The position numbers and the translations under genes were made by a program. Positions 1 to 64,000 of a stretch of 64,000 nucleotides of DNA are shown piece after piece. The notes beneath the pieces are model-generated. The model saw nothing but the letters and a program-made list of their open reading frames with translations. It was not told where the DNA came from and did no database searches. Every line of letters starts with the position of its first letter. Position 1 is the first letter of the stretch. Origin of the DNA: Sphingosinicella sp. CPCC 101087 (GTDB lineage Bacteria; Pseudomonadota; Alphaproteobacteria; Sphingomonadales; Sphingomonadaceae); assembly GCF_004151485.1 (NCBI RefSeq), contig NZ_SBFF01000013.1, positions 402-64,401 of the forward strand, read 5' to 3'.

Positions 1-563
<563 letters not shown>

Positions 564-582
564 CGATTTGATTGATTGAGCC

Positions 583-897
583 TCAGGCCGCCTTGCGGGC
601 CTCGGCGGTGCCTTCGACGATTCCGAGGATGTCGCTCTCCTTCATGATCAGGAGATCCTCGCCGTTGAGCCGCACTTCGGTGCCCGACCACTTGCCGAAC
701 AGGATGCGGTCGCCTTCCTTGACGTCGAGCGGCACCAGCTTGCCGGCCTCGTCGCGCGTGCCGGCGCCGACGGCGAGCACCTCGCCCTCCTGCGGCTTTT
801 CCTTGGCGGTGTCGGGGATGATGATGCCGCCGGCCGTCTTCTCTTCGGCCTCTACGCGGCGAACAAGCACGCGGTCGTGCAACGGACGAAAGTTCAT
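583..897 (-). CDS. groES: Co-chaperonin GroES (Hsp10)
   Basis: The heptameric lid of the GroEL chamber. The protein has 104 residues, close to the normal 95-105. It starts [14 protein letters not shown], carries the mobile GroEL-binding loop ([18 protein letters not shown], about residues 17-34) and ends with ILGIVEG. The start is the ATG at 897, which gives the canonical N-terminus; the frame stays open to 1029, but that extension has no GroES similarity. First gene of a groES-groEL operon. A CIRCE element 71 nt upstream implies repression by HrcA and induction by heat or misfolding stress. Confidence 0.97.
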
Positions 898-967
898 GCG
901 TTCACCTTTCCTCATTTGCGCGGCAGCCCCCCTTCTGCCCGGGAAGTCCGCGTCTGGTTGAGCCTTG

Positions 968-994
968 TTAGCACTCGAGCGGGCCGAGTGCCAA
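968..994. promoter_or_regulatory. CIRCE operator (HrcA binding site) upstream of groES
   Basis: TTAGCACTC (968-976), 9 nt spacer, GAGTGCCAA (986-994). The CIRCE consensus is TTAGCACTC-N9-GAGTGCTAA, so the spacing is exact and only one base of the right arm differs. HrcA bound here represses groESL. The position is right for a promoter-proximal operator. Confidence 0.93.
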
Positions 995-1151
995 TGGCCG
1001 CGATTTAGGTGTTGTTCATGCTGCGTCAAGGGGCGGGATCGCCAACGGCCGATGAAGGGCGACGAAAGTGCGGCAACCCGGCGCCTCAGGCCCCGTTTAC
1101 ACTCCGCCGGGGCTCGTCTAGCCCGAATCGACGCAAGGAGACGCAGCTGAG

Positions 1152-3023
1152 ATGAAGTTCGCAGGCAAGGTCTGGAAGCTGCTCGTCGGAGTCAAGGACG
1201 CCCTCGTCCTCATTTTCATGCTGCTCTTTTTCGGCGCCCTCTACGGCGCCCTCTCGATCAGCCCGTACCGGGACAGCGCGCGGGAAGGCGCGCTCAAGCT
1301 CAATCTAGCCGGCGCGATCGTCGAGCAGCCGGCGCCGCAGGACCCCCTCGACTTGCTCGGAGGGGGCTCGGCCACCCGTGAATTCCGACTGAGCGAAGTG
1401 ATTCACGCGATCGACACCGCCGCCGGCGACGATCGGATCAAGGCGGTCGCGCTCGATCTGGACATCTTCACCGGCGGGGGTCAGTCGGCGATCGCCAATG
1501 TCGGCGAAGCGCTCGACCGGCTGCGGCGCTCGGGCAAGCGCGTCGTGGCTTACGCCAACGGTTATGGCGACGACGGCTATCAGCTCGCCGCCCATGCCGA
1601 CGAAATCTGGCTGGACCCGCTCGGTGCCGTCGTCATCGCCGGACCGGGCGGCACGAACCTCTATTACGCCGGACTGATGGAGCGGCTCGGCATCACGGCC
1701 AACGTCTATCGCGTGGGCACGTTCAAGTCCGCAGTGGAGCCCTATACGCGCAACGACATGTCGCCCGAAGCAAGGGCGGCCAACCAGGCGGTCGCCAATG
1801 CCCTGTGGGAGACCTGGCAGCAGGATGTCGCGCGCGCACGGCCGCGGGCGCAGCTTGCCGCTTATGTGCAGGACCCGGCCCGCTTCATCCAGGCCGCCAA
1901 TGGCGACATGGCGCGCGCCGCCCTCCAGGCCGGATTGGTCGACCGTATCGGCGACCGTACCGATTTCGGGCGCCGGATGGCGGAGCTCGCCGGTGCGGGC
2001 AACGAGAAGATCCCGGGAAGCTATCAGGCTGTCCATCTCGACGCTTGGATCGACGAGCATCCGGCAAGCAATGCCAATGGCGAGATCGGAATTCTCACCG
2101 TCGCGGGTTTGATCGTCGACGGCGAGGCCGCGCTGGGTACGGCCGGGGCTGAGACCATCGTCAAGAATATCGAGCGCGCGCTCACGGGAAACCGCCTTCG
2201 CGCGCTGGTGGTGCGCGTCGACTCCCCGGGCGGTTCGGTGATGGCGTCCGAGCGGATCCGGCGCGCCCTGTTGGAGGTGCGACAGCGCGACATTCCGGTG
2301 GTCGTCTCCTTCGGCTCGGTGGCGGCGAGCGGCGGCTACTGGATCGCGACCGCCGGCGACACGATCTTCGCCGAGCCGTCGACCATGACCGGTTCGATCG
2401 GCGTGTTCGGCGTGCTGCCCAGCTTCGAAGGAACGCTGGAACGGCTCGGTGTCGGCGCGGACGGAGTCCGTACGACGCCGCTGTCCGGCGAGCCCGATCT
2501 GCTGCGCGGCCCCTCCCCCGCCGCCGACCAGCTCCTGCAGCTCGGCGTGGAGAGCACCTATCGGCGCTTCATCGGCCTGGTGGCCCGCGCCCGCAAACTG
2601 CCCCCGACGCGCGTGAACGAGATCGCGCAGGGGCGTGTGTGGGACGGCGGGACCGCCCGCCAGCTCGGCCTGGTCGACCGCTTCGGCTCGCTCGACGACG
2701 CGGTCGCCGAGGCGGCACGGCGCGCGGGCATCGATCCGGCACAGGCGCGTCCGGTATTTCTGGAGCCGGAGCCCGGCTTCCTCGCCTGGATGCTGAGCGG
2801 CGCCAGTTCGAGCGAGTCGACGGCGGCACGCGATCCGTTCGCCGGGCTCGCCGAACAGCCCGAAGCGCTGATCGCCCGTGCGCTCCACGACGTACGGACG
2901 CTGCTGCGCGGCCCCGCAATCCAGGCGCGCTGCCTTGAATGCCCGATGCCGGCGCCGGTCCCGCCGGTGCGGGGGCATGAATCATGGCTGGCCCGGCTGT
3001 TCGCGATGGTGTCGGGACGGTGA
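1152..3023 (+). CDS. sppA: Signal peptide peptidase SppA, 67K (long) type
   Basis: A membrane-anchored serine protease that degrades cleaved signal peptides. The protein has 623 residues, matching the long, tandem-domain form. One N-terminal membrane segment lies at about residues 15-36. The catalytic pair is split between the two domains as in E. coli SppA: Lys192 in [19 protein letters not shown], and Ser393 in [13 protein letters not shown]. The start ATG at 1152 follows an AGGAG-like site (CAAGGAGACGCAG). The GNAT gene downstream starts on a GTG overlapping the sppA stop codon, suggesting coupled translation. Confidence 0.93.
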
Positions 3024-3568
3024 AGATCAGGCTTGCCGCCGCCGGGGACGCGGCGGCGATTGCCTCGATCTACGCACCCTACGTCACCGGCAGCACCGTC
3101 TCCTTTGAAAGCGACCCGCCGACGCAGGGAGACGTGAGAGGTCGCATCGAGGGCGGGGGCGAGCTCTACCCGTGGCTGGTGGCCGTCGACGACGGTGAGC
3201 GCATCTTGGGCTATGCTTACGCCTGTGCGTTCCGTACCCGCCCGGCCTATCGCTTCGCGGTCGAGACCAGCGTCTATGTCGACGCCGCGGCGCAGCGGCG
3301 CGGCGTCGGCAATCGTCTCTATGCGGCGCTGCTGCCGCTGCTGGAAGCGCAGGGCTTCACCCAGGCAATCGCCGCCATCACCTTACCGAACGCGCCGAGC
3401 GTCCGGCTCCACGAGGCGCACGGATTCGGGCGGGCCGGCGAGTATCGGGACGTGGGCTACAAGCTCGGCCAGTGGCTGAGCGTGGGCCTGTGGCAGCGCC
3501 CGCTCGCCCGGCCGACACCCCGGCCCCAAGAGCCGAGGCCGGTCGCCGCGGTCTGGGACGGTCCCTGA
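3020..3568 (+). CDS. GNAT N-acetyltransferase, phosphinothricin acetyltransferase-like
   Basis: A cytoplasmic acetyl-CoA-dependent N-acetyltransferase of the PAT/YwnH-like subgroup, which acts on phosphinothricin, methionine sulfone or similar amino acids. Family signs: opening IRLAAAGDAAAIASIYAPYV, then STVSFE, the VETSVYVDAAAQRRGVGNRLY acetyl-CoA loop, and the ending GFGRAGEYRDVGYKLGQWLSV followed by LWQRPL. The GTG at 3020 is preferred: it puts the conserved IR at residues 3-4 and overlaps the sppA stop as GTGA. An ATG at 2984 in frame would add 12 residues. The C-terminus has a proline-rich tail beyond the domain. The true substrate cannot be read from the sequence. Confidence 0.85.
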   Translation: MKIRLAAAGDAAAIASIYAPYVTGSTVSFESDPPTQGDVRGRIEGGGELYPWLVAVDDGERILGYAYACAFRTRPAYRFAVETSVYVDAAAQRRGVGNRLYAALLPLLEAQGFTQAIAAITLPNAPSVRLHEAHGFGRAGEYRDVGYKLGQWLSVGLWQRPLARPTPRPQEPRPVAAVWDGP

Positions 3569-3973
3569 TCAGGCCATCAGGCCGAGGATCGTCCCGAACA
3601 GGGTGAATTGCAGGACGTGATAGCCGCCGTTGATCAGCCACAAACTCAGCGGCCGCCGTTCGAACAGATAATTGATCCCGAAAGCCGCCGCGACCCAGAA
3701 CAGCCCGGCCGCCACGCCGGCGGCGATCGACGGTCCGAGCCCCATTTCGGTGCCCAGGAAGAGAGCGAAGACATAAGCGGCGGCGAGGCTGAGCAGGAAG
3801 GCGCCGCCCATGATCATCGCGATATTGCTGCCGGCGATCGCCTCGTCGCTGAGGCCGGCATGACGCTGCCAGGCCCGGCCGAGAAGCGGCGGGGCATACC
3901 AGAGGGCGCCGAGGAGCATCGAGCTCACGCCGCACAGGAAGACCGCGATCAGGTTGACTTCGGGCATCGTCAT
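3569..3973 (-). CDS. DUF1761 small integral membrane protein
   Basis: A 134-residue protein with four hydrophobic segments (about residues 6-25, 50-72, 80-100, 112-132). The N-terminal motif ALWYAPPLLGRAWQRHAGL resembles the GxLWYSPxxFGxxW signature of DUF1761. Function unknown; inner membrane location inferred. Its ATG overlaps the stop of the SRPBCC gene (ATGA), so it is the last gene of a three-gene tetR operon. It ends immediately after the convergent GNAT gene. Confidence 0.8.
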   Translation of the reverse strand: MTMPEVNLIAVFLCGVSSMLLGALWYAPPLLGRAWQRHAGLSDEAIAGSNIAMIMGGAFLLSLAAAYVFALFLGTEMGLGPSIAAGVAAGLFWVAAAFGINYLFERRPLSLWLINGGYHVLQFTLFGTILGLMA

Positions 3974-4974
3974 TCTCCCTCTTCAGCTTGTTCACGCGAC
4001 ATCCGGCTCCAGTCGACCGGACCTTCGTCGAAGCGCTGGCGCAGCCGCTCCAGGCTGATCCGATTGCCTTCGCGGAAGAAGCCGAGCAGCTCGCGCCCCG
4101 CCTCGTCGTCGGGATAGCCGGCGCCGGTGAGCCGCACGCGGGTGCGGCCCTGGCCGTCCGGCCCCAGTTCGAACAGGCCGGTGGTCCGCCGGAACGTCTC
4201 GAAATGCGGGAAGCCGTCCGGCGCCTTGATCGTCCGGAAGGCGATCAGTCGCTCGGGAATGCTGACGAGAATCTGCTGGCGTATCGTCTCCGGCCCGCCC
4301 GCCCGCGCCGCCGGCGCATAGCTGGTCTCGATAATGTCGGGTTCCGGCGCCCAGGCGACCGGGACGGCCCAGGTCCGCCAACCCTCGGCGGTAGCGATGG
4401 CGGACCAGACCTCGGCCGGCGGCGCTCCGATCACCGTCTCATGGATGAGAATGTGACTGCCGTCGGGCGCGCGCGTCTCCGAAATGGCGATATCGGGAGC
4501 CAACCGACGGTAGCGCACGGTTCGGTTCATCGACGGCGCGTCGCTCGAGACGGTGACCGCCTCATAGGCATCGTCGCCGAGGCGGCGCCAGTGGGTCGAA
4601 AAGGTGATGCGCCGGCCGTCCGGGCCGACATAGGCTTCGTCGCCGAACTCGAGCCGGTCGCCGGACGGGCGCATGTTTCCGCGGCTCACCCCGCCTTGCG
4701 AATTCCAGTAGGTGAAGGCGACCCGGCCGCTGCTGTCCGCACTGTAGAGCGTCTCGCCACGATAGGCTTGGCTGCCGCCCAGCACCTCGTGCCGGTCGCG
4801 GACGTGCTGGCCCTCATAGACCGGCTCGAAGCAATGCGTGTCCCTTTCACCCGTGTCCGGGAACTCGCCTTGCCAGCAATGTCCCACCAGGAAGGCCAAG
4901 GGCTCGAGGCCCGGGCGCAGCGCAGGCGCTTGCGCGGCCAGCGCGACGGCGATCGCCAACGACATCATGGTCAT
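3970..4974 (-). CDS. Secreted two-domain protein with C-terminal SRPBCC (AHSA1/START-like) domain
   Basis: 334 residues. A short hydrophobic N-terminus (MTMMSLAIAVALAAQAPA) looks like a signal peptide. Residues about 25-165 form a beta-rich domain (LAFLVGHCWQGEF, FEPVYEGQHVRDRHEV, FTYWNSQGGVSRGNM) like lipocalin-fold DUF1579/THAP4-type domains. Residues about 175-320 are a ligand-binding SRPBCC fold (IHETVIGAPPAEVWSAIAT, then EGWRTWAVP). The start ATG at 4974 overlaps the tetR stop (ATGA); open frame continues upstream but without homology. The ligand is unknown. The tight coupling to tetR suggests it is the regulated product. Confidence 0.78.
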   Translation of the reverse strand: MTMMSLAIAVALAAQAPALRPGLEPLAFLVGHCWQGEFPDTGERDTHCFEPVYEGQHVRDRHEVLGGSQAYRGETLYSADSSGRVAFTYWNSQGGVSRGNMRPSGDRLEFGDEAYVGPDGRRITFSTHWRRLGDDAYEAVTVSSDAPSMNRTVRYRRLAPDIAISETRAPDGSHILIHETVIGAPPAEVWSAIATAEGWRTWAVPVAWAPEPDIIETSYAPAARAGGPETIRQQILVSIPERLIAFRTIKAPDGFPHFETFRRTTGLFELGPDGQGRTRVRLTGAGYPDDEAGRELLGFFREGNRISLERLRQRFDEGPVDWSRMSREQAEEGE

Positions 4975-5585
4975 CCATCCCTCCCTGCCAGCAGTCGTTC
5001 GAAATATCGGCGAAGCTCGGAAACGGCCCGGTCGAAATAAGCGACGTCGCGATGGGTGCGCGCCTGCATCACCGCTCCCTCCATCACCGTCAGGACGAAT
5101 TCGGCGATGGATCGGACGTCGCTGTCCGGAGGCAGCCGCGCCTGGGCCTGCTCGAGGCAGTTGCGGATCGCGCCGGTCCAGCGGTCGAAATTCTCCGCCA
5201 TCCGCTCGCGCACGACCGGGTCCGGCTCGTGCAGTTCCAGCGCGAGGCTGCCGATCGGGCAACCATAGCTGCAGTCGGTCTCGACGATCAGCTGCCGATA
5301 TCGGGCGAGCAAGGCGAAGATTCGGTCGATAGGATCCTCGATGCCGTCCCAGGCCGGCTCGAGCAGCATCGGCCCGATCCCGTCGCGATAGGTTTCGAGC
5401 ACCGCGACGAGCAGGTCCTGCTTGCCCGGAAAGAAGTGGTAGAGGCTTCCGCTGTTGATCCCGGCGCGGTGGAGAATGTCCGCGATCGAGGTCGAGCCGT
5501 AGCCCTTGGCCCAGAACAGCTCCATCGCCGCCTCGACGATCCGTCGGCGCGTGTCGCGACTCGCTGCTGGTGCCGGCGCGGACAT
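4971..5585 (-). CDS. TetR/AcrR family transcriptional repressor
   Basis: 204 residues. The N-terminal TetR helix-turn-helix is clear: RRRIVEAAMELFWAKGYGSTSIADILHRAGINSGSLYHFFPGKQDLLVAVLE matches family positions throughout, at about residues 13-65. The C-terminal ligand domain contains TDCSYGCPIGSLALEL, a motif typical of the TetR_C group that includes AcuR/RutR-like regulators. The ATG at 5585 is chosen; the frame extends only to a TTG at 5615 that lies inside the operator palindrome. It heads an operon with the SRPBCC and DUF1761 genes and presumably represses itself through the 20-bp palindrome at 5596-5615. Confidence 0.88.
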   Translation of the reverse strand: MSAPAPAASRDTRRRIVEAAMELFWAKGYGSTSIADILHRAGINSGSLYHFFPGKQDLLVAVLETYRDGIGPMLLEPAWDGIEDPIDRIFALLARYRQLIVETDCSYGCPIGSLALELHEPDPVVRERMAENFDRWTGAIRNCLEQAQARLPPDSDVRSIAEFVLTVMEGAVMQARTHRDVAYFDRAVSELRRYFERLLAGRDG

Positions 5586-5595
5586 CCCATTGTTG

Positions 5596-5615
5596 TTGAT
5601 TGAACGCTCAACCAA
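5596..5615. promoter_or_regulatory. Candidate TetR operator: 20-bp inverted repeat
   Basis: The forward strand reads TTGATTGA-ACGC-TCAACCAA: half-sites TTGRTTGA and TCAAYCAA around a 4-nt centre. Size and position, 10 nt before the tetR ATG, fit an autoregulatory TetR operator. Binding is inferred from symmetry only. Confidence 0.6.
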
Positions 5616-5647
5616 GTCAAGCGCCCGGCAGAACGGGCTTCAACAGG

Positions 5648-6277
5648 TCAGCGGCGGTAGACGGGGAGGGACCAGCCGCGGGCAATGGCGCCGCCGCGAA
5701 GGACGAACCCGGCGCAGGCGGCGACAAGGCCGGCGACGCCGCCGGGTGTGCCGGCGATGACGAGGCCGACGAGCAGCGCGGACGACAGAGCGACGGCGGT
5801 GACGTAAAGCTCCGGCCGCATCAGGATCGATGGCTCGCCGGCGAGAACGTCGCGGATGATGCCGCCGGCACAGCCGGTGAGGACTCCCATCACGAAGGCA
5901 GGGAGCGGGGCGAGGCCGAAGGCGAGGCTCTTGGCCGCCCCGAACGACCCGTAGGCGGCGAGCCCGGCGGCGTCGCACCATAAGAGGGCGTTGCTCTTGA
6001 TCAGCCTGGCCGGGAGCAGCCAGGCGGCGACCGCCGCCCCCAGGCAGATCAGGATGATCGCATTCTCATGCACCCAGAAGACGGGTGCGCCGATCAGCAG
6101 GTCGCGGATCGTCCCGCCGCCCACGCCCGTTATCGTGGCGAAGAAGGCGAAGGTGACGAGCGTCTGCTTGCGCTCGGCCGCCGCCAGCGCGCCCGACAGG
6201 GCGAAGACGGCTATTCCGGCAAGGTCGAGCCATTCCAGGACGGGGCCGAGAGCAGGCGGAATCGAAGGATCGGTCAT
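5648..6277 (-). CDS. TRIC cation channel family membrane protein (YicG/UPF0126)
   Basis: A 209-residue inner-membrane protein with about seven hydrophobic segments. It has the two internal repeats of the family, each with a glycine-rich kink: TGVGGGTIRDLLIG (about residues 51-64) and TGCAGGIIRDVLAG (about 134-147). The two GGxIRD motifs are diagnostic for the UPF0126/TRIC fold, a trimeric intracellular cation channel relative. The start ATG at 6277 is used; the frame upstream opens only with a TTG. The next 238 nt up to lpdA hold no gene that I can support. Confidence 0.9.
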   Translation of the reverse strand: MTDPSIPPALGPVLEWLDLAGIAVFALSGALAAAERKQTLVTFAFFATITGVGGGTIRDLLIGAPVFWVHENAIILICLGAAVAAWLLPARLIKSNALLWCDAAGLAAYGSFGAAKSLAFGLAPLPAFVMGVLTGCAGGIIRDVLAGEPSILMRPELYVTAVALSSALLVGLVIAGTPGGVAGLVAACAGFVLRGGAIARGWSLPVYRR

Positions 6278-6515
6278 GGCATCTGAGTAGCACAGCTCCC
6301 GCGCCGTGCCCTGCGCCAATCGACGAGCCCGTCATGCGGGGGCGCCCGCGGCCCGGTTCGAGGGACGATGCAGATCGCGCGAAGCCGGGGGAGGACCTCC
6401 CGGCATCGGGCCGGCTGCCGACCGTTGAGACTCGAGGCGGGGGCCCCGTCGCCTGGAGCTGCGATCTCCGGCCGGGGCGCGACTATCCCTCTCGCGGGTT
6501 CGGCGGGCGAGACGT

Positions 6516-7913
6516 TCAGATGTGGATCGGCTTGCCCGACACGGCCATCGCCGCTTCCTTGATGGCTTCGCTGTGGGTCGGGTGGGCGTGGCAGGTATAA
6601 GCGATATCCTCGGATGTCGCACCGAACTCCATCGCCTGCGCCGCCTGCGCAATCATCGTCCCCGCGACCGACGCGATGATATGGACGCCCAGGACTCGGT
6701 CGGTGCGGGCGTCGGCAACGACCTTGACGAAGCCGTCGGTATCTCGGTTGGTCTTGGCGCGGCTGTTCGCGAGCATCGGGAACTTGCCGACCTTCACCTC
6801 GAAGCCGTCGGCCTTCGCTTCCTCCTCGCTGCGGCCGACCGCGGCGATCTCGGGATAGGTGTAGACGACGCTCGGTATCACCTCGTGATTGACGATGCCG
6901 ATCTGCCCGGCGAGGATCTCGGCGACCGCAATCCCCTCGTCCTCCGCCTTGTGCGCGAGCATCGGCCCCGGAGTCACGTCGCCGATCGCATAGACGCCCT
7001 CGACCCCGGTGCGGAATTCGTGATCGACCTCGATCTGGCCGCGCTTGTTGATCGCGACTCCGGCCTTGTCGAGATCGAGGCCCTCGGTGTTCGGGCGGCG
7101 CCCGATCGACACGAGGACGACATCCGCCTCGATCGTCTCGGCCGCGCCGCCGGCCGCCGGCTCGACGGTGAGGATCACGCCATCGCCCTTGCGCTCGGCC
7201 CCCGTGACCTTGGTCGAGGTGCGGATCTCGAAACCCTGCTTCCTGAAGATCTTGTTGGCTTCCTTGCGGATCTCGCCGTCCATGCCCGGCAGGATCTGGT
7301 CGAGAAACTCGACGACGACCACCTCGGCGCCGAGCCGGCGCCAGACCGAGCCCAGTTCGAGGCCGATCACGCCCCCGCCGATGACGACGAGCCGCTTTGG
7401 AACCTGCGGGAGCTCCAGAGCGCCGGTCGAATCGACGATCCGCTCCTGATCAATCTCGACCCCCGGCAATGGCGTGACCGAGGAGCCGGTGGCGATGACG
7501 AAATTCTTCGCGCGGTAGGCCGTCCCGGCCACGTCGATCGAATCCTTGGCGGTGAAGCGGGCATGGCCCTTGAGCCAGGTCACCTTGTTCTTCTTGAACA
7601 GGAACTCGACCCCGCCGGTCAGCCCCTTCACCGCCTCGCGGCGGCCGCCATGCATCGCCTCGAGGTCGAGCTCGACATGGCCGACCTTCACGCCCCACTT
7701 GGCGAGCGTGCCATGATTGGCCTCCTCGAACAGTTCGGAGGCGTGGAGCAGCGCCTTGGAGGGAATGCAGCCGACGTTGAGGCAAGTCCCGCCGAGCGTC
7801 TCGCGGCTCTCGACGCAGGCCGTCTTCAGCCCGAGCTGGGCCGCGCGGATCGCCGCCACATAGCCGCCGGGCCCGGCGCCGATCACGATCACGTCGAAGT
7901 CAGTGTCAGCCAT
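6516..7913 (-). CDS. lpdA: Dihydrolipoyl dehydrogenase (E3)
   Basis: An FAD-dependent disulfide reductase that reoxidises the lipoyl group of the 2-oxoglutarate (and possibly pyruvate) dehydrogenase complex, passing electrons to NAD+. 465 residues, normal length. FAD motif VIGAGPGGYVAAIRAA near residues 10-25; redox pair Cys43/Cys48 in GGTCLNVGCIPSK; NAD motif VVIGGGVIGLELGSVW; second FAD motif YAIGDVTPGPMLAHKA; and the C-terminal His-Glu dyad in HAHPTHSEAIKEA. Last gene of the mdh-sucD-odhA-odhB-lpdA run, 92 nt after odhB with an inverted repeat in between. Confidence 0.96.
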   Translation of the reverse strand: MADTDFDVIVIGAGPGGYVAAIRAAQLGLKTACVESRETLGGTCLNVGCIPSKALLHASELFEEANHGTLAKWGVKVGHVELDLEAMHGGRREAVKGLTGGVEFLFKKNKVTWLKGHARFTAKDSIDVAGTAYRAKNFVIATGSSVTPLPGVEIDQERIVDSTGALELPQVPKRLVVIGGGVIGLELGSVWRRLGAEVVVVEFLDQILPGMDGEIRKEANKIFRKQGFEIRTSTKVTGAERKGDGVILTVEPAAGGAAETIEADVVLVSIGRRPNTEGLDLDKAGVAINKRGQIEVDHEFRTGVEGVYAIGDVTPGPMLAHKAEDEGIAVAEILAGQIGIVNHEVIPSVVYTYPEIAAVGRSEEEAKADGFEVKVGKFPMLANSRAKTNRDTDGFVKVVADARTDRVLGVHIIASVAGTMIAQAAQAMEFGATSEDIAYTCHAHPTHSEAIKEAAMAVSGKPIHI

Positions 7914-7929
7914 TCGTCTTTCCCTCGAT

Positions 7930-7998
7930 CGTCAGGCCAGCGGAGGCTGGCATCCACGCCGGTCTCGGCATGGGCCCCAGCCTTGGCCGGGGTGACGG
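7930..7998. repeat. Dispersed intergenic inverted repeat between odhB and lpdA
   Basis: Starts CGTCAGGCCAGCGGAGGCTGGC, where GCCAGC/GCTGGC pair, and ends CCAGCCTTGGCCGGGGTGACGG, so the outer CGTCA/TGACG ends pair too. It shares this layout with the copies at 481, 13375 and 55558. It sits between two co-directional genes of one complex, where it may stabilise or attenuate the message. Confidence 0.65.
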
Positions 7999-8005
7999 TT
8001 TGTTT

Positions 8006-9301
8006 CTACAAGTCGATCAGCAGCCGCACCGGGTCCTCGAGCGCTTCCTTCATGCGCACGAGGAAGGTGACCGCCTCGCGGCCGTCGATGAGGCGGTGGT
8101 CGTAGGACAGAGCCAGGTACATCATCGGCTTGGCGACGATCTGGCCATCCTTCACCACCGGCCGCTCCTCGATCCGATGCATGCCGAGCACCGCCGACTG
8201 GGGCGGGTTGATGATCGGCGTCGACAGCAAGGATCCGAAGACGCCGCCATTGGAGATGGTGAAGGTGCCGCCCTGCATCTCCTCGATCTTGAGCGTGCCG
8301 TCCTTCGCGCGCTTGCCGAAATCGGCGATGGCGAGTTCGATGTCGGCGAAGCTCAAGGCGTGGGCGTTGCGGATCACCGGCACGACCAGGCCCTGCGGCG
8401 CCGACACGGCGACCGAGACGTCGACATAGTCGCGATAGACGATCTCATCGAGATCGATCGACGCGTTGACCGACGGAATGTCCTTGAGCGCCAGCACGGC
8501 CGCCTTCACGAAGAAGCTCATGAAGCCGAGGCGGATGCCGTGCTTCTTCTCGAACAGGTCCTTGTAGCGGCTTCGGGCCGCCATCACGGCCGTCATGTCC
8601 ACATCGTTGAAGGTGGTGAGGATCGCCGCTGTATCCTGCGCCTCCTTGAGGCGGCGGGCGACGGTCTGGCGCAGGCGCGTCATCCGCACCCTTTCCTCGC
8701 GCCGCTCGCCCGCGGGCGCCGACGGCCGGGCCGCCGCGGGTGCGGCCCCGGAGGCGGGCGCAGTGGAGGGCGCGGAGGCGGCGGGTGCGGGCGCGGGCGC
8801 CTCGGCGCTCTGGATCCTCGCAGCGGCGAGCACGTCGTCCTTGGTGAGCCGGCCGTCCTTGCCGGTGCCCTTGATCTTCGACGGATCGAGATGATGTTCG
8901 AGCACGACCCGCCGCACCGCCGGCGACAGGGTCAGATGCGGCGCCTCGTCCTCGCCTTCCTCCCGGGACGGCTCGCGCGCCTCGATATTCTCGCCCGCGC
9001 CTGCCGGATTCACCGGCGTTTCGACGGAAGCCGGAGCCGGAGCCGGAGCCGCGGCCGCGCCGCTACCGGCGTCGATCCGGGCGATCACCGCGCCGACTTC
9101 GACATTGTCGCCCTCGGCGACGAGCTGCTCGCCCATCACCCCCTCGACCGGCGAGGGCACCTCGACGGCAACCTTGTCGGTTTCGAGGCTGGCGATCGGC
9201 TCGTCCGCCTTCACCGGTTCGCCGGGCTTCTTGAGCCACTGGCCCAAAGTGGCTTCGGTGATCGACTCACCCAGCGTGGGGACTTTGACCTCGGTCGCCA
9301 T
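8006..9301 (-). CDS. odhB: Dihydrolipoyllysine succinyltransferase, E2 of 2-oxoglutarate dehydrogenase
   Basis: The core acyltransferase of the 2-oxoglutarate dehydrogenase complex (TCA cycle). 431 residues. N-terminal lipoyl domain with the modified lysine Lys43 in ETDKVAVEV. Then an Ala/Pro/Glu-rich linker and a peripheral subunit-binding domain ([23 protein letters not shown], about residues 107-140). A second Ala/Pro-rich linker follows. The catalytic domain ends with [13 protein letters not shown], carrying the catalytic His and Asp. The ATG at 9301 gives the canonical [13 protein letters not shown] start. It lies 66 nt after odhA. Confidence 0.95.
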
Positions 9302-9367
9302 TCTCGTTTCCAAACCTCCGTCTGACACGCATTCGTCGGGGGGCGGCGCACGTCGCCGCCAAGCATA

Positions 9368-12181
9368 TTAGCTGGCCTTGCGATGAACCTCGGGCGCCGC
9401 GCCATGGCCGAGCGCGTCGGCGATGAGAGCCGCCTGCTCCGTCGCATGCCGCTTGGCAAGGCCGGTCGCCGGCGAAGCCGAAGCGGCACGGCCGGCATAG
9501 CGGGGACGGCGCGGGCCGACCCCGGCTTCCTCCAGGCACTTTTCGAGGCGCCACTCGAGGAAGTTCCAATAGCCCTGATTCTTCGGCTCTTCCTGGGCCC
9601 AGATCACCTCCTGGAGGTTGGTCATCCGCCCGAGGCGGGCGACGAGCGGCTCGGCGGGGAAAGGATAGAGCTGCTCGATCCGGACCACCGACGTGTTCCG
9701 GTCCCCGGCCTTGTCGCGCGCCTCCATCAGCTCGTAGGCGAGCTTGCCGGTGCACAGGACGAGCCGCTTCACCTCCTCGTCCTTCGGAGGGTTGAGGTCC
9801 GAGAGGATCCGGCGGAAGTGGCTGTCGCCCACGAAATCGTCGAGGCTGGAAACCGCCAGCTTGTGGCGCAGCAGCGACTTGGGCGTCATGATCACCAGCG
9901 GCTTGCGGAAGTCGCGATGCATCTGGCGCCGGAGGATGTGGAAATAATTGGCCGGACTGGTGCAGTTGGCCACCTGCATGTTGTCCTCGGCGCACAGCTG
10001 CAGGAAGCGCTCCGGACGCGCCGAGCTATGCTCGGGGCCCTGGCCTTCATAGCCGTGCGGCAGGAGCATGACGAGGCCGCTGGCGCGCAGCCACTTGGCC
10101 TCGCCCGCGGCGATGAACTGGTCGATGATCACCTGCGCGCCGTTGACGAAGTCGCCGAACTGGGCCTCCCAGAGCACCAGGGTGCGCGGATCGGCCAGCG
10201 AATAGCCATATTCGAAACCGAGCACGCCGAATTCCGAAAGCGGGCTGTCGCGCACCTCGAAGCGGCCGGGGCCGATCTGGGTGAGCGGGATATATTTCCG
10301 GCCCTGCTCCTGGCAGGTCCAGACCGCGTGACGCTGGCTGAAGGTGCCGCGGCCCGAATCCTGGCCCGACAGCCGAACCTGCGAGCCTTCGCGCAGCAGG
10401 GTGGCGAAGGCGAGCGCCTCGGCGGTCGACCAGTCGAAGCCCTGGCCGCTCTCGAACATCTGCCGACGCGCGTCGATCACCCGCTGCAGGGTCTTGTGAA
10501 GGGCGATGTCGCCGGGAACGGTGGTGAGAATGCCGCCGATCTCGCGCACCGTCGCCTCGTCGACGCTGGTGCCGACGTTGCGCCGCTCGTCCTCGGGCGT
10601 GGAGGGCTTGTTGAGGCCGCTCCAGCGGCCCTCGAACCAGTCCGCCTTGTTGGGCAGGTAGGATTTGGCCGCTTCGAACTCGTCCTCGAACAGGCTGTTG
10701 AACGACTCGGCCTGCCGGGCGGCCCATTCCCCGTCGATCACGCCCTCCTCGATCAGGCGGGCGCCGTACACCTCCGAGATGTGCTTATGCTTGCGGATCG
10801 CCGCATACATGAGCGGCTGGGTGAAGCTCGGCTCGTCGCCCTCATTGTGGCCGAAGCGGCGATAGCACCACATGTCGATGACGATGTCGCGGTTGAAGCG
10901 CTGGCGATATTCGATCGCCAGCTTGCAGGCGAAGGTTACCGCCTCGGGATCGTCGCCATTGACGTGCAGGATCGGCGCCTGGACCGCCTTGGCGATGTCC
11001 GACGGGTAAGGCGAGGAGCGGGCGAACTGGGGCGAGGTGGTGAAGCCCACCTGGTTGTTGATGACGAAATGGATCGCGCCGCCGGTCGCGTAGCCGGGAA
11101 TCCCCGAGAATCCGAAACATTCCGCGACGATCCCCTGCCCGGCGAAGGCGGCGTCGCCGTGGAGCAGGACGGGAAGCACCAGATCCCCTTCCGCGTCGTC
11201 GCGGGCGACCTGCTGGGCCTTGCACTTGCCGAGCACGACCGGATCGACCGCCTCGAGATGGCTGGGATTGGGAACCAGCGAGAGATGCACCCTGACGCCG
11301 TCAAACTCGCGGTCGGAGGAGGTGCCGAGATGATATTTGACGTCGCCCGATCCGCCCACATCCTCCGGATTGGCGGCGCCCCCGGCGAATTCGGAGAAGA
11401 TCGCGCGATAGGGCTTGCCCATGACGTTGGCGAGGACGTTGAGGCGGCCGCGGTGGGCCATGCCGATGACGATGTCCTCGACGCCGTAGGCGCCGCCATA
11501 TTTGATCACCGCCTCGAGCGCGGGGATCATCGATTCGCCGCCGTCCAGCCCGAAGCGCTTGGTCCCGACATATTTGCGGGCCAGGAACTTCTCCCACTGC
11601 TCGGCCTGAATGACCTTGGCGAGGATCGCCTGCTTGCCCTCGGGCGTGAAGCGGATCTCCGCCTCGCGGCCCTCCATCCGCTCCTGGAGGAAGCGCCGCT
11701 CCTCCAGGTCGTTGATGTGCATATATTCGAGGCCGACCGTGCCGCAATAATTGCTGCGGAGGACCTCGACGATCTCCCGCACCGTCGCCCGCTCGAAGCC
11801 GAGCGTCCCGCCGAGGAAGATCGGCCGATCGAGGTCGGCGCCGCTGAAGCCGTGGAACTCGGGGGTGAGGTCGGCGGGGATCTCGCTCTTGTGCAGCCGC
11901 AGCGGATCGAGATCGGCGGCAAGGTGGCCGCGGACCCGATAGGTCCGGATCAGCATCATGGCGCGGATCGAATCCTGCGCCGCCTGCTCCACTTCCGCGT
12001 CCGATCGCCCGGCCGACGCCGCGTCCTTGCGAGCCGCCGCGGCGACCCGTTCAATGGTCATCCTCGTCGGATCGAGACCGGCATTGACCTCATCGAGCTC
12101 GACCAGCGGCCAATTGTCACGCGCCCAACTCGGGCCCGGCTCGCGTTCGCCGAAATTCTCCACCTGTCCTTCGCCTTCCAT
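9368..12181 (-). CDS. odhA: 2-oxoglutarate dehydrogenase E1 component
   Basis: The thiamine-diphosphate-dependent decarboxylase of the TCA cycle. About 937 residues from the ATG at 12181. Thiamine and catalytic regions are intact: GMAHRGRLNVLANV, LLHGDAAFAGQGIVAE, FGHNEGDEPSFTQP, LLPHGYEGQGPEHSSARPERFLQL. The N-terminus is odd: it reaches PGPSWARDNWPL after only about 20 residues. Many alphaproteobacterial E1o proteins have 60 or more residues there, including a conserved helix with the E2-binding segment. The frame continues to a TTG at 12298 without supplying that segment. A 14-nt direct repeat (12125-12138 and 12317-12330) brackets this end. The 202 nt to sucD probably contain its promoter. 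Confidence 0.93.
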   Translation of the reverse strand: MEGEGQVENFGEREPGPSWARDNWPLVELDEVNAGLDPTRMTIERVAAAARKDAASAGRSDAEVEQAAQDSIRAMMLIRTYRVRGHLAADLDPLRLHKSEIPADLTPEFHGFSGADLDRPIFLGGTLGFERATVREIVEVLRSNYCGTVGLEYMHINDLEERRFLQERMEGREAEIRFTPEGKQAILAKVIQAEQWEKFLARKYVGTKRFGLDGGESMIPALEAVIKYGGAYGVEDIVIGMAHRGRLNVLANVMGKPYRAIFSEFAGGAANPEDVGGSGDVKYHLGTSSDREFDGVRVHLSLVPNPSHLEAVDPVVLGKCKAQQVARDDAEGDLVLPVLLHGDAAFAGQGIVAECFGFSGIPGYATGGAIHFVINNQVGFTTSPQFARSSPYPSDIAKAVQAPILHVNGDDPEAVTFACKLAIEYRQRFNRDIVIDMWCYRRFGHNEGDEPSFTQPLMYAAIRKHKHISEVYGARLIEEGVIDGEWAARQAESFNSLFEDEFEAAKSYLPNKADWFEGRWSGLNKPSTPEDERRNVGTSVDEATVREIGGILTTVPGDIALHKTLQRVIDARRQMFESGQGFDWSTAEALAFATLLREGSQVRLSGQDSGRGTFSQRHAVWTCQEQGRKYIPLTQIGPGRFEVRDSPLSEFGVLGFEYGYSLADPRTLVLWEAQFGDFVNGAQVIIDQFIAAGEAKWLRASGLVMLLPHGYEGQGPEHSSARPERFLQLCAEDNMQVANCTSPANYFHILRRQMHRDFRKPLVIMTPKSLLRHKLAVSSLDDFVGDSHFRRILSDLNPPKDEEVKRLVLCTGKLAYELMEARDKAGDRNTSVVRIEQLYPFPAEPLVARLGRMTNLQEVIWAQEEPKNQGYWNFLEWRLEKCLEEAGVGPRRPRYAGRAASASPATGLAKRHATEQAALIADALGHGAAPEVHRKAS

Positions 12182-12383
12182 CTGCCCGCTCGAACCCTCG
12201 TGACCTGGCCGAGTCACGATTGCTCTACGCTCCCTTCGTTCGGAGCGATCTCCAACTCGCCGGACCTCGCGGTCCGGCTCGAAATCGCCCCAGGACAAGC
12301 GCGCCGGCCCCTTAGACCAACTCGGGCCCGCCTGGAAACTACGCAGGAGCCGCTAATTCGGCTCCGTGAATATTTTCCTGCGA

Positions 12384-13268
12384 TCAGCCCTTGAGGAGCT
12401 CGGCGAGCGTGCGCCCAAGCTCAGATGGGCTCGGGGACACCCGAATTCCAGCCGCCTCCATCGCGGCGATCTTGTCTTCGGCGCCGCCCTGCCCGCCCGA
12501 GACGATCGCGCCGGCATGGCCCATGCGCCGTCCCGGCGGCGCGGTGCGGCCGGCGATGAAGCCGACGGTGGGCTTGGAACGGCCCTTCTTTGCCTCGTCG
12601 GCGAGAAACTGGGCCGCCTCCTCCTCCGCGCTGCCGCCGATCTCCCCGATCATGATGATCGACGTGGTCTCGTCGTCGGCGAGGAACATCTCCAGCATGT
12701 CGATGAACTCGGTGCCCTTGACCGGATCGCCGCCGATTCCGACCGCCGTGGTCTGGCCGAGGCCCTCGTTGGTCGTCTGGAACACCGCCTCGTAGGTGAG
12801 CGTGCCCGAGCGGCTGACGATCCCGACCGAGCCCTTGCGGAAGATGTTGCCGGGCATGATTCCGATCTTGCATTCGCCCGGAGTGAGCACGCCCGGGCAG
12901 TTCGGCCCGATCAGGCGCGACTTCGACCCGTCGAGCGCGCGCTTCACCCGGACCATGTCGAGCACCGGAATGCCCTCGGTGATGCAGACGATCAGCGGCA
13001 CCTCGGCGTCGATCGCCTCGAGGATCGAGTCGGCGGCGAAGGGCGGCGGCACGTAGATCACGCTGGCGTCGGCGCCGGTCTCCCGCTTCGCCTGCTCGAC
13101 CGTGTCGTAGACGGGAAGGCCGAGATGGGTCTGGCCGCCTTTGCCGGGCGTCACGCCGGCGACCATCTTCGTGCCGTAGGCGAGCGCCTGCTCGGTGTGG
13201 AAGGTGCCGGTCTCACCCGTCATGCCCTGGGTGATGACCTTGGTCGACGCGTTGACGAGTATGCTCAT
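12384..13268 (-). CDS. sucD: Succinyl-CoA synthetase (ADP-forming) alpha subunit
   Basis: Catalyses succinyl-CoA to succinate with nucleotide triphosphate formation, as a complex with SucC. 294 residues, normal. CoA-binding N-terminal domain ([19 protein letters not shown]), substrate loop ([21 protein letters not shown]) and the phosphorylated His251 in [13 protein letters not shown] are all present. The beta-subunit gene sucC, usually directly upstream, is absent: only about 180 nt separate sucD from mdh. A 31-codon frame upstream overlaps its ATG. Confidence 0.96.
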
Positions 13269-13360
13269 TGGGATTCCGTTTTCGGAGCGGTGAAGGTGAG
13301 GACGAGGTGCCTTGGCCCGTTGAATTGTGCGATGGCGAGGATTGCGACGAAGGAGCTCAT
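13265..13360 (-). CDS. Possible 31-residue leader or small protein overlapping sucD
   Basis: An ATG at 13360 preceded by AGGAACAAGC opens a 31-codon frame ([19 protein letters not shown]...). Its TGA overlaps the sucD ATG as ATGA. The N-terminal part is hydrophobic. The ribosome site, tight overlap and position suggest a translationally coupled leader. However, the frame is short, I recognise no homologue, and GC-rich DNA makes such frames by chance. It occupies the place where sucC normally stands. Confidence 0.3.
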
Positions 13361-13374
13361 GCTTGTTCCTGTTT

Positions 13375-13441
13375 CGTCATGCCAGCGAAGGCTGGCATCC
13401 ATGCCGAGTCAGCATGGACCCCAGCCTTCGCTGGGGTGACG
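13375..13441. repeat. Dispersed intergenic inverted repeat between mdh and sucD
   Basis: CGTCATGCCAGCGAAGGCTGGC at one end and CCCCAGCCTTCGCTGGGGTGACG at the other. Each half is self-complementary (GCCAGC/GCTGGC; CCCCAGC/GCTGGGG), and the halves pair with each other, so a long cruciform or double hairpin can form. It is the best-preserved copy of the family also seen at 481, 7930 and 55558. Confidence 0.75.
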
Positions 13442-13451
13442 ATTTGGTTTT

Positions 13452-14483
<1,032 letters not shown>

Positions 14484-14540
14484 TTAGACGCGTGCCGGGC
14501 GACGGGCAACAGGGAGATTGTGGGGTGGGGCGAGTCCTTT

Positions 14541-14686
14541 GATACGGGCCTTCGACAAGCTCAGTCCCTACTCAGGATGAGCGGAACTTCGATACGGGCC
14601 TTCGCCAAGCTCAGTCCCTACTCAGGATGAGCGGACCTTCGATACGGGCCTTCGCCAAGCTCAGTCCCTACTCAGGATGAGCGGAT
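14541..14686. repeat. Three tandem copies of a 50-bp unit
   Basis: Units start at 14541, 14591 and 14641, each GATACGGGCCTTCG followed by (A/C)CAAGCTCAGTCC, then CTACTCAGGATGAGCGGA. The period is exactly 50 nt and the copies are nearly identical; the third is cut a few bases short. The CTTCGACAAGCTCAG ... CAGGATGAGCGG core is a common sphingomonad intergenic repeat, here amplified in tandem between zapE and mdh. Confidence 0.9.
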
Positions 14687-14711
14687 GAAGGTGGAACGCC
14701 CTCTCTCCCGT

Positions 14712-14745
14712 CGCCTCTCTTCCCCTCTCGATTTGGGGAGAGGCG
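14712..14745 (-). terminator. Terminator-like hairpin just after zapE
   Basis: CGCCTCT (14712-14718) pairs with AGAGGCG (14739-14745), and an inner CCCC/GGGG adds four pairs. It lies four bases beyond the zapE stop. On the minus strand no clear U-tract follows, so termination is only possible. Confidence 0.35.
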
Positions 14746-14748
14746 CTT

Positions 14749-15870
14749 TCATTCCTCGCCGTGGCCCGCGGCGAGATAGGCCTGGCTTTGAATTTCCATG
14801 AGGCGCGAGGCGGTGCGCTGGAATTCGAAGGCGCCGTCGCCGGCCGGGTAGAGGCGGTCGGGCGGGGCGTCGGCGGCGGCGAGGAGCTTGACCTTGTGCT
14901 CGTAGAGGGCGTCGATCAGGGTGACGAAGCGGGCCGCCTCGTTGCGGTTCTCCGGGCCCATGACGGGCACGCCGACGACGATGACGGTGTGGAAGTGGCG
15001 AGCGATCGTGAGATAGTCGGCGGCGCCGCGCGGCTGACCGCACAGGCGCTTGAACGAGAAGACGGCGACGCCCTTGAGGCTCTTGGGCACGTGCAGCGTG
15101 CGCCCGCCGGGGATGGAGAGCTCCTCGCTCGGCACATGGGCGCTGTCCTCGACCGGATAATCGGTGAGGCGGAAGAAGGCGTCGCGAAGCGCGGCGGTCG
15201 CGGACGGGCCGTTGGGGACGTACCAGGTCGGCATGCCGCCGAGGCGCTCGAGCCGATAATCGACCGGGCCGTTCAGCGGCACGACCTTCAGCCGGCGTTC
15301 GACCAGGTCGATGAAGGGCAGGAAGAGTTCGCGGTTGAGGCCGCCGAGATAGAGATCGCGGGGCGGCCGGTTCGAGGTGGTGATGACGGTGACGCCTGCC
15401 TCCAGCAGCCGGGAGAAGAGGCGCGACAGGATCATCGCATCGGCGCTGTTGTTGATCACCATCTCGTCGAAGGCGAGCAGGCGCGCCTCCGCCGCGATCG
15501 CCTCGGCGACGGCGGGGATGGGATCGCCTTCCTCCTTCGCGCGCTCGGCGCGCAGCCGATCATGCACCTCGAGCATGAATTCGTGGAAATGGACCCGGCG
15601 CTTGGGGTGATGATCGATGCAGGAAAAAGCGAGATCCATGAGCATCGACTTGCCGCGGCCGACCCCGCCCCAGAGATAGACACCGGCCGGCGGATCGGTG
15701 CGGCGCCCGGCCAGGCGCCAGATCAGGCTGCCCTTGCGCGGCAGGTCGCGAAGCTCGGCTGCCAGCGTATCGAGCACCGCCACGGCGCGCGACTGGTCGG
15801 CGTCGGGCTTGAGCTCGCCCGCGGCCAGGAGCGTCCGGTAGCGCTCGGCGATGGTGGGCCCCGAGCTCAT
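14749..15870 (-). CDS. zapE: Cell division protein ZapE / AFG1-family ATPase
   Basis: An AAA-like ATPase of the AFG1/LACE1/ZapE family, which associates with FtsZ in E. coli and with mitochondrial quality control in eukaryotes. 373 residues. Walker A GGVGRGKS at residues 68-75, Walker B RLLAFDEM, sensor-like TVITTSNRPPRDLYLGGLNR, and the family's C-terminal RFVTLIDALYEHKVKL. The segment after Walker B reads VINNSADAMIL rather than the commoner (F)xVTDIADAMIL, a mild variation. The start ATG at 15870 overlaps the stop of the thioesterase gene (ATGA). Confidence 0.93.
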   Translation of the reverse strand: MSSGPTIAERYRTLLAAGELKPDADQSRAVAVLDTLAAELRDLPRKGSLIWRLAGRRTDPPAGVYLWGGVGRGKSMLMDLAFSCIDHHPKRRVHFHEFMLEVHDRLRAERAKEEGDPIPAVAEAIAAEARLLAFDEMVINNSADAMILSRLFSRLLEAGVTVITTSNRPPRDLYLGGLNRELFLPFIDLVERRLKVVPLNGPVDYRLERLGGMPTWYVPNGPSATAALRDAFFRLTDYPVEDSAHVPSEELSIPGGRTLHVPKSLKGVAVFSFKRLCGQPRGAADYLTIARHFHTVIVVGVPVMGPENRNEAARFVTLIDALYEHKVKLLAAADAPPDRLYPAGDGAFEFQRTASRLMEIQSQAYLAAGHGEE

Positions 15871-16367
15871 GCCGGGTCCGGATCCGTGGCGCCCCTGCGG
15901 GTCCGCTCCGCGGATCGGGGGGCGTGGGTCGCCTTGCGCAGCGCGCCGGAGAAAGCGGCGACGATCCCGTCCCCCTGCTTCACCTTGCCAGCGAAGAAAG
16001 CGAGCCGCTTCGTTTCGCGCAGCAGCTCGACCTCGGCGTCGAGCGGGACGCCGAGCCGCCCGGCGGAAAGGAAGCGAACGCTGCAATCCAACGTCACCGC
16101 GCGCATGACATCGGCGCCGGCGAGGCGGCCGCCGGCGAAGAAGGCCATGTCGACGAAGGTGAGGATGGCGCCGCCATGGACCATGTCGCCGAGGTTGGAA
16201 TGACGCCGATCCGGGAACATCCGGCAGGTGGCGCGTCCGGGGCCGTCGGCGCGGACCAGCAGCTTGCCGATGGTGACGTTGAAGCGATCGTCCTCGACCA
16301 CGTCCCACGTCATCCAGCCGGGATGATCGGGATCGGGTTCGTGGCGGATGAAGGGATGGACGTCCAT
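15867..16367 (-). CDS. PaaI-family hotdog thioesterase
   Basis: A hotdog-fold acyl-CoA thioesterase, cytoplasmic, about 166 residues. The family motif SNLGDMVHGGAILTFVDMAFFAGG includes the conserved HGG loop and the Asp of the active-site helix (about residues 57-80). The core then continues VTLDCSVRFLSAGRLGVPLDAE. The ATG at 16367 places the domain at the usual distance; longer in-frame starts exist upstream (up to the GGCT-like gene) but carry only low-complexity sequence. Its stop overlaps the zapE ATG, so the pair is co-translated. Confidence 0.85.
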   Translation of the reverse strand: MDVHPFIRHEPDPDHPGWMTWDVVEDDRFNVTIGKLLVRADGPGRATCRMFPDRRHSNLGDMVHGGAILTFVDMAFFAGGRLAGADVMRAVTLDCSVRFLSAGRLGVPLDAEVELLRETKRLAFFAGKVKQGDGIVAAFSGALRKATHAPRSAERTRRGATDPDPA

Positions 16368-16525
16368 GCGCCGAGGAGTGGCGGCAAAGGCGGGGGCTGG
16401 CAAGGGAGCGCGGCCGCCCCGCGGGCCGGAGAGAGTCTGGCGGCGGAGGACGGACATTCGGGCCCGATCCATCGTCACCCGGCCGGCGCGAGGGAGCGGC
16501 GCTTCGGGGCGAAAGCCGACAGGGG

Positions 16526-16873
16526 CTAGGACTCGTCGCGATGAACGTAGACGAAGGCCTCGCGTCCCGAGGCCAGAGTGACCGCGATCCGGACATAGTC
16601 CGACACTTCGTAGCCGTCGGCCCTGGCGAGATCGTCGTCGGACATGGCGAGCGCGGAACCGCTCACCGCCTCCCCTGCGCCGGCGCGCCGCAGGACCGGA
16701 TGGCTGTCCGACCCGCTGAGGGCGATCACCGCCTCGTCGGTGATTCGAAGCCTTTCGACCCGGAAGCCGGGCAGGACATCCTCCACGCGCTCCAGCTCGC
16801 GCCCGAACAGCTCGCGCTGGACCTCGCCCTGACGCAAGGTCCCGTAGGAAAACAGCCAGTGCTTCGCGATCAT
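16526..16873 (-). CDS. Gamma-glutamylcyclotransferase-like (AIG2/GGCT) protein
   Basis: 115 residues, the size of a minimal GGCT domain. The opening HWLFSYGTLRQGEVQRELFGR carries the substrate-binding YGTL motif. The acidic catalytic region is DDDLARADGYEVSDYVRIAVTL, in which the glutamate of LxxAD..E is present. The family cleaves gamma-glutamyl amines to 5-oxoproline; the substrate here is not known. It stands alone, 27 nt downstream of the lysE-like gene on the same strand. Confidence 0.85.
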   Translation of the reverse strand: MIAKHWLFSYGTLRQGEVQRELFGRELERVEDVLPGFRVERLRITDEAVIALSGSDSHPVLRRAGAGEAVSGSALAMSDDDLARADGYEVSDYVRIAVTLASGREAFVYVHRDES

Positions 16874-16900
16874 CCGCCGACCCCTTCCACAAACCGGAGC

Positions 16901-17503
16901 CTAAAGCCAGGCGACGAGGCAGGCGCCGAGGATCGCCGCGCCCATGACCCGATTGAACAGCCTTTCCGCGGAGGCCGACATGGCCAGCCTGCCGAACGTC
17001 ATGCCCAGACATAGCCAGGCGAGATCGACGACCAGGATGACGGCGATGCACAATCCCCATTTCAGCGCACCGTCCGCGAAGGCGGACCCGGCGGGCAGCA
17101 GGGTGAACGAGCCGAACAGAGAGGCGAAGGCGAGATAGGCCTTGGGATTGGCGATGCCGAGGAAGAAGGCGCCCTTGCCGGTCATCGGGCCGCCAGCGCT
17201 TCCGTCGATGGACGCGGCGCCCACCGGCGCGAAGGCGATCTTCCATGCCAGCCAGAGGAGATAGAGCGTCGCCGCAAGCATCAGGACGGTCCGGAGCGCG
17301 GCGAAGGTCTGGATCAGGCCGACCAGCCCCAGGACGCTGAGGGCCGCCGCGATCGCCAGGCCGAGCTGAAGCGCGGCGTAGAAGCGAAAGGCCGAAACCC
17401 GGTCCAGGCTCCGGCCGACGGCGACCAGGGCAGCGATTCCCGGCCCCGGCGTGCCCAGCATCGCCGTGGCCGCGAGAAGAAAAGGGATCACCTGGTCCGG
17501 CAT
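16901..17503 (-). CDS. LysE/RhtB-family amino-acid exporter
   Basis: A 200-residue inner-membrane protein with about six hydrophobic segments. Characteristic GTPGPGIAALVAVGRSL near residues 17-33 (the family PGP motif) and GAFFLGIANPKAYLAFASLFGSF (about 111-133, the NPK motif). Exports amino acids or related metabolites; the substrate is not predictable. An AT-rich 28-bp inverted repeat ends 14 nt upstream of its ATG and may control it. Confidence 0.88.
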   Translation of the reverse strand: MPDQVIPFLLAATAMLGTPGPGIAALVAVGRSLDRVSAFRFYAALQLGLAIAAALSVLGLVGLIQTFAALRTVLMLAATLYLLWLAWKIAFAPVGAASIDGSAGGPMTGKGAFFLGIANPKAYLAFASLFGSFTLLPAGSAFADGALKWGLCIAVILVVDLAWLCLGMTFGRLAMSASAERLFNRVMGAAILGACLVAWL

Positions 17504-17516
17504 GGTTGCGACTCAC

Positions 17517-17544
17517 ATATAAAGATATGTTTATGTCTTTATAT
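17517..17544. promoter_or_regulatory. AT-rich inverted repeat upstream of the LysE exporter gene
   Basis: ATATAAAGA (17517-17525), a 10-nt spacer, then TCTTTATAT (17536-17544): a perfect 9-bp inverted repeat. It is strikingly AT-rich against the GC-rich surroundings and lies 14 nt before the start codon. Size and placement suggest a dimeric repressor or activator site overlapping the promoter. Confidence 0.55.
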
Positions 17545-17720
17545 TTGGTGTTCCGCGCTGGCAAGTGGCGGCCGGCGCAGCGCCGCGACCGGGCCGGATT
17601 GGTCCGGGCGGGGAGGAGCGAGCGAAGCGGGCGCGACGAGGGTAGCGGGGCCCATCCCTCCCCTTTCCCGGCGCGCGCATTGGAGGCATGATCGGCCGGA
17701 CCCCTGTTCCGGAGGCCGCC

Positions 17721-18956
17721 ATGCGCGTGATGCTTCTTCGGCACCTCGTCCTCATCCTGTGGCTGACGGCCGCTGCTCCGGGCCTGGCGATGCCGGCCGC
17801 TTCCGCCGGGGCCGAGGCCGAGGCGCTGAAGCAGGCGGCGATCGCGCTGGCCGATGCGGTCGCCCGATCGGACGAAGCGGCGATCCAGACCGTGCTGGCG
17901 CCGGACTTCGTCGCGATCGGCACGCGCGGCGGGATTGCGGCGCGGGCGGCCTTCCTGTCGGACGTGCGCGCCAGCCGGCAGTTCGCCAATCTCGAGGGCC
18001 TGCGCCGCGAGTGGCGCGACGTGCGCGCGCAGGCGAACGGAACGAGCGGGCTGTTCGTCGGGCGCGCCACCTGGGTGGCGGAGGATCCCGCCTCGCCGCG
18101 GCGGCCGACCTATTCGATGCTCTACGTCCAGCACTGGCGCCTGGCGGACGGGCGCTGGCAGATCGCCAGCCAGCAGGCGAGCCGGATGGGCCCACCGCCC
18201 GAAATACTTAGCTTCCGCCGGGGCGAGGTGACGCTGAAGGGCATGCTGTTCCGCCCGCCCGGCGAGGGGCCGTTCCCGGTGATCGTCTATGCCCATGGCA
18301 ACGAGCCCGATCCATCCGACCTGTTCGAGACGGTGGCGCCGCCGCTGGTCGCGCGCGGCTATGTCGTCTGGGGCCCGCACCGGCACGGCAGCGGGCTTTC
18401 GGCCGAGGCGGCGCCGAACCTGCTCCGGACGCTGACCGAGATCGAGCGGCGCGAAGGCACCGCCGCCCGATCGCGCGCGGCGATCGCGGCGCTGGAGGGG
18501 CCGCATCTCGACGACATGGCCGCCGCGGTCGAGTTCGCCAAGGCGCTGCCCTTCGCCGATCCGGACCGGGTGTACATGATCGGCAATTCGTTCGGCGGCG
18601 TGCTCGTTCTGCTCGCCGCCGAGCGGGGGCTGGGGCTTCGGGCGGCGGCCGACTTCGCCGGATCGGCGCTCAACTGGGAGCGATCGGAGGAATTCCGAAC
18701 CCGGCTGACCGAGGCGGCGCGCAATGCCCGGATCCCGCTCTTCCTCGGCCAGGCGGAGAATGATTTCAGCACGGCGCCGACGCGCGAGCTGGGCCGAGTG
18801 CTCGCCGCCGCCGGAAAGCCGCACCGAGCGATCGTCTTCCCGCCGTTCGGAGTCACCACCCGCGAAGGCCACGGGCTCGGCGTGGACGGGGTGGAAGTGT
18901 GGGCGGACGAGCTGTTCGGATTCTTCGAGGAAGCGGGGCGCCTGGAGGAACGGTGA
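17721..18956 (+). CDS. Secreted alpha/beta hydrolase with N-terminal NTF2-like domain
   Basis: 411 residues from the ATG at 17721, which has GGAGG five bases upstream; the earlier ATG at 17688 has its GGAGG too close. A signal peptide covers about residues 1-28 (MRVMLLRHLVLILWLTAAAPG...). Residues about 30-155 look like a SnoaL/DUF4440 NTF2-like fold (VARSDEAAIQTVLAPDFVAIG, YVQHWRLADGRWQIASQQ). The rest is a dienelactone-hydrolase-like domain with nucleophile Ser in MIGNSFGGVLVLL, acid in QAENDFSTAP and His in TREGHGLGVDG. Substrate unknown; periplasmic location inferred. Confidence 0.85.
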   Translation: MRVMLLRHLVLILWLTAAAPGLAMPAASAGAEAEALKQAAIALADAVARSDEAAIQTVLAPDFVAIGTRGGIAARAAFLSDVRASRQFANLEGLRREWRDVRAQANGTSGLFVGRATWVAEDPASPRRPTYSMLYVQHWRLADGRWQIASQQASRMGPPPEILSFRRGEVTLKGMLFRPPGEGPFPVIVYAHGNEPDPSDLFETVAPPLVARGYVVWGPHRHGSGLSAEAAPNLLRTLTEIERREGTAARSRAAIAALEGPHLDDMAAAVEFAKALPFADPDRVYMIGNSFGGVLVLLAAERGLGLRAAADFAGSALNWERSEEFRTRLTEAARNARIPLFLGQAENDFSTAPTRELGRVLAAAGKPHRAIVFPPFGVTTREGHGLGVDGVEVWADELFGFFEEAGRLEER

Positions 18957-19096
18957 TCCGGCCGGACCGGACGGCGCGCACCGGCCCTTCCCGCTTGGGC
19001 GGAGGCGGTGAAATTGACGAAATTGACACTTGCCACGCGTGCGCGGGCACGTGCGCGAGGCGGCGTCCGCGACCGAGCGGGGGCGCGGGGACATGA

Positions 19097-19978
19097 TCAG
19101 AGACCCGCGGGCGCTTCGGGGGCGGCGGGATAGAGCGGCCTTGCCGGCCCCTGCCCTTCCTCCTGCGCCTCCTCGCGGCCTTCGATCGCCATGAGGAAGC
19201 CGGAGCGAAGGGCGCGATCGGCCTGCTCGTCGGTCCAGTGGGCCATGTCGGCGGGATCGAGATCGGAGATGTCGATCTCCTCGGGCAGGCCGACGCCATA
19301 TTTGCGGTAGGTTTCGGCGCGGCCGAGGACGCGCGGCTCCTGATGCCCTTCCGGGCCGAGATCGAGGCGGGTTTCGACGAATTCGGCCGCGCCTGCGCCG
19401 CCGGCGCAGACGATGTCGAGGAAGCGATCGAATTCCTCGGCGGCGTAGCGGACCGGGCCGCCGAGGGGATCACTGGCGGCGGCCAGGTGATCGAGCCGGG
19501 CGAGCACGGCCATGGAGAGGCGGTTGTCGTAGCGGTGCCGCTCCGTCACCACGCCTTCGCGGATATAGACCTCGACGCAGCCGTGGACGGCGCGCGACAG
19601 GACGTCGTCCGACAGGCGCTGACGCGCGAGCAGCTCGGCGGCGCGCCAGGCGAGATCGAAGGCGCGGCCGCGGGCGCTGTTGCGGAAGGCGTAGGCGCCC
19701 TGCCGAGTCTTGCCGGCGGCGCGGGCGGCCTCCGCGACGACGCCGCATCCGGCGAGCCGGGTGAGGAAGAGGCGCATGGATTCGGCGTTCCAGCCGTCCC
19801 GCCGCCCGGCGCGGTCGGGCGGCGGATCGTCCGCCACCGCGGCGGCGGCCGCCGCCTGGGCGAGCAATTGATCCAGATGGTCGCCGAGCCGGCTTTCGCG
19901 GCAGCGCGGCCGATCGGTTGCGGGAGGGGCCGGCTCATCGGTCGCGGCCCGGGGCAGAGCGTTCGTGGTTTGTTTCAT
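19097..19978 (-). CDS. Hypothetical protein with N-terminal helix-turn-helix-like domain
   Basis: 293 residues. After a Pro/Ala-rich start, residues about 60-120 (WNAESMRLFLTRLAGCGVVAEAARAAGKTRQGAYAFRN) read as an HTH of the small-terminase or transposase type: a helix, the AARAAGKTRQGAY turn, and a recognition helix. The C-terminal half is acidic (IDISDLDPADMAHWTDEQ) without a domain that I recognise. Similar-looking HTH proteins of unknown role occur in sphingomonads. DNA binding is inferred. It marks the left edge of the low-GC accessory region. Confidence 0.6.
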   Translation of the reverse strand: MKQTTNALPRAATDEPAPPATDRPRCRESRLGDHLDQLLAQAAAAAAVADDPPPDRAGRRDGWNAESMRLFLTRLAGCGVVAEAARAAGKTRQGAYAFRNSARGRAFDLAWRAAELLARQRLSDDVLSRAVHGCVEVYIREGVVTERHRYDNRLSMAVLARLDHLAAASDPLGGPVRYAAEEFDRFLDIVCAGGAGAAEFVETRLDLGPEGHQEPRVLGRAETYRKYGVGLPEEIDISDLDPADMAHWTDEQADRALRSGFLMAIEGREEAQEEGQGPARPLYPAAPEAPAGL

Positions 19979-20126
19979 CTGCCCGGCGTGACAGGTGAAA
20001 CCCTACTTTACAAGATTATTGTTACAGTGTTGTAGAGCGTGGCCAAACGCCATCAAGGCGCCCCGAATGTCCGCGATGGTGGAAGACGGACGTTGAACAC
20101 AGTGCTGCCGAGAGTATGTTGAAGGC

Positions 20127-20540
20127 ATGCCCCCGCGAGGAATTGCCTTGTCAACTTTGGTGGCGACAGCAGTTGTTGCTTGCTCGGCAGAGAGCGCCGC
20201 ACCTGACTGCAGTACACCGCGCGCGGATTGGATTAGATACAAGGGACATCTATCTTCGCCTGAGCGCGCTGGCGCCAACATCCTCACCATGGATGAACGG
20301 GGCCTTCTGAGCTGGAACGGAAGGCCCATCGCGCAGGAGACTCTCCGTAGCTTTCTGAGACAAGTCAGTGGGCTCCACCCACCGCCCGTTACCATCTTTC
20401 GACCTGCCGTGTCTGCGCCATGCACCTCCAAACAGGCCGTTCGCTCCATGATGTCGGAATTGTTGCCGTGCACCGAAGGCAGCTGCGGCGAAGGCGCGGC
20501 ATGGGCTGACATTACTAAGCCTAGAAGCCCTCATTGGTAG
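20127..20540 (+). CDS. Small putative lipoprotein, ExbD/TolR-like soluble region
   Basis: 137 residues. An N-terminal hydrophobic stretch ending in VATAVVACSAES is a lipobox, so the protein is probably acylated at Cys19. The remainder has an internal NILTMDERGLLSWNGRPI motif and a domain ending in CTEGSC with four further cysteines. The DxxGxLxWNGxPI pattern recalls the periplasmic part of ExbD/TolR proteins. No strong ribosome site is visible at the ATG (20127). Real gene likely; function unknown. Confidence 0.55.
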   Translation: MPPRGIALSTLVATAVVACSAESAAPDCSTPRADWIRYKGHLSSPERAGANILTMDERGLLSWNGRPIAQETLRSFLRQVSGLHPPPVTIFRPAVSAPCTSKQAVRSMMSELLPCTEGSCGEGAAWADITKPRSPHW

Positions 20541-20577
20541 CAACAGCTTGCATCGCCCTCAGACTGCTAGCAGCCCG

Positions 20578-20608
20578 AAATGTACGCTGTGGGTGGAAAG
20601 CGGACACG
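20578..20608. repeat. Remnant of a dispersed hairpin repeat
   Basis: Sequence around AAATGTACGCTGTGGGTGG followed by AAAGCGGACACG can fold (GTACGCT with AGCGGAC-like arm). When translated it gives the CGWKAD peptide that recurs in spurious alphaproteobacterial ORFs, the mark of a dispersed repeat rather than a gene. One damaged copy is seen here. Confidence 0.4.
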
Positions 20609-20626
20609 CGCCTGATACGTTGGGGC

Positions 20627-20907
20627 ATGCCACCAAAGAACTCGTTCCGAGCGTTCCGCTCCCCGAAGCCGCCAATCGAGGGCATCTCGCTTCACGTTGT
20701 TGAGCGGCCGAGCCTCCGACTCTTCCCCGCACCGGGACCCGAAATCGAGAAGTTGGAGATAGGCGCGACTGGACCCGGCGAGCTACAATTCGTCCTCATT
20801 TCAGCCCGCCGCAGGCGACTGTGAACCTCAGCGCCGACCAAGCCCGCTGGCTCGCGGGCGCTTTAAACCACTGGGCCGACAGCAGCGACACCATTCCACT
20901 GCACTGA
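20627..20907 (+). pseudogene. Frameshifted small gene of unknown function
   Basis: An ATG at 20627 opens MPPKNSFRAFRSPKPPIEG and reads to GELQFVLI, then runs into low-complexity Arg and stops at 20824. The +2 frame continues sensibly as HFSPPQATVNLSADQ then ARWLAGALNHWADSSDTI to a stop at 20907. Joined by a one-base correction near 20800 the product would be about 93 residues. Reading this as one broken gene is my inference from codon sense, not from a known homologue. Confidence 0.35.
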
Positions 20908-20977
20908 CCGGCGCACGGTCCGCAATGGGTCGAATTCTGCCGTCCAGCCGCACCGCCTCTCGTGGTTTGCTCCCCGA

Positions 20978-21618
20978 CTATTCGGCCGGACTCGGCGAAG
21001 TGCGCGGCCTGAACCAAGGCTCGGCCGTGCGCTCGATCGCCATGAGTTCGTCAGGAAAGCAGCGAACCTGGAAGGCGCGCACGTCGTCGAGTGAGCCGTG
21101 CAGCCATGAGTCGTAGTCCTCCTCGTGGAGCAACACAGGCATGCGATTGTGCACCGGTCGGACGAAATCGTTGCAGTCGGTCATCAGGCGGAATAGACCG
21201 CACCCCACTCGTCCGACTGCTTCCACAAGCCCGCCCAGGCGAAGACCTCCGTATCCTTGAAGTTGAACCAGGTGCGCGTCTTCGAGCCCTTCTCGCCCTC
21301 GGCCTCACAGAAGCCGGTCAGCGGAATGAGCCAGCGATGTTCGGGCTTCGCGGCGATGAACTTCCACGGAAATTTGCCGACGTCAGCGATGTTGTTGACC
21401 GGCTTCGGCTTCGAAGCCGGCTTCATGAACTTGAGCCGCATCGGAAAGCCCTAGGTCATGGCCTCGACAATGCGCTCGCCGCCGTCGTCGCGCACGACGA
21501 TGCCGCGGCCGCCTGGGTAGACTTCCCCTGGGCCGGCGTTGAAATTGGCAGGGAGCTGCGCGCGGAATAGGTCGGCGATCACCGCCGGCGACTTCTTCTG
21601 GGTATAAAGATTGCACAT
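20978..21618 (-). pseudogene. Broken SOS response-associated peptidase (SRAP/YedK-like)
   Basis: SRAP (HMCES/YedK) crosslinks to abasic sites in single-stranded DNA through Cys2. The gene starts MCNLYTQKK at 21618 with Cys2 intact and follows the family closely: FNAGPGEVYPGGRGIVVRDD, PVNNIADVGKFPWKFIAAKP, PLTGFCEAEGEKGSKTRTWF. Two lesions are visible. An in-frame TAG at 21451-21453 replaces the conserved Trp of the MxWGFP motif. A one-base loss near 21186 shifts EWGAVYS out of frame from the next motif, MTDCNDFVRPVHNRMPVLL. The rest (WLHGSLDD, RCFPDELMAIERT) continues in the new frame to 20978. Confidence 0.85.
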
Positions 21619-21650
21619 GACGGTTATGTCATGTGCCAGAGGCGCCGAAG

Positions 21651-21974
21651 TCAACGCCGGCGCCGCAACTCGCGTTTCCACTCGATGTCTGGCGGCATGG
21701 GGAGGCCCGTTTCGGTCGGCTCGTCATGCACCAGCTCGAGCTGCGGACCTCGCACGGTTTGCCCGCGGTCGCGCCAGCACGGCAGGCAGATGCACTTCCG
21801 TCGGACTTCATCGAAGCGGTCGCGCCAGCCCCGGCGCCGGAAGTACCACCACAAAGCGGCCGATTCGAACACGGCGACATGGCCGCAGGTGGGGCAAGTC
21901 AGCTTGACCCGCCGCTGGCGAACTGCGGCGTCGAACATGTCCCGCAGCGGATAGGCCGAGGGGAGCTCGGTCAC
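21651..21974 (-). CDS. Small zinc-ribbon-like hypothetical protein
   Basis: 107 residues from a GTG at 21974, one base after the stop of the upstream gene, suggesting coupling. Two Cys pairs, LTCPTCGHVAVFE (about residues 26-38) and RKCICLPCWRDRG, are spaced like a zinc ribbon. The rest is rich in Arg and Trp (LWWYFRRRGWRDRFDEVRRK). Nucleic-acid or structural zinc binding is plausible. I do not recognise the family. Confidence 0.55.
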   Translation of the reverse strand: MTELPSAYPLRDMFDAAVRQRRVKLTCPTCGHVAVFESAALWWYFRRRGWRDRFDEVRRKCICLPCWRDRGQTVRGPQLELVHDEPTETGLPMPPDIEWKRELRRRR

Positions 21975-21975
21975 G

Positions 21976-22260
21976 TCAACGCTCTTCTGGGGAGTCGTTG
22001 ATTCGATCCGCGAAGATGTTGCCCGGGTCCGGGCGCGTCACCGTCCAACCGAGGGTCGCGAAACGATCCGCCAGATAGGCCGCGAGGTCGCGCTGCGGAT
22101 CGGGCGCCTTCTCCGGATCGTGGCGCTTCTCCGCCCTGGCGCGCTCATATTCGGCATCGCGCTGCCAGATCCAGCGCGGCGAGCCGCGGATCCAGAGGCG
22201 GAGGGCCATGCACAATTCGTCGGGCTCGACAGGAAAATGCGACTCGGACATGCGGAACAT
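21976..22260 (-). CDS. Hypothetical protein upstream of the zinc-ribbon gene
   Basis: 94 residues from the ATG at 22260 (MFRMSESHF...). It contains LCMALRLWIRGSPRWIWQRDAEYERARAEKRHDPEK, a Trp-rich segment followed by a highly charged helix, and ends DRINDSPEER. A GTG further up (22299) is an alternative start. It is paired head to tail with the zinc-ribbon gene (stop and GTG start one base apart). No recognised domain. Confidence 0.5.
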   Translation of the reverse strand: MFRMSESHFPVEPDELCMALRLWIRGSPRWIWQRDAEYERARAEKRHDPEKAPDPQRDLAAYLADRFATLGWTVTRPDPGNIFADRINDSPEER

Positions 22261-22360
22261 ATAAGGAACATTGTGCGGCGGACAAATCCGCGTTGGCACC
22301 GCTTCGTCGCCAAGTGGGATCCCGCCTGGTATAAGCCTTGTCTATCAGGGGGTGAGCCCA

Positions 22361-22657
22361 ATGAGAAAGCTGTTTGTCGTTCCGCTGCTCGGCATGGCAT
22401 TCGCGCCAATCGCAGCAGCCGAGGCGCAGTGTCGATGGGTGTGGGATTGTAGCTCGGGCCAATGCCGACAGGTTTCTGTGTGCTCGTCGACACACGATAT
22501 TCCACCACCACGACCACCAGAGATTCGGCCTATCGCGCCTCCATCCATTCGGCCGATCCAGACTCCCGCGCTTCCACCAATAGGTGCTCGACAGTGCCAG
22601 CAGCGTTATCTCTGCAGCAGCGCCGGGCAATGCGCTTGGCAGCAAGTCTGCCAGTGA
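22361..22657 (+). CDS. Small secreted Cys- and Pro-rich protein
   Basis: 98 residues from the ATG at 22361, preceded by a strong GGGGGTGAG ribosome site. Signal peptide MRKLFVVPLLGMAFAPIAAAEAQ. The mature part has a first Cys cluster (CRWVWDCSSGQCRQVSVC), a proline-rich linker of PxxRPI repeats, and a second similar cluster (CQQRYLCSSAGQCAWQQVC). The two W/Y-C-SS-GQC-Q-VC units look like an internal duplication bridged by Pro. Periplasmic or extracellular, disulfide-bonded; function unknown. Confidence 0.65.
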   Translation: MRKLFVVPLLGMAFAPIAAAEAQCRWVWDCSSGQCRQVSVCSSTHDIPPPRPPEIRPIAPPSIRPIQTPALPPIGARQCQQRYLCSSAGQCAWQQVCQ

Positions 22658-22839
22658 ATTCATTTGTGTTGCAGTCAGCTCGCCTGGATGAGTCGGCGCC
22701 GTATGGAAGACGCTCGTTGCGACGAGAGTCACGATCTTTGCGCTCTCAAAGACGCCCCGCGCGGCACAAAGATTATCGCGTTAACCACCTGATATAATGA
22801 AAGCGGCTAGAACATCTGCATGATCGACAGGGGGTTCCA

Positions 22840-23313
22840 ATGTCAATTTGCAAGGTCATTGTTCCGTTCGCCATAGCCATAGCACCTGCCGTTGCACCGG
22901 CAGCGACCCTTAATCTCGTCTGCTTTGGGGAAGGCGCGGCCAATCGGGTTAATGCTACGCAGGGTTATGCCACCAACTCGTACGGAGAGAGTGCGACCGC
23001 GACGATATACTCTCGCAGCAGCGAGGGTTTCGCTGACCAAATTAATGTTGAACTCCGTGAAGGTGAGGGGCGTATACGCATTCCAAGGACCATGCTGCCG
23101 TTGCTTCATGGAGGTGAAGATGGATGGATGCGTCTGACTAACATTGAGGAGACGCCTAATGAGATTACGGCGAAGGCCTACCTGAATTTCATGAATCGCC
23201 CCAACATTCGGATTGATCGCCTGACAGGGACGATATCAATTTCAGGAAAGGCAGGCCGATTTGCTGGGCAATGTGAGGCGTACGACCCGGAGACTGTGCA
23301 GCGGCGGTTCTAA
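22840..23313 (+). CDS. Secreted hypothetical protein
   Basis: 157 residues with a ribosome site GGGGG before the ATG at 22840 and a signal peptide ending near APAVAPAATL. The mature protein has one Cys near each end (NLVCFGEGAAN and AGQCEAYDPET), probably a disulfide, and a beta-rich core (ITAKAYLNFMNRPNIRIDR, LTGTISISGKAGRFAG). GC content is visibly lower than in the flanks. No family recognised. The 290 nt that follow, up to the nuclease gene, hold nothing I can support. Confidence 0.65.
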   Translation: MSICKVIVPFAIAIAPAVAPAATLNLVCFGEGAANRVNATQGYATNSYGESATATIYSRSSEGFADQINVELREGEGRIRIPRTMLPLLHGGEDGWMRLTNIEETPNEITAKAYLNFMNRPNIRIDRLTGTISISGKAGRFAGQCEAYDPETVQRRF

Positions 23314-23603
23314 GCTTGATTGCGAGGCCAGGCGCTCGGCTAACGCCGCCCATGACCTTCATGCCCCCGCATCGGTGCCAGCGCTTGCCGCATCCCAAAG
23401 CTAGTTTCGGTTTGTCGGAGGCGGCGGAGATTGGCAATTCTCCAATAAGTCTTGGCTACGCTCCTACGGCTGAGCACCTGGCCCGATACGCGTCGGCGCA
23501 TCGCGAATCTGGCAGTCTGCGGCTGGACAAAGGATAACCTGTCGATAAGTTTCCATCGCGCTTGCCTCCGCCCGCTCCGACGGCGCGAACCTTCCCAAAA
23601 ATC

Positions 23604-24380
23604 TCAACAACCGAGTTCACGGTCGAGTGATCGCAGGTTGCGGCGTGAGAGACGCGGAAACAAGCGTAGTCCCGTCCGACTTTCCACGTCCTCGAGTGAA
23701 ACTCGCGACCAGCAATATGGCGCTGATCTGGTCGTGGTCTGATTCATGATGAAGGCCGAGGCACGATAATTTTCCATGACAAGGACCTTCCAGTAGCCCG
23801 ACGGCACACGGTGCGGCTCATCAGCACGCGGCATCGCACGCATGTCCTGCTCAAATAGCGGGCCAGTTAGCACGTAGAGCGTGGCGCCGCTCTCGATAAC
23901 TAGGTCCCGCTCGGCATCTTCAAGCCGCAGCCAAGGTCCTTGGTTGAGGTCGGTAGATTGGGGGGTGATGTTCGACAGGATATTTGTGTCTCTCCAAAAC
24001 ACCGTTCCCGTAAAGGCCGCGAGCGGCGCCTGGTGACCACGATCGATGCCAAGAGCCGAGGGCGCTCCATTATAGTCACTGGGTTCGAGGGTTTCGTCAG
24101 GGTCAAGCCACGGATCTGCCCTCCACGACCGATTGCGAGTGGGACCGATAGTTTCAGGCGTGACCCGGTAGGCCACCCAATCGGCGAAGCGCGTGAGATC
24201 GTTGGAGGAAAGAGTATAAATCTCACGAACGACGAGATCGTTGGTTTCAGGCGAGCCTACCGGGCAGCCATGGAGACAATGAAAAGTATGAATCTCCGCA
24301 TCTTGCGCCGAAGAATGGGAAAAGGACCACGTCGCGAAAACCAAGCCTGCCAATAGGCGACCCCAATGCCTAACATCCAT
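23604..24380 (-). CDS. Secreted DNA/RNA non-specific endonuclease (DRGH type)
   Basis: A betabetaalpha-metal nuclease of the NucA/EndoG family. 258 residues from the ATG at 24380, with a signal peptide (residues about 1-25, ending SHSSA). The active site is complete: Asp113-Arg-Gly-His116 in LGIDRGHQAPLAAF, with His116 as the general base, and the metal ligand Asn146 in TDLNQGPWLRLE. Two Cys pairs are possible (FHCLHGC near the N-terminus). It lies 27 nt after the MauG-like gene on the same strand and may be the last gene of the HXS operon; its own promoter cannot be excluded. Confidence 0.88.
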   Translation of the reverse strand: MDVRHWGRLLAGLVFATWSFSHSSAQDAEIHTFHCLHGCPVGSPETNDLVVREIYTLSSNDLTRFADWVAYRVTPETIGPTRNRSWRADPWLDPDETLEPSDYNGAPSALGIDRGHQAPLAAFTGTVFWRDTNILSNITPQSTDLNQGPWLRLEDAERDLVIESGATLYVLTGPLFEQDMRAMPRADEPHRVPSGYWKVLVMENYRASAFIMNQTTTRSAPYCWSRVSLEDVESRTGLRLFPRLSRRNLRSLDRELGC

Positions 24381-24407
24381 TCTCGCCCCCCACATCGGCA
24401 AAGTCGG

Positions 24408-25670
24408 CTAAAATTCGAGCATGCCAAGGAAGGCAATCACATCGTCTACCTCCTGATCAGAGAGGCTTGCTGGAAGCGGCTCGACTGCGGAGACGCCAAG
24501 CCTTCGGTACTCCTCCAGCCGCTCCGGTCCGGTCATTTGAGATGGGTCCATGTAGCGTAGTGGATCAAAATGGTAGACAATTGCGCGACGCAGGTCAGCC
24601 ACCGAGCCGGAGTGCGAATAAGGTGCCGTTCGCGTGACGTTGTACAGCGGGGGAGTCCTAAACCGGTAGCGGTCCTCCGGCGCGAAGGTCACGTTGTAGC
24701 GGCCCTGGTCGACACCAAACCCGTTCTTGCCGAATCCAGCTTGCGGGAAAGGGACCGCATGGAAATCGAAGTCGGTGAAGTAGGGACCGGCATGGCAGGA
24801 TGAACAGCGGCCTTTGCCGTAGAAGATGATCCCGCCCCGAAGCTCGGCCTGCCTGATCGGGCCATCGTCAAAGACGAAACGGTGCAACTTGGTGGGCTGC
24901 ACGCGGAAGCGGTGGCGAATAAATTCGGCGATTGCCACCGCCACATGTCGAAAATGGATCTCAGAAACCCGGATCCTGAACGCGCCTGCGACGGCCGGCC
25001 CGAGCTCGACGTCGTTGCGGACGCGCCGAGCCAATTCTTCAAAGACACGCTCCGCAGCGTCCACTTCTTCAGTCGCGAGCGTTTGTCGAATCTCATCAGT
25101 GTCGAGGATCATCTCTCGAAGCTCGACGAACGGCAGATGGGCGGCGAGAGTGAGCGGATCGCTCGATGGCGGGCGATCGCCGAACTGGCTGACGATGCCC
25201 GTCTCGGTCAGCTGCACCTTGCCGTCCCAGAATAATGTGTCGAACCCGCGGCTTCCCCTGCCCCACAACGGAAGTACGTTGCGTGGCACGATGAGCCCAC
25301 CGCTTCGAAGACGCTCATGCCCTTCGCCAACACCCCCTACGCCGATGCCGTTTGGAAGGCCGTCCGCCGAGCCGAATCGATCTAGGTGACAGGATTGACA
25401 GGAGATCTCGCCGTTAAGGCTGAGCAGCTCGGAAGCAAACAGCTTCTCGCCCACCGCCTGCCGTGTTGGCTGGCCCGCAATCTCCAGTTCAGATGGTCGC
25501 ACTAAGCCGTAGCGCAATGCAGCACTGCGCAGGACCTGATGGCGGAGCGTATCGCTGGACAATGCGTCGGCGGCAGCCGGCGCGCCTCCTTCGCTCGAAT
25601 CGCAGGCTGATAGCCCGAAAAGCGCGAGAAATAGTAGCGCAGAGCGTAACGGCTCAGTAGCGGATTTCAT
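24408..25670 (-). CDS. His-Xaa-Ser system-associated MauG-like di-haem protein
   Basis: 420 residues; a lipobox (LFGLSACDSS) predicts a lipoprotein anchored in the periplasm. Two c-type haem sites, Cys91-x-x-Cys94-His95 (CQSCH) and Cys289-x-x-Cys292-His293 (CSSCH), in the layout of bacterial cytochrome c peroxidase/MauG. MauG completes a quinone cofactor in a partner protein by long-range oxidation. Such a protein beside a radical SAM operon suggests a second, oxidative maturation step after export; this is inference. It overlaps the TIGR03982-like gene by 17 nt and is thus co-expressed with hxsD-B-C-A. Confidence 0.88.
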   Translation of the reverse strand: MKSATEPLRSALLFLALFGLSACDSSEGGAPAAADALSSDTLRHQVLRSAALRYGLVRPSELEIAGQPTRQAVGEKLFASELLSLNGEISCQSCHLDRFGSADGLPNGIGVGGVGEGHERLRSGGLIVPRNVLPLWGRGSRGFDTLFWDGKVQLTETGIVSQFGDRPPSSDPLTLAAHLPFVELREMILDTDEIRQTLATEEVDAAERVFEELARRVRNDVELGPAVAGAFRIRVSEIHFRHVAVAIAEFIRHRFRVQPTKLHRFVFDDGPIRQAELRGGIIFYGKGRCSSCHAGPYFTDFDFHAVPFPQAGFGKNGFGVDQGRYNVTFAPEDRYRFRTPPLYNVTRTAPYSHSGSVADLRRAIVYHFDPLRYMDPSQMTGPERLEEYRRLGVSAVEPLPASLSDQEVDDVIAFLGMLEF

Positions 25671-26049
25671 GCGTCTCCACCACTTCGAATAAGTCGCTCG
25701 CCTTCGCCTCAATTGCCTCGAGACGCATACGCTGAAGTTCCGGCTCGCGAAGTCCCCATTGCATCAGCCACTTTTGGTAGATGTCGTAATCTTGACAGTC
25801 GAGGAGCGCGATCTCGGCAGAATGGAGAGCCAGGCCCGCCTGAAGCGAAGGACGCGCCGATGCCTCCTGTCGGGCCGTAAAATGCTCCCGCATCGCGAAA
25901 TCGCACTGGTAAACGAGTGCGCCATAGCGGTCTTGGTGCCATGCCATGATAGCCTCGCGCCATAGCGGCATGGCCGGCCAGGCGACGGCTAGTCCGAGCG
26001 CAAATGCGCCGAGGTGAGAGGCTTTATTGCGCCAAGATCCGAAGCGCAT
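25654..26049 (-). CDS. TIGR03982-like His-Xaa-Ser system protein
   Basis: 131 residues. The N-terminal hydrophobic segment (GAFALGLAVAWPAMPLW) looks like a membrane anchor or uncleaved signal. The rest is helical with two conserved-looking Cys (YQCDFAMREHF and LLDCQDYDIYQKWLMQWG). Size, position between hxsA and the MauG-like gene, and the WGLREPELQRMRL region match what I recall of the TIGR03982 family, which is found only with HXS loci. Role unknown. It overlaps hxsA by 26 nt and the MauG-like gene by 17 nt. Confidence 0.72.
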   Translation of the reverse strand: MRFGSWRNKASHLGAFALGLAVAWPAMPLWREAIMAWHQDRYGALVYQCDFAMREHFTARQEASARPSLQAGLALHSAEIALLDCQDYDIYQKWLMQWGLREPELQRMRLEAIEAKASDLFEVVETHEIRY

Positions 26050-26587
26050 TGAGGACCTCTGGAGTGATGGTGCCGGTAACTTTGAGGCTATAATCGGTCT
26101 GATAGCGCACTATCGCGGCGCGGGTTTGTGGCCCCGATATTCCGTCGATTGTACCCGTATAGTAGCCGAGCGCTTGGAGGGCGAGTTGCACCTGCCGAAC
26201 GATGCTCTGGACCGAAGTGGCCTCGCGCGAGGGCGCTATGGCTGGCGAGGACGGAAGTACACTGGAAGGGGGTGTGCTGCGCTGGTTGCGCGACGGCGCG
26301 GGTGTCGAAGGCCGCGGCGCGCGCGGCGTCGTCCTGGGCGCCGAGGGCGTGCGCACCCGCCCGGAAGCGCCCGAGCGGTGGCTACCATGGGAGGCATGAC
26401 TCGAATGTGAGCGGTGCTGGGCAAGCGAGATAGCGTGATCCAGCCGGAACCGATGAAAGAGACCGTCTCGGTTCAACCCGTCTCCGCCCGAACCACTCGT
26501 AGCCTGCACGAACGCGGCTTCGGCGGGGATCGATTGGGTAAAGCCCGCTACCGCGAGGCTCGGTATGATGAAGGTCCTTTTGCTCAT
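26024..26587 (-). CDS. hxsA: His-Xaa-Ser repeat protein HxsA
   Basis: The presumed substrate of the HXS system. 187 residues. Signal peptide at about residues 1-24 with a good cleavage motif (AEA before AFV). Residues 58-72 are five uninterrupted HxS triplets: HRS HSS HAS HGS HRS. A Pro/Ser/Thr/Arg-rich linker follows (about 73-122), then a peptidoglycan-binding domain (VRQVQLALQALGYYTGTID, then TRAAIVRYQ). The ATG at 26587 overlaps the hxsC stop (ATGA). The domain order suggests that the modified repeat is exported and held at the cell wall. The chemical change on the repeats is unknown. Confidence 0.9.
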   Translation of the reverse strand: MSKRTFIIPSLAVAGFTQSIPAEAAFVQATSGSGGDGLNRDGLFHRFRLDHAISLAQHRSHSSHASHGSHRSGASGRVRTPSAPRTTPRAPRPSTPAPSRNQRSTPPSSVLPSSPAIAPSREATSVQSIVRQVQLALQALGYYTGTIDGISGPQTRAAIVRYQTDYSLKVTGTITPEVLNALRILAQ

Positions 26588-27660
26588 ATCGGCACTACCT
26601 TCTCCAACAACTCTTGCGGATGCCATTCGAAGAAGCCTGAGCAGTCGGATCGCTCAGCGCATGAGCAGCAGTCGGGTGCAAACTTCTGCTTCCAGTCCGA
26701 GATCGAGGCGATGGCGAACTTCCGGTAAGGTTGGGGTACACTGCATCGTGGAAAGTTGAACAGGGCCGGTCGGACACCGAACAGGAGCGCCCGATCGATA
26801 GCTTGCGCAAGCGGGCCGAACTCAGCTGACGGGTCGACATAAAGCGCGCTCCATCGTCCTCGTGCAAAGCCGATGTTCTCGAGCTGCATGATCGACCATT
26901 GTTCGACGAAGCGCAGGTAAGTGGTGACGTGACATGCAAGCGCATCAAGGGCAGTCCAGTTAGGTTGCAGCACAACCGTGCGCAGTTCCACCCGTGCCCC
27001 GGCCATGATGAGGTGCCGCAGGCTGCGCTCGAGCCGGAGGAAGGCGCCCGATTTGGCAACGATCTGATCGTGAAGCGAAGGCTCGGCGGCATAAAGGGGT
27101 ATGCCCCAGACGACGTTGCGAAATCGCCGGTCAGCGAGGCGGTCGATCTCGGCTTCCTCAAAATGCTGGCCGTTGGTGAGAACATGGAAGGAAAGATCGG
27201 GCCGACGTTCGATCACGTACTCGAGAAAAGCCAAGAGCCGCTCCTTGTAGAGAGTCGGCTCGCCGCCTGAGAGCCCAATCGTTTCCCCATGGGCCGCCAG
27301 CAGACAGGCTCGTTCGAAATATGCGAAGCGGTCTTGATGTGTCTTTTTCGGCGGCTGTGAGCACATGATGCACAGTTGATCGCAGCGCTCGGTGACCATG
27401 AGCGTGTTATGACGGGAGCCTGCACGTAGCAGGCGGTGGGCGCTCTCGGCACCTGGATCTACCAGAACGACGTCGCCATCGAGAGCCGCACTCGGTTGTC
27501 CGACAATTTCGATGAGGCCCTGATCGCCGGCAAAAAGGAGGGTGTCGTTTGCTTCGGCCTGCAGTCGGCTTACGTCGACGCCACCCGCTTGCGAACAGGA
27601 AAGGCGCGTCACAAATGGTGCCGGGGCATCAGAGCGAGCCTGAAGTGTAAGCGGGATCAT
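26584..27660 (-). CDS. hxsC: Radical SAM maturase HxsC
   Basis: 358 residues. The 4Fe-4S/SAM motif is Cys-x3-Cys-x2-Cys in VTERCDQLCIMCSQPPK (about residues 91-107), followed by the SAM-binding GLSGGEPTLYKERL. The CxxxCxMCSQPP form is characteristic of HxsC. Near the C-terminus CSSC and CSGFF-type cysteines (DCCSCAERSDCSGFFEWH) may hold an auxiliary cluster. Works with HxsB on HxsA, by family context. Start and stop both overlap neighbours as ATGA. Confidence 0.92.
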   Translation of the reverse strand: MIPLTLQARSDAPAPFVTRLSCSQAGGVDVSRLQAEANDTLLFAGDQGLIEIVGQPSAALDGDVVLVDPGAESAHRLLRAGSRHNTLMVTERCDQLCIMCSQPPKKTHQDRFAYFERACLLAAHGETIGLSGGEPTLYKERLLAFLEYVIERRPDLSFHVLTNGQHFEEAEIDRLADRRFRNVVWGIPLYAAEPSLHDQIVAKSGAFLRLERSLRHLIMAGARVELRTVVLQPNWTALDALACHVTTYLRFVEQWSIMQLENIGFARGRWSALYVDPSAEFGPLAQAIDRALLFGVRPALFNFPRCSVPQPYRKFAIASISDWKQKFAPDCCSCAERSDCSGFFEWHPQELLEKVVPI

Positions 27661-29066
27661 CGCGACACTGCCAAGTCTGGAAGGTCGCCGCCGAGGTCCA
27701 ACCAGCGAGCGAGCGAGTAGCGCGTGGCAGGATCATCAGAATAGATTAGCCGGAACGCGAAATCGAACACATGGAGGTGCCGCCGGCAGAATTCAGTCTC
27801 CCGGCGTGGCACGTCAATTCGGCCGTAGCGAGCCAGATCGTCAACAAGGTCGCGCCCGCAAAAGGGTTGATAGGTGCACCGCTGACAGTCCGGATCGAAT
27901 TGGTTGGTTGACGCGCAGTCCAGGACAGCTCGCTGCTCAGTATCCCAGCCGGATGCGACATGGCCAATGGCCAGATCGACGACACCCGAACGGGCAAGCA
28001 TTCGGGCCTCGTCCGTAGGATAGACGACCCCGTCATGGTCGATCACGATATAGTCACGCCCGACCGGATTAGGATTGCGCAGGTCGACATGACGGTCGTG
28101 TCCTGGTTGGAAAATTCGGCGGAGGCACAAGGAGAGGTAGGTCTCCTCAAGGACGATCGAAGGATCGCTCCAGTTGCGCGCGATGATGGCCTGAACGAAG
28201 CTTTCGTAATATTCGCGCCAACGATCATCTTGCGCTCGGCTGTCGGGGTGGCGCTTTCGCGCAAATCCCTGGTAGTTGATCGGCCGCAAGTAGATGCTGG
28301 GAAGCCGGCGGGAAGCAAAGGCCTCTACCAGCGTTTCGACTTGTGGCGGATTGAGAGGATCGAGCGTGGGGAGCGCCGAAACCTTGTCTGGTCCGTATCT
28401 GTCCAGAACGAACTCCAAGTTGGCAAAGAAAGTCCGCGTCTTTTCTGCTGTGGCGGTGCGGTTCTGTTGGTGGGTGAATTCACTCCCGTCCAGGGACGTG
28501 CTGATGAGGACGTCTGGTCGGTCAAAGATCCTCATCACATCTTCGTCGAGGCACGAGAGGTTGGTGCAGATGACGAAGGACTTATCTGCAAAGCGCTCGC
28601 ACCGTTCGATCACGGAGGCGATGAGGTCGGGCCGAAGCGTGGGCTCTCCGCCTTGAAACTCCAACTTCACCGCCCCCGCATCGAGCCGATCGATTAAAGT
28701 GAGGACCGCGGCAAGCGTCTCGTCGCTCCAATCATATCCTCGACTCTCAAGGCTGGCACGCGACACCTGGCAGTAGGAGCAAGCGAGATTGCAGCGCAGG
28801 GTCGGGACCAGAATCAGGTAATCGAGGGTAGTGGGCGAGGTGATGCGGCGAGCACAGCCATGAAGGTGTGAAGCAAATCCGAGCGAATCGATATCATCGA
28901 ACGCCTGCCCTCGCTCGCTGAGGAATGAGATGTCCTCCGCCGTCAGTTCATCGAAAGCATAGCGGCGAAGGAAGGCTCTGTCGCCCTGGAAGAATTGTCC
29001 GGCATCGTTCGCAAAGAGGAGACTCTCCTTGCCCGACGGACGGACCCGTAGCGGCAACACTATCAT
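27657..29066 (-). CDS. hxsB: Radical SAM maturase HxsB with SPASM-like C-terminus
   Basis: 469 residues. Radical SAM motif Cys-x3-Cys-x2-Cys in PTLRCNLACSYCQVSRA (about residues 88-104), then LEFQGGEPTLRPDL. The C-terminal Cys group DPDCQRCTYQPFCGRD plus a later TEFCRRH resembles SPASM auxiliary-cluster ligands found in peptide-modifying maturases. The N-terminal region (about 1-80) contains FAYDELTAED-like sequence conserved in paired HXS enzymes. Its ATG overlaps the hxsD stop and its TGA overlaps the hxsC start. Confidence 0.92.
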   Translation of the reverse strand: MIVLPLRVRPSGKESLLFANDAGQFFQGDRAFLRRYAFDELTAEDISFLSERGQAFDDIDSLGFASHLHGCARRITSPTTLDYLILVPTLRCNLACSYCQVSRASLESRGYDWSDETLAAVLTLIDRLDAGAVKLEFQGGEPTLRPDLIASVIERCERFADKSFVICTNLSCLDEDVMRIFDRPDVLISTSLDGSEFTHQQNRTATAEKTRTFFANLEFVLDRYGPDKVSALPTLDPLNPPQVETLVEAFASRRLPSIYLRPINYQGFARKRHPDSRAQDDRWREYYESFVQAIIARNWSDPSIVLEETYLSLCLRRIFQPGHDRHVDLRNPNPVGRDYIVIDHDGVVYPTDEARMLARSGVVDLAIGHVASGWDTEQRAVLDCASTNQFDPDCQRCTYQPFCGRDLVDDLARYGRIDVPRRETEFCRRHLHVFDFAFRLIYSDDPATRYSLARWLDLGGDLPDLAVSR

Positions 29067-29362
29067 CGACCGAACAACTGTTCGTGCACGAGCGTCCGGA
29101 AGCCGCGAGATCGCTCGAAAATATGCTCACCTAAGAGAAGAGCATCCCAAGCTAATAAGAGACGACAAGAATCGTAGCCAGCAGAATCGAGGAGGACCGA
29201 ATCCTCATCAATTTGCCAATCAATTCCCGGAAACGTGTCAGCAAGACGCACGAGCGCATCTTCGATGCGCGCACACCCTGGCGAAACAAGCGCAAGCCTA
29301 AGCTCGGACGCCTGCTCCCTTGGCCTCTTCCCCCTGCTGAGCAAAGCACTCCCCCATGCCAC
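29063..29362 (-). CDS. hxsD: Probable HxsD
   Basis: The small first gene expected in an HXS operon. The C-terminal part (AWDALLLGEHIFERSRGFRTLVHEQLFGR, taken as pieces) resembles the HxsD ending, a helix followed by IRxLIxxQAF. The stop overlaps the hxsB ATG (ATGA). The start is unclear: a GTG at 29362 gives 99 residues, a TTG at 29344 gives 93, and the frame is open to a GTG at 29488. No start has a good ribosome site. HxsD is assigned mainly from position, size and the C-terminus; the sequence is divergent. Confidence 0.6.
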   Translation of the reverse strand: MAWGSALLSRGKRPREQASELRLALVSPGCARIEDALVRLADTFPGIDWQIDEDSVLLDSAGYDSCRLLLAWDALLLGEHIFERSRGFRTLVHEQLFGR

Positions 29363-29363
29363 T

Positions 29364-29393
29364 ACTATAACCGAAAGTCTTTGGGTATGGCAA
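29364..29393 (-). promoter_or_regulatory. Candidate sigma-70-type promoter of the HXS operon
   Basis: On the minus strand TTGCCA (29393-29388), an 18-nt spacer, then TATAGT (29369-29364): five of six consensus bases in each box. Predicted transcription would start near 29357. That is inside the frame if hxsD begins at 29362, which favours the TTG at 29344 or a different promoter. Confidence 0.35.
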
Positions 29394-29820
29394 CAGAAGC
29401 ATGGCCTCCCAACATTGTCGCAGAAGCGCACGCCGCAATCGACGGTCGCGAGAAGCTGAAGAAATAGCGGAGGTGTTCGGCTGGACACTCGGGGGAAGGA
29501 TCATGATCCCTCGAGCTACTCTTATTCCGTCGCAGCCGGCCAGCCATCCCGCCACCGAGCTTATAATCGGCGTCTCCTCGCGTAGAAAGGAATGCGGCGA
29601 CAATGCACCCACTGGAATGTTGCGTGGCGCCAATAACGCTCAAGCTCACGCGCAAGTACCAACGGTTAGGACACCGTGCGCAAGTGCTGAGATATTGCCC
29701 GAACGGCTCCAGGCGTCGAGCTCGTGAAAGACGAGCACGGCCGGCAACCAGCGTAGGCATGCATGTTGCTCACCACGATGAAGACGCTAGAGTCCTCCAA
29801 AGGGAGATTGGAGGACTATC
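29394..29820. other. Intergenic region between hxsD and the HNH gene
   Basis: 427 nt separating the divergent hxs operon and HNH endonuclease gene. Several short frames are open on both strands, but none has a ribosome site, a recognisable domain or a consistent codon pattern. It most likely carries the promoters of both transcription units. Confidence 0.5.
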
Positions 29821-30690
29821 ATGCCGCAATGGCCGTTCATTCCAGGCCGACTTTACAGCCGCCGGAATGACATTCACGCAAGGTATGGTGGGCAGGAGCA
29901 GGGAGGGATTTCGACACCCCAGAGTGTGGGAGCGGTTTTCGCGTTTACGGGCGAAAGTGGCTTGAAGCACGGCTATGCTGACGGCTGGCAACCGGATGGC
30001 TCGTTCAGCTACTGCGGGGAGGGACGCACCGGCGACATGGTATTGAAAAGAGGCAACCGAGCAATCGCCTCTCATGCGTCTCTCAGCCGCGATATCCTTC
30101 TTTTCGAGACCACAGGAAAAGGCAGGCCAGTCCGCTTCACTGGCCAGTTCATGTGCGCCGGTTGGACGGACCAACAGCTCCCGGACACCAATGGGTTCCT
30201 GCGGAAGGCAATAGTCTTTCGTTTGGTGCCTTTGAACCTCGCGGCAGACCCGATTGTCGAAGCACTGCCGGAAGTTCCTAGGACCACTGAGGAATTCAAC
30301 CAGTTGCGCGCGCGAGCCTACGCTGCGGCAAAGGCGCCAGAGGGTGTCCAGGCCAAAGATGCTGTGGTTGCATCATACGTGCGCAGCAAGACGGTCCGCG
30401 ACTACGCTCTGGCGCGAGCCAATGGTCGCTGCGAGTCTTGCAATGAAGGTGCGCCATTCGAAACACCGGCAGGGCTTCCATTCCTGGAGGTCCACCACAT
30501 TAAGCGACTCACAGATGGCGGGCCAGATTCACCTGGGTCCGTGGCCGCGATTTGCCCTAACTGTCATCGTGAAGCACACTACGGCGCTTCGGCCGTCGCC
30601 ATTAACGACCGGCTTCTGGCCCTAGTCCAAGCCGTGGAACGGGTGACGATCGCCGACTTGCCCCTCATCGCTAAGAGATCGATTCACTAA
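29821..30690 (+). CDS. HNH endonuclease with SRA-like N-terminal domain (ScoMcrA-like type IV)
   Basis: 289 residues; GGAGG lies six bases before the ATG. The N-terminal half (about residues 5-140: PGRLYSRRNDIHARYGGQ, GGISTPQSVGAVFAFTG, GEGRTGDMVLKRGNRAI) matches the SRA-like domain of ScoMcrA-type modification-dependent nucleases. The C-terminal half (about 195-260) is an HNH nuclease: Cys204/Cys207 and Cys245/Cys248 as zinc ligands, and catalytic EVHHIKRLTDGG with His225/His226. The architecture predicts cleavage of modified (for example methylated or phosphorothioated) invading DNA. It stands alone without a partner methylase, as expected for type IV restriction. Confidence 0.82.
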   Translation: MPQWPFIPGRLYSRRNDIHARYGGQEQGGISTPQSVGAVFAFTGESGLKHGYADGWQPDGSFSYCGEGRTGDMVLKRGNRAIASHASLSRDILLFETTGKGRPVRFTGQFMCAGWTDQQLPDTNGFLRKAIVFRLVPLNLAADPIVEALPEVPRTTEEFNQLRARAYAAAKAPEGVQAKDAVVASYVRSKTVRDYALARANGRCESCNEGAPFETPAGLPFLEVHHIKRLTDGGPDSPGSVAAICPNCHREAHYGASAVAINDRLLALVQAVERVTIADLPLIAKRSIH

Positions 30691-30906
30691 CAGAAGAAGC
30701 CGGCCCCTTCCGTAATAGCTCCGACGGATACCGTAGTTGGGCGTGGATTTGAATGGCCGTCCTGATTGGTGCGTCCTTCTGACCCCACTCTTCAACGTGC
30801 TCGGCACTTTGCTGGGATGGCGATGAGTGTTCGACACGCCGAGAACAGCGACCTTTACAGGTCATCGAGGCTAAGCGTGGGCCGCAGAGCGACTTTCGCA
30901 ATCATC

Positions 30907-30936
30907 GGGGGCGGCCCCGCGCGAAGAGCCGCCCCC
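30907..30936 (-). terminator. GC-rich terminator-like hairpin after the small secreted protein gene
   Basis: GGGGGCGGC (30907-30915) pairs perfectly with GCCGCCCCC (30928-30936) around a 12-nt loop. It lies about 20 nt past the stop of the minus-strand gene at 30956. No U-tract follows, so factor-independent termination is not certain. Confidence 0.5.
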
Positions 30937-30955
30937 CAAGTACATAGACCAGTGG

Positions 30956-31273
30956 TTAGTTGTTTCGGTTCTTCTGGTTCAGCACCTGTCGCGAGACAGC
31001 CTGGCCCAGCGCCGTCGAGGCGCTCTGCGCGGTGCACTCGTTATTCTGCTCGCGGATCGCGAGCACGCTGATCCCGCACACATTGGCGGCGACGCCGATC
31101 GGAACCTGCACGTTCACCGGCACCGCAATTGCGACATTGTTGTCGTTGAGCGAGTTCTTGATGATCTCGAGATCCGTGATGTTGACGTTCACGAGACCCT
31201 GCTGCGTCTGGGCGGCGGCCGGGGCGGCGGCCAGTGTTGCGGCAGCGGCCGCAGCCATCATGATCCTGTACAT
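30956..31273 (-). CDS. Small secreted hypothetical protein
   Basis: 105 residues from the ATG at 31273, which has GGAG at the right distance. A clear signal peptide (MYRIMMAAAAAATLAAAPAAAQ) is followed by TQQGLVNVNITDLEIIKNSL and NVAIAVPVNVQVPIGVAANVCGI. Two Cys (NVCGISVL and NECTAQS) could form a disulfide. Similar short exported proteins of unknown role are frequent in sphingomonads. The 301 nt between it and the divergent Crp gene show no other gene and must hold both promoters. Confidence 0.75.
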   Translation of the reverse strand: MYRIMMAAAAAATLAAAPAAAQTQQGLVNVNITDLEIIKNSLNDNNVAIAVPVNVQVPIGVAANVCGISVLAIREQNNECTAQSASTALGQAVSRQVLNQKNRNN

Positions 31274-31574
31274 AACTGATACTCCTCGGAAAGTTACTCG
31301 ATCCGCATCCAACGCCTCGCCCCGCGGGAAGTGGATGAACGGCCATTCAGTTACGCCGGCCTGCCTTTCAGACGCGACGAAGCCCCTGCTTCGAGCGGGC
31401 GGATTGGTCATGGCGGACCCGTGCCGGGCGGCAGCCCTGAGGCGCTTCGGCCGGTGATCGCCCCGGTCGTGGTGCGCGGCAGCGGGCCTTGCGCCACGGG
31501 ACAGCCGCTCGGGTCGGCGATCATGGCGATCGCTTCAGGGTGACCGCCGCGCTTCCATGCTGCTAGGAGAAAGC

Positions 31575-32333
31575 ATGGCCCCGAACGCATACCCGTCGCT
31601 CGACGCGCTGGACAGCATGCTGCCGCATCCGCTGGGAGAGCGGCTGAGGCCGCATGCGCGGATCGTGCAGCGGCCGGCCGGCCATATCGTCATGGGCCAT
31701 GGCGAGCGCAGCAGCGACCTCTACCTGATCATCGAGGGCCAGGCGCGGGCCGAGCTGCACTCCCCGAGCGGTCGCGAGGTCATCTTGGGCGACCTCGGCC
31801 CGGGCGAGCTGATCGGCGAGTTCGCCGCTTTGGACGACCAGCCGCGCACGGCGACGGTCGAGGTGGTTTCGCCCTGCACGCTCGCCGCCTTTCCCGGCCC
31901 GATCTTCCGCGCGGCGGTGTTCGCCGATCCGGCAAGCGCCGAATGGATCGCGCGGCGGTTCGTCGGCCATATCAGGCTGCTGACGGAGAAGCTGTTCGAG
32001 CTGAACGCGCTCGCCGTGCGCAACCGGCTGCATTGCGAGCTGCTGCGGCTCGGGATCACGGCGGGGATCGCCGACAACCAGGCGGTGATCGCGCCGGCGC
32101 CGACCCACGTCCATCTCGCCGGCCGGATCGGCAGCCATCGCGAGGCGGTAACCCGCGAGCTCCAATATCTCCAGCGCGAAGGGATCGTGGCGCAGCAGGG
32201 ACGCAGGCTGGCGATCCTGGACGTCGCCCGGCTGGCCGAGATCGTCCGGGCGGCGGCCGGCGACGTCGAGATGGTCGAGCGCGCCGCGCCGGCCGCCGTG
32301 GGGCCGGCGGCGGTTGGACAGTTATCGGCTTAG
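31575..32333 (+). CDS. Crp/Fnr-family transcriptional regulator
   Basis: 252 residues from the ATG at 31575 with AGGAG six bases upstream (an ATG at 31557 lacks one). N-terminal cyclic-nucleotide-binding fold (RPAGHIVMGHGERSSDLYLI, GPGELIGEFAALDDQPRTATV) at about residues 25-120. C-terminal winged helix (VHLAGRIGSHREAVTRELQYLQREGIVAQQGRRLAI) at about 175-215. The FNR cysteine cluster is missing, so it is not an oxygen-sensing FNR. The last 185 bp recur in a damaged copy at 33625. Confidence 0.88.
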   Translation: MAPNAYPSLDALDSMLPHPLGERLRPHARIVQRPAGHIVMGHGERSSDLYLIIEGQARAELHSPSGREVILGDLGPGELIGEFAALDDQPRTATVEVVSPCTLAAFPGPIFRAAVFADPASAEWIARRFVGHIRLLTEKLFELNALAVRNRLHCELLRLGITAGIADNQAVIAPAPTHVHLAGRIGSHREAVTRELQYLQREGIVAQQGRRLAILDVARLAEIVRAAAGDVEMVERAAPAAVGPAAVGQLSA

Positions 32334-32500
32334 ACCGAAGCCACGTCAGTCCGAATGCCCTCCCTTTCGAGGGTGGAACGCGCATGCCGGCGCCAGTGCG
32401 AGCCCCTAGTCTTCACACACCTGATAGAGAGTGTAGTTAATTAGATCTCAACGGAGTTTGGTTTATATGCCATAGCTGATCGGGAGGGGAGGTCACACCT

Positions 32501-33301
32501 ATGATTGAGCTGAAGTTCCACGTAAATTATATGGATGGCAGGCGGCGGTTCGACGGCTTGGACCATTACTATGGCGCACAGTCCCTACTTGGCTTGTCTC
32601 AGATGCTTCTCATATCATTGCACGCGTTTTTTAACCGTGACATCATCACACAAGCACCGTCAGCCAAGGGATTTCGAATTGTGATGGGCACAAGCCGGCG
32701 GGGAGGCTGGGATCAGGTCCTTCATCTATTAATCACCAATCCCGAGATTATCGCCACGTTCAACGACATCGGTAAAAATGCGCTGTACGATCTCTTGAAA
32801 TGGGCGCTTGTCAGCGGCGCCGGCGTCCCATTTGCCTTGAAATACCGGAAGTCCACACGAATAGCCCGTGATCTAGAGCAAAAAAATGATGATCTCCAAG
32901 AGCGGTTGGACGAAGCACTCAAGAGAGTACATGCACCCGTAAAACACCAAGGTCTAACCGTGCATGTAATGACTGGCAGGACGAACCTGGCTACGTTTAA
33001 TGAATCCACGCTTCGGTACATCGAAACGGAGCTAGTAGAGGATAAGAAGATACAAATCTCCTCGGCTGTGAGCAGATTCAATGCCCGCACTGGGACAGGT
33101 AGATTAATTGGTAATATGGATGCGGTATCAGTACCATTCTATCCTGAAGCCTCACTTTCCAAACCCGCAATCATGTGCCTGGCAGACAGCTTGGCCGCCC
33201 TCGCCCGTGACCGATTTGAACCCGTGAATTTGAGCGTGTCCCGCGTCACGTCGGCAGACGGACATTTAAAGTCCTACAGAGTCCACACAGCATGGCGATA
33301 G
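32501..33301 (+). CDS. Unrecognised 266-residue protein on low-GC DNA
   Basis: Translation from the ATG at 32501 behind GGGAGGGGAGG. The base composition is clearly poorer in GC than the neighbours. Codon use is also different (AAA, ATA and TTA are frequent), so horizontal acquisition is likely. Visible features: IELKFHVNYMDGRRRFDGLD at the start, a possible membrane or amphipathic segment near residues 90-112 (LYDLLKWALVSGAGVPFAL), then a coiled coil (LEQKNDDLQERLDEALKRV). The C-terminus is beta-rich. I cannot name the family. It sits between an intact Crp gene and a broken second Crp copy. Confidence 0.65.
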   Translation: MIELKFHVNYMDGRRRFDGLDHYYGAQSLLGLSQMLLISLHAFFNRDIITQAPSAKGFRIVMGTSRRGGWDQVLHLLITNPEIIATFNDIGKNALYDLLKWALVSGAGVPFALKYRKSTRIARDLEQKNDDLQERLDEALKRVHAPVKHQGLTVHVMTGRTNLATFNESTLRYIETELVEDKKIQISSAVSRFNARTGTGRLIGNMDAVSVPFYPEASLSKPAIMCLADSLAALARDRFEPVNLSVSRVTSADGHLKSYRVHTAWR

Positions 33302-33532
33302 AGCTGATCAATTAAGAGTGAGCGCCTCGTTACCGAGACGCCCATTCCCACTAAGCAGCCCTACAAGGCTGAGCGCCAACCGAACGAAGCCCACCGGCGA
33401 GATCCCTAAAAGCCGGGCGGAAGGTGGCTCCGCACGACTGGCTGGCTTCGATGGCGACGATGAGCTTCGTCAGCATCCTTTCCAATCGTGTGCCGGCCTC
33501 TTGATGAGCCGAACACCGCACATAATCAGGTC

Positions 33533-33607
33533 CAGGTCGTCGCCAATGTCGACCACATCCATCCTGCGGTCGCCGAGCCGAGTGCGGCCGCGGCCGTGCA
33601 TGTCGGC
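33533..33607 (-). pseudogene. Fragment of an alpha/beta hydrolase gene
   Basis: On the minus strand this 75-nt stretch encodes MHGRGRTRLGDRRMDVVDIGDDLDL. It matches the LHGHGRTSLGERRIDVSDIGDDLDI segment of the complete hydrolase encoded at 38103-39059. There is no start, nucleophile or rest of the domain here. It adjoins the Crp fragment and must be debris of a rearrangement. Confidence 0.7.
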
Positions 33608-33624
33608 GGGATCACTTGGCCGCT

Positions 33625-33827
33625 CCGGCCGGATCGGCAGCCATTGCGAGGCGGTGACCCGCGAGCTCCAATATCTCCAGCTCGAGGGAATCGTGGCGCA
33701 GCAGGGACGCAGGCTGGCGATCCTGGACGTCGCGCGGCTGGCCGAGATCGTCCGGGCGGCGGCCGTCGACGTCGAGATGGTCGAGCGCGCCGCGCCGGCC
33801 GCCATGGGGGCGACCGCAGCGGCCTAG
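33625..33827 (+). pseudogene. 3' fragment of a Crp/Fnr-family gene
   Basis: Bases 33625-33809 match 32119-32303 of the intact Crp gene with about nine differences in 185 (roughly 95% identity) and encode the same RIGSHCEAVTRELQYLQLEGI winged-helix end, then stop at 33827. The cyclic-nucleotide domain is absent. The GS...HCEAVT versus GSHREAVT changes show that it is a diverged paralogue rather than a recent exact duplication. Confidence 0.8.
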
Positions 33828-33889
33828 GCCGTGCCGCGCCGGGCTTCGAGCCTCTCGTCGTAGCGGCGGCGGCCGGTTTCCAGGCCGGG

Positions 33890-33995
33890 CCCCGGAGTCC
33901 TTCGCGAGGACTGGACCCAGGCCTTCAGCCGCAGGCTGAAGTTTATCCTGAGCGCCTGCCTTGCAGGCAGCCGAAGGGCCGGGGTGACGATTTCC
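33890..33995. repeat. Mosaic of dispersed intergenic repeats
   Basis: Contains GTCCTTCGCGAGGAC, a GGACCCAGGCCTTCAG unit that folds with CTGAAG, then the CAGGCAGCCGAAGGGCCGGGGTGACG unit. The latter recurs in part at about 37965-37993 and 39155-39183. Marks a rearranged stretch between the Crp fragment and the next genes. Confidence 0.6.
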
Positions 33996-34178
33996 GGGGA
34001 GCGGGAGCGCCGGGCCCTCGCTTGGGGGGAGTACGCGAACAAGCCTTGAGTTTCGGTCCGAGCGCCGCGGCGACGTGGTAAAAATCACATTCAGCCTGTG
34101 GCCTGTGCCACCGACGACCCGCCGCCCATCGGCGACAAAGGCGGCGTCACGCAAGGTGAGGTGAAAGGCAATGCCGTC

Positions 34179-34319
34179 ATGATCAGGAGACGCTCGACCG
34201 CTTCTTCCGCCGCTTTGATGCAGGTCCTGGTCGCCCTGTTGGCGCTGGGATCGGTCGCGGCGGGCTCGACGGCGGCGATCGCCTCGGGCTGGAACGAAGC
34301 CGGCATCCGGGCGGACTGA
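34179..34319 (+). CDS. Possible 46-residue exported peptide
   Basis: An ATG at 34179 opens MIRRRSTASSAALMQVLVA followed by LLALGSVAAGSTAAIASGWNE, which looks like a basic N-region and a signal or membrane segment. GGTGAGGTGAAAGG lies just upstream. The frame is short and isolated; it could be a small membrane peptide or chance. Confidence 0.35.
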   Translation: MIRRRSTASSAALMQVLVALLALGSVAAGSTAAIASGWNEAGIRAD

Positions 34320-34454
34320 TCGGGCAGCCGCGGTCGTGGCCCCGGCCGCGGCGCGAGGAGGAGACGGGGGCGAGAGGTCTCCTCCTCGCTTGCCGCGGAG
34401 CCGTAGCCGGATCGGGTCGGGCCGACGTCGTCCCGCCCTTTTCCGCGCCGAACG

Positions 34455-35318
34455 TCACTCGGGCATCGGCTCGGCAAGCCAGCAGACGTAGACGTCGACC
34501 TCCTCGACCAGAGCTTCCCCGTCGCAGGGCGGCTTCCCCGACGCGATCGTCCGAAAATATTCGAGCGTGCGAGGCTGGCAGGCCGGCGACAGGAGATTTG
34601 CCGCCTTGGTCAGATAACCGGCCGACGACTCGCTCCGCCCCGGAATCCGGCTGCCGACGCGCGCCAGATGGAAGTTGAGCCAGGCGAGGGACAGCCGCTC
34701 CCGATCTCCCGGACGTTCCCGGGATTGTCGTTCGCCTGCCCCACGCGAAAGGCGCGCCGCGCTCGCCTCGGCCGACCGGCCCAGGCGATCGAAGGCGGTT
34801 TCCAGTCCTTCCCCACCCTCGAACAGCTGCGCATAGAGACCGGCGAGGCCAGGCAGCTCGGCAACGGGCGCCAGGAACGGTTCGGTCTCCCGCAAAGGCC
34901 CGCCAACGGCGATTTCCCGCATGGCATCGGAATCGCGTTCCCGAAGCGCCTGGTGGAACCTCAGGACCGGATCGAGCGGCGAACGACGGCCGAGCACTGC
35001 CTGATATTCACCGCGTGACGAGCCCAGCGCCCGCCAATTCCCGGTGAGAACGTAGAATTTCGGCAGCTCGAAAGACGACAAGGTGTGGAAGGTGTTCAGC
35101 GGAAACATCAGCGGATCGGACGAGAGCGTCGAGTCATACGCGCCCTCGATATTGCGACGGAGGTCCGTGACCCGCGGAAGATCGTAAAACGGGCATGTAT
35201 AGGTAATCCGCTCAGGAGGCGGGTGCCGAGGCGGGGCGCTGTCCTGAGCCGGAAGTTGCGGACTCGAAACGAAGGTCGCGATCAGACCCAGAGCCGAGAC
35301 TGCAGGACGAGTCTTCAT
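34455..35318 (-). CDS. Secreted protein of an unrecognised triplicated family, copy C
   Basis: 287 residues from the ATG at 35318, with a signal peptide ending at QLPAQ. It shares with the copies at 35845 and 36921: TCPFYDLPRVTDLRRNIEGAY near residue 41, SSDPL, LTGNWRALGS, REIAVGGPLRETEPFLAPVAELP, GDRERLSLAWLNFHLARV and a C-terminal Cys-rich segment (SPACQPRTLEYFRTIA, CDGEALVEEVDVYVCWL). Four conserved Cys and the DLR/GNW motifs suggest one disulfide-stabilised periplasmic fold. No known domain recognised. Confidence 0.7.
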   Translation of the reverse strand: MKTRPAVSALGLIATFVSSPQLPAQDSAPPRHPPPERITYTCPFYDLPRVTDLRRNIEGAYDSTLSSDPLMFPLNTFHTLSSFELPKFYVLTGNWRALGSSRGEYQAVLGRRSPLDPVLRFHQALRERDSDAMREIAVGGPLRETEPFLAPVAELPGLAGLYAQLFEGGEGLETAFDRLGRSAEASAARLSRGAGERQSRERPGDRERLSLAWLNFHLARVGSRIPGRSESSAGYLTKAANLLSPACQPRTLEYFRTIASGKPPCDGEALVEEVDVYVCWLAEPMPE

Positions 35319-35504
35319 AGGCGCCAACGCAAAGCTGCCTCATCACCGAGCCGCCTTGTCGTCGCACCGGAATTGCGTCCCGGCAAGGGCCATCCAGGAA
35401 ACGGTCCCCGAACAAGGAATCGAGGCCGCGAGCGGGGCCATTCGTGGACGCTCGATCAGATCCGCCGTAAACGTTCGCCCGCCCGAGCCGAGAGGAGACG
35501 CAGC

Positions 35505-35897
35505 ATGGATCGTGTCACCGGCGGTTGCCTGTGCGGCAACGTCCGGATCGTGGCGTCGGGGCGCCCGTACCGGGTCGGCCTTTGCCACTGCCTCGACTGC
35601 CGCAAGCATCACGGCGCGCTGTTCCACGCTTCGGCGATATTCCCCGAGGATGCGGTGACGATCGAGGGCGAGACGCGCGACTATGAAGGGCGGTTCTTCT
35701 GTCCCCGCTGCGGATCGTCCGTCTTCGGGCGCAGCGCGGACGAGATCGAAGTGAATCTGGGCGCGCTGGATGCCCCCGATCTGCTGACGCCGACCTACGA
35801 AAGCTGGATCGTCCGCCGCGAATCCTGGCTGCCGCCTTTCCCGCTCACGAGACGCCATGAGCGCGATCGGGACCCAGCGAGCCGCTTCGAGCCGTAG
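35505..35897 (+). CDS. GFA-family (glutathione-dependent formaldehyde-activating-like) zinc protein
   Basis: 130 residues, with AGGAG before the ATG at 35505. The zinc ligands of the GFA fold are present: Cys8 and Cys10 in GGCLCGNVR, CHCLDCRKHHGALFHASAIF (about 26-45), and CPRCGSSVFGR (about 66-76). True formaldehyde activation is doubtful for most family members; glutathione or zinc binding is likely. Its 3' end overlaps the convergent copy B gene by 53 bp. It stands in the middle of the three-copy family on the opposite strand. Confidence 0.85.
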   Translation: MDRVTGGCLCGNVRIVASGRPYRVGLCHCLDCRKHHGALFHASAIFPEDAVTIEGETRDYEGRFFCPRCGSSVFGRSADEIEVNLGALDAPDLLTPTYESWIVRRESWLPPFPLTRRHERDRDPASRFEP

Positions 35898-36777
35898 GTC
35901 GCGGGAAGGCTGCGGCCGGCCTCAGGATCGCCTCCGGAAGCCAGCAGACATAGACATCGACCTCTTCGGCCAGATCTCCGCCTTCGCAAGGCGACTGCCC
36001 CCGCGCGATCGAGCGGAAATATTCGAGCATGCGAGGCTGGCATGGCGCCGACAGGAGGCTTGCGCCCTGAGCCAGGTAGCCGGCCGACGAGCCGCCCCGT
36101 CCCGGCACCTGGGCGGCGATGCGGGCGAGATGGAAATAGAGCCAGGCCAGCGAGATCCGCTCGCGGTCGCCGCGCCTCTGCTCGCGCTGGCGGTCGTCCG
36201 GCGCCCGGGCAAGAGCCGCCGCCCTTGCCGCGGCCGTCCGGCTCAAGCGGTCCAGGGCCGCTTCCAACCCGTCGCCTTGGTCGAACAGCGCCGCGTAGAG
36301 CGCGGCCAGCTCGGGCAACTCGGCGATCGGCGCCAGGATCGGCTGGCTCTCGCGCTGCGGCCCGCCCGCCGCGATTTCCCGCATGGCGTCCGCATCGCGG
36401 CCACGAAGCGCCCGGTGGAAGCTGAAGACCCCATGATCGGGCGGAAGACGGCGAAGCAGCTTCTGGTCCACCAGCGACCCGTCGAAGGCCTTCCAATTGC
36501 CGGTGAGGAGATGAAGTTGCGGCAGGTGGAAGGACAGCAACGCGTGAAAGCTACTCAGTGCAAAGGGCAACGGATCGGAGGAGATCGTCCCATCATACGT
36601 ATGCTGGATCGCTTCACGAAGATCCACGACGCGTGGAAGATCGTAGAACGGACATTGGCTGATGATCATAACAGGGTCCGTTTCCGACGGGACGATGCCT
36701 TCCCGGGCCTGCAGCTGCGAAGGCGCGACGGAGGAGAGGATCAGGCCCAGGGCCGCCGCTGAAGCGCGAATGTTCAT
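35845..36777 (-). CDS. Secreted protein of an unrecognised triplicated family, copy B
   Basis: 310 residues, signal peptide ending SQLQA. Conserved blocks: SQCPFYDLPRVVDLREAIQH, YDGTISSDPLPF, HLLTGNWKAF, REIAAGGPQRESQPILAPIAELP, GDRERISLAWLYFHLARI and APCQPRMLEYFRSIARGQSPC. It differs from its relatives by about 20 extra residues (LRPAAAFPRPTARSGSLGP) at the C-terminus, which overlap the GFA gene. Confidence 0.7.
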   Translation of the reverse strand: MNIRASAAALGLILSSVAPSQLQAREGIVPSETDPVMIISQCPFYDLPRVVDLREAIQHTYDGTISSDPLPFALSSFHALLSFHLPQLHLLTGNWKAFDGSLVDQKLLRRLPPDHGVFSFHRALRGRDADAMREIAAGGPQRESQPILAPIAELPELAALYAALFDQGDGLEAALDRLSRTAAARAAALARAPDDRQREQRRGDRERISLAWLYFHLARIAAQVPGRGGSSAGYLAQGASLLSAPCQPRMLEYFRSIARGQSPCEGGDLAEEVDVYVCWLPEAILRPAAAFPRPTARSGSLGPDRAHGVS

Positions 36778-36920
36778 AAGCCCGTATAACGCGTCAGGTC
36801 ATCGAACGGCGGTGTCGTTTCGCGGAAAGCGGGCCATGTGAGCGGGCCCTCACGCGAACGCCCGAGGATGATGGCGAGGCCGTCCGGACCGCGGCTTTTC
36901 CCGGCCCGGCGAACCGGAGA

Positions 36921-37826
36921 TCAACCGGCCGGCTTTCTTCGGCTCGCCCGGCCGGAGCCGTCATCCAGAATCGCCTCGGGAAGCCAGCAGAGATAGACGT
37001 CGACCCGTTCGTCCAGATCGTTCCCGTCGCAAGGGGACTGCCGCGACGCCAGCGTACGGAAGTACAGGCGCGTCCGAGGCTGGCACCGCGGCGACACGAG
37101 GTCGGCGGCCCGTGCCAGATGGCCGGCCGCCGACGCGCTTCGCCCCGGCCTTCGGCTGGCGATACGGGCGAGATGGAAATCGAGCCAGGCGAGGGACAGC
37201 CGCTCGCGGTCGCCGGACCTTTCCTCCGTCTGTCGATCGTCCGCCTCGGCCGCGAGGCTCGCCGCCCGAGCTGCCGCCGTGCGGTCCAGGCGATCGAAGG
37301 CCGCATCCAGCCCGTCCCCACCCTCGAACAGCTCCGCATAGAGCGCCGCAAGCTCGGGCAGCTCGGCAACGGGCGCCAGGAACGGTTCGGCCCCGGATGG
37401 CGAAGCGAGCGCCGCGACTTCCCGCATCGCACCGGAGTCGCGCTCAAACAGCGCCGCGTGGAACCTGAGTGTGACGTCGAATTGGGGGCTGCGACCAAGC
37501 ACCACCCGATATTCCTGCCGCAGCGAGTGCAAATCGTACCAGTTCCCCGTCAGTATGTAGAGTTTCGGCAGTTCATGGGACGCCAACCGCATCAGGTCGG
37601 TGAGCGGGAATGGCCGCGGGTCCGACGAAATCGTCCCTTCATACACCTCCCGGATCTCGCGCCGGAGATCCGGGACGGACCGGATGTCGAAGAACGGGCA
37701 CATGAAAGTCACCTGGTTCGCCGGCGACAAGTCCGAAGGAAGGCTCTCCTGTGCGCGCAGCTTCGAATCCGGAACAAGAGCGGCAGAGATCATGGCGAAA
37801 GCCGAGATGATCGCTCCGCTCTTCAT
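36921..37826 (-). CDS. Secreted protein of an unrecognised triplicated family, copy A
   Basis: 301 residues from the ATG at 37826, with a signal peptide ending SKLRA. Carries FMCPFFDIRSVPDLRREIRE, YEGTISSDPRPF, YILTGNWYDL, GAEPFLAPVAELPELAALYAELF, GDRERLSLAWLDFHLARI and PRCQPRTRLYFRTLASRQSPC, with VDVYLCWLPEAIL at the end. The frame is open upstream (to a longer start near 37940), but the signal peptide position supports 37826. First of the three copies in the direction of transcription. Confidence 0.7.
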   Translation of the reverse strand: MKSGAIISAFAMISAALVPDSKLRAQESLPSDLSPANQVTFMCPFFDIRSVPDLRREIREVYEGTISSDPRPFPLTDLMRLASHELPKLYILTGNWYDLHSLRQEYRVVLGRSPQFDVTLRFHAALFERDSGAMREVAALASPSGAEPFLAPVAELPELAALYAELFEGGDGLDAAFDRLDRTAAARAASLAAEADDRQTEERSGDRERLSLAWLDFHLARIASRRPGRSASAAGHLARAADLVSPRCQPRTRLYFRTLASRQSPCDGNDLDERVDVYLCWLPEAILDDGSGRASRRKPAG

Positions 37827-38053
37827 CGCTCGAACCACGCTGCCACTCGCCGCATGATCCTGTGATTCCATGCGGATCCTGCCGGCGCAAGGATCCGGTC
37901 CAGCCGCAGGGCCGGACGGGCGCGTTCGGGGGAGATTCAACGCCGGTGCGAGTGATCAGCCAGTCTGGACCCAGGCCTGCGCCGGGGTGACGATCGGGGC
38001 AGCGCCGGCCGGCACGGTTCCAGCCGGGCAGCCGGCGCGGAACAGGCAAAGAA

Positions 38054-38081
38054 CCGCCGCGCCGGGGGGGCGGCGCGGCGG
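38054..38081 (-). terminator. Rho-independent terminator after the alpha/beta hydrolase gene
   Basis: CCGCCGCGCCG (38054-38064) pairs perfectly with CGGCGCGGCGG (38071-38081) around a 6-nt G loop. On the minus strand the stem is followed by TTCTTT. It lies 22 nt downstream of the hydrolase stop codon. Confidence 0.75.
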
Positions 38082-38102
38082 AGGGTCCGGGGGGAGCCGG
38101 GA

Positions 38103-39059
38103 TCAGTGGCCGCCGGTCTGCGCGTCGACCTGCGCGGCCCAGTTCGGGGCTTCGCTCGTGCCGTCCAGGAAGGGCAGCACGGTGCGCGCCATTTCGGGCG
38201 CGAGGCCGACTTCGTAATGGGTGAGGCCGGGGAGGATGGCGAGGCGGTTGCGGGACATGTGCTCGCGCTGCCAGCCGGCGTCCCTGAGGCCGCCGCCCAG
38301 GCGCTGGTAGATGTCGACGATATGTTCGGGGCGGATCATGTCGCTGTCGCCGTAGACGAGCATGACGGGCATGCCGAGCCGCCCGACATCCTCGCGCCAG
38401 TCGTAGGGGGCGCGCATGAGATCGCCCATATTGTCGAGCAGCCGGGGGAATTCGCCGGGGTCCGGCGCGACCGCGGCATAGGATTTGTACATCGGCGTGT
38501 CCCGCATCGCCGGCGCCATCGCGGCGTTCACCTGCGCCTGCTGCGGAAGCATTTCGGGGAAGAAGCCGTCGCGCGCCAGGTTGGACGCGACGAGCACCAG
38601 TCGGCGGACCGTATCCGGGTGCTGGACGGCCAGCCGGAAGGCGGACCAGCCGCCGAAGGAATAGCCGAGCACGTCGACCTCGTCGTAGCCGAGCGCCTTC
38701 ACGACGATGTCGAGATCGTCGCCGATGTCCGACACGTCGATCCGGCGCTCGCCGAGCGAAGTGCGGCCATGGCCGTGCAGGTCGACGGCGATCACCTGGC
38801 GATGCCGCGACAGGATCGGCAGGATCGGCGCGAACATGTCGATCGAGCCAAGGCCGCCGTGGAGCAGAAGCAGCGGCTCGCCCTCGCCATGGATCTCGTA
38901 ATAATAGTTCACGCCATTGGCCTCGACATGGCCGCTCCGGGCTGGGGCCTGGCTGGCCGTGCGGGTCGTGTTCGTCTCCCCGGCATGAGCGGCCGAAGGA
39001 GTCGCGATCGCTGCAGCGGTGGCGGCGAGCATGGCGACGATCGTGGATCTCAGCATCAT
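38103..39059 (-). CDS. Secreted alpha/beta hydrolase
   Basis: 318 residues with a signal peptide (MMLRSTIVAMLAATAAAIATPSAAHA). Alpha/beta-hydrolase core: oxyanion motif LLLLHGGLGSIDMF, nucleophile Ser in DVLGYSFGGWSAF, acid Asp in LVYGDSDMIRPEH, and His in ILPGLTHYEVG. Periplasmic esterase, lyase or similar; substrate unknown. A fragment of a close relative lies at 33533. A strong terminator follows the gene. Confidence 0.85.
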   Translation of the reverse strand: MMLRSTIVAMLAATAAAIATPSAAHAGETNTTRTASQAPARSGHVEANGVNYYYEIHGEGEPLLLLHGGLGSIDMFAPILPILSRHRQVIAVDLHGHGRTSLGERRIDVSDIGDDLDIVVKALGYDEVDVLGYSFGGWSAFRLAVQHPDTVRRLVLVASNLARDGFFPEMLPQQAQVNAAMAPAMRDTPMYKSYAAVAPDPGEFPRLLDNMGDLMRAPYDWREDVGRLGMPVMLVYGDSDMIRPEHIVDIYQRLGGGLRDAGWQREHMSRNRLAILPGLTHYEVGLAPEMARTVLPFLDGTSEAPNWAAQVDAQTGGH

Positions 39060-39245
39060 TCACTCCCTTGGCTTCGGCGCTCGGGCCGGGTTGGACAGCC
39101 CAAGGACGGGCGGGCCCGGCGCAAACCGACAAAGGGGGCCGATTATTTTTTTCCTTGCAGGCAGCCGAAGGGCCGGGGCGACGGAAAGGCCTGGTTTGCC
39201 GGGTGGCGACAAGGTCCGGACCGCCGGCCGATCGGCCCCTCCGGC

Positions 39246-40139
39246 TCAGGCCTCGGGCGCCGCCCGGGATAGGCGCTCGGCGAGCTCGAGCACGGCGCTG
39301 CGGGACTCGCCGACGCGCAGGCAGACATGATGCGCCGCCGGATTGGGCTCGGCGCGGGCGGCGACGGGGACGAGGCGGCCGTCCGCGAGCCAGGATGCGG
39401 CAAAAGGGAGCCTGAGCAGGGCGATGCCGAGGCCGCTGGCGGCGGCGGCGAGGACGGTGTCGTAATCCTCGAACCGGCGGTCGTTCCAGCGGGGCCGGTA
39501 GGCAATGCCGGCGCGGTCCAGCCAGGCACGCCATTGCGAGACGTCGGAATCGTGGAGGAGGGGGAAATGGAGCAGGTCGGCGGCGGTACGTGTGTCGGGG
39601 GTCCGACCGAGCCTTGCGGCGATTTCCGGGGCGGCCGCGGGGACGAGGGTTTCGCGGAAGAGCAAGCGGGCGTCGACGCCGTCCCAGGCGCCGCGGCCGT
39701 AGCGGATGGCGATGTCGGCCTCGCGGGCGTCGAGATGGGTCGCGCGGTGCTCGAGGAGGAGATTGACGTGGAGGTCGTCGCGCTCGAGCCCGGCCAGGCG
39801 GGGGAGCAGCCAGAGCCGGGCGAAAGCGGGGACGACACTGAGGCTTACGGTCTGGCGGCCGCGCCAGGGGCGCCAATGTTCGGCGCTGCGGGCCAACGCG
39901 CCCAAGGCGCGGCGCGCCTCGGCGGCGAAGCGCTGGCCGGCGGGGGTGAGGCGCACGCCGCGGCCGTGCCGTTCGAACAAGGACGTGCCGAGCCAGGATT
40001 CGAGCGCGGCGACGCGGCGGCTGACCGAGCCGTGGGTGATTCCGAGCGCCTCGGCGGCCGCGGTGAAGGATCCGGCGTCGGCGGCAGCCAGCAAAGCGTT
40101 GAGGCCTTCGAGCGGGGGGAGCGAGTTCGAGCTGTGCAT
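39246..40139 (-). CDS. LysR-family transcriptional regulator (GcvA-like)
   Basis: 297 residues from the ATG at 40139. N-terminal winged helix LNALLAAADAGSFTAAAEALGITHGSVSRRVAALES at about residues 12-47, then LFERHGRGVRLTPAGQ. The effector domain has the SVVPAFARLWLLPRL start and DIAIRYG motif of the GcvA subgroup. It is divergent from the TonB receptor gene (68 nt between start codons), so it probably controls that gene. Confidence 0.9.
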   Translation of the reverse strand: MHSSNSLPPLEGLNALLAAADAGSFTAAAEALGITHGSVSRRVAALESWLGTSLFERHGRGVRLTPAGQRFAAEARRALGALARSAEHWRPWRGRQTVSLSVVPAFARLWLLPRLAGLERDDLHVNLLLEHRATHLDAREADIAIRYGRGAWDGVDARLLFRETLVPAAAPEIAARLGRTPDTRTAADLLHFPLLHDSDVSQWRAWLDRAGIAYRPRWNDRRFEDYDTVLAAAASGLGIALLRLPFAASWLADGRLVPVAARAEPNPAAHHVCLRVGESRSAVLELAERLSRAAPEA

Positions 40140-40206
40140 ATCTTGCACAGGTGAGCTTCGTTCAGTGCGCTATGTCAAGGGGCGGGCGCGGTGGCATCCG
40201 GCCGGC

Positions 40207-42309
40207 ATGACAGAGACGAGATCTTGCCGGAGCGGCGGCGGCGTCCTTCCGGTGCGCCGGTTCCTCGATACCCAAAGCGGGCTTCGGCCGGGATCCGGTG
40301 GCGCGGGCGCTGCGACCGGGTCCCCGCCCCTTCGGCGCCATTCGCGCGAGGCCTCGCCGGAACAGGAAAAGCGTTCGAACGCACCGGCTTCGGCGGCGAG
40401 AAGGCTCCTGCTCGCCGGGGCGGCGCTGGTTGGCGCCCTGCCCTTCCCGGTCGCCGCGCAGCGGGTGGACGAGAATGTCGTGGCGGAGGCGCAGGACGCC
40501 TTCGGGTCCAATGTCGGGGGCGAGGATCTGGGGGTCTACGGGCCGTTCGACGTGCGGGGATTTTCGCCGACCGATGCGGGCAATGTTCGGATCGAGGGGC
40601 TCTATATCGACCGGCAGGCGGAGCTCACCAGCCGGCTGGTCGCCGGAAACCGGATCCGGATCGGGCCTTCGGCGCTGGGCTATGCCTTTCCGGCGCCGTC
40701 GGGAATCGCCGATTACCGGCTGCGCGCGCCGCAGGAGGCGGCGGTGCTGAGCGTCACCGCGAAAGCGGATCATTTCGGCGGGGGCCTTGCCGAGGCGGAT
40801 GCGCTGCTGCCGATCGACGGAGCGAGGCTCGGCCTGGCCGGCGGGATCGGCGTCTATCGCAACGTCTATGCCTATGGGAACGACGCCGAGGTGCTCTCGC
40901 TCGCTTTGTCGGGCGTGTGGCGGCCGAACGCGGCGACCCAGGTCCAGCCCTATTGGAGCCGGATCCGGATCCGCGACGAGGAAGCGCATCCAATCATCCA
41001 AAGCGAGGGGAACGCGCTGCCGCCGCGGATGAAGCGGCGGCGCTTCCTGGGGCAGGAATGGGCGGATTTCGAGGTCGAGCGGCTGAATTACGGCGCGGTC
41101 GCGCGAACCGCCTTGGCCGGATTCACGCTTCGCGCCGGCCTGTTCCGATCGGCCAACATCACGGCCGAGGGGCATACCCTGCTGATCGAGGCGGCGCCGC
41201 CGGGCGTGGCGGGGGCGCGCACCGCGATAGCGGCGCCGCCATCGTCCAACGCCTCGACCAGCGGGGAGATCAATGCGGCGCGCGCCTTCGCGACCGGGCC
41301 GGTGCGGCACGAGCTGATGCTGGCGCTGCGCGGGCGGGCGCAGGACCGGCTCTATGGCGGATCGGACCGGAGGGCGCTGACTCCGGCACCGTTCGACGAG
41401 GCGGCGCCCGTGCCGCGCCCCGACTTCGCCTTTTCCGAGCGGACCGACGACCGGGTGCGGCAATGGACCGGCGGGATCGCCTGGCGGGCGCGGGGCGCGG
41501 GACTGGGGGAGATCAATGCCGGGCTGCAGCGAAGCGATTATCGCAAGCGGGTGGTCCGTCCCGACGGGGCGCTTCCGGATTCGCGGGCGACGCCCTGGCT
41601 GTTCAACCTGGCGGCGATGGTGGAGGCGACGGCGCGGCTCGCTTTCTACGGCGGCTATACGAAGGGGCTGGAGGAAAGCGACGTCGCCCCGGAAATCGCG
41701 GTCAATCGCGACGAGGCGCCGCCGGCGATACGGACGCGGCAGATCGACGGCGGGGTGCAATGGCGGCTTGGGCCGATGCTGCTCATCGCCGGCGCGTTCG
41801 AGATCGAGAAGCCTTATTACGGGCTCGACACTTCGAACCTGTTCCGGCGGCTCGGCACCGTTCGCCATCGCGGCATCGAGGGATCGATCAGCGGATCGCC
41901 GGCGCCGGGGCTGACCCTGGTCGCCGGCGGCGTGCTGCTCGATGCGCGGATCTCGGGCGAGGAGGTCAGCGCCGGGTCGATCGGCCGGCGCCCGATCGGC
42001 ACGCCGTCGCGCACCCTGATCGCCAATCTGGACTGGCGGGTGCCGGCTCATGACGCGCTGTCGTTCGACCTGGCGGTCGAGCATCGGGGGCGGGTCCTTG
42101 CCGACGCCGCCAACATGTTGCGGGTGCCGGCGCGAACGATCGTCGACCTGGGCGCGCGCTACCGGTTCCGGCTGGGCGACGCGCCGGCGGTGCTGCGGCT
42201 GCAGGCGACCAACCTGTTCGATGCCTATGGCTGGGAGGTGGAGGGGAACAAGGCGTTCAGCTATGTCGAGGGGCGGCAGCTAACGGCCCGGGTGACGGTG
42301 GATTTCTAG
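40207..42309 (+). CDS. TonB-dependent outer-membrane receptor
   Basis: 700 residues. Plug region AFGSNVGGEDLGVYGPFDVRG, then FSPTDAGNVRIEGLYID; the C-terminal barrel is full of alternating beta strands and ends with the obligatory aromatic residue (TARVTVDF). The ATNLFDAYGWEV block is typical of TonB receptors. The N-terminus is odd: a signal-like stretch (ASAARRLLLAGAALVGALPFP) begins only at about residue 61, so the true start may be a downstream non-ATG codon; the ATG at 40207 is the only upstream one. Ligand unknown. Divergent from a LysR gene. Confidence 0.85.
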   Translation: MTETRSCRSGGGVLPVRRFLDTQSGLRPGSGGAGAATGSPPLRRHSREASPEQEKRSNAPASAARRLLLAGAALVGALPFPVAAQRVDENVVAEAQDAFGSNVGGEDLGVYGPFDVRGFSPTDAGNVRIEGLYIDRQAELTSRLVAGNRIRIGPSALGYAFPAPSGIADYRLRAPQEAAVLSVTAKADHFGGGLAEADALLPIDGARLGLAGGIGVYRNVYAYGNDAEVLSLALSGVWRPNAATQVQPYWSRIRIRDEEAHPIIQSEGNALPPRMKRRRFLGQEWADFEVERLNYGAVARTALAGFTLRAGLFRSANITAEGHTLLIEAAPPGVAGARTAIAAPPSSNASTSGEINAARAFATGPVRHELMLALRGRAQDRLYGGSDRRALTPAPFDEAAPVPRPDFAFSERTDDRVRQWTGGIAWRARGAGLGEINAGLQRSDYRKRVVRPDGALPDSRATPWLFNLAAMVEATARLAFYGGYTKGLEESDVAPEIAVNRDEAPPAIRTRQIDGGVQWRLGPMLLIAGAFEIEKPYYGLDTSNLFRRLGTVRHRGIEGSISGSPAPGLTLVAGGVLLDARISGEEVSAGSIGRRPIGTPSRTLIANLDWRVPAHDALSFDLAVEHRGRVLADAANMLRVPARTIVDLGARYRFRLGDAPAVLRLQATNLFDAYGWEVEGNKAFSYVEGRQLTARVTVDF

Positions 42310-42445
42310 CCCCGCCGGGCTGCCCCCGCGAGCGTCCCGCGACTTGCGGGGAGCGCCCAGGCCGAAGCCGACAGGCGACATCCGGGCGCCGCCTCATCCG
42401 TCGCGGGACCGTTGCCCTGGCGGCCGGCGGCCCTATCCCGGAGCC

Positions 42446-43480
42446 ATGACCGAATCGGTCCCCGCCATTCTCGCCGATCCCGACTGGCTGCCGCACACGT
42501 TCGACCGAAGCGGCGCGCTGCTCGACTTCGTCCGGCTGAGCGCCGCCGACCGCGACTCGCTCGCCTTCCTGGCCGAGGAATATGTCGGCAAGGACTTCGC
42601 GCACCAGGTGCTCGGCTACGACAAGGTGCGGGCCGCGACGCCGGCGGCGGACGCCGCGCCGGTCCATTTCATCTTCCACACCAGCTTCTGCTGCTCGACC
42701 CTGCTCGCCCGCGCGCTGGCGGCCGGCGGCGGCGCCCGCGTGCTTCGCGAGCCGGACATATTGATGAACCTGGCTCAGCGCCTGCTGCGTCAGCCGGGCC
42801 CCGCCAATATCGAGCGGCTGGAGGTGGTGCTGCGGCTGCTTTCGCGGCCGGTGCCGGCGGGCGGCACGGCGGTGATCGTCAAGCCGTCCAACTTCGCCAA
42901 CAACCTGATCGGGCCGATGCTGAAGGCGCGGCCGGCGGCGCGCGCCGTGCTGATCCATTCCGACCTCGACGCCTTCCTGCGGGCGATCGCCAAGAAGGGA
43001 ATGTGGGGGCGGATCTGGGTGCGCAAGCTCTTCCTGCAGCTCGGCGCCTGGACCGACCTGGACTTCGGCTTCGGCGAGACCGAGCGGTTCGTGCTGAGCG
43101 ACCTGCAGGCGGCGGGCCTGTGCTGGCTGATGCAGGCCCGCCATTTCCGGCGGCTGGCCGAGCATCACGGACCGGAGCGGCTGGTCCTCGTCCATAGCGA
43201 CGACCTGATCGCCCGGCCCGAGGCGGTGCTCGAGCGGGCCTCGGCGCTGTTCGCCCTGGGCTGGACCGAGGCGCAGGTGCGCCGCGCCGCGGGGGAGGAC
43301 ATCTTCAACCGCCACAGCAAGTCGGCCGAGCGGTTCGGCGCGGACCGGCGCGCGCAGGAGCATGAGCGCACGCTCGCCGCTCATGGCGAGGAGATGGCGA
43401 TGGTGCGGCAGTGGGTGGAGGCGGTGGCGGCGCGGTTCGACACGCCGCTCGCGCTGACCGACCTGGACGCCGCGGTCTGA
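42446..43480 (+). CDS. Sulfotransferase-like P-loop protein
   Basis: 344 residues. FIFHTSFCCSTLLARALAAGG (about residues 71-91) has the placement and shape of a sulfotransferase 5'-PSB (PAPS-binding) loop. HSDLDAFLRAIAKKGM lies in the region of the 3'-phosphate site. Length and the EMAMVRQWV helix near the end fit the Sulfotransfer family. Similar proteins are widespread in sphingomonads without a known substrate. Ends 28 nt before the convergent sdhB gene. Confidence 0.6.
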   Translation: MTESVPAILADPDWLPHTFDRSGALLDFVRLSAADRDSLAFLAEEYVGKDFAHQVLGYDKVRAATPAADAAPVHFIFHTSFCCSTLLARALAAGGGARVLREPDILMNLAQRLLRQPGPANIERLEVVLRLLSRPVPAGGTAVIVKPSNFANNLIGPMLKARPAARAVLIHSDLDAFLRAIAKKGMWGRIWVRKLFLQLGAWTDLDFGFGETERFVLSDLQAAGLCWLMQARHFRRLAEHHGPERLVLVHSDDLIARPEAVLERASALFALGWTEAQVRRAAGEDIFNRHSKSAERFGADRRAQEHERTLAAHGEEMAMVRQWVEAVAARFDTPLALTDLDAAV

Positions 43481-43507
43481 AGCGCTTCCGCCCGCGGGCG
43501 GATGCGG

Positions 43508-44293
43508 TCAGACCGCGCGTTCGACCAGCAGCTTCTTGGTTTCGGCGATCGCCTTGGCGGGATTGAGACCCTTGGGGCAGACGTTGGCGCAGTTCATGAT
43601 CGTGTGGCAGCGATAGAGGCGGAACGGGTCCTCGAGCTGGTCGAGGCGCTCGCCGGTCATCTCGTCGCGGCTGTCGACCAGCCAGCGATAGGCCTGGAGC
43701 AGGATGGCGGGGCCCAGGAACTTGTCCGAATTCCACCAATAGCTCGGGCACGAGCTGGAGCAGCAGGCGCACAATATGCATTCGTAGAGGCCGTCCAGCT
43801 TGGCGCGATCCTCCGGCGACTGGAGACGCTCCTTGCCCGACGGATCGGGCGTGGCCGTCTTCAGCCAGGGTTCGATCGAGGCATATTGGGCGTAGAAATG
43901 GGTAAAATCGGGGACGAGGTCCTTGATCACGTCCATGTGCGGCAGCGGCGTGATCCGGATCTCGCCCGACAGGTCCTCGATCGCGGTGGTGCAGGCGAGG
44001 CCGTTGCGGCCGCCCATGTTCATCGAGCAGGAGCCGCAAATGCCCTCGCGGCAGGAGCGGCGGAAGGTGAGGGTCGGATCCTGCTCGCTCTTGATCTTGA
44101 TGAGCGCGTCGAGGACCATCGGGCCGCAATCGTCCAGGTCCAGCTCGAACGTGTCGTAGCGGGGATTTTCGCCGCTTTCCGGATCGTAGCGGTAGATCCT
44201 GAACCTGCGGACCCGCGCCGCCCCGGCCGGCGCCTTGTGGCTGCGGCCCTTGCCGGTGATCCTGCTGTTCTTCGGGAGGGTGAATTCGGCCAT
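43508..44293 (-). CDS. sdhB: Succinate dehydrogenase iron-sulfur subunit
   Basis: Complex II subunit that carries electrons from FAD to quinone. 261 residues. The 2Fe-2S ligands are in [21 protein letters not shown], and the 4Fe-4S and 3Fe-4S ligands in [16 protein letters not shown] and [14 protein letters not shown], all complete. Unusually it is about 7 kb from sdhCDA, with other genes between; same strand. Confidence 0.97.
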
Positions 44294-44487
44294 CTGGAAA
44301 TCCTCTTCGCGGATGCGGGATAGCGGGTCGGCCGGGTGGGAACAATATGGTGGGTCAATGCCGAGGCCGGCCGCGGCCGAACGTCACGGCGCGGGCGGGC
44401 GATCAGGGATGGGGCGGCGGTGAGGGAGGCGTCCTCGTCCTGCCAGGGCCGAGGCGGGCGACGTTCGGCACCGGCGCGTCGACGGGC

Positions 44488-45288
44488 TCAGGACAGGCTG
44501 GCGCGGCGTTCGAGGAGCAAGGCGGCGATGGCGTAGGTGCGCGGATTGTCGACGTCGATCGCATGGGCGCCGTCCTCCAGCACGACGGCCGAGGCGCGAG
44601 CGCCGAAGCGGCGGCCGACGCGGGCCATCGCCCGGTCGAGCGAGATCAGGCCGTAGCGCAGCAGGATCAGGTTTAAGAGGCCGAAGGCCGCGGCGATGCG
44701 CATCGGGTTCTTGGCGAACTGGCCGCCGGTCCGGAAGGTCTCGGCCATGGAGAGGCCGCGCCGCGACAGGCCGTAGAGATTGCAGTTGGAATAGCTGCCG
44801 TCGGTGAAGCGGTAGAAGCGGCGCTGCCCCTGCGGGTGGGCCGAGAGAACGTCCTCCTTGCGCGACAAAGCGAGCACGGCATCGTCGCCCGCGGCGAGCC
44901 GGTCGGCCACCCGGCGCACCGCCGCGGGGGTGAGCAGGACATTGTCGGCGGTGGTGACGATGAAGGGGCCTTCCGCCCCCTGCGCGGCCGCATAGACGCT
45001 GTCGGTGATGCTGGCGGCCGAGGGGATGAAGGCGACCGGAACGCCGAGCTCCCCGGACGCGCCGTCGACGACGCGCAGCCGATCGGCCGCGCCTTCCTCG
45101 ACCGAGATGCGGATCGATTCCACCCCGCCATGGGCGGCGAGCGCCTCGAGCACATGGGCGAGCAGCGGACGGCCGCCGATCGGCACGAGGCATTTGTGGC
45201 TGACCCCGGCCTCCGCCGCGAGCGGATCGAGGCGGCCGTCGCGCTGGGCGGCGAGGACGATCGCGGTGAAGCGGGGTTCTTGGGTCAT
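44488..45288 (-). CDS. MobA/IspD-like nucleotidyltransferase
   Basis: 266 residues. N-terminal signature FTAIVLAAQRDGRLDPLA, then SHKCLVPIGGRPLLAHVLEAL: the LAAG-x-G-x-R / K-P-L pattern of NTP transferases, although the LAAQRD version is diverged. Metal site FIVTTADNVLLTP. The C-terminal part is basic and hydrophobic (LLNLILLRYGLISLDRAMARVGRRFG). The ATG at 45288 shares its A with the stop of the ATP-grasp gene (TGATG), so the two are coupled. Substrate unknown. Confidence 0.82.
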   Translation of the reverse strand: MTQEPRFTAIVLAAQRDGRLDPLAAEAGVSHKCLVPIGGRPLLAHVLEALAAHGGVESIRISVEEGAADRLRVVDGASGELGVPVAFIPSAASITDSVYAAAQGAEGPFIVTTADNVLLTPAAVRRVADRLAAGDDAVLALSRKEDVLSAHPQGQRRFYRFTDGSYSNCNLYGLSRRGLSMAETFRTGGQFAKNPMRIAAAFGLLNLILLRYGLISLDRAMARVGRRFGARASAVVLEDGAHAIDVDNPRTYAIAALLLERRASLS

Positions 45289-46385
45289 CAGGATCGAGCC
45301 TCGCTTGCCTGGGCCGCTGCGCTTGCGCCGTCGGTTGCGCGTCTCCCGCCCGCGTCCGACCCCAGCAGGCCGTTGCGGCGCAGGCCTTCGTAGAGGATGG
45401 TCTCGATGAGCTGGGCCTGGGTGAGCCCGGCGAGGACGGCGGAGCGGCCGAACACCTTTTCCGACCAGAGATTGGCCTGCAGGTTCACCTCGAGGAAGCG
45501 AAGCTCGCCGCGCTCGCGGTCGAGGCGGAACTCGAACCGGCCATAATCGAACGGGCGATAATCCTCGGCGATCCGGCGGGTATAATCCGCGATGATCGGC
45601 ATCCATTCGGGATCGTCGAACGGGACGAGCTGATATTTGTGGGCGCGGTCGACCAGATCGCGCTTCTCGTAATAGGTGCGCAAATGGGTCGGGTCGGCCT
45701 GCTCGAACAGCATCATCGGCATGACCACCGGCTCGCCGTCGACGGTGATCACCGGCACCTCGACGTCGCTGCCGTCGAGGAAGGGCTCGACGATCGCGTC
45801 ATGGCCCTGGGCGTGGATGTCGGCGATGGCCGCTTCGACGCCGGCCCAGTCGAAAGCGTCCTGGACCGCCCAGCTGGCCGAGGAGGCGTTGGGCTTGATG
45901 ACCAGGCGCGGGCCCCTGGGCGTCGGCTGGCCCTCCGGGCAGCGGGACGGATCGACCGGGGCGCCCCGGCGGTAGACCGCCCAGGGGGCGGTGGGGATGT
46001 CGCGTTCGGCGGCGCAGAGCTTGGCGAGATGCTTGTCGTCGGCGAGGCCGCGCAGGATCGGCGAGGCGCCGAGAAAGGGAATGCCGGCGCGGGTGCAGAG
46101 CAAGGGGCCCAGCATCTCGCTGTTGAGGAAGCCGCCGCGATTGAGGAGCGGGAAGACGAAATCGGCCTCCGGCCGGTCGAACAGGGCCTCGTAGCGGTCG
46201 GCGAGGAGGAGATCGAGGCCGAGCGCCTTCAAAATCTCGCGAGTCTCGACATGATAGAGAGCGTGGTTGCCGTCGTCCGGATGGAGGCCGCCCTCCCATT
46301 TCGCATGCTTGGCGATGAACAGGATGCGCAGGCGCGCCTTGGCGTCCTGCGGGATGATGCGGGGCGTTATGGTCGGGTGGGTCAT
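45288..46385 (-). CDS. ATP-grasp ligase, D-Ala-D-Ala ligase-like
   Basis: 365 residues. Two-domain ATP-grasp fold: LFIAKHAKWEGGLHPDDGNHALY at the start, nucleotide-binding RLVIKPNASSASWAVQDAF, DVEVPVITVDGEPVV, and the magnesium motif RFEFRLDRERGELRFLEVNLQANL near the end. Catalyses an acid-amine or similar ligation with ATP. The paired nucleotidyltransferase and the divergent PLP enzyme gene suggest one small pathway, but the substrate cannot be read. 254 nt to the divergent start of the PLP gene. Confidence 0.82.
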   Translation of the reverse strand: MTHPTITPRIIPQDAKARLRILFIAKHAKWEGGLHPDDGNHALYHVETREILKALGLDLLLADRYEALFDRPEADFVFPLLNRGGFLNSEMLGPLLCTRAGIPFLGASPILRGLADDKHLAKLCAAERDIPTAPWAVYRRGAPVDPSRCPEGQPTPRGPRLVIKPNASSASWAVQDAFDWAGVEAAIADIHAQGHDAIVEPFLDGSDVEVPVITVDGEPVVMPMMLFEQADPTHLRTYYEKRDLVDRAHKYQLVPFDDPEWMPIIADYTRRIAEDYRPFDYGRFEFRLDRERGELRFLEVNLQANLWSEKVFGRSAVLAGLTQAQLIETILYEGLRRNGLLGSDAGGRRATDGASAAAQASEARS

Positions 46386-46639
46386 TTTCCGTCTTCAGAA
46401 CATGCGGCAGGTGCGCGGCCCTGCCGCGCCTTGGCCCGAACGGGCCGGCACCTCCCACCCGGCCCTTCCCCCCAAGGGGCAAGGCAGGACAGGGTGCGGA
46501 TGTGGGCCTGATGAGTCCGCGCGGTGGGCTTCACGTGAGACGTCTGCCTTTCGCGGCAAGATGATCCGGCGCAGCTATCCTGCCACCCCCGCAGGAGATA
46601 GAGCGCCCTAATCCTCTCATCGAGTCGGCGCAAGATTTC

Positions 46640-48115
46640 ATGACCGTGAGCGTAGACAAGTCGATCCTTTCCGACCTTCCGCTTATCGTGCGGGTGCTGA
46701 GCAGCGGCGGCGACGCGCGAATCCGGCTCGATGCGGCGACCGGGCTCAACCGCTATCACAGCGCGCCCCGGCCGGGCGACCTGCTCGCCTTCGCCTCTTC
46801 GACCGCCAACGATATTTCGGCCGCGGCATTCGCGCAGGTCGAGCGGCGGCTGGAAGCGATCGGCGAGGCGCCTTCGGGCGCGGTCTATGGCGAGGCGCTC
46901 GAGGCGCTGCGGGGACGGATCCGCGCCGCCTACGGCCTGCCGGGCGACGTCGCGGTGGTGTTCGCACCGTCGGGCACCGACCTCGAATATGTCGCTTTGG
47001 CCTGCCTCGCCGGCCGGGCGCCGGGCGGCACGCACAACATATTGCTCGGCGCCGACGAGGTGGGGAGCGGCTGCATCCACAGCGCGCACGGGCGCTATTT
47101 CGCCGAGCAGACGGCGCTGGGCGTGCCGACGCGGGCGGGCGAGCCGGTGCCGGGACTGGAGGGCGTGCTCGTCGACCTGATCGATATCCCGGTGCGCGAC
47201 TCGGACGGGCGGGTGCGTCCCTCGCGCGAGATCGCCGACGGCATGGCGCGCGGCATCGAAACGGCGCGCGCGCAGGGGCGGCATACGCTGGTCCATGTCG
47301 TGCACGGATCGAAGACGGGGCTGATCCTGCCCGCGCTCGACGATATCGACCGGCTGCAGGCCGCCCATCCGGAGGACGCGACTTTCGCCATCGACGCCTG
47401 CCAGGCGCGGATCACCGGCGCCGCGGTGCGGGACTATCTGGAGCGGGGCGCGATCGTCTTCGCGACCGGATCCAAGTTCATGGGGGGACCGCCGTTCAGC
47501 GGCTTCGCGCTGGTGCCGGCCGGGGCGGCGGCGGCCGCGCCGGCCCTGCCGCCGGGGCTGGAGACGATCTTCCGCCGCGCCGAATGGCCGGCGCTCTGGC
47601 CGGGCGCCGAGCGCCTGGAGGACAGCGCCAATGCCGGGCTGCTGCTCCGGCTGGAAGCCTCGATCTTCGAGCTGGAGCGGTTCCAGCGGCTGGCACCGGC
47701 CGAGGTCGAGCGGGTGATCCTCGCCTTCCACGCCGCCGTTCGCGCGGAGATCGTCGACAGGACTCCCGCCCGGCGCGTGGCGCCCTACCCGCCCGGCGAA
47801 CGCGAGGAAGCCGACACGCATCCGATCGAGATGCGGACCTTGTCGACCCTCGACCTTTCCGGGATGGGCTCCGGAGCGTCGACGTTCGAGGATGCGCAAA
47901 AGTGGCACAAGGCGCTGCTGGCCTACGGCGTGCGGCTCGGGCAGCCGGTCAAGTGCGTTCGGCTCGCCAGCGGCGACTGGGGGGCGACGCTGCGGATCGG
48001 ACTGGCGATGTGGCAGATCGTCGAGCGCGCGGAAATGGCCGACCAAGCGCTGGCGGAATCGTTCGCGGACGACATGGCGCGGGTGCGCGAGGCGCTGGAG
48101 GCCGTGACGGCCTAG
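46640..48115 (+). CDS. PLP-dependent enzyme, aminotransferase class V-like
   Basis: 491 residues. Fold-type I features: phosphate loop APSGTDLEYVALACLA (about residues 109-124), pyridine-binding Asp252 in FAIDACQARITG, and the PLP lysine Lys279 in FATGSKFMGGPPFSG. Class V family placement fits (cysteine desulfurase/serine aminotransferase relatives). The C-terminal half lacks a clear known domain. Divergent from the ATP-grasp/nucleotidyltransferase pair; a shared pathway is inferred only from position. Confidence 0.78.
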   Translation: MTVSVDKSILSDLPLIVRVLSSGGDARIRLDAATGLNRYHSAPRPGDLLAFASSTANDISAAAFAQVERRLEAIGEAPSGAVYGEALEALRGRIRAAYGLPGDVAVVFAPSGTDLEYVALACLAGRAPGGTHNILLGADEVGSGCIHSAHGRYFAEQTALGVPTRAGEPVPGLEGVLVDLIDIPVRDSDGRVRPSREIADGMARGIETARAQGRHTLVHVVHGSKTGLILPALDDIDRLQAAHPEDATFAIDACQARITGAAVRDYLERGAIVFATGSKFMGGPPFSGFALVPAGAAAAAPALPPGLETIFRRAEWPALWPGAERLEDSANAGLLLRLEASIFELERFQRLAPAEVERVILAFHAAVRAEIVDRTPARRVAPYPPGEREEADTHPIEMRTLSTLDLSGMGSGASTFEDAQKWHKALLAYGVRLGQPVKCVRLASGDWGATLRIGLAMWQIVERAEMADQALAESFADDMARVREALEAVTA

Positions 48116-48144
48116 CTTTCCCCGCCCGCGCGGGGCCGCCGCGA

Positions 48145-49536
48145 TCAGGCCGGCGGCACCTGCGCCGCCGGACGGGCGGCCCAGTTGAGGTTGCGGGTGA
48201 CGTACATCACCGCCGCCAACGCCACGAACAGCATCAGCGAGCCGATCAGCAGCGAATATTCCTCGAGGCTCAAGAGGATGTAGAGCAAGGCATAGAGGCC
48301 GACGAGCAAGCCGCCGATATAGAAAGCGCGGCGCCAGCTCTTCAGGACGGCGGCGGAATAGGCCGTGTTGAGCCCGGCGATCGCCGCCGCGGCAAGGACG
48401 TAAGCCGGCGCGAAGCCGATCACCTCGGCAAAGGCGAGCAGCAGGACGAAGAACAGCACCAGACCCGCGCCGACGAGGAGATATTCGACCGCCGATACCC
48501 GCACGCCGCCGATCACGTCGAACAGGAGGAAGGCGAGAAAGGTGAAGCCGATGAACAGGAAACCATATTTGGCCGAGCGGTTGACCCGCGAATAGAGATC
48601 GACCGGCTGCATCAGGCTGACCTGAGCGAGGTGGTGCCCGCCCGGGGCAATCTCCGGCCGAGCCGCGAAGCGATCCGCAATCTGGGGCGGCGGTGGCGCG
48701 TCGGCGCCTGCCTCTCCGGTGGTCACCAGCGCCTGGCCCAGCGCGAGATTGCCGACGCGATAGACGGCGGTGAAGCCTTCGCCGCTCACCTGGCGCTGAG
48801 CGGGAAGGAAGCTGCCCTGGAAGGAAGGATGCGGCCAGGCGGAGCGCAGCTGCCAGCGCGTATCACCGGCCCGGGGGGCGAGGCCGAGCGCGCGATTGCC
48901 ACGGAAAGCGAACTGATAATCGACGACGAGGGCGCCGCCGGCGAGCGGCGCGGCGTCGATCCAGGCGAAGAAACCCGGACCGCCACCTCCACCCGGCTGG
49001 AGCCGGAGCGGCCGGCCGCCGGCCGTGACCTGCGGATTGGCGCCGAGACCGCGCGGATCGGAAAGGCCGAAGCGAAGCTCCGCGCGGGCGAGGTCCATGT
49101 CGGCGAGGGCGACTCCGAAGCGGCTGAGATCCTCCGGTATGGCGAAGCGGGCGCGGCCGCGCGCCGAGGCCTCGTAGACGACCACCTCGTAGATCGAGCG
49201 GGTGCGGCGCTCCGGCCTGATCTCGGTCTCGAGATCGGACAGTTCGGGCGACAAGGTGAGCTCGCGCCAGACGGTGCGGGTGCGGGTGACCTGGCGCCCG
49301 CCTTCGGTCACGCTCTCCTCGGCCAGGGCGCGATACGGGATGACCAGCAACGGGCCGGAGATGGTCTGCGGGCCGCCCCAGCCTTCGGCGATCGAGGCCT
49401 GGGCGAATTCGGACTGCTGCTGGCGGTCGTAGACGAGCAGCCAGACGGTGAAGAGCGGGACGGAAAGGAGCAGCCCGACCAGCAGAGCGAAAGCGAGCTT
49501 GGCGCCCGGGGAGCGCTCCGTGGAAAGGACGGGCAT
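48145..49536 (-). CDS. creD: Inner-membrane protein CreD
   Basis: 463 residues. One N-terminal membrane segment (FALLVGLLLSVPLFTVWLLV), a long periplasmic domain (about residues 40-310), then five hydrophobic segments at the C-terminus (LFIGFTFLAFLLFDVIGG onward). The SGPLLVIPYRA and SVNRSAKYGFLFIGFTFL-like motifs (here RVNRSAKYGFL) are CreD signatures. Linked in E. coli to cell-envelope integrity and beta-lactam tolerance. No creBC is visible nearby. Confidence 0.9.
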   Translation of the reverse strand: MPVLSTERSPGAKLAFALLVGLLLSVPLFTVWLLVYDRQQQSEFAQASIAEGWGGPQTISGPLLVIPYRALAEESVTEGGRQVTRTRTVWRELTLSPELSDLETEIRPERRTRSIYEVVVYEASARGRARFAIPEDLSRFGVALADMDLARAELRFGLSDPRGLGANPQVTAGGRPLRLQPGGGGGPGFFAWIDAAPLAGGALVVDYQFAFRGNRALGLAPRAGDTRWQLRSAWPHPSFQGSFLPAQRQVSGEGFTAVYRVGNLALGQALVTTGEAGADAPPPPQIADRFAARPEIAPGGHHLAQVSLMQPVDLYSRVNRSAKYGFLFIGFTFLAFLLFDVIGGVRVSAVEYLLVGAGLVLFFVLLLAFAEVIGFAPAYVLAAAAIAGLNTAYSAAVLKSWRRAFYIGGLLVGLYALLYILLSLEEYSLLIGSLMLFVALAAVMYVTRNLNWAARPAAQVPPA

Positions 49537-49589
49537 GGGTGACTCCGGCCGAGTTTATGCGATTCGTCGCACGTCGTGCCGGCTTGTCA

Positions 49590-50570
49590 TCAACGCTCCT
49601 GCGGCGGACCGCAATAGCGCGCCCGCTCCTGCGGCGCGGCGCGCAGCCGCGTGTCGATATAATGGCCGGTCATCCGGTCGATCATCGCCTCGCGGCCGGG
49701 CCGCTGGAAACGGGCGGCATCGCTGCGCCAGCCTGCGATGCAGATATCGCGGGAGGAATCGGAGGCGGCGCAGTCGAGCAGATTGCCGAAGGCGGCACGC
49801 CAGGCGAGGAAGGCGGCGCGGTCCATCGGCTCGCCATGGCCGGGGACCAAGGTCGTGAACGGCGTCGCAGCGATCTCGTCCAGGGCGCGGCGCCACCCCT
49901 CCGGGCAGGCGGTGTCCATGAACGGGACTTCGGCGACGACCAGATCGCCGGCGATCAGCAGCCCGGCGGCCGGGTCGAAGATCCAGAGATCGCCCTCGGT
50001 GACCGCGAAGGACGCGACGTTCAGCCGGAGGCGGCGGCCGGCAATGGCGAGCTCGGCGGATCCGCGCACCGGCCGGGTCGGGCGCAGCGTGTCGGGTGCG
50101 GCCATGACGGCGAGGAAGCGGCGGATCTCGGCCTCGCGCTCCGGCGGGACGCCGCCGGCAGCGAGCGCCGCCTCGGCCTGGCGGCGGCCGTCGGCGAGGA
50201 AGCCGGCGAGGGCGCTTTCGATGGCACGGGTGGCGTAGAGCGGCGCGTCGGGAAAGGCGGCGCGGATCTCGCCATTGCCCGTGCTGTGGTCGAGATGCCA
50301 GTGGGTGTTGACGATCGCGGCGATCGGCCGGCCCCGCTCGCGCGCAAAGCCCAGCAGTTGGTCGCGATGCTCGGGATGGCGGCCGGTATCGACGAGGATC
50401 AGGCCTTCCGGCGCTTCGAGGAAGATGCTGTTGCCGTCGGGGCCCCGGTTCGGCTCGACGCTGCCGGGGACGAGGTGCCAACCATGCGCCGGGGCGGGTG
50501 GCGGCGACGCAGCCGCACCGGATGCGGCGGCGGTGAGCAGGCCCATGACGGCAGCGGCCCACCTGCGCAT
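49590..50570 (-). CDS. Exported MBL-fold metallo-hydrolase
   Basis: 326 residues from the ATG at 50570. Signal peptide MRRWAAAVMGLLTAAASGAAA. Metal-binding HxHxDH in VNTHWHLDHSTGN, then LVPGHGEPMDRAAFL for the second His set, and LIAGDLVVAEVPF supplying the bridging Asp. Typical zinc hydrolase fold, class B beta-lactamase relatives; a beta-lactamase activity cannot be assumed. Divergent from the lipoprotein gene, 174 nt between starts. Confidence 0.87.
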   Translation of the reverse strand: MRRWAAAVMGLLTAAASGAAASPPPAPAHGWHLVPGSVEPNRGPDGNSIFLEAPEGLILVDTGRHPEHRDQLLGFARERGRPIAAIVNTHWHLDHSTGNGEIRAAFPDAPLYATRAIESALAGFLADGRRQAEAALAAGGVPPEREAEIRRFLAVMAAPDTLRPTRPVRGSAELAIAGRRLRLNVASFAVTEGDLWIFDPAAGLLIAGDLVVAEVPFMDTACPEGWRRALDEIAATPFTTLVPGHGEPMDRAAFLAWRAAFGNLLDCAASDSSRDICIAGWRSDAARFQRPGREAMIDRMTGHYIDTRLRAAPQERARYCGPPQER

Positions 50571-50744
50571 GGCATGTCCTTTCCTTCGCGTTCCCGCCAC
50601 CGGGATGCGCGCGTGGAGGCTCGGGCGCCGCCCGCTTTCGGCGGAGAGCGGGATTGCTTCGACGAGGGAGGCGGCGCAGGTTCGGGGACCGCAAAGGCAC
50701 GGAGGTTCCTTCTCCGATCGCCCTGCCAGCCGCGAGGTGCCGCG

Positions 50745-51224
50745 ATGACGCTGCGACCGATCCTGCTGTCCCTCGCGCTCGCCGCATGCGGCGGCGCAGG
50801 GGCCGTTCGCATGCCCGATGGCGCGGTGATCCTGCCGGGGAGCGAGACGACCGAGATGCTCCGGCAATGCTCACGTGCCGCGCCGGCGGCGGGCGAGGCG
50901 ACCTGGACGCCTTCGGCCGCGGACATCTCGGCGCTCGAGGCGGCGCTGCCGCGAGCGCTGGCGAGGCAGAGGCGCGGCGACGGACAGGATTGGAGCGGAG
51001 CGCCGCGGGGCTGGCGGCGGCAATATACGGGCCTGGTCCGGGACGGACGGCGCTACATCTACGGCAACTTCTTTCCGGCCCACACTTCCAGCCGCGCCCC
51101 CGAGCCCGAGCGATGGCGACAGGAGGCGATGATGGTCTGCGACGGGGGCCCGAGCTTCTTCGGCGTGGAATATGACGTCGAGGCGGGACGGTTCACCCAT
51201 TTTGGGTTCAACGGGCCCTTTTGA
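50745..51224 (+). CDS. Putative lipoprotein
   Basis: 159 residues from the ATG at 50745. Signal peptide with lipobox ILLSLALAACGGAG, so acylation at Cys15 is expected. The mature part has RQYTGLVRDGRRYIYGNFFP and ends FFGVEYDVEAGRFTHFGFNGPF, with two further Cys (LRQCSRA and VCDGGPS). No recognised domain. Convergent with sdhA (88 nt between stops). Confidence 0.7.
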   Translation: MTLRPILLSLALAACGGAGAVRMPDGAVILPGSETTEMLRQCSRAAPAAGEATWTPSAADISALEAALPRALARQRRGDGQDWSGAPRGWRRQYTGLVRDGRRYIYGNFFPAHTSSRAPEPERWRQEAMMVCDGGPSFFGVEYDVEAGRFTHFGFNGPF

Positions 51225-51312
51225 GGACGCAGCCGTCCGGACTCCCTCCACCGCGCAAACATGCCGCGAGGCTCCCCTTCCCCTCCCGGCCCACCCGGGG
51301 AGGAAGGTCAGG

Positions 51313-53115
51313 TCAGTAAACCCTTGCCTTGGGCTTGATGTACGAGATATCGTCGCTGAGGGTGTAATCGTGAACCGGGCGGCTATCGAGGGTGACGCCG
51401 CCACCCTGTCCGCCCCAGCCGTCGAACCAGACGATGCTGTGCTTCAGCCAGTTGACGTCGTCGCGATTCGGATAGTCTTCGTGCATGTGGGCGCCGCGAC
51501 TTTCCTTGCGGTTGGCGGCCGAGTGCATCGTCACCACCGCCTGCGCGATGAGGTTGTCGAGCTCGAGCGTCTCGATGAGGTCGGTGTTCCAGATCAGGCT
51601 GCGATCGGTGACCTGGATGTCCTCCATCCTCTTGTAGACGACGTCGATCTTGCCCTTGCCTTCGTCCAGCGTCTTCTCGGTGCGGAAGACGGCGCAGTCC
51701 GCCTGCATGGTGCGCTGCATCTGGAGCCGCACCTCCGCGGTCGGGCTGCCGCCCGAGGCGTGGCGGAAGCGGTCGAGACGCGACAGAGCCAGCTCGTCGG
51801 CACCCCTGGGCAGCGGCGCCGGCGGGGAGCCCGGCTTGATCAGCTCGCCGACGCGGTGGCCGACCGCGCGGCCGAACACGACCAGGTCGATCAGGCTGTT
51901 CGAGCCCAGGCGGTTGGCGCCGTGGACGGAGACGCAGGCCGCCTCCCCCACCGCGAACAGGCCCGGCACGATGCTGTCGGGATTGCCGTCCTTCAGCGTG
52001 ACGACCTCGCCGTGATAATTGGTCGGGATTCCGCCCATATTGTAGTGGACGGTCGGCACCACCGGGAGCGGCTGGCGGGTCAGGTCGACGCCGGCGAAGA
52101 TCTTTCCGGTCTCGGTGATTCCGGGCAGGCGCTCGGCGAGGATCTTCGCATCGATATGGTCGAGGTGAAGATGGATATGGTCCTTCTCCTTGCCGACCCC
52201 GCGGCCTTCGCGGATCTCCATCGCCATTGAGCGCGAGACGACGTCGCGGCTGGCGAGGTCCTTGGCGGAGGGGGCGTAGCGCTCCATGAAGCGCTCGCCT
52301 TCCGAATTGGTGAGATAGCCGCCTTCGCCGCGCGCGCCCTCGGTGATCAGGACGCCGGCGCCGTAGATGCCGGTCGGGTGGAACTGGACGAACTCCATGT
52401 CCTGGAGTGGCAGTCCGGCGCGAAGCACCATCGCATTGCCGTCGCCGGTGCAGGTATGGGCCGAGGTGGCGGAGAAATAGGCGCGGCCATAGCCGCCGGT
52501 CGCCAGCACGACGGCGTGGGCGCGAAGGCGATGGATCGAACCGTCATCCAGGCACAAGGCGATGACGCCGCGGCACTCGCCATTCTCCATGATGAGGTCG
52601 AGCGCGAAATATTCGATGAAGAAGTCGGCGTCATACTTCAGGCTCTGCTGGTAGAGCGCGTGGAGCATGGCGTGGCCGGTGCGGTCGGCGGCGGCGCAGG
52701 TGCGCTGGGCCGGGGGCCCCTCGCCCATATTCTGCATCATGCCGCCGAAGGCGCGCTGGTAGATCTTGCCCTCGGTGGTGCGGCTGAACGGCACGCCGGC
52801 ATGTTCGAGCTCGTAGACGGCGGCGGGCGCCTCGCGGCAGAGATATTCGATCGCGTCCTGGTCGCCGAGCCAGTCGGAGCCCTTGACCGTGTCGTACATG
52901 TGCCAGGTCCAGTGGTCCGGACCCATATTGCCGAGGCTGGCGGCGATTCCGCCCTGGGCGGCGACGGTGTGGCTGCGGGTCGGGAAGACCTTGGTGACGC
53001 AGGCGGTCTTCAGCCCCTTCTCGGCCGCGCCCATCGTGGCGCGAAGGCCCGAGCCGCCGGCGCCGACGACGACGACGTCATAGATATGGTCGACGATCTG
53101 GTAGGCCCCGGCCAT
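51313..53115 (-). CDS. sdhA: Succinate dehydrogenase flavoprotein subunit
   Basis: Oxidises succinate to fumarate and holds covalent FAD. 600 residues, normal. FAD motif [17 protein letters not shown], the flavinylated His49 in [12 protein letters not shown], succinate-site [21 protein letters not shown] and the later SRDVVSRSM. The ATG shares its A with the sdhD stop (TGATG), so the operon is sdhC-sdhD-sdhA, with sdhB elsewhere. Confidence 0.97.
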
Positions 53116-53504
53116 CAGTCGGCGCTCCCGGTGAAGGCGATCTTCAGCACGGCGAACAGCGCCAGCGCGGCGGCGAGGATGGCGGCGAAGTTCAGGACCA
53201 TGATCCAGAACAGCTTGGCGCCGTCGTCATGGACATAATCCTCGATGACGACCTGGAGCCCGAGCTTCAGGTGCCAGAAGGTGGAGACGATCAGCAGCAG
53301 CATCGGCACGGCGCCCAGCGGCCCCGCCAGCCATTCGACGATGGTGGGATGGTCCAGCGCCGGCAGCCGCAGCAGGGAGACGGCGAGCCAGACCAGCAGC
53401 AGGAGCGTCGACACCGAGGTCAGCCGCTCGATCCACCAATGATGGGCGCCTTCCCCGGACGAACCGAGGCCGCGAACGCGCCCGAGCGGCGTTTCCATGC
53501 TCAT
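53115..53504 (-). CDS. sdhD: Succinate dehydrogenase membrane anchor subunit
   Basis: 129 residues from the ATG at 53504, which overlaps the sdhC stop (ATGA). Three membrane segments (about residues 32-48, 62-80, 100-122). [19 protein letters not shown] has the SdhD start pattern, and [20 protein letters not shown] carries the haem/quinone-region His and Asp-Tyr. Anchors SdhAB to the membrane and helps form the quinone site. Confidence 0.92.
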
Positions 53505-53899
53505 GCGCCTTTTTCCAGAATGATCCACGCCCAGAGCAGGGCGGTGAGCAGGAGCGAGCCGACGATCGTCATGTTCGCCCAGAATTTATTGACCGGCAGC
53601 TCGAAGCCCGCGCCCATATCCATGACGAAGTGCCTGAGACCCGAAAGCGTGTGCTGGAACAGGGCCCAGCTCAGCGGGATCCAGATGATCAGCGCCCATT
53701 TCCAGGTCGCCCACTCGACGAAGGTCGCATAGGCTTCCCGTCCGTCGGCGGCGGCGAGCAGCCACCAGACCAGAGCGGCACCGCCGGCCACGGAAAGGCC
53801 CGCCCCGGTCACCCGGTGCAGGATCGAGACCAGCATGTGCGGCCCCCACTTCCAGACGGTGAGGTGAGGCGACAAGGGCCGGGACGGATTGCGATGCAT
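53501..53899 (-). CDS. sdhC: Succinate dehydrogenase cytochrome b556 subunit
   Basis: 132 residues with three membrane segments. SILHRVTGAGLSVAG is the family signature (quinone-site Ser and Arg), and HTLSGLRHFVMDMG holds the haem b ligand His83. First gene of the sdhCDA operon; the promoter must lie in the 169 nt that separate it from the divergent chemoreceptor gene. Confidence 0.94.
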   Translation of the reverse strand: MHRNPSRPLSPHLTVWKWGPHMLVSILHRVTGAGLSVAGGAALVWWLLAAADGREAYATFVEWATWKWALIIWIPLSWALFQHTLSGLRHFVMDMGAGFELPVNKFWANMTIVGSLLLTALLWAWIILEKGA

Positions 53900-54068
53900 C
53901 GAGACGAGGCTCCCCTTGAGACGCGACCGCTTTTAGGCCGAACGCGCCATGTTGCAAGCCGGCCTCCCCTGCCTTTTCGCGGCGGGACTCGAGCCCGATA
54001 GCTAAGATGATCTTAACCGTTTCAGCCTTAACAGGAGCGAGAAAGCCTAGCCAAGGGAAGCTTCGCAA

Positions 54069-55412
54069 ATGACCGGGATCTCTGGACGTCAGGACGAGCT
54101 GGATCTTCGTGCACGACTGAGAATGTTCGATCCCGACGGCACGCTCGCCGAGGATTGCCGCGAGATCTGGGCGCTGATCGCGCCTGAAAAGGAAAGGATC
54201 GCCCGGGAATTCTGGCTCGGCTACGGCCGTTCGCCCAGGCTCGCCGAGCCGATCGGCGAGGACAAGATCGACGGGCTGGTCCGGCGCATCCTGCCCTATA
54301 TCGAGCTCAAGCATGTCAACCTGGAGTCCCAGGAGTGGGTCGAGAAGGCCGGCGAGCATGTCGCCTCGGCGACCGCCGCGAACGTCCCGCTGACCAGCAT
54401 CTTCGCCGGAAGCGCGCAGCTTGCGGCGGCGGTCCAGCAGATCATCCTCGACCGAACCGCCGACGATCCGGCGCGGTGCACTCGACTGATCGCCGCCTAT
54501 GCGCGGATGACGATGGTCCAGGTCGACATCTACGCGTCCCATTTCGACCGGCTGTGCGAGGCCGCCGAGCATCAGCGCCGCAGCGCCCAGGGCGCCGAGT
54601 TCAACAAGGAGATCGTGACGGTCGTCGAGAGCACGGCCAGCGGCAGCCGCAAGGTCCGGGCCCAGGCGGCCGATGCCAGCCAGGCCGCACGCGGCATGCT
54701 CGGCAAGACCAGCGAGGTCGCCGCCGCGGCCGAACAATCGGCGGTGGCGATGCGCGAGGCGGCGCAGACCGCGGCCGGACTCATCATGGCGATCGAGGAG
54801 GCCCGCAACGAGGTCGAAGTCGCCGCCGGAGTCGCGATCCGCGCCGGCGAGCAGGCCGGCAAGGCGGTCGAGGTCAGCCAGGCGCTGTCGGCCCATGTCG
54901 AGGCGATCGAATCGATCCTCGGCCTCATCCGCGACATTGCCGGACAGACGAATCTGCTCGCGCTCAATGCGACGATCGAGGCGGCGCGCGCCGGCGACGC
55001 CGGACGGGGATTCGCCGTGGTCGCGCAGGAAGTGAAGAGTCTCGCCAACCAGACCGCCCGGGCCACTGACGACATTGCCGCCAAGATCGCTGCGATCCAG
55101 ACCGCGACCAAGCAGACGGTCGAGGCGAACGATTCGATCCAGTCGACCGTGGACGAGGTCCAGTCGAGCGCCGACCGCATCCGCAAGGCGATGGAGATGC
55201 AGGCGCAGACGGTGACGATGATCACCGCCGCCGTCGACGAGACCGCGCTGGCGGCCGATTCCATGTCGTCGACCATCGCCGCGATCCGCGCCGACACCGA
55301 GAGCGTCGCCGCCGAAATCGACGAGGTGGAGAAGAGCTTCTCGGCCGTCGACGAGCAGATGGCCCGCTTCAAGACGACCACGGGAAAGTTCGTTCAGACC
55401 TTCGCAGCCTAG
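54069..55412 (+). CDS. Soluble methyl-accepting chemotaxis protein with globin-like sensor
   Basis: 447 residues without a membrane segment, so a cytoplasmic receptor. Residues about 15-170 are all-helical and resemble a globin-coupled-sensor or protoglobin-like domain ([46 protein letters not shown]). A heme-binding His is not certain. Residues about 190-440 are a coiled-coil signalling domain with the hairpin tip [20 protein letters not shown], then [19 protein letters not shown], intact for CheA/CheW contact. Divergent from sdhC. Confidence 0.88.
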
Positions 55413-55557
55413 GATTCGTTTTCGGGCCGTTTTCGGCCGGAACGTGCACGCGAAGAAGGCGACGGGTGCAAGCGAGCCGGCGGCACTTGGTTGAGCGCCG
55501 CGGCCGGTGCCACGGCTGCAATGGGTTCGCGGAAAGACACCAAGCCGCAAGCCGTTG

Positions 55558-55624
55558 CGTCGTCCTGGCGAAGCCGGGACACAGTTCGGACTCCGCTTGG
55601 ATCCCGGCCTTCGCTGGGATGACG
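55558..55624. repeat. Dispersed intergenic inverted repeat upstream of the SDR gene
   Basis: CGTCGTCCTGGCGAAGCCGGGAC at the left, GGATCCCGGCCTTCGCTGGGATGACG at the right. The arms TCC-TGGCGAAG / CTTCGCTGGGA pair with each other. Same layout as the copies at 481, 7930 and 13375. Confidence 0.65.
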
Positions 55625-55711
55625 TTGTTGGCCGAGCCGAAGTCGCGTCCTTCGAATGAACGATCAGGCGCGGGCTTCCGCTCCGCGGCTTGCGGCTCTA
55701 TCCGGCAAGAC

Positions 55712-56422
55712 ATGACCCAGTCGCTCAACATCCTCGTCACCGGCGCGAGCCGGGGAATCGGCGCCTCGATCCTGGAGGCGCTTTCCGGCCACAATGTCGT
55801 CGGCCACTCCTCCAGAGGCGGGGATGGCCTGATCGCCGCCGATCTCGCTTCGCCCGCAGTCGCCGAAGGGCTGTGGTCCGAGGCGCTGGACCGGCTCGGC
55901 GGGCGGATCGACGTACTGATCAACAATGCCGGCGTCTTCGAGGCGGCGCCGATCGACGCGCCGCATGAAGAATGGGTCGCCCTGTGGGAGCGGACGATGC
56001 GGGTGAACCTCTATGCTTCCGCCGAGCTGTGCCGGCTTGCCGTCCGGCACTTCCGCGAGCGCGGGTCGGGCGGGCGCATCGTCAACGTCTCGAGCCGCGC
56101 CGCCTATCGCGGCGACAGTCCCGACCATTGGCATTATGCCGCCTCCAAGGCAGGCATGGCGGCAATGACCAAGACGATCGCCCGTGCCTATGCGGGCGAA
56201 GGGATCTACGCCTTCGCCATCTGCCCCGGTTTCACCGTGACCGGAATGGTCGAGGAATATGTCGCCAGCCGCGGCGGCGCGGCCTTCCTCTCGGACATTC
56301 CGCTGGGCCGACCGGCGACCACCGCCGAAGTGGCGGAGACGGCGCGCTGGCTCGCCGTCGACGCGCCGGCCTCGGCCACCGGCGCGGTCATCGACGTCAA
56401 CGGGGCCAGCTTTGTCCGCTGA
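55712..56422 (+). CDS. Short-chain dehydrogenase/reductase
   Basis: 236 residues from the ATG at 55712. NAD(P) motif TGASRGIGASIL at residues 10-21, NNAGVF, catalytic Ser in IVNVSSRAAY, and Tyr-x3-Lys in HYAASKAGMAA. Classical SDR; the C-terminal block GAVIDVNGASFVR closes the fold. Substrate unknown. Upstream in-frame sequence covers the repeat and is not part of it. Ends 48 nt before prmA, same strand. Confidence 0.9.
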   Translation: MTQSLNILVTGASRGIGASILEALSGHNVVGHSSRGGDGLIAADLASPAVAEGLWSEALDRLGGRIDVLINNAGVFEAAPIDAPHEEWVALWERTMRVNLYASAELCRLAVRHFRERGSGGRIVNVSSRAAYRGDSPDHWHYAASKAGMAAMTKTIARAYAGEGIYAFAICPGFTVTGMVEEYVASRGGAAFLSDIPLGRPATTAEVAETARWLAVDAPASATGAVIDVNGASFVR

Positions 56423-56470
56423 TCGCCGCGAGCGCCCGACCTCCAGGATCATTGCAAGGCATCGCGCCCG

Positions 56471-57394
56471 ATGACCAGCTGGCGGGTGACGCTGCCCTGC
56501 ACCAGGTCGGAGGCGGAGGCGCTCGGGGAAGATATTTCCGTCTTTGCCGCACTCGATTCGCCGCCGGTGCTGGTGACGAGCGAGGCGGAGCCCGACCGCC
56601 CGGACCAATGGCGGCTCGACGCCTATTTCGACGAGAAGCCGAGCCGTTCCGAGCTGGCCCTGGTCGTGTCGCTGGTGCCGAGCGCCGCAGGCGCCAGGCC
56701 CACTGCCGAGCGGATCGCCGATCAGGACTGGGTGACGTTGAGCCAGCAGGGGCTCGAGCCGATCAGGGCCGGTCGCTTCTTCGTTCACACACCCGCGCAT
56801 CGCGATGCCGTCCCGCCCGGCACCGTCGCCTTCGAGATCGATGCCGGCCGCGCCTTCGGCACCGGCCAGCACGAGACGACGACCGGCTGCCTGATCGCGC
56901 TCGACGCGCTCAAGCGGCAGGGAGCGATCTTCACCGACGTGGCCGACATCGGCACCGGCACGGGCCTGCTCGCCTTCGCCGCCCTCAGGCTTTGGCCGGC
57001 GGCGCGGGCGATCGCGTCGGACATCGACCCCGTCGCGATAGAAGTGGCGGCGGAGAATGCCGCGATCAACGCCGTCGCCGTCGGCCGGGCGCGAGGCCGG
57101 GTCGAGCTCGCGGTCGCCGCGGGCATGGATCATCTCCGGCTCAGGGCTCGAGCGCCCTATGACCTCGTCGTCGCGAACATCCTCGCCGGGCCGCTGATCG
57201 ATCTTGCGCCCGGCCTTGCCGGCGCGCTGGCGCCCGGCGGACGGCTGATCCTGGCCGGTCTGCTCGAACATCAGGCGGCGAGGGTGACGGCAGCCTATCG
57301 CCGCCAGGGGATGATGCCTTCGTTCCGGATAGTCCGCGGCGACTGGCCCACCCTGGTGCTGCGCAAGCGGCGACGGGTAGGGGCGCGCCGCTGA
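56471..57394 (+). CDS. prmA: Ribosomal protein L11 methyltransferase
   Basis: SAM-dependent trimethylation of ribosomal protein L11. 307 residues, normal. AFGTGQHETTTGCLIAL is the PrmA signature, followed by the SAM motif VADIGTGTGLLAFAALRL and the catalytic-region VVANILAGPLIDLAP. The N-terminal L11-recognition domain is present (about residues 1-60). Confidence 0.93.
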   Translation: MTSWRVTLPCTRSEAEALGEDISVFAALDSPPVLVTSEAEPDRPDQWRLDAYFDEKPSRSELALVVSLVPSAAGARPTAERIADQDWVTLSQQGLEPIRAGRFFVHTPAHRDAVPPGTVAFEIDAGRAFGTGQHETTTGCLIALDALKRQGAIFTDVADIGTGTGLLAFAALRLWPAARAIASDIDPVAIEVAAENAAINAVAVGRARGRVELAVAAGMDHLRLRARAPYDLVVANILAGPLIDLAPGLAGALAPGGRLILAGLLEHQAARVTAAYRRQGMMPSFRIVRGDWPTLVLRKRRRVGARR

Positions 57395-57629
57395 TCGACG
57401 GACGCTAGCCTTCCCCTGTAACGTCGGCCCATCTTCACCCCGAACTGCCCACTCGGACGATGCGGGAATCGGGACGGATGAACATGGTTCTGCATGACCA
57501 GGCCCTCCACGCTCGTGGACCGCGGCGCTCGTCGGGCCGAGGAGCGGCAGCGGCAGCGGACGAGGAAATCCGGTTCCGCACAACCGGGGAGCCGGCTATC
57601 CTCCGCCGCAATCACGGAAGGAATGGCGC

Positions 57630-59288
57630 ATGCGGGCACTCAGGACGGCAGCCCTCGCGACGGCGCTCACGGCGACATCGCTCGGGGCTCAGGGGGCGGA
57701 AGACGCGGCGCGACGGACGCCGGACATTCCGGCCCAATCCTGTCTTTCGGCGGGCGCGGCACCGGGCGACGCTGAGCCGATGGAGGCGCAGCCGGTGCTG
57801 GTCGAGGGGCTCGGCCATGCGGGGCTCGACGCCGACAGCGAGGATCCCGAGGCGCGGGCCTGGTTCGCACAGGGCGTGCGGCTGATCTGGGCGTTCGACG
57901 AGGCGGAGGCGGTCCGCGCCTTTGCCGAGGCGCAGCGACGCGACGGCGACTGCGCCTTGTGCTTTCTCGGCGAGGCCTGGGCGCGCTCACCCACGATCAA
58001 TCTGCGCGGGCGCGTGGAGGAGCTTCCCGCCGCCCGCGCCGCGGCCCGGCGCGCCTTGGCCTTGTCGGACGGACTGAGCGAACGCGACCGGCTACTGGTC
58101 CAGGCGATGGCGATCCGGACCGGCGACGGCGAGGCCTTCGGCCAGACGGCTTATGCGCGATTCCTCGAATCGGCCGCCGACCGGCTCCCGGATGATTCGA
58201 CCCTCGCCATCCTCGCGGCGGACGCGCAGATGCAGGTCAACGAGGAGATGGAGCCGGGATCGCCGAGCCAGCGGCGACTCGAGAGCGTATTGGCGCGCGA
58301 GCCCGATCATGGGGGCGCAATCCATTTCTACATCCACCTGACGGACTGGATGGACCGGCAGCATCTTGCGGTGCCCCATGCCGAACGGCTGGGACGGATC
58401 GCGCCGGCGGCGAGCCACCTCGTCCACATGCCGTCGCATAGCTTCTACGACGTCGGCCGCTACGAGGACGCCGCCGCCGTGAACGTAGCGGCGATCGCCG
58501 CCGACCGGACCTTTGCGCGCGTCGCCCGCCCGACGCGGTCGACTTATCGATGGAACCTCCTGGCCCACAACATGCACTTCGCGATGAACAGCGCGCTCGC
58601 CCGCGGCGACGGCGCCACGGCGCTCGACGTCGCACGGCAATTCCGCGCCGAATATCTGAGCGGCGAGCCCGATCCCTGGATAAGGCTGATGGGATCGTCG
58701 GTCCATTATTCCGCCGGACTTCACGGCGAGCCGGCCGAAGCCCTGGCCGCGCCCGAGCCCGAAGACGCGGTCGACAAGGTCTTCCATCATTACGCCCGCG
58801 GCGAGGCGCTGGCGCGCCAAGGCGACGGTGCCGCCGTCGCCGCGGAAGCGCGGGCGATTCGGCGCGTCCGCACGGGCGTCCGGGCGCCGTCGCTCGGTGC
58901 GGAAGGCGATGCGCTGGCCGAGATCGTCCAGCGCGTCCTCGAGGGGCGCTCGGCGATGCTCGCCGGCGATCATCGGCGGGCCGCTTCGGCCTATCGGCGG
59001 GCGATGCAGCGCCAGCGCGCCGCCGACTTCGGCAACGATCCGCCGCTCTTCTGGTATTCGGTGCGGCGCAGCCTGGCGGCCGCCCTGCTCGCCGGCGGCG
59101 ACGCCGCTGGCGCCCGTCGCCAGCTGGCCGCCTCGCTGCGGCTCTGGCCGAACGATCCGCTCGCCTTATACGCTCTGTCGCTTGCGGAGCGACGGGCCGG
59201 GAATGCGGCTTCGGCCGACCTCAATCTGGCCCGGGCGCAGGCGGTGTGGGAAGGCGATGTGACCGAGGTGCCGCTCAGCCGGATCTAG
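57630..59288 (+). CDS. Secreted tetratricopeptide-repeat protein
   Basis: 552 residues with a signal peptide (MRALRTAALATALTATSLGAQG). Helical repeats run through the mature part, for example WFAQGVRLIWAFDEAEAVRAFAEAQRRD and SAYRRAMQRQRAADFGND. A conserved centre IHFYIHLTDWMDRQHLAVPHA then HLVHMPSHSFYDVGRYEDAA, rich in His, is typical of a widespread family of unknown function, possibly metal-binding. The 235 nt before it hold no gene that I can support. Confidence 0.75.
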   Translation: MRALRTAALATALTATSLGAQGAEDAARRTPDIPAQSCLSAGAAPGDAEPMEAQPVLVEGLGHAGLDADSEDPEARAWFAQGVRLIWAFDEAEAVRAFAEAQRRDGDCALCFLGEAWARSPTINLRGRVEELPAARAAARRALALSDGLSERDRLLVQAMAIRTGDGEAFGQTAYARFLESAADRLPDDSTLAILAADAQMQVNEEMEPGSPSQRRLESVLAREPDHGGAIHFYIHLTDWMDRQHLAVPHAERLGRIAPAASHLVHMPSHSFYDVGRYEDAAAVNVAAIAADRTFARVARPTRSTYRWNLLAHNMHFAMNSALARGDGATALDVARQFRAEYLSGEPDPWIRLMGSSVHYSAGLHGEPAEALAAPEPEDAVDKVFHHYARGEALARQGDGAAVAAEARAIRRVRTGVRAPSLGAEGDALAEIVQRVLEGRSAMLAGDHRRAASAYRRAMQRQRAADFGNDPPLFWYSVRRSLAAALLAGGDAAGARRQLAASLRLWPNDPLALYALSLAERRAGNAASADLNLARAQAVWEGDVTEVPLSRI

Positions 59289-59549
59289 TCCGGCCGGCCA
59301 AGTTGCAGCGGGTCGTTCGTTGGCGCAGGCGGGAGCCCAGTTCAGCGGCCCGACCGGTTCCGGACCTTCGCCGCGGCGCCTAACCCGCACCTCGATGTCC
59401 ATGGATTCCGACGTGCGGGATGACGGCCGAAGAGCGAGGAGGGCCGGACGGCATGAGCAGGGACCTCGTCGGTAGAGGCGCCCGCCGACTCCTCCCCTTC
59501 GCCGTTTTCGCCTGACAGGGCCCTTCCCCTCGGTTAGCCTTGGCCGAGA

Positions 59550-62162
59550 ATGGAGCTGCTTGCCCTCATCCTGCTGATCGGCCTGTTCGCCCTGTTCGTC
59601 GCGCATACGAACCTGAAGCGGCGGGTTGGCTATCTGGAGGCGCGGCTCGAGGCCGGGGCGTGGCAGCAGGCGCCATCGGCGGCCGAGACGCCGCCGCGCG
59701 ATGTGCCCGAAGCTCCGGCAGAGCCCGAGACTGCGGCGCCGACGGCGCAGCCGGCGCCGGAGCCAGCCATGGCCGAGGCTGCGACGGTGTACGGGCTCGA
59801 CGAAGATCCGCAGGAAGAGCGGGAGACCATCGGGGGGCTGTTCGAGCGGCTGGTCGGCGGCCGGCTGCTGATCTGGCTCGGCGGCGCCGCCTTGTTCGTC
59901 GCCGCCATCTTCCTGATCCGCTACTCGATCGACATCGGGCTGGTGACGCCGGCGCTTCGAATGATCGCCGCGGCGATCTTCGGCTTCGTCCTCCTCGGCC
60001 TCGGCGAATATGCGCGGGCCGGACGGCTGCTGTCCGGGGACCCGCGCATCGCCCAGGTGCTGGTGGGCGTCGGCCTGGCCGTCCTCTACGCGACGACTTA
60101 TGGCAGCCATGTCCTGCACGCCCTGATCGGCCCGGCTACGACTTCGGCGCTGATGCTGGCCGTGACCGGGGCGGCGCTCGCTCTGTCGATCCGACACGGT
60201 GCCTCCACGGCCGTCGTCGGCTTGACCGGCGGGTTCCTGACGCCGCTGCTGGTCGGCGATCCCGATGCGGGCGCGGTGCCCTTGCTCGCTTATCTCGCCC
60301 TTCTCGACCTGGCGCTGTTCCTCATCGCCTGGCGACGCGGCTGGACCTGGCTCGCCGCCGCCGCGGTGGCCCTAAGCTTCGTGTGGAGCGCCTATCTGCT
60401 CGCCAGGCCGCCCGAGGATGCCCTGGCCGCGGGCGCGTTCGTCTTGCTGCTGGCGCTCGCCGCCACCCTCGTCCGCCCGGGACCCGGCCGCGAGCTCGGC
60501 CTGATCCAGCCCCTGGCGATCGGAATCGTCCAGCTCGCCCTCCTCGTGGCGCGAACCGATCTCGGCCTTTCCGCCTGGGCGCTGTTCGGCGCGCTTGCCG
60601 CCGCCAGCCTGACCCTCGCGGCGTGGCGGGAGGAATATCGGCTGGCGCCGCCGCTCGCCGTTGCCTTGGCGCTGGCCCTGCTGCTCGCCAAGGCGGCGAC
60701 CGGGCAGGACCCGCTCGTGCCGATCGCCGCCACGGGGATCATCGCCATCTTCGGTCTCGGTGGCATGGCGATGACCTTGTGGAAGCCTCGCCTGCTGTGG
60801 ACCGCGGTGTCCTGCGCGGGCCTCGCCGGCCCGGCCCTGATCCTTCGGGCCGCCCGGCCGGACCTGCTCGACCGGCCCGCCTGGGGCGCCCTGTTGCTCG
60901 TCCTGGCGGCGGGGCCGGCCATTCTCGCCTGGCTCGTTCGGAACCGAGCCTCACCCAACGCGCCGGCCGACCTTGCCTTGCTCCTCTCGGGCGCGACGGC
61001 GGCCGCTCTGGCCGGCGCCGCGGCATGGGACCTGCTTGCCGCCGAGCTGGTGGCCGCAGGCTGGCTGCTCGTCGCGCTCGCCGCCGCTCTGGCGGCGCGT
61101 CGGCTCGGCGACCTGGCCCTTGCCACCGTCGCGACGGCGGTGGCCGCGCTCGCGGTGGCTCGATCGGCATGGATGATGCCGGAGCTATCGACTGCGGCAG
61201 TGACCGCCCTGGTCGGAATCCCGGTCACCGCGCCGGACTTGCCGACGGCCCTGGACGCGCTCTACGCGCTCGCGATTCCCGCGTTGCTGCTCGCCGGCCT
61301 GCGCATTGTCCTTCCGCCGCTCCCGCTCGGGGCGAGGCGCGCCTTACCCGCCGTGTGCGGCCTGTTCGCCGCGGCCGCTGCCTATGTCTGGTTCAAGCAG
61401 GCATTCGGCCTTGCCGACCAAGGGGATTTCGTCGCACGCGGCCTGATCGAGCGGACGATCGTCACCCAGGCCTTGTTCCTCGGCGGCTGGCTGCTCGGCG
61501 CCGACATCGTCCGGCCGCGCGGCCTCGATCCCGATCTCGCCAGGCTCGGCGGCACCGTGCTGACCACCGTCGCGGCGGCGCGACTGATCTGGTTCGACAT
61601 GATCGTCCTCAACCCGGCCTGGGCGACGCAATGGGTCGGCACGGTCCCGCTGCTCAACCTCATCGTGCCGCAATATCTGCTCGGCGCGCTGTGGCTCTAT
61701 CTGGCGCGGCGCCGGGCCGGAGTCCCTTTTCGGTCGCGCTCCCGAACCGCAGAACCGGCACCCACTTCTGCTGGAAGCGCTCCGGTCACGCGCTCGGGCT
61801 TCTGGCTGGTCGCCTTTCTCGCCGCGCTGGTGACAGGCACCGCCTTGCTGGTGCGCCAGGCGTTCCAGGGGCCGATCCTCACCGGGCCGGAAATGCCGAT
61901 CGGCGAATTCTACGCTTACTCTCTGGCCGGGCTGGTCGTGTCGATCGGCCTGCTGCTCGCCGGCATAAGGCTGCCGGACAAGGCGCTGCGGCTGGCCGGG
62001 CTGATCCTTCTCGCCGCCACCCTGCTGAAAGTGTTCCTGTGGGACGCCTCCAACCTGGAAGGGCTGTACCGGATCCTCTCCTTCCTCGGCGCGGGCATCG
62101 TCGCGATCGCGATCGGCTGGCTCTACGGGCCGGTGCTGAGGGCCGAGCGGGCGCCAAGATAG
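59550..62162 (+). CDS. DUF2339 polytopic membrane protein
   Basis: 870 residues. An N-terminal membrane segment, a short coiled-coil-like and Pro/Ala/Glu-rich cytoplasmic stretch (about 25-100), then more than 20 hydrophobic segments. The ERLVGGRLLIWLGGAALFVAAIFLIRYSID block, read in parts, is the DUF2339 signature. Function unknown; inner membrane. The 261 nt upstream show no other gene. Confidence 0.88.
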   Translation: MELLALILLIGLFALFVAHTNLKRRVGYLEARLEAGAWQQAPSAAETPPRDVPEAPAEPETAAPTAQPAPEPAMAEAATVYGLDEDPQEERETIGGLFERLVGGRLLIWLGGAALFVAAIFLIRYSIDIGLVTPALRMIAAAIFGFVLLGLGEYARAGRLLSGDPRIAQVLVGVGLAVLYATTYGSHVLHALIGPATTSALMLAVTGAALALSIRHGASTAVVGLTGGFLTPLLVGDPDAGAVPLLAYLALLDLALFLIAWRRGWTWLAAAAVALSFVWSAYLLARPPEDALAAGAFVLLLALAATLVRPGPGRELGLIQPLAIGIVQLALLVARTDLGLSAWALFGALAAASLTLAAWREEYRLAPPLAVALALALLLAKAATGQDPLVPIAATGIIAIFGLGGMAMTLWKPRLLWTAVSCAGLAGPALILRAARPDLLDRPAWGALLLVLAAGPAILAWLVRNRASPNAPADLALLLSGATAAALAGAAAWDLLAAELVAAGWLLVALAAALAARRLGDLALATVATAVAALAVARSAWMMPELSTAAVTALVGIPVTAPDLPTALDALYALAIPALLLAGLRIVLPPLPLGARRALPAVCGLFAAAAAYVWFKQAFGLADQGDFVARGLIERTIVTQALFLGGWLLGADIVRPRGLDPDLARLGGTVLTTVAAARLIWFDMIVLNPAWATQWVGTVPLLNLIVPQYLLGALWLYLARRRAGVPFRSRSRTAEPAPTSAGSAPVTRSGFWLVAFLAALVTGTALLVRQAFQGPILTGPEMPIGEFYAYSLAGLVVSIGLLLAGIRLPDKALRLAGLILLAATLLKVFLWDASNLEGLYRILSFLGAGIVAIAIGWLYGPVLRAERAPR

Positions 62163-62360
62163 CGACTTCCCGCATCATCGGGCTCCGGCGCGGGCCGGTG
62201 GGCGGAACGCTTGGGTACCCTTCCGCCACCCTGGCGATTGCCGCGATCACCGCCTCGGCGGGAGCGACAGGGCGCGGACCCGTGATTGGAACATGATCGA
62301 CATCGCCGTTCATCGGGGGCACTCCTGTTGAAGCCAAGACAGAAGGACGCAGGTCGAGTC

Positions 62361-62807
62361 ATGAACGATCGGGAAGCGATTTCCGCAGTGGTCGACGAAA
62401 TGTATGCGATGATCTCCGGGCCGAAGGGACCGCGCGACTGGTCGCGCCAGGCGAACTGCTTCCACCCCGAGTCCCGGCAGATCCGCACCTGGATCGACGA
62501 TGACGGCCGGCCGGCGATGAAGATGATGAGCCCGGACGATTATGCCCGCGACACCGCGCCCTTCTTCGCCGAGCACGACTTCCACGAGATCGAGATCGGC
62601 CGGCGGATCGACCTGTTCGGCAACGTCGCCCATGTGTGGAGCGCCTATGAGGCGCGGACCGATCCGGCCGACGCGAAGCCGGAGCGACGCGGGATCAACT
62701 CGATCCAGCTGTTTCGCGATCCGGATCGCGGGTGGCGGATCGTCGCGATGATCTGGGACAATGAGCGCGAGGGCTTGGTGCTGCCGGAACTCCGGGGGAA
62801 CGCGTAA
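62361..62807 (+). CDS. NTF2-like (SnoaL-type) protein
   Basis: 148 residues from the ATG at 62361. NTF2-like order: helix [22 protein letters not shown], then [38 protein letters not shown] and the strand [14 protein letters not shown], ending [13 protein letters not shown]. Cytoplasmic; ligand or activity unknown. Confidence 0.8.
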
Positions 62808-62863
62808 GCGCGCCGCCGCGGATCGAATCAGAAAGGGCGGCGCCGCGGCTGCCCTTGATCCGA

Positions 62864-62940
62864 TGGTCGGGGCGACTGGATTCGAACCAGCGACCCCCAC
62901 ACCCCCAGTGTGATGCGCTACCAGGCTGCGCTACGCCCCG
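62864..62940 (-). tRNA. tRNA-Pro (anticodon GGG)
   Basis: A 77-nt cloverleaf on the minus strand, CCA encoded. Acceptor CGGGGCG/CGCCCCG, D arm GCGC...GCGC, anticodon stem TCACA/TGTGG around the loop CTGGGGG giving anticodon GGG, T arm with GTTCGAATC. All arms pair. GGG reads CCC and CCU proline codons. Confidence 0.96.
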
Positions 62941-63216
62941 ACCGGAGGCGGCGATGTAGGCGCGAGCGCGCTCCATGGCAAGCTGGCTGGGGCCTCGGCG
63001 GTTCCCCTTCGGCCCATGAGTCCCGCCGGCGGCGCAGGCGCGGACAACGTCGCGTAGCGCCGGGCCAGCCGAAGTGCAGCGCTCCGGCGACCAGGATCAT
63101 TTCGAGACGCTCCTCCCTCGGCTCGCCTTGCCTTGGCAACGGTCCATACCCATGATAGTCGCCACGCGCTCCGCGGCCGAGGCTTTTTTGCGCCGCCGCC
63201 CAATCCAGAGGGATGA

Positions 63217-63558
63217 ATGTTCGAGACTCCAGCCTTTGCCGCGACCTCCGGGGCCGCCTCCGCCGGCGGGGGGACTGCGGCCTTCATGGTGCAGATCTTC
63301 CCGCTCGTCCTGATCTTCATCATCTTCTATTTCCTGCTGATCCGCCCGCAGCAGCGGCGGATGAAGCAGCACCAGGCGATGGTCGCGGCGGTGAAGCCGC
63401 GCGACGTTGTCGTCACCAATGGCGGCCTGATCGGCAAGGTCACCAAGGTCGAGGAGCAGGAGATCGAGGTGGAGGTGGCGCAGGGCGTCCGGATCCGCGT
63501 CGTCAAATCGATGCTGAGCGACATACGGCCGCACGGCTCCAAGCCGGCCAACGACTGA
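63217..63558 (+). CDS. yajC: Sec translocon accessory protein YajC
   Basis: 113 residues with one membrane segment (about 25-47, MVQIFPLVLIFIIFYFLLI). The diagnostic RPQQRRMKQHQAMVAAVKPRD and the ensuing GDVVVTNGGLIGKV-like sequence are present. Works with SecDF. First of the yajC-secD pair; secD starts 16 nt after its stop. Confidence 0.96.
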   Translation: MFETPAFAATSGAASAGGGTAAFMVQIFPLVLIFIIFYFLLIRPQQRRMKQHQAMVAAVKPRDVVVTNGGLIGKVTKVEEQEIEVEVAQGVRIRVVKSMLSDIRPHGSKPAND

Positions 63559-63574
63559 ACGGTCGGCCGCACAG

Positions 63575-64000
63575 ATGCTCGATTTCCCCCGCTGGAAGGT
63601 GTGGCTGGTCACGCTGACGCTCGTAGTCGGCGTCTATTATGCCATTCCCAGCTTCCTTCCCGAACGCGTCGCCCAGCAGATGCCGTCCTTCCTCGCGCCG
63701 CAGGTCAATCTCGGCCTCGACCTGGCCGGCGGAAGCCACCTGCTGCTCGAAGCCGATACGAGCGGCGTAGCCCGCCAGCGGCTCGAGAATATGGAGGACG
63801 TGCTGCGCCGCGAGCTGCGCAGCGGCGGCATCCAATTTGCCGACATGTCGACCAACGAAGGCCGGTTGAGCTTCCAGCTCCGGCAGCCCGGCCAGGCCGA
63901 CGAAGCGGTGCGGATCGCGCGAACCGCAACCCAGCCCGCCGCCTTCGGCGCCACGACCGAATGGACGGTGAGCGCGGAAGGCAACCGGGTCACGCTGGCG
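63575..64000 (+). CDS. secD: Protein translocase subunit SecD, N-terminal part, cut by the window edge
   Basis: 142 codons up to the window edge. First membrane segment (WLVTLTLVVGVYYAIP) followed by the conserved VNLGLDLAGGSHLLLEAD, the D1 signature of SecD, which couples the proton motive force to export. Start ATG at 63575, 16 nt after yajC. Confidence 0.95.
   Translation, partial: MLDFPRWKVWLVTLTLVVGVYYAIPSFLPERVAQQMPSFLAPQVNLGLDLAGGSHLLLEADTSGVARQRLENMEDVLRRELRSGGIQFADMSTNEGRLSFQLRQPGQADEAVRIARTATQPAAFGATTEWTVSAEGNRVTLA

Follow-up and report, generated by a model that had tools for sequence, protein, structure and literature searches.

Six genes in the order hxsD-hxsB-hxsC-hxsA-TIGR03982-mauG, all on the minus strand and lying where a sequence-only reading had placed them, were analysed within a 64,000-nucleotide stretch of Sphingosinicella sp. 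CPCC 101087 DNA (the window). Five products scored above their NCBIfam cut-offs: HxsB (27657..29066; TIGR03978, 373.3 bits vs 370), HxsC (26584..27660; TIGR03977, 308.5 vs 267.9), HxsA (26024..26587; TIGR03979, 128.2 vs 121.65; ATG at 26587, with an in-frame ATG upstream at 26626), the TIGR03982 protein (25654..26049; 79.8 vs 40) and a MauG-like di-haem protein (24408..25670; TIGR03981, 382.3 vs 340; ATG at 25670, frame open to 25712). The first three matches identify an HXS system, while the adjacent TIGR03982 and TIGR03981 genes assign it to the di-haem subtype. Three junctions (hxsD/hxsB, hxsB/hxsC and hxsC/hxsA) are 4-nt ATGA overlaps, and hxsA overlaps the TIGR03982 gene by 26 nt, which in turn overlaps mauG by 17 nt; the overlaps of 17-26 nt reported earlier were therefore correct, while the four ATGA overlaps, if so meant, number three.

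The locus is a bona fide member of the HXS system, which was previously known yet unexplained. HXS was reportedly defined by a 2011 paper; our literature search on His-Xaa-Ser found no study of HXS chemistry, and one paper that mentions the system describes HxsB and HxsC as putative. The system, the di-haem partner and TIGR03982 are all existing NCBIfam families, to which the locus adds one member. Other di-haem loci have the same order (hxsD-B-C-A, then TIGR03982 and TIGR03981), and the window locus likewise has five HxS triplets and a peptidoglycan-binding substrate, but it differs by i) a single array without HYS, and ii) a secreted nuclease abutting the operon.

The sixth gene, hxsD (29063..29362, minus strand), has an uncertain start codon (GTG at 29362 was used; the open frame extends to 29488), and its product matched no NCBIfam or Pfam model at the thresholds used. 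Among the profiles proposed earlier as a check, TIGR03977, TIGR03978, TIGR03979 and TIGR03982 were thus matched, and TIGR03976 was not. HxsD was found with a profile built from 50 HxsD-position genes (28.7 bits, E 6e-8; the top score among 1000 shuffles was 6.7 bits), so that the claim of a complete system held; by this profile comparison the window HxsD is homologous to its positional counterparts at other HXS loci. TIGR03976 (E<=0.1) matched 16 of 51 HxsD-position proteins, and the other 35, the window's among them, fall outside the model. The AlphaFold model of HxsD (beta-alpha-beta-beta-alpha, pLDDT 84.8) had no PDB match at E <= 0.001 (best E 0.16, a Pcc1 complex), and a role as RiPP recognition element is unsupported by this fold or match.

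HxsA (187 aa) carries the array HRS-HSS-HAS-HGS-HRS (26372..26416, minus strand) at residues 58-72, with triplets starting at residues 58, 61, 64, 67 and 70, together with a Sec-type signal sequence (judged by eye) and a PG_binding_1 domain (Pfam, E 5.9e-17), all as read earlier. The array is not a chance feature, because all of the 88 ORFs with at least four tandem HxS among 11,353 in the examined loci encode HxsA. Four to seven unbroken triplets were present in 88 of 92 HxsA-like rows, the remaining four being near-copies of one wall-binding paralogue without an array. The predicted mature chain contains neither Trp nor Cys, and its Tyr is confined to the peptidoglycan-binding domain; a sactipeptide or ranthipeptide (thioether) system, by contrast, would be expected to have Cys in the modified region. 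HXS probably alters chemically this His-X-Ser repeat in a protein that is exported and binds the cell wall.

Both radical SAM maturases keep their cysteines across the family: C92/C96/C99 of HxsB in 76 of 77 aligned sequences and its further C394, C397, C403 and C427 in 75-77 of 77; C93/C97/C100 of HxsC, plus C306, C331, C334 and C340, in 81 of 81. Extra conserved cysteines are likewise found in the radical SAM enzymes that form triceptides, or three-residue cyclophanes (HaaB, YhhB and MscB), and the HxS array has the aromatic-X-X substrate motif, with the partner two residues after the aromatic. Precedents for such i to i+2 cross-links, as given in an excerpt of PMC11002830, are C2(His)-Cbeta(Ala) by HaaB, C2(His)-Cbeta(Arg) by YhhB and C4(Phe)-Cbeta(Ser) by MscB. 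HXS differs in having two radical SAM enzymes and a wall-binding protein as substrate, and HxsB and HxsC are separate families well under the YhhB and FxsB cut-offs. Among the 25 of 72 matches listed for HxsB, the best foreign NCBIfam match was PapB (ranthipeptide, thioether type) and not a cyclophane enzyme, while the cyclophane-former models scored below cut-off (YhhB 45.4/445, FxsB 35.6/370, AmcB 36.9/425). The PapB match and the low YhhB score were counted against a cyclophane-type product.

The di-haem protein is a probable lipoprotein, as judged from an LSAC lipobox seen by eye, with a CCP_MauG domain (Pfam, E 1.4e-17). Its family has two CxxCH haem c sites, C105-H109 and C303-H307, and a further histidine, H381, each in 29 of 29 sequences (434-aa frame numbering). 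H381 pairs with a Tyr of the MbnH-like 6e1c in a sequence alignment and with residue 275 of 1eb7, the latter two residues past the printed alignment end; we take both partners to be axial haem ligands. In the di-haem family an invariant His thus appears to replace the axial Tyr of the six-coordinate haem, which would set the protein apart from MauG. In BthA and MauG, according to an excerpt of PMC6405878, an axial Tyr-to-His change abolishes bis-Fe(IV). With MauG, MbnH and BthA the window protein shares the two haem sites, the domain and a modification-pathway neighbour, but it differs by this His and its predicted lipoprotein status, and scored far under the cut-offs of TIGR03791 (65.6 of 443.85) and TIGR04039 (94.8 of 362.85).

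The family name and the CCP_MauG domain would suit a protein that treats HxsA as MauG treats methylamine dehydrogenase, making a cofactor from Trp or Tyr, and Trp is present in HxsA past residue 30 (longest frame) at 13 of 31 di-haem loci vs 4 of 36 without the module. We consider this highly improbable, given the invariant His in place of the axial Tyr and a window HxsA with Tyr nowhere but in the peptidoglycan-binding domain; for the window, where HxsA is Trp-free, Trp is ruled out as the target. The oxidation step proposed earlier has its CCP_MauG protein and two haem sites, but it needs qualifying, because an invariant His aligns where the axial Tyr is expected, the window HxsA has no Trp and the module was not found at 41 of 75 loci.

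Alternatively, the di-haem protein might act on the TIGR03982 protein rather than HxsA. Their genes occur in the same loci (the same 32 of 89, duplicates counted) besides overlapping in the window, and among the invariant residues of TIGR03982 are Cys, Tyr, Lys and His (C49, D50, E79, C85, Y88, D89, K93, H127 and E128 in 31 of 31). We regard this as unlikely, since TIGR03982 has no invariant Trp and it is the array residues that track the module: of the 41 loci lacking the di-haem gene 27 have HYS, vs none of the 34 that carry it, and HGS is found at none of the 41 vs 22 of the 34. The independent events behind these counts are few, with three well-supported pairs, in which HGS changed in the same direction 2.3 times on average and never in the opposite one; in a sign test over the three pairs neither HGS nor HYS was significant. 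That array make-up follows the presence of the module was counted in favour of the explanation preferred below. The TIGR03982 model (helices at 3-65, 69-97 and 102-126; pLDDT 88.3), of a predicted membrane-anchored helical protein, had no PDB fold match at E <= 0.001 (best E 0.72).

No di-haem module was seen, in the DNA stretch available per locus, at 41 of 75 loci with long HxsA, and the module is therefore an optional accessory. Three other sphingomonad loci (L182, L184 and L185) also carry it, ruling out that it is unique to the window in this group. The HxsC tree left the window unplaced among sphingomonads, and with a MauG tree also weak there, neither separates retention from transfer.

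Our preferred reading, to which we give about an even chance, is a complete di-haem-subtype HXS locus on what looks like a small island, in which rings are formed in the array, HxsA is exported and bound to the wall, and the module then acts on the array. The analysis shows which genes are present and in what order, the conserved cofactor residues, the array, the optional nature of the module and the excess of defence genes near relatives; we infer the chemistry of each step, the haem ligation, where in the cell the proteins sit and what the cell gains from them. In the cytoplasm HxsB and HxsC, aided by HxsD, would modify every HxS triplet of HxsA. Most likely, the imidazole of each His would become bonded to the beta-carbon of the Ser two residues on (i/i+2), which would give five small rings in series. 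HxsA would then be exported and would bind peptidoglycan. Its modified array may next be the target of the TIGR03982 protein, anchored in the membrane, and of a bis-His di-haem lipoprotein that uses peroxide, or these two may serve to recycle the redox state of the array. The earlier interpretation is supported in part: a triplet change in the cytoplasm, export and wall binding suit a locus with two radical SAM enzymes and an HxsA that has PG_binding_1 and, by eye, a signal sequence, whereas the oxidation step needs the qualification given above.

The nuclease gene, 6 nt downstream of the di-haem gene (23604..24401, minus strand), encodes a DNA/RNA non-specific endonuclease (PF01223, E 4.7e-40), predicted to be secreted from a signal sequence seen by eye. 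Related nucleases occur at two other HXS loci, with 60% identity at L032 (adjoining hxsA) and 56% at L025. In 40 HXS genomes, 5 of 16 PF01223 genes lay within ~8 kb of HXS, a figure biased upward because all five known nuclease-bearing loci sat in the 40 of 80 that were chosen. In a sample of the order not picked for the nuclease, 396 genomes included 8 with the close subfamily, 15 with hxsC and 2 with both (the window genome and G584, where the two genes are a few kb apart). Six of the seven other genomes with a close nuclease relative had no hxsC; therefore the nuclease is linked to HXS but not obligatory, and an obligatory component is ruled out.

On the other side of the operon, divergent from hxsD, an HNH protein gene (29821..30690, plus strand) is a type IV restriction candidate (PADLOC mREase_IV, E 6.1e-26; HNH, E 4.3e-8) and a neighbour outside HXS. 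The locus lies on a lower-GC stretch that looks like a small island (GC 0.57-0.63 across 22-31 kb), whose edges are not fixed because GC is middling at 20-22 kb (0.60-0.64) as well and falls as low as 0.52 at about 33 kb. A search for the flanking genes within the genus found no empty site, the chosen left-flank ORF being possibly no real gene, and Pfam matches of ten neighbour genes had no common theme.

Around HXS relatives, defence genes were enriched over both controls, in small and partly post hoc samples. At E<=1e-15, PADLOC returned 21+65 families for 230 ORFs flanking 20 HXS loci, vs 2+1 for 215 other ORFs of the same genomes and 18+6 for 214 ORFs around integrases, these family counts being redundant and not counted per locus. 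Within 12 kb of hxsC lay 4 of 12 CBASS phospholipase genes (in 4 of 40 HXS genomes), where a uniform null expects 0.06, and on annotated plasmids defence words were found at 6 of 10 HXS regions vs 1 of 10 opposite regions; both the word list and the 12-kb limit were chosen after looking at the data. With seeds from the annotated plasmids, CBASS-like parts were found at L027, L032, L040, L063/L064, L101, L102 and L106 (those at L032 and L106 by ThiF/JAB matches alone, domains common to other systems), and AbiEii at L033 and L105.

Such counts suggest that HXS might be an envelope anti-phage or anti-plasmid defence, whose wall-bound array blocks or senses entry and whose di-haem module and nuclease are interchangeable effectors. 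We hold this to be possible but doubtful: defence genes cluster in islands anyway, and other peptide clusters (lanthipeptides) also co-locate with them, according to an excerpt of PMC12715929. Moreover, 4 of the 10 plasmid HXS regions had no defence word; HxsB and HxsC matched no PADLOC defence model beyond a generic radical SAM one (pVip); and in the window itself the type IV restriction candidate stands alone, the 47 other ORFs giving no PADLOC match at 1e-10.

HxsC matches were found in 430 plasmid records, and a Leptospira phage carries hxsA-D-B-C, so that HXS is itself aboard a phage. The phage locus speaks against defence and for HXS as another kind of island cargo (envelope stress, metal or redox handling, or competition), with defence neighbours reflecting shared islands only. 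Integrase-centred windows hold defence genes too, a K. grimontii plasmid locus has a heat-resistance island and IS elements nearby but no defence words, and His-rich arrays are able to bind metals. On the other hand, CBASS parts recur beside HXS loci in several lineages, and the 24 integrase-window families include no CBASS family; we put this explanation a little short of an even chance.

More speculatively, and in our judgement rather unlikely, HXS would be an unrecognised envelope-level defence, with a His-Ser array, cross-linked by radical chemistry, displayed on the wall. In one subtype a naturally bis-His di-haem oxidase would tune it, and the system would travel on islands and plasmids in the company of CBASS, restriction and abortive-infection genes. 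That several relatives adjoin anti-virus defence genes is a testable clue to the use of HXS, and this setting, together with the specific ligand substitution of the di-haem enzyme, takes the system from 'function unknown' to specific tests.

The genes hxsD, hxsB, hxsC, hxsA, the TIGR03982 gene and the TIGR03981 (MauG-like) gene form a gapless run on the minus strand (29362 to 24408), with successive overlaps of 4, 4, 4, 26 and 17 nt. Five of the operon proteins passed their NCBIfam cut-offs, and the identity of the locus as a His-Xaa-Ser (HXS) system, a system already known, is secure. The expected profile match held for these five but not for HxsD, for which no NCBIfam model passed, though a profile built from 50 genes directly upstream of hxsB elsewhere found it at 28.7 bits (E 6e-8; maximum of 6.7 bits in 1000 shuffles). 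Among the 51 proteins at the HxsD position (window included), TIGR03976 and NF038315 matched 16 and nine respectively at E<=0.1; the models therefore miss a branch of HxsD. The gene at this position is labelled 'hypothetical protein' on seven plasmids.

HxsA, counted from the ATG overlapping hxsC, is 187 aa long and carries the five HxS triplets proposed earlier (residues 58-72) behind the signal peptide also proposed, a Sec signal that, read by eye, stops before AFVQA; the predicted mature protein has no Trp or Cys. At least four tandem HxS triplets were found in 88 of the 11,353 ORFs of the compared loci, every one an HxsA. A run of 4-7 triplets was present in 88 of 92 HxsA-like proteins, the four array-less ones being near-copies of one wall-binding paralogue.

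HxsB and HxsC are treated as putative in PMC9062424. Both keep their radical SAM cysteines together with another four conserved ones, and these four may suffice for one auxiliary cluster in each. PMC11002830 describes i/i+2 bonds that link His C2 with the beta-carbon of Ala (made by HaaB) or of Arg (made by YhhB), and a Phe-to-Ser i/i+2 bond made by MscB; H-x-S would join a known donor (His) with a known acceptor (Ser). The best foreign model for HxsB was PapB, a ranthipeptide maturase, which counts against an i/i+2 His bond, whereas HxsA lacks the Cys that this likeness would call for. The chemistry, the i/i+2 cross-link included, is a reasoned guess.

In the di-haem protein, both CxxCH sites and H381 (numbered in its 434-aa frame) were invariant in 29/29 aligned proteins. 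H381 lies opposite a Tyr of the MbnH-like structure 6e1c (phmmer alignment), and the alignment to 1eb7 stops two residues before residue 275; we take that Tyr and residue 275 to be axial ligands. In BthA and MauG, putting His in place of the axial Tyr abolishes bis-Fe(IV) (PMC6405878). The natural His at position 381 therefore favours a peroxidase-like enzyme, which may draw on a donor or on a small group open to oxidation, over MauG long-range oxidation. Of the earlier proposal of oxidation by a MauG-like protein, the two haem sites stood, while the invariant His speaks against the MauG-type long-range mode.

With the window's own genome counted each time, HxsC was found in 2/41 relatives (the other carrier having two copies), 7/385 genomes of the class and 15/396 of the order, where one match sits at a contig end and scores below the cut-off. 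From the 387 relatives that the genome-contig search yielded, the best 80 were retained. The di-haem gene was present in 31 of 81 loci with near-copies removed, and before de-duplication the TIGR03982 and di-haem genes co-occurred in the identical 32 of 89 loci; two of these loci, L047 and L054, in which 1.3-1.6 kb interrupts the TIGR03981 frame, were scored as bearing this module. Among sphingomonads 4/30 loci carried it (the window, L182, L184 and L185). Over its 81 rows the HxsC tree requires six changes of the module's state, at least three of them forced by well-supported branches. At L047, L050, L054, L063-L067 and L072 there is a second di-haem peroxidase-like gene, larger (~475-560 aa) and lying either after the TIGR03981 gene or facing it. 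On three rhizobial plasmids (L100:6480-7640, L107:11560-12720 and L106:11732-12976) a protein of 386-414 aa without a match in Pfam directly follows hxsA, in the place of the window's TIGR03982 and di-haem genes. A VWA-domain and PP2C phosphatase pair lies 3' of two very different HXS loci, in Sinorhizobium (L104:11682-13129) and Cupriavidus (L110:12742-14210).

Array composition was compared with the module in 75 loci with long HxsA, in which two row pairs share identical HxsC. HYS occurred in 0/34 loci with the module and 27/41 without it, HGS in 22/34 and 0/41, and a second array in 1/34 and 22/41 (0/4 and 22/26 among the 30 sphingomonad rows). Raw Fisher values were small, but the 67-row set held only three well-supported independent pairs, across which HGS went in the same direction in 2.3 on average and never in the opposite one, and HYS went opposite to HGS in 1.4, neither sign test being significant. 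The pattern is read as suggestive, arrays that would meet the oxidase being without oxidisable Tyr.

The HXS stretch appears island-like, with edges not fixed: GC is 0.57-0.63 at 22-31 kb, against 0.65-0.73 at 12-20 kb and mostly 0.65-0.73 past 33.5 kb. Values are intermediate at 20-22 kb and fall to 0.52 around 33 kb. Divergent from hxsD, with 458 nt between its start and the one taken for hxsD, is an HNH protein (29821-30690, plus strand), a type IV restriction candidate matched by PADLOC models in its C-terminal part only; at 1e-10 PADLOC gave no match to any of the window's 47 other ORFs. The gene for a secreted NS endonuclease (23604-24401, minus strand) lies 6 nt past the di-haem gene; its subfamily, a sphingomonad one, adjoins HXS at L032, L025 and L182 and is also present in genomes without HXS.

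Neighbour genes at other HXS loci, a comparison suggested by the sequence-only reading, were scanned at 20 of the 80 loci, a choice that the author made from the full-length stretches before scanning any of them with PADLOC. At 1e-15 (two scans) the flanks (230 ORFs) matched 21+65 PADLOC families, against 2+1 (mad3, mad8) in windows on contig 1 of those genomes that add up to the same length (215 ORFs) and 18+6 (Septu, AbiEi, RecD-like, mad2, PDC candidates) in an integrase-centred control with one shorter stretch (214 ORFs), numbers that overstate since many models match one gene. Among the 46 families listed for the flanks were CBASS components (cyclase, E1-E2, JAB, TRIP13; TIR, NucC and phospholipase effectors), together with AbiEi/AbiEii, DrmD, DRT, PD-Lambda-1, pycTIR and mad3. 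Four of the 12 genes for the CBASS phospholipase PDLC00757 in 40 HXS genomes lay 5.6-11.6 kb from hxsC. A uniform null predicts 0.06 (P 5e-7); islands break that null, and the 12-kb limit was set afterwards.

HxsC at 1e-20 matched 430 plasmid records (331 from Klebsiella), and 10 viral contigs in viral data; at 1e-15 it matched two phage records, one of them a Leptospira phage (L171) with annotated hxsA-D-B-C. On a Klebsiella grimontii plasmid (L099), HXS lies near a heat-resistance island. Of 12 plasmid HXS regions, 10 were compared after removal of one unannotated plasmid and a Ti plasmid without control; defence words appeared in 6/10 HXS regions (12-29 kb) and 1/10 opposite windows (21 kb; one-sided Fisher ~0.03, by hand). 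A defence role for HXS was not seen in the accessible parts of the literature searched, and a published characterisation may exist among subscription papers, most of which lie outside that search. The defence setting of HXS is correlational, and as a lead it is the most consequential new one.
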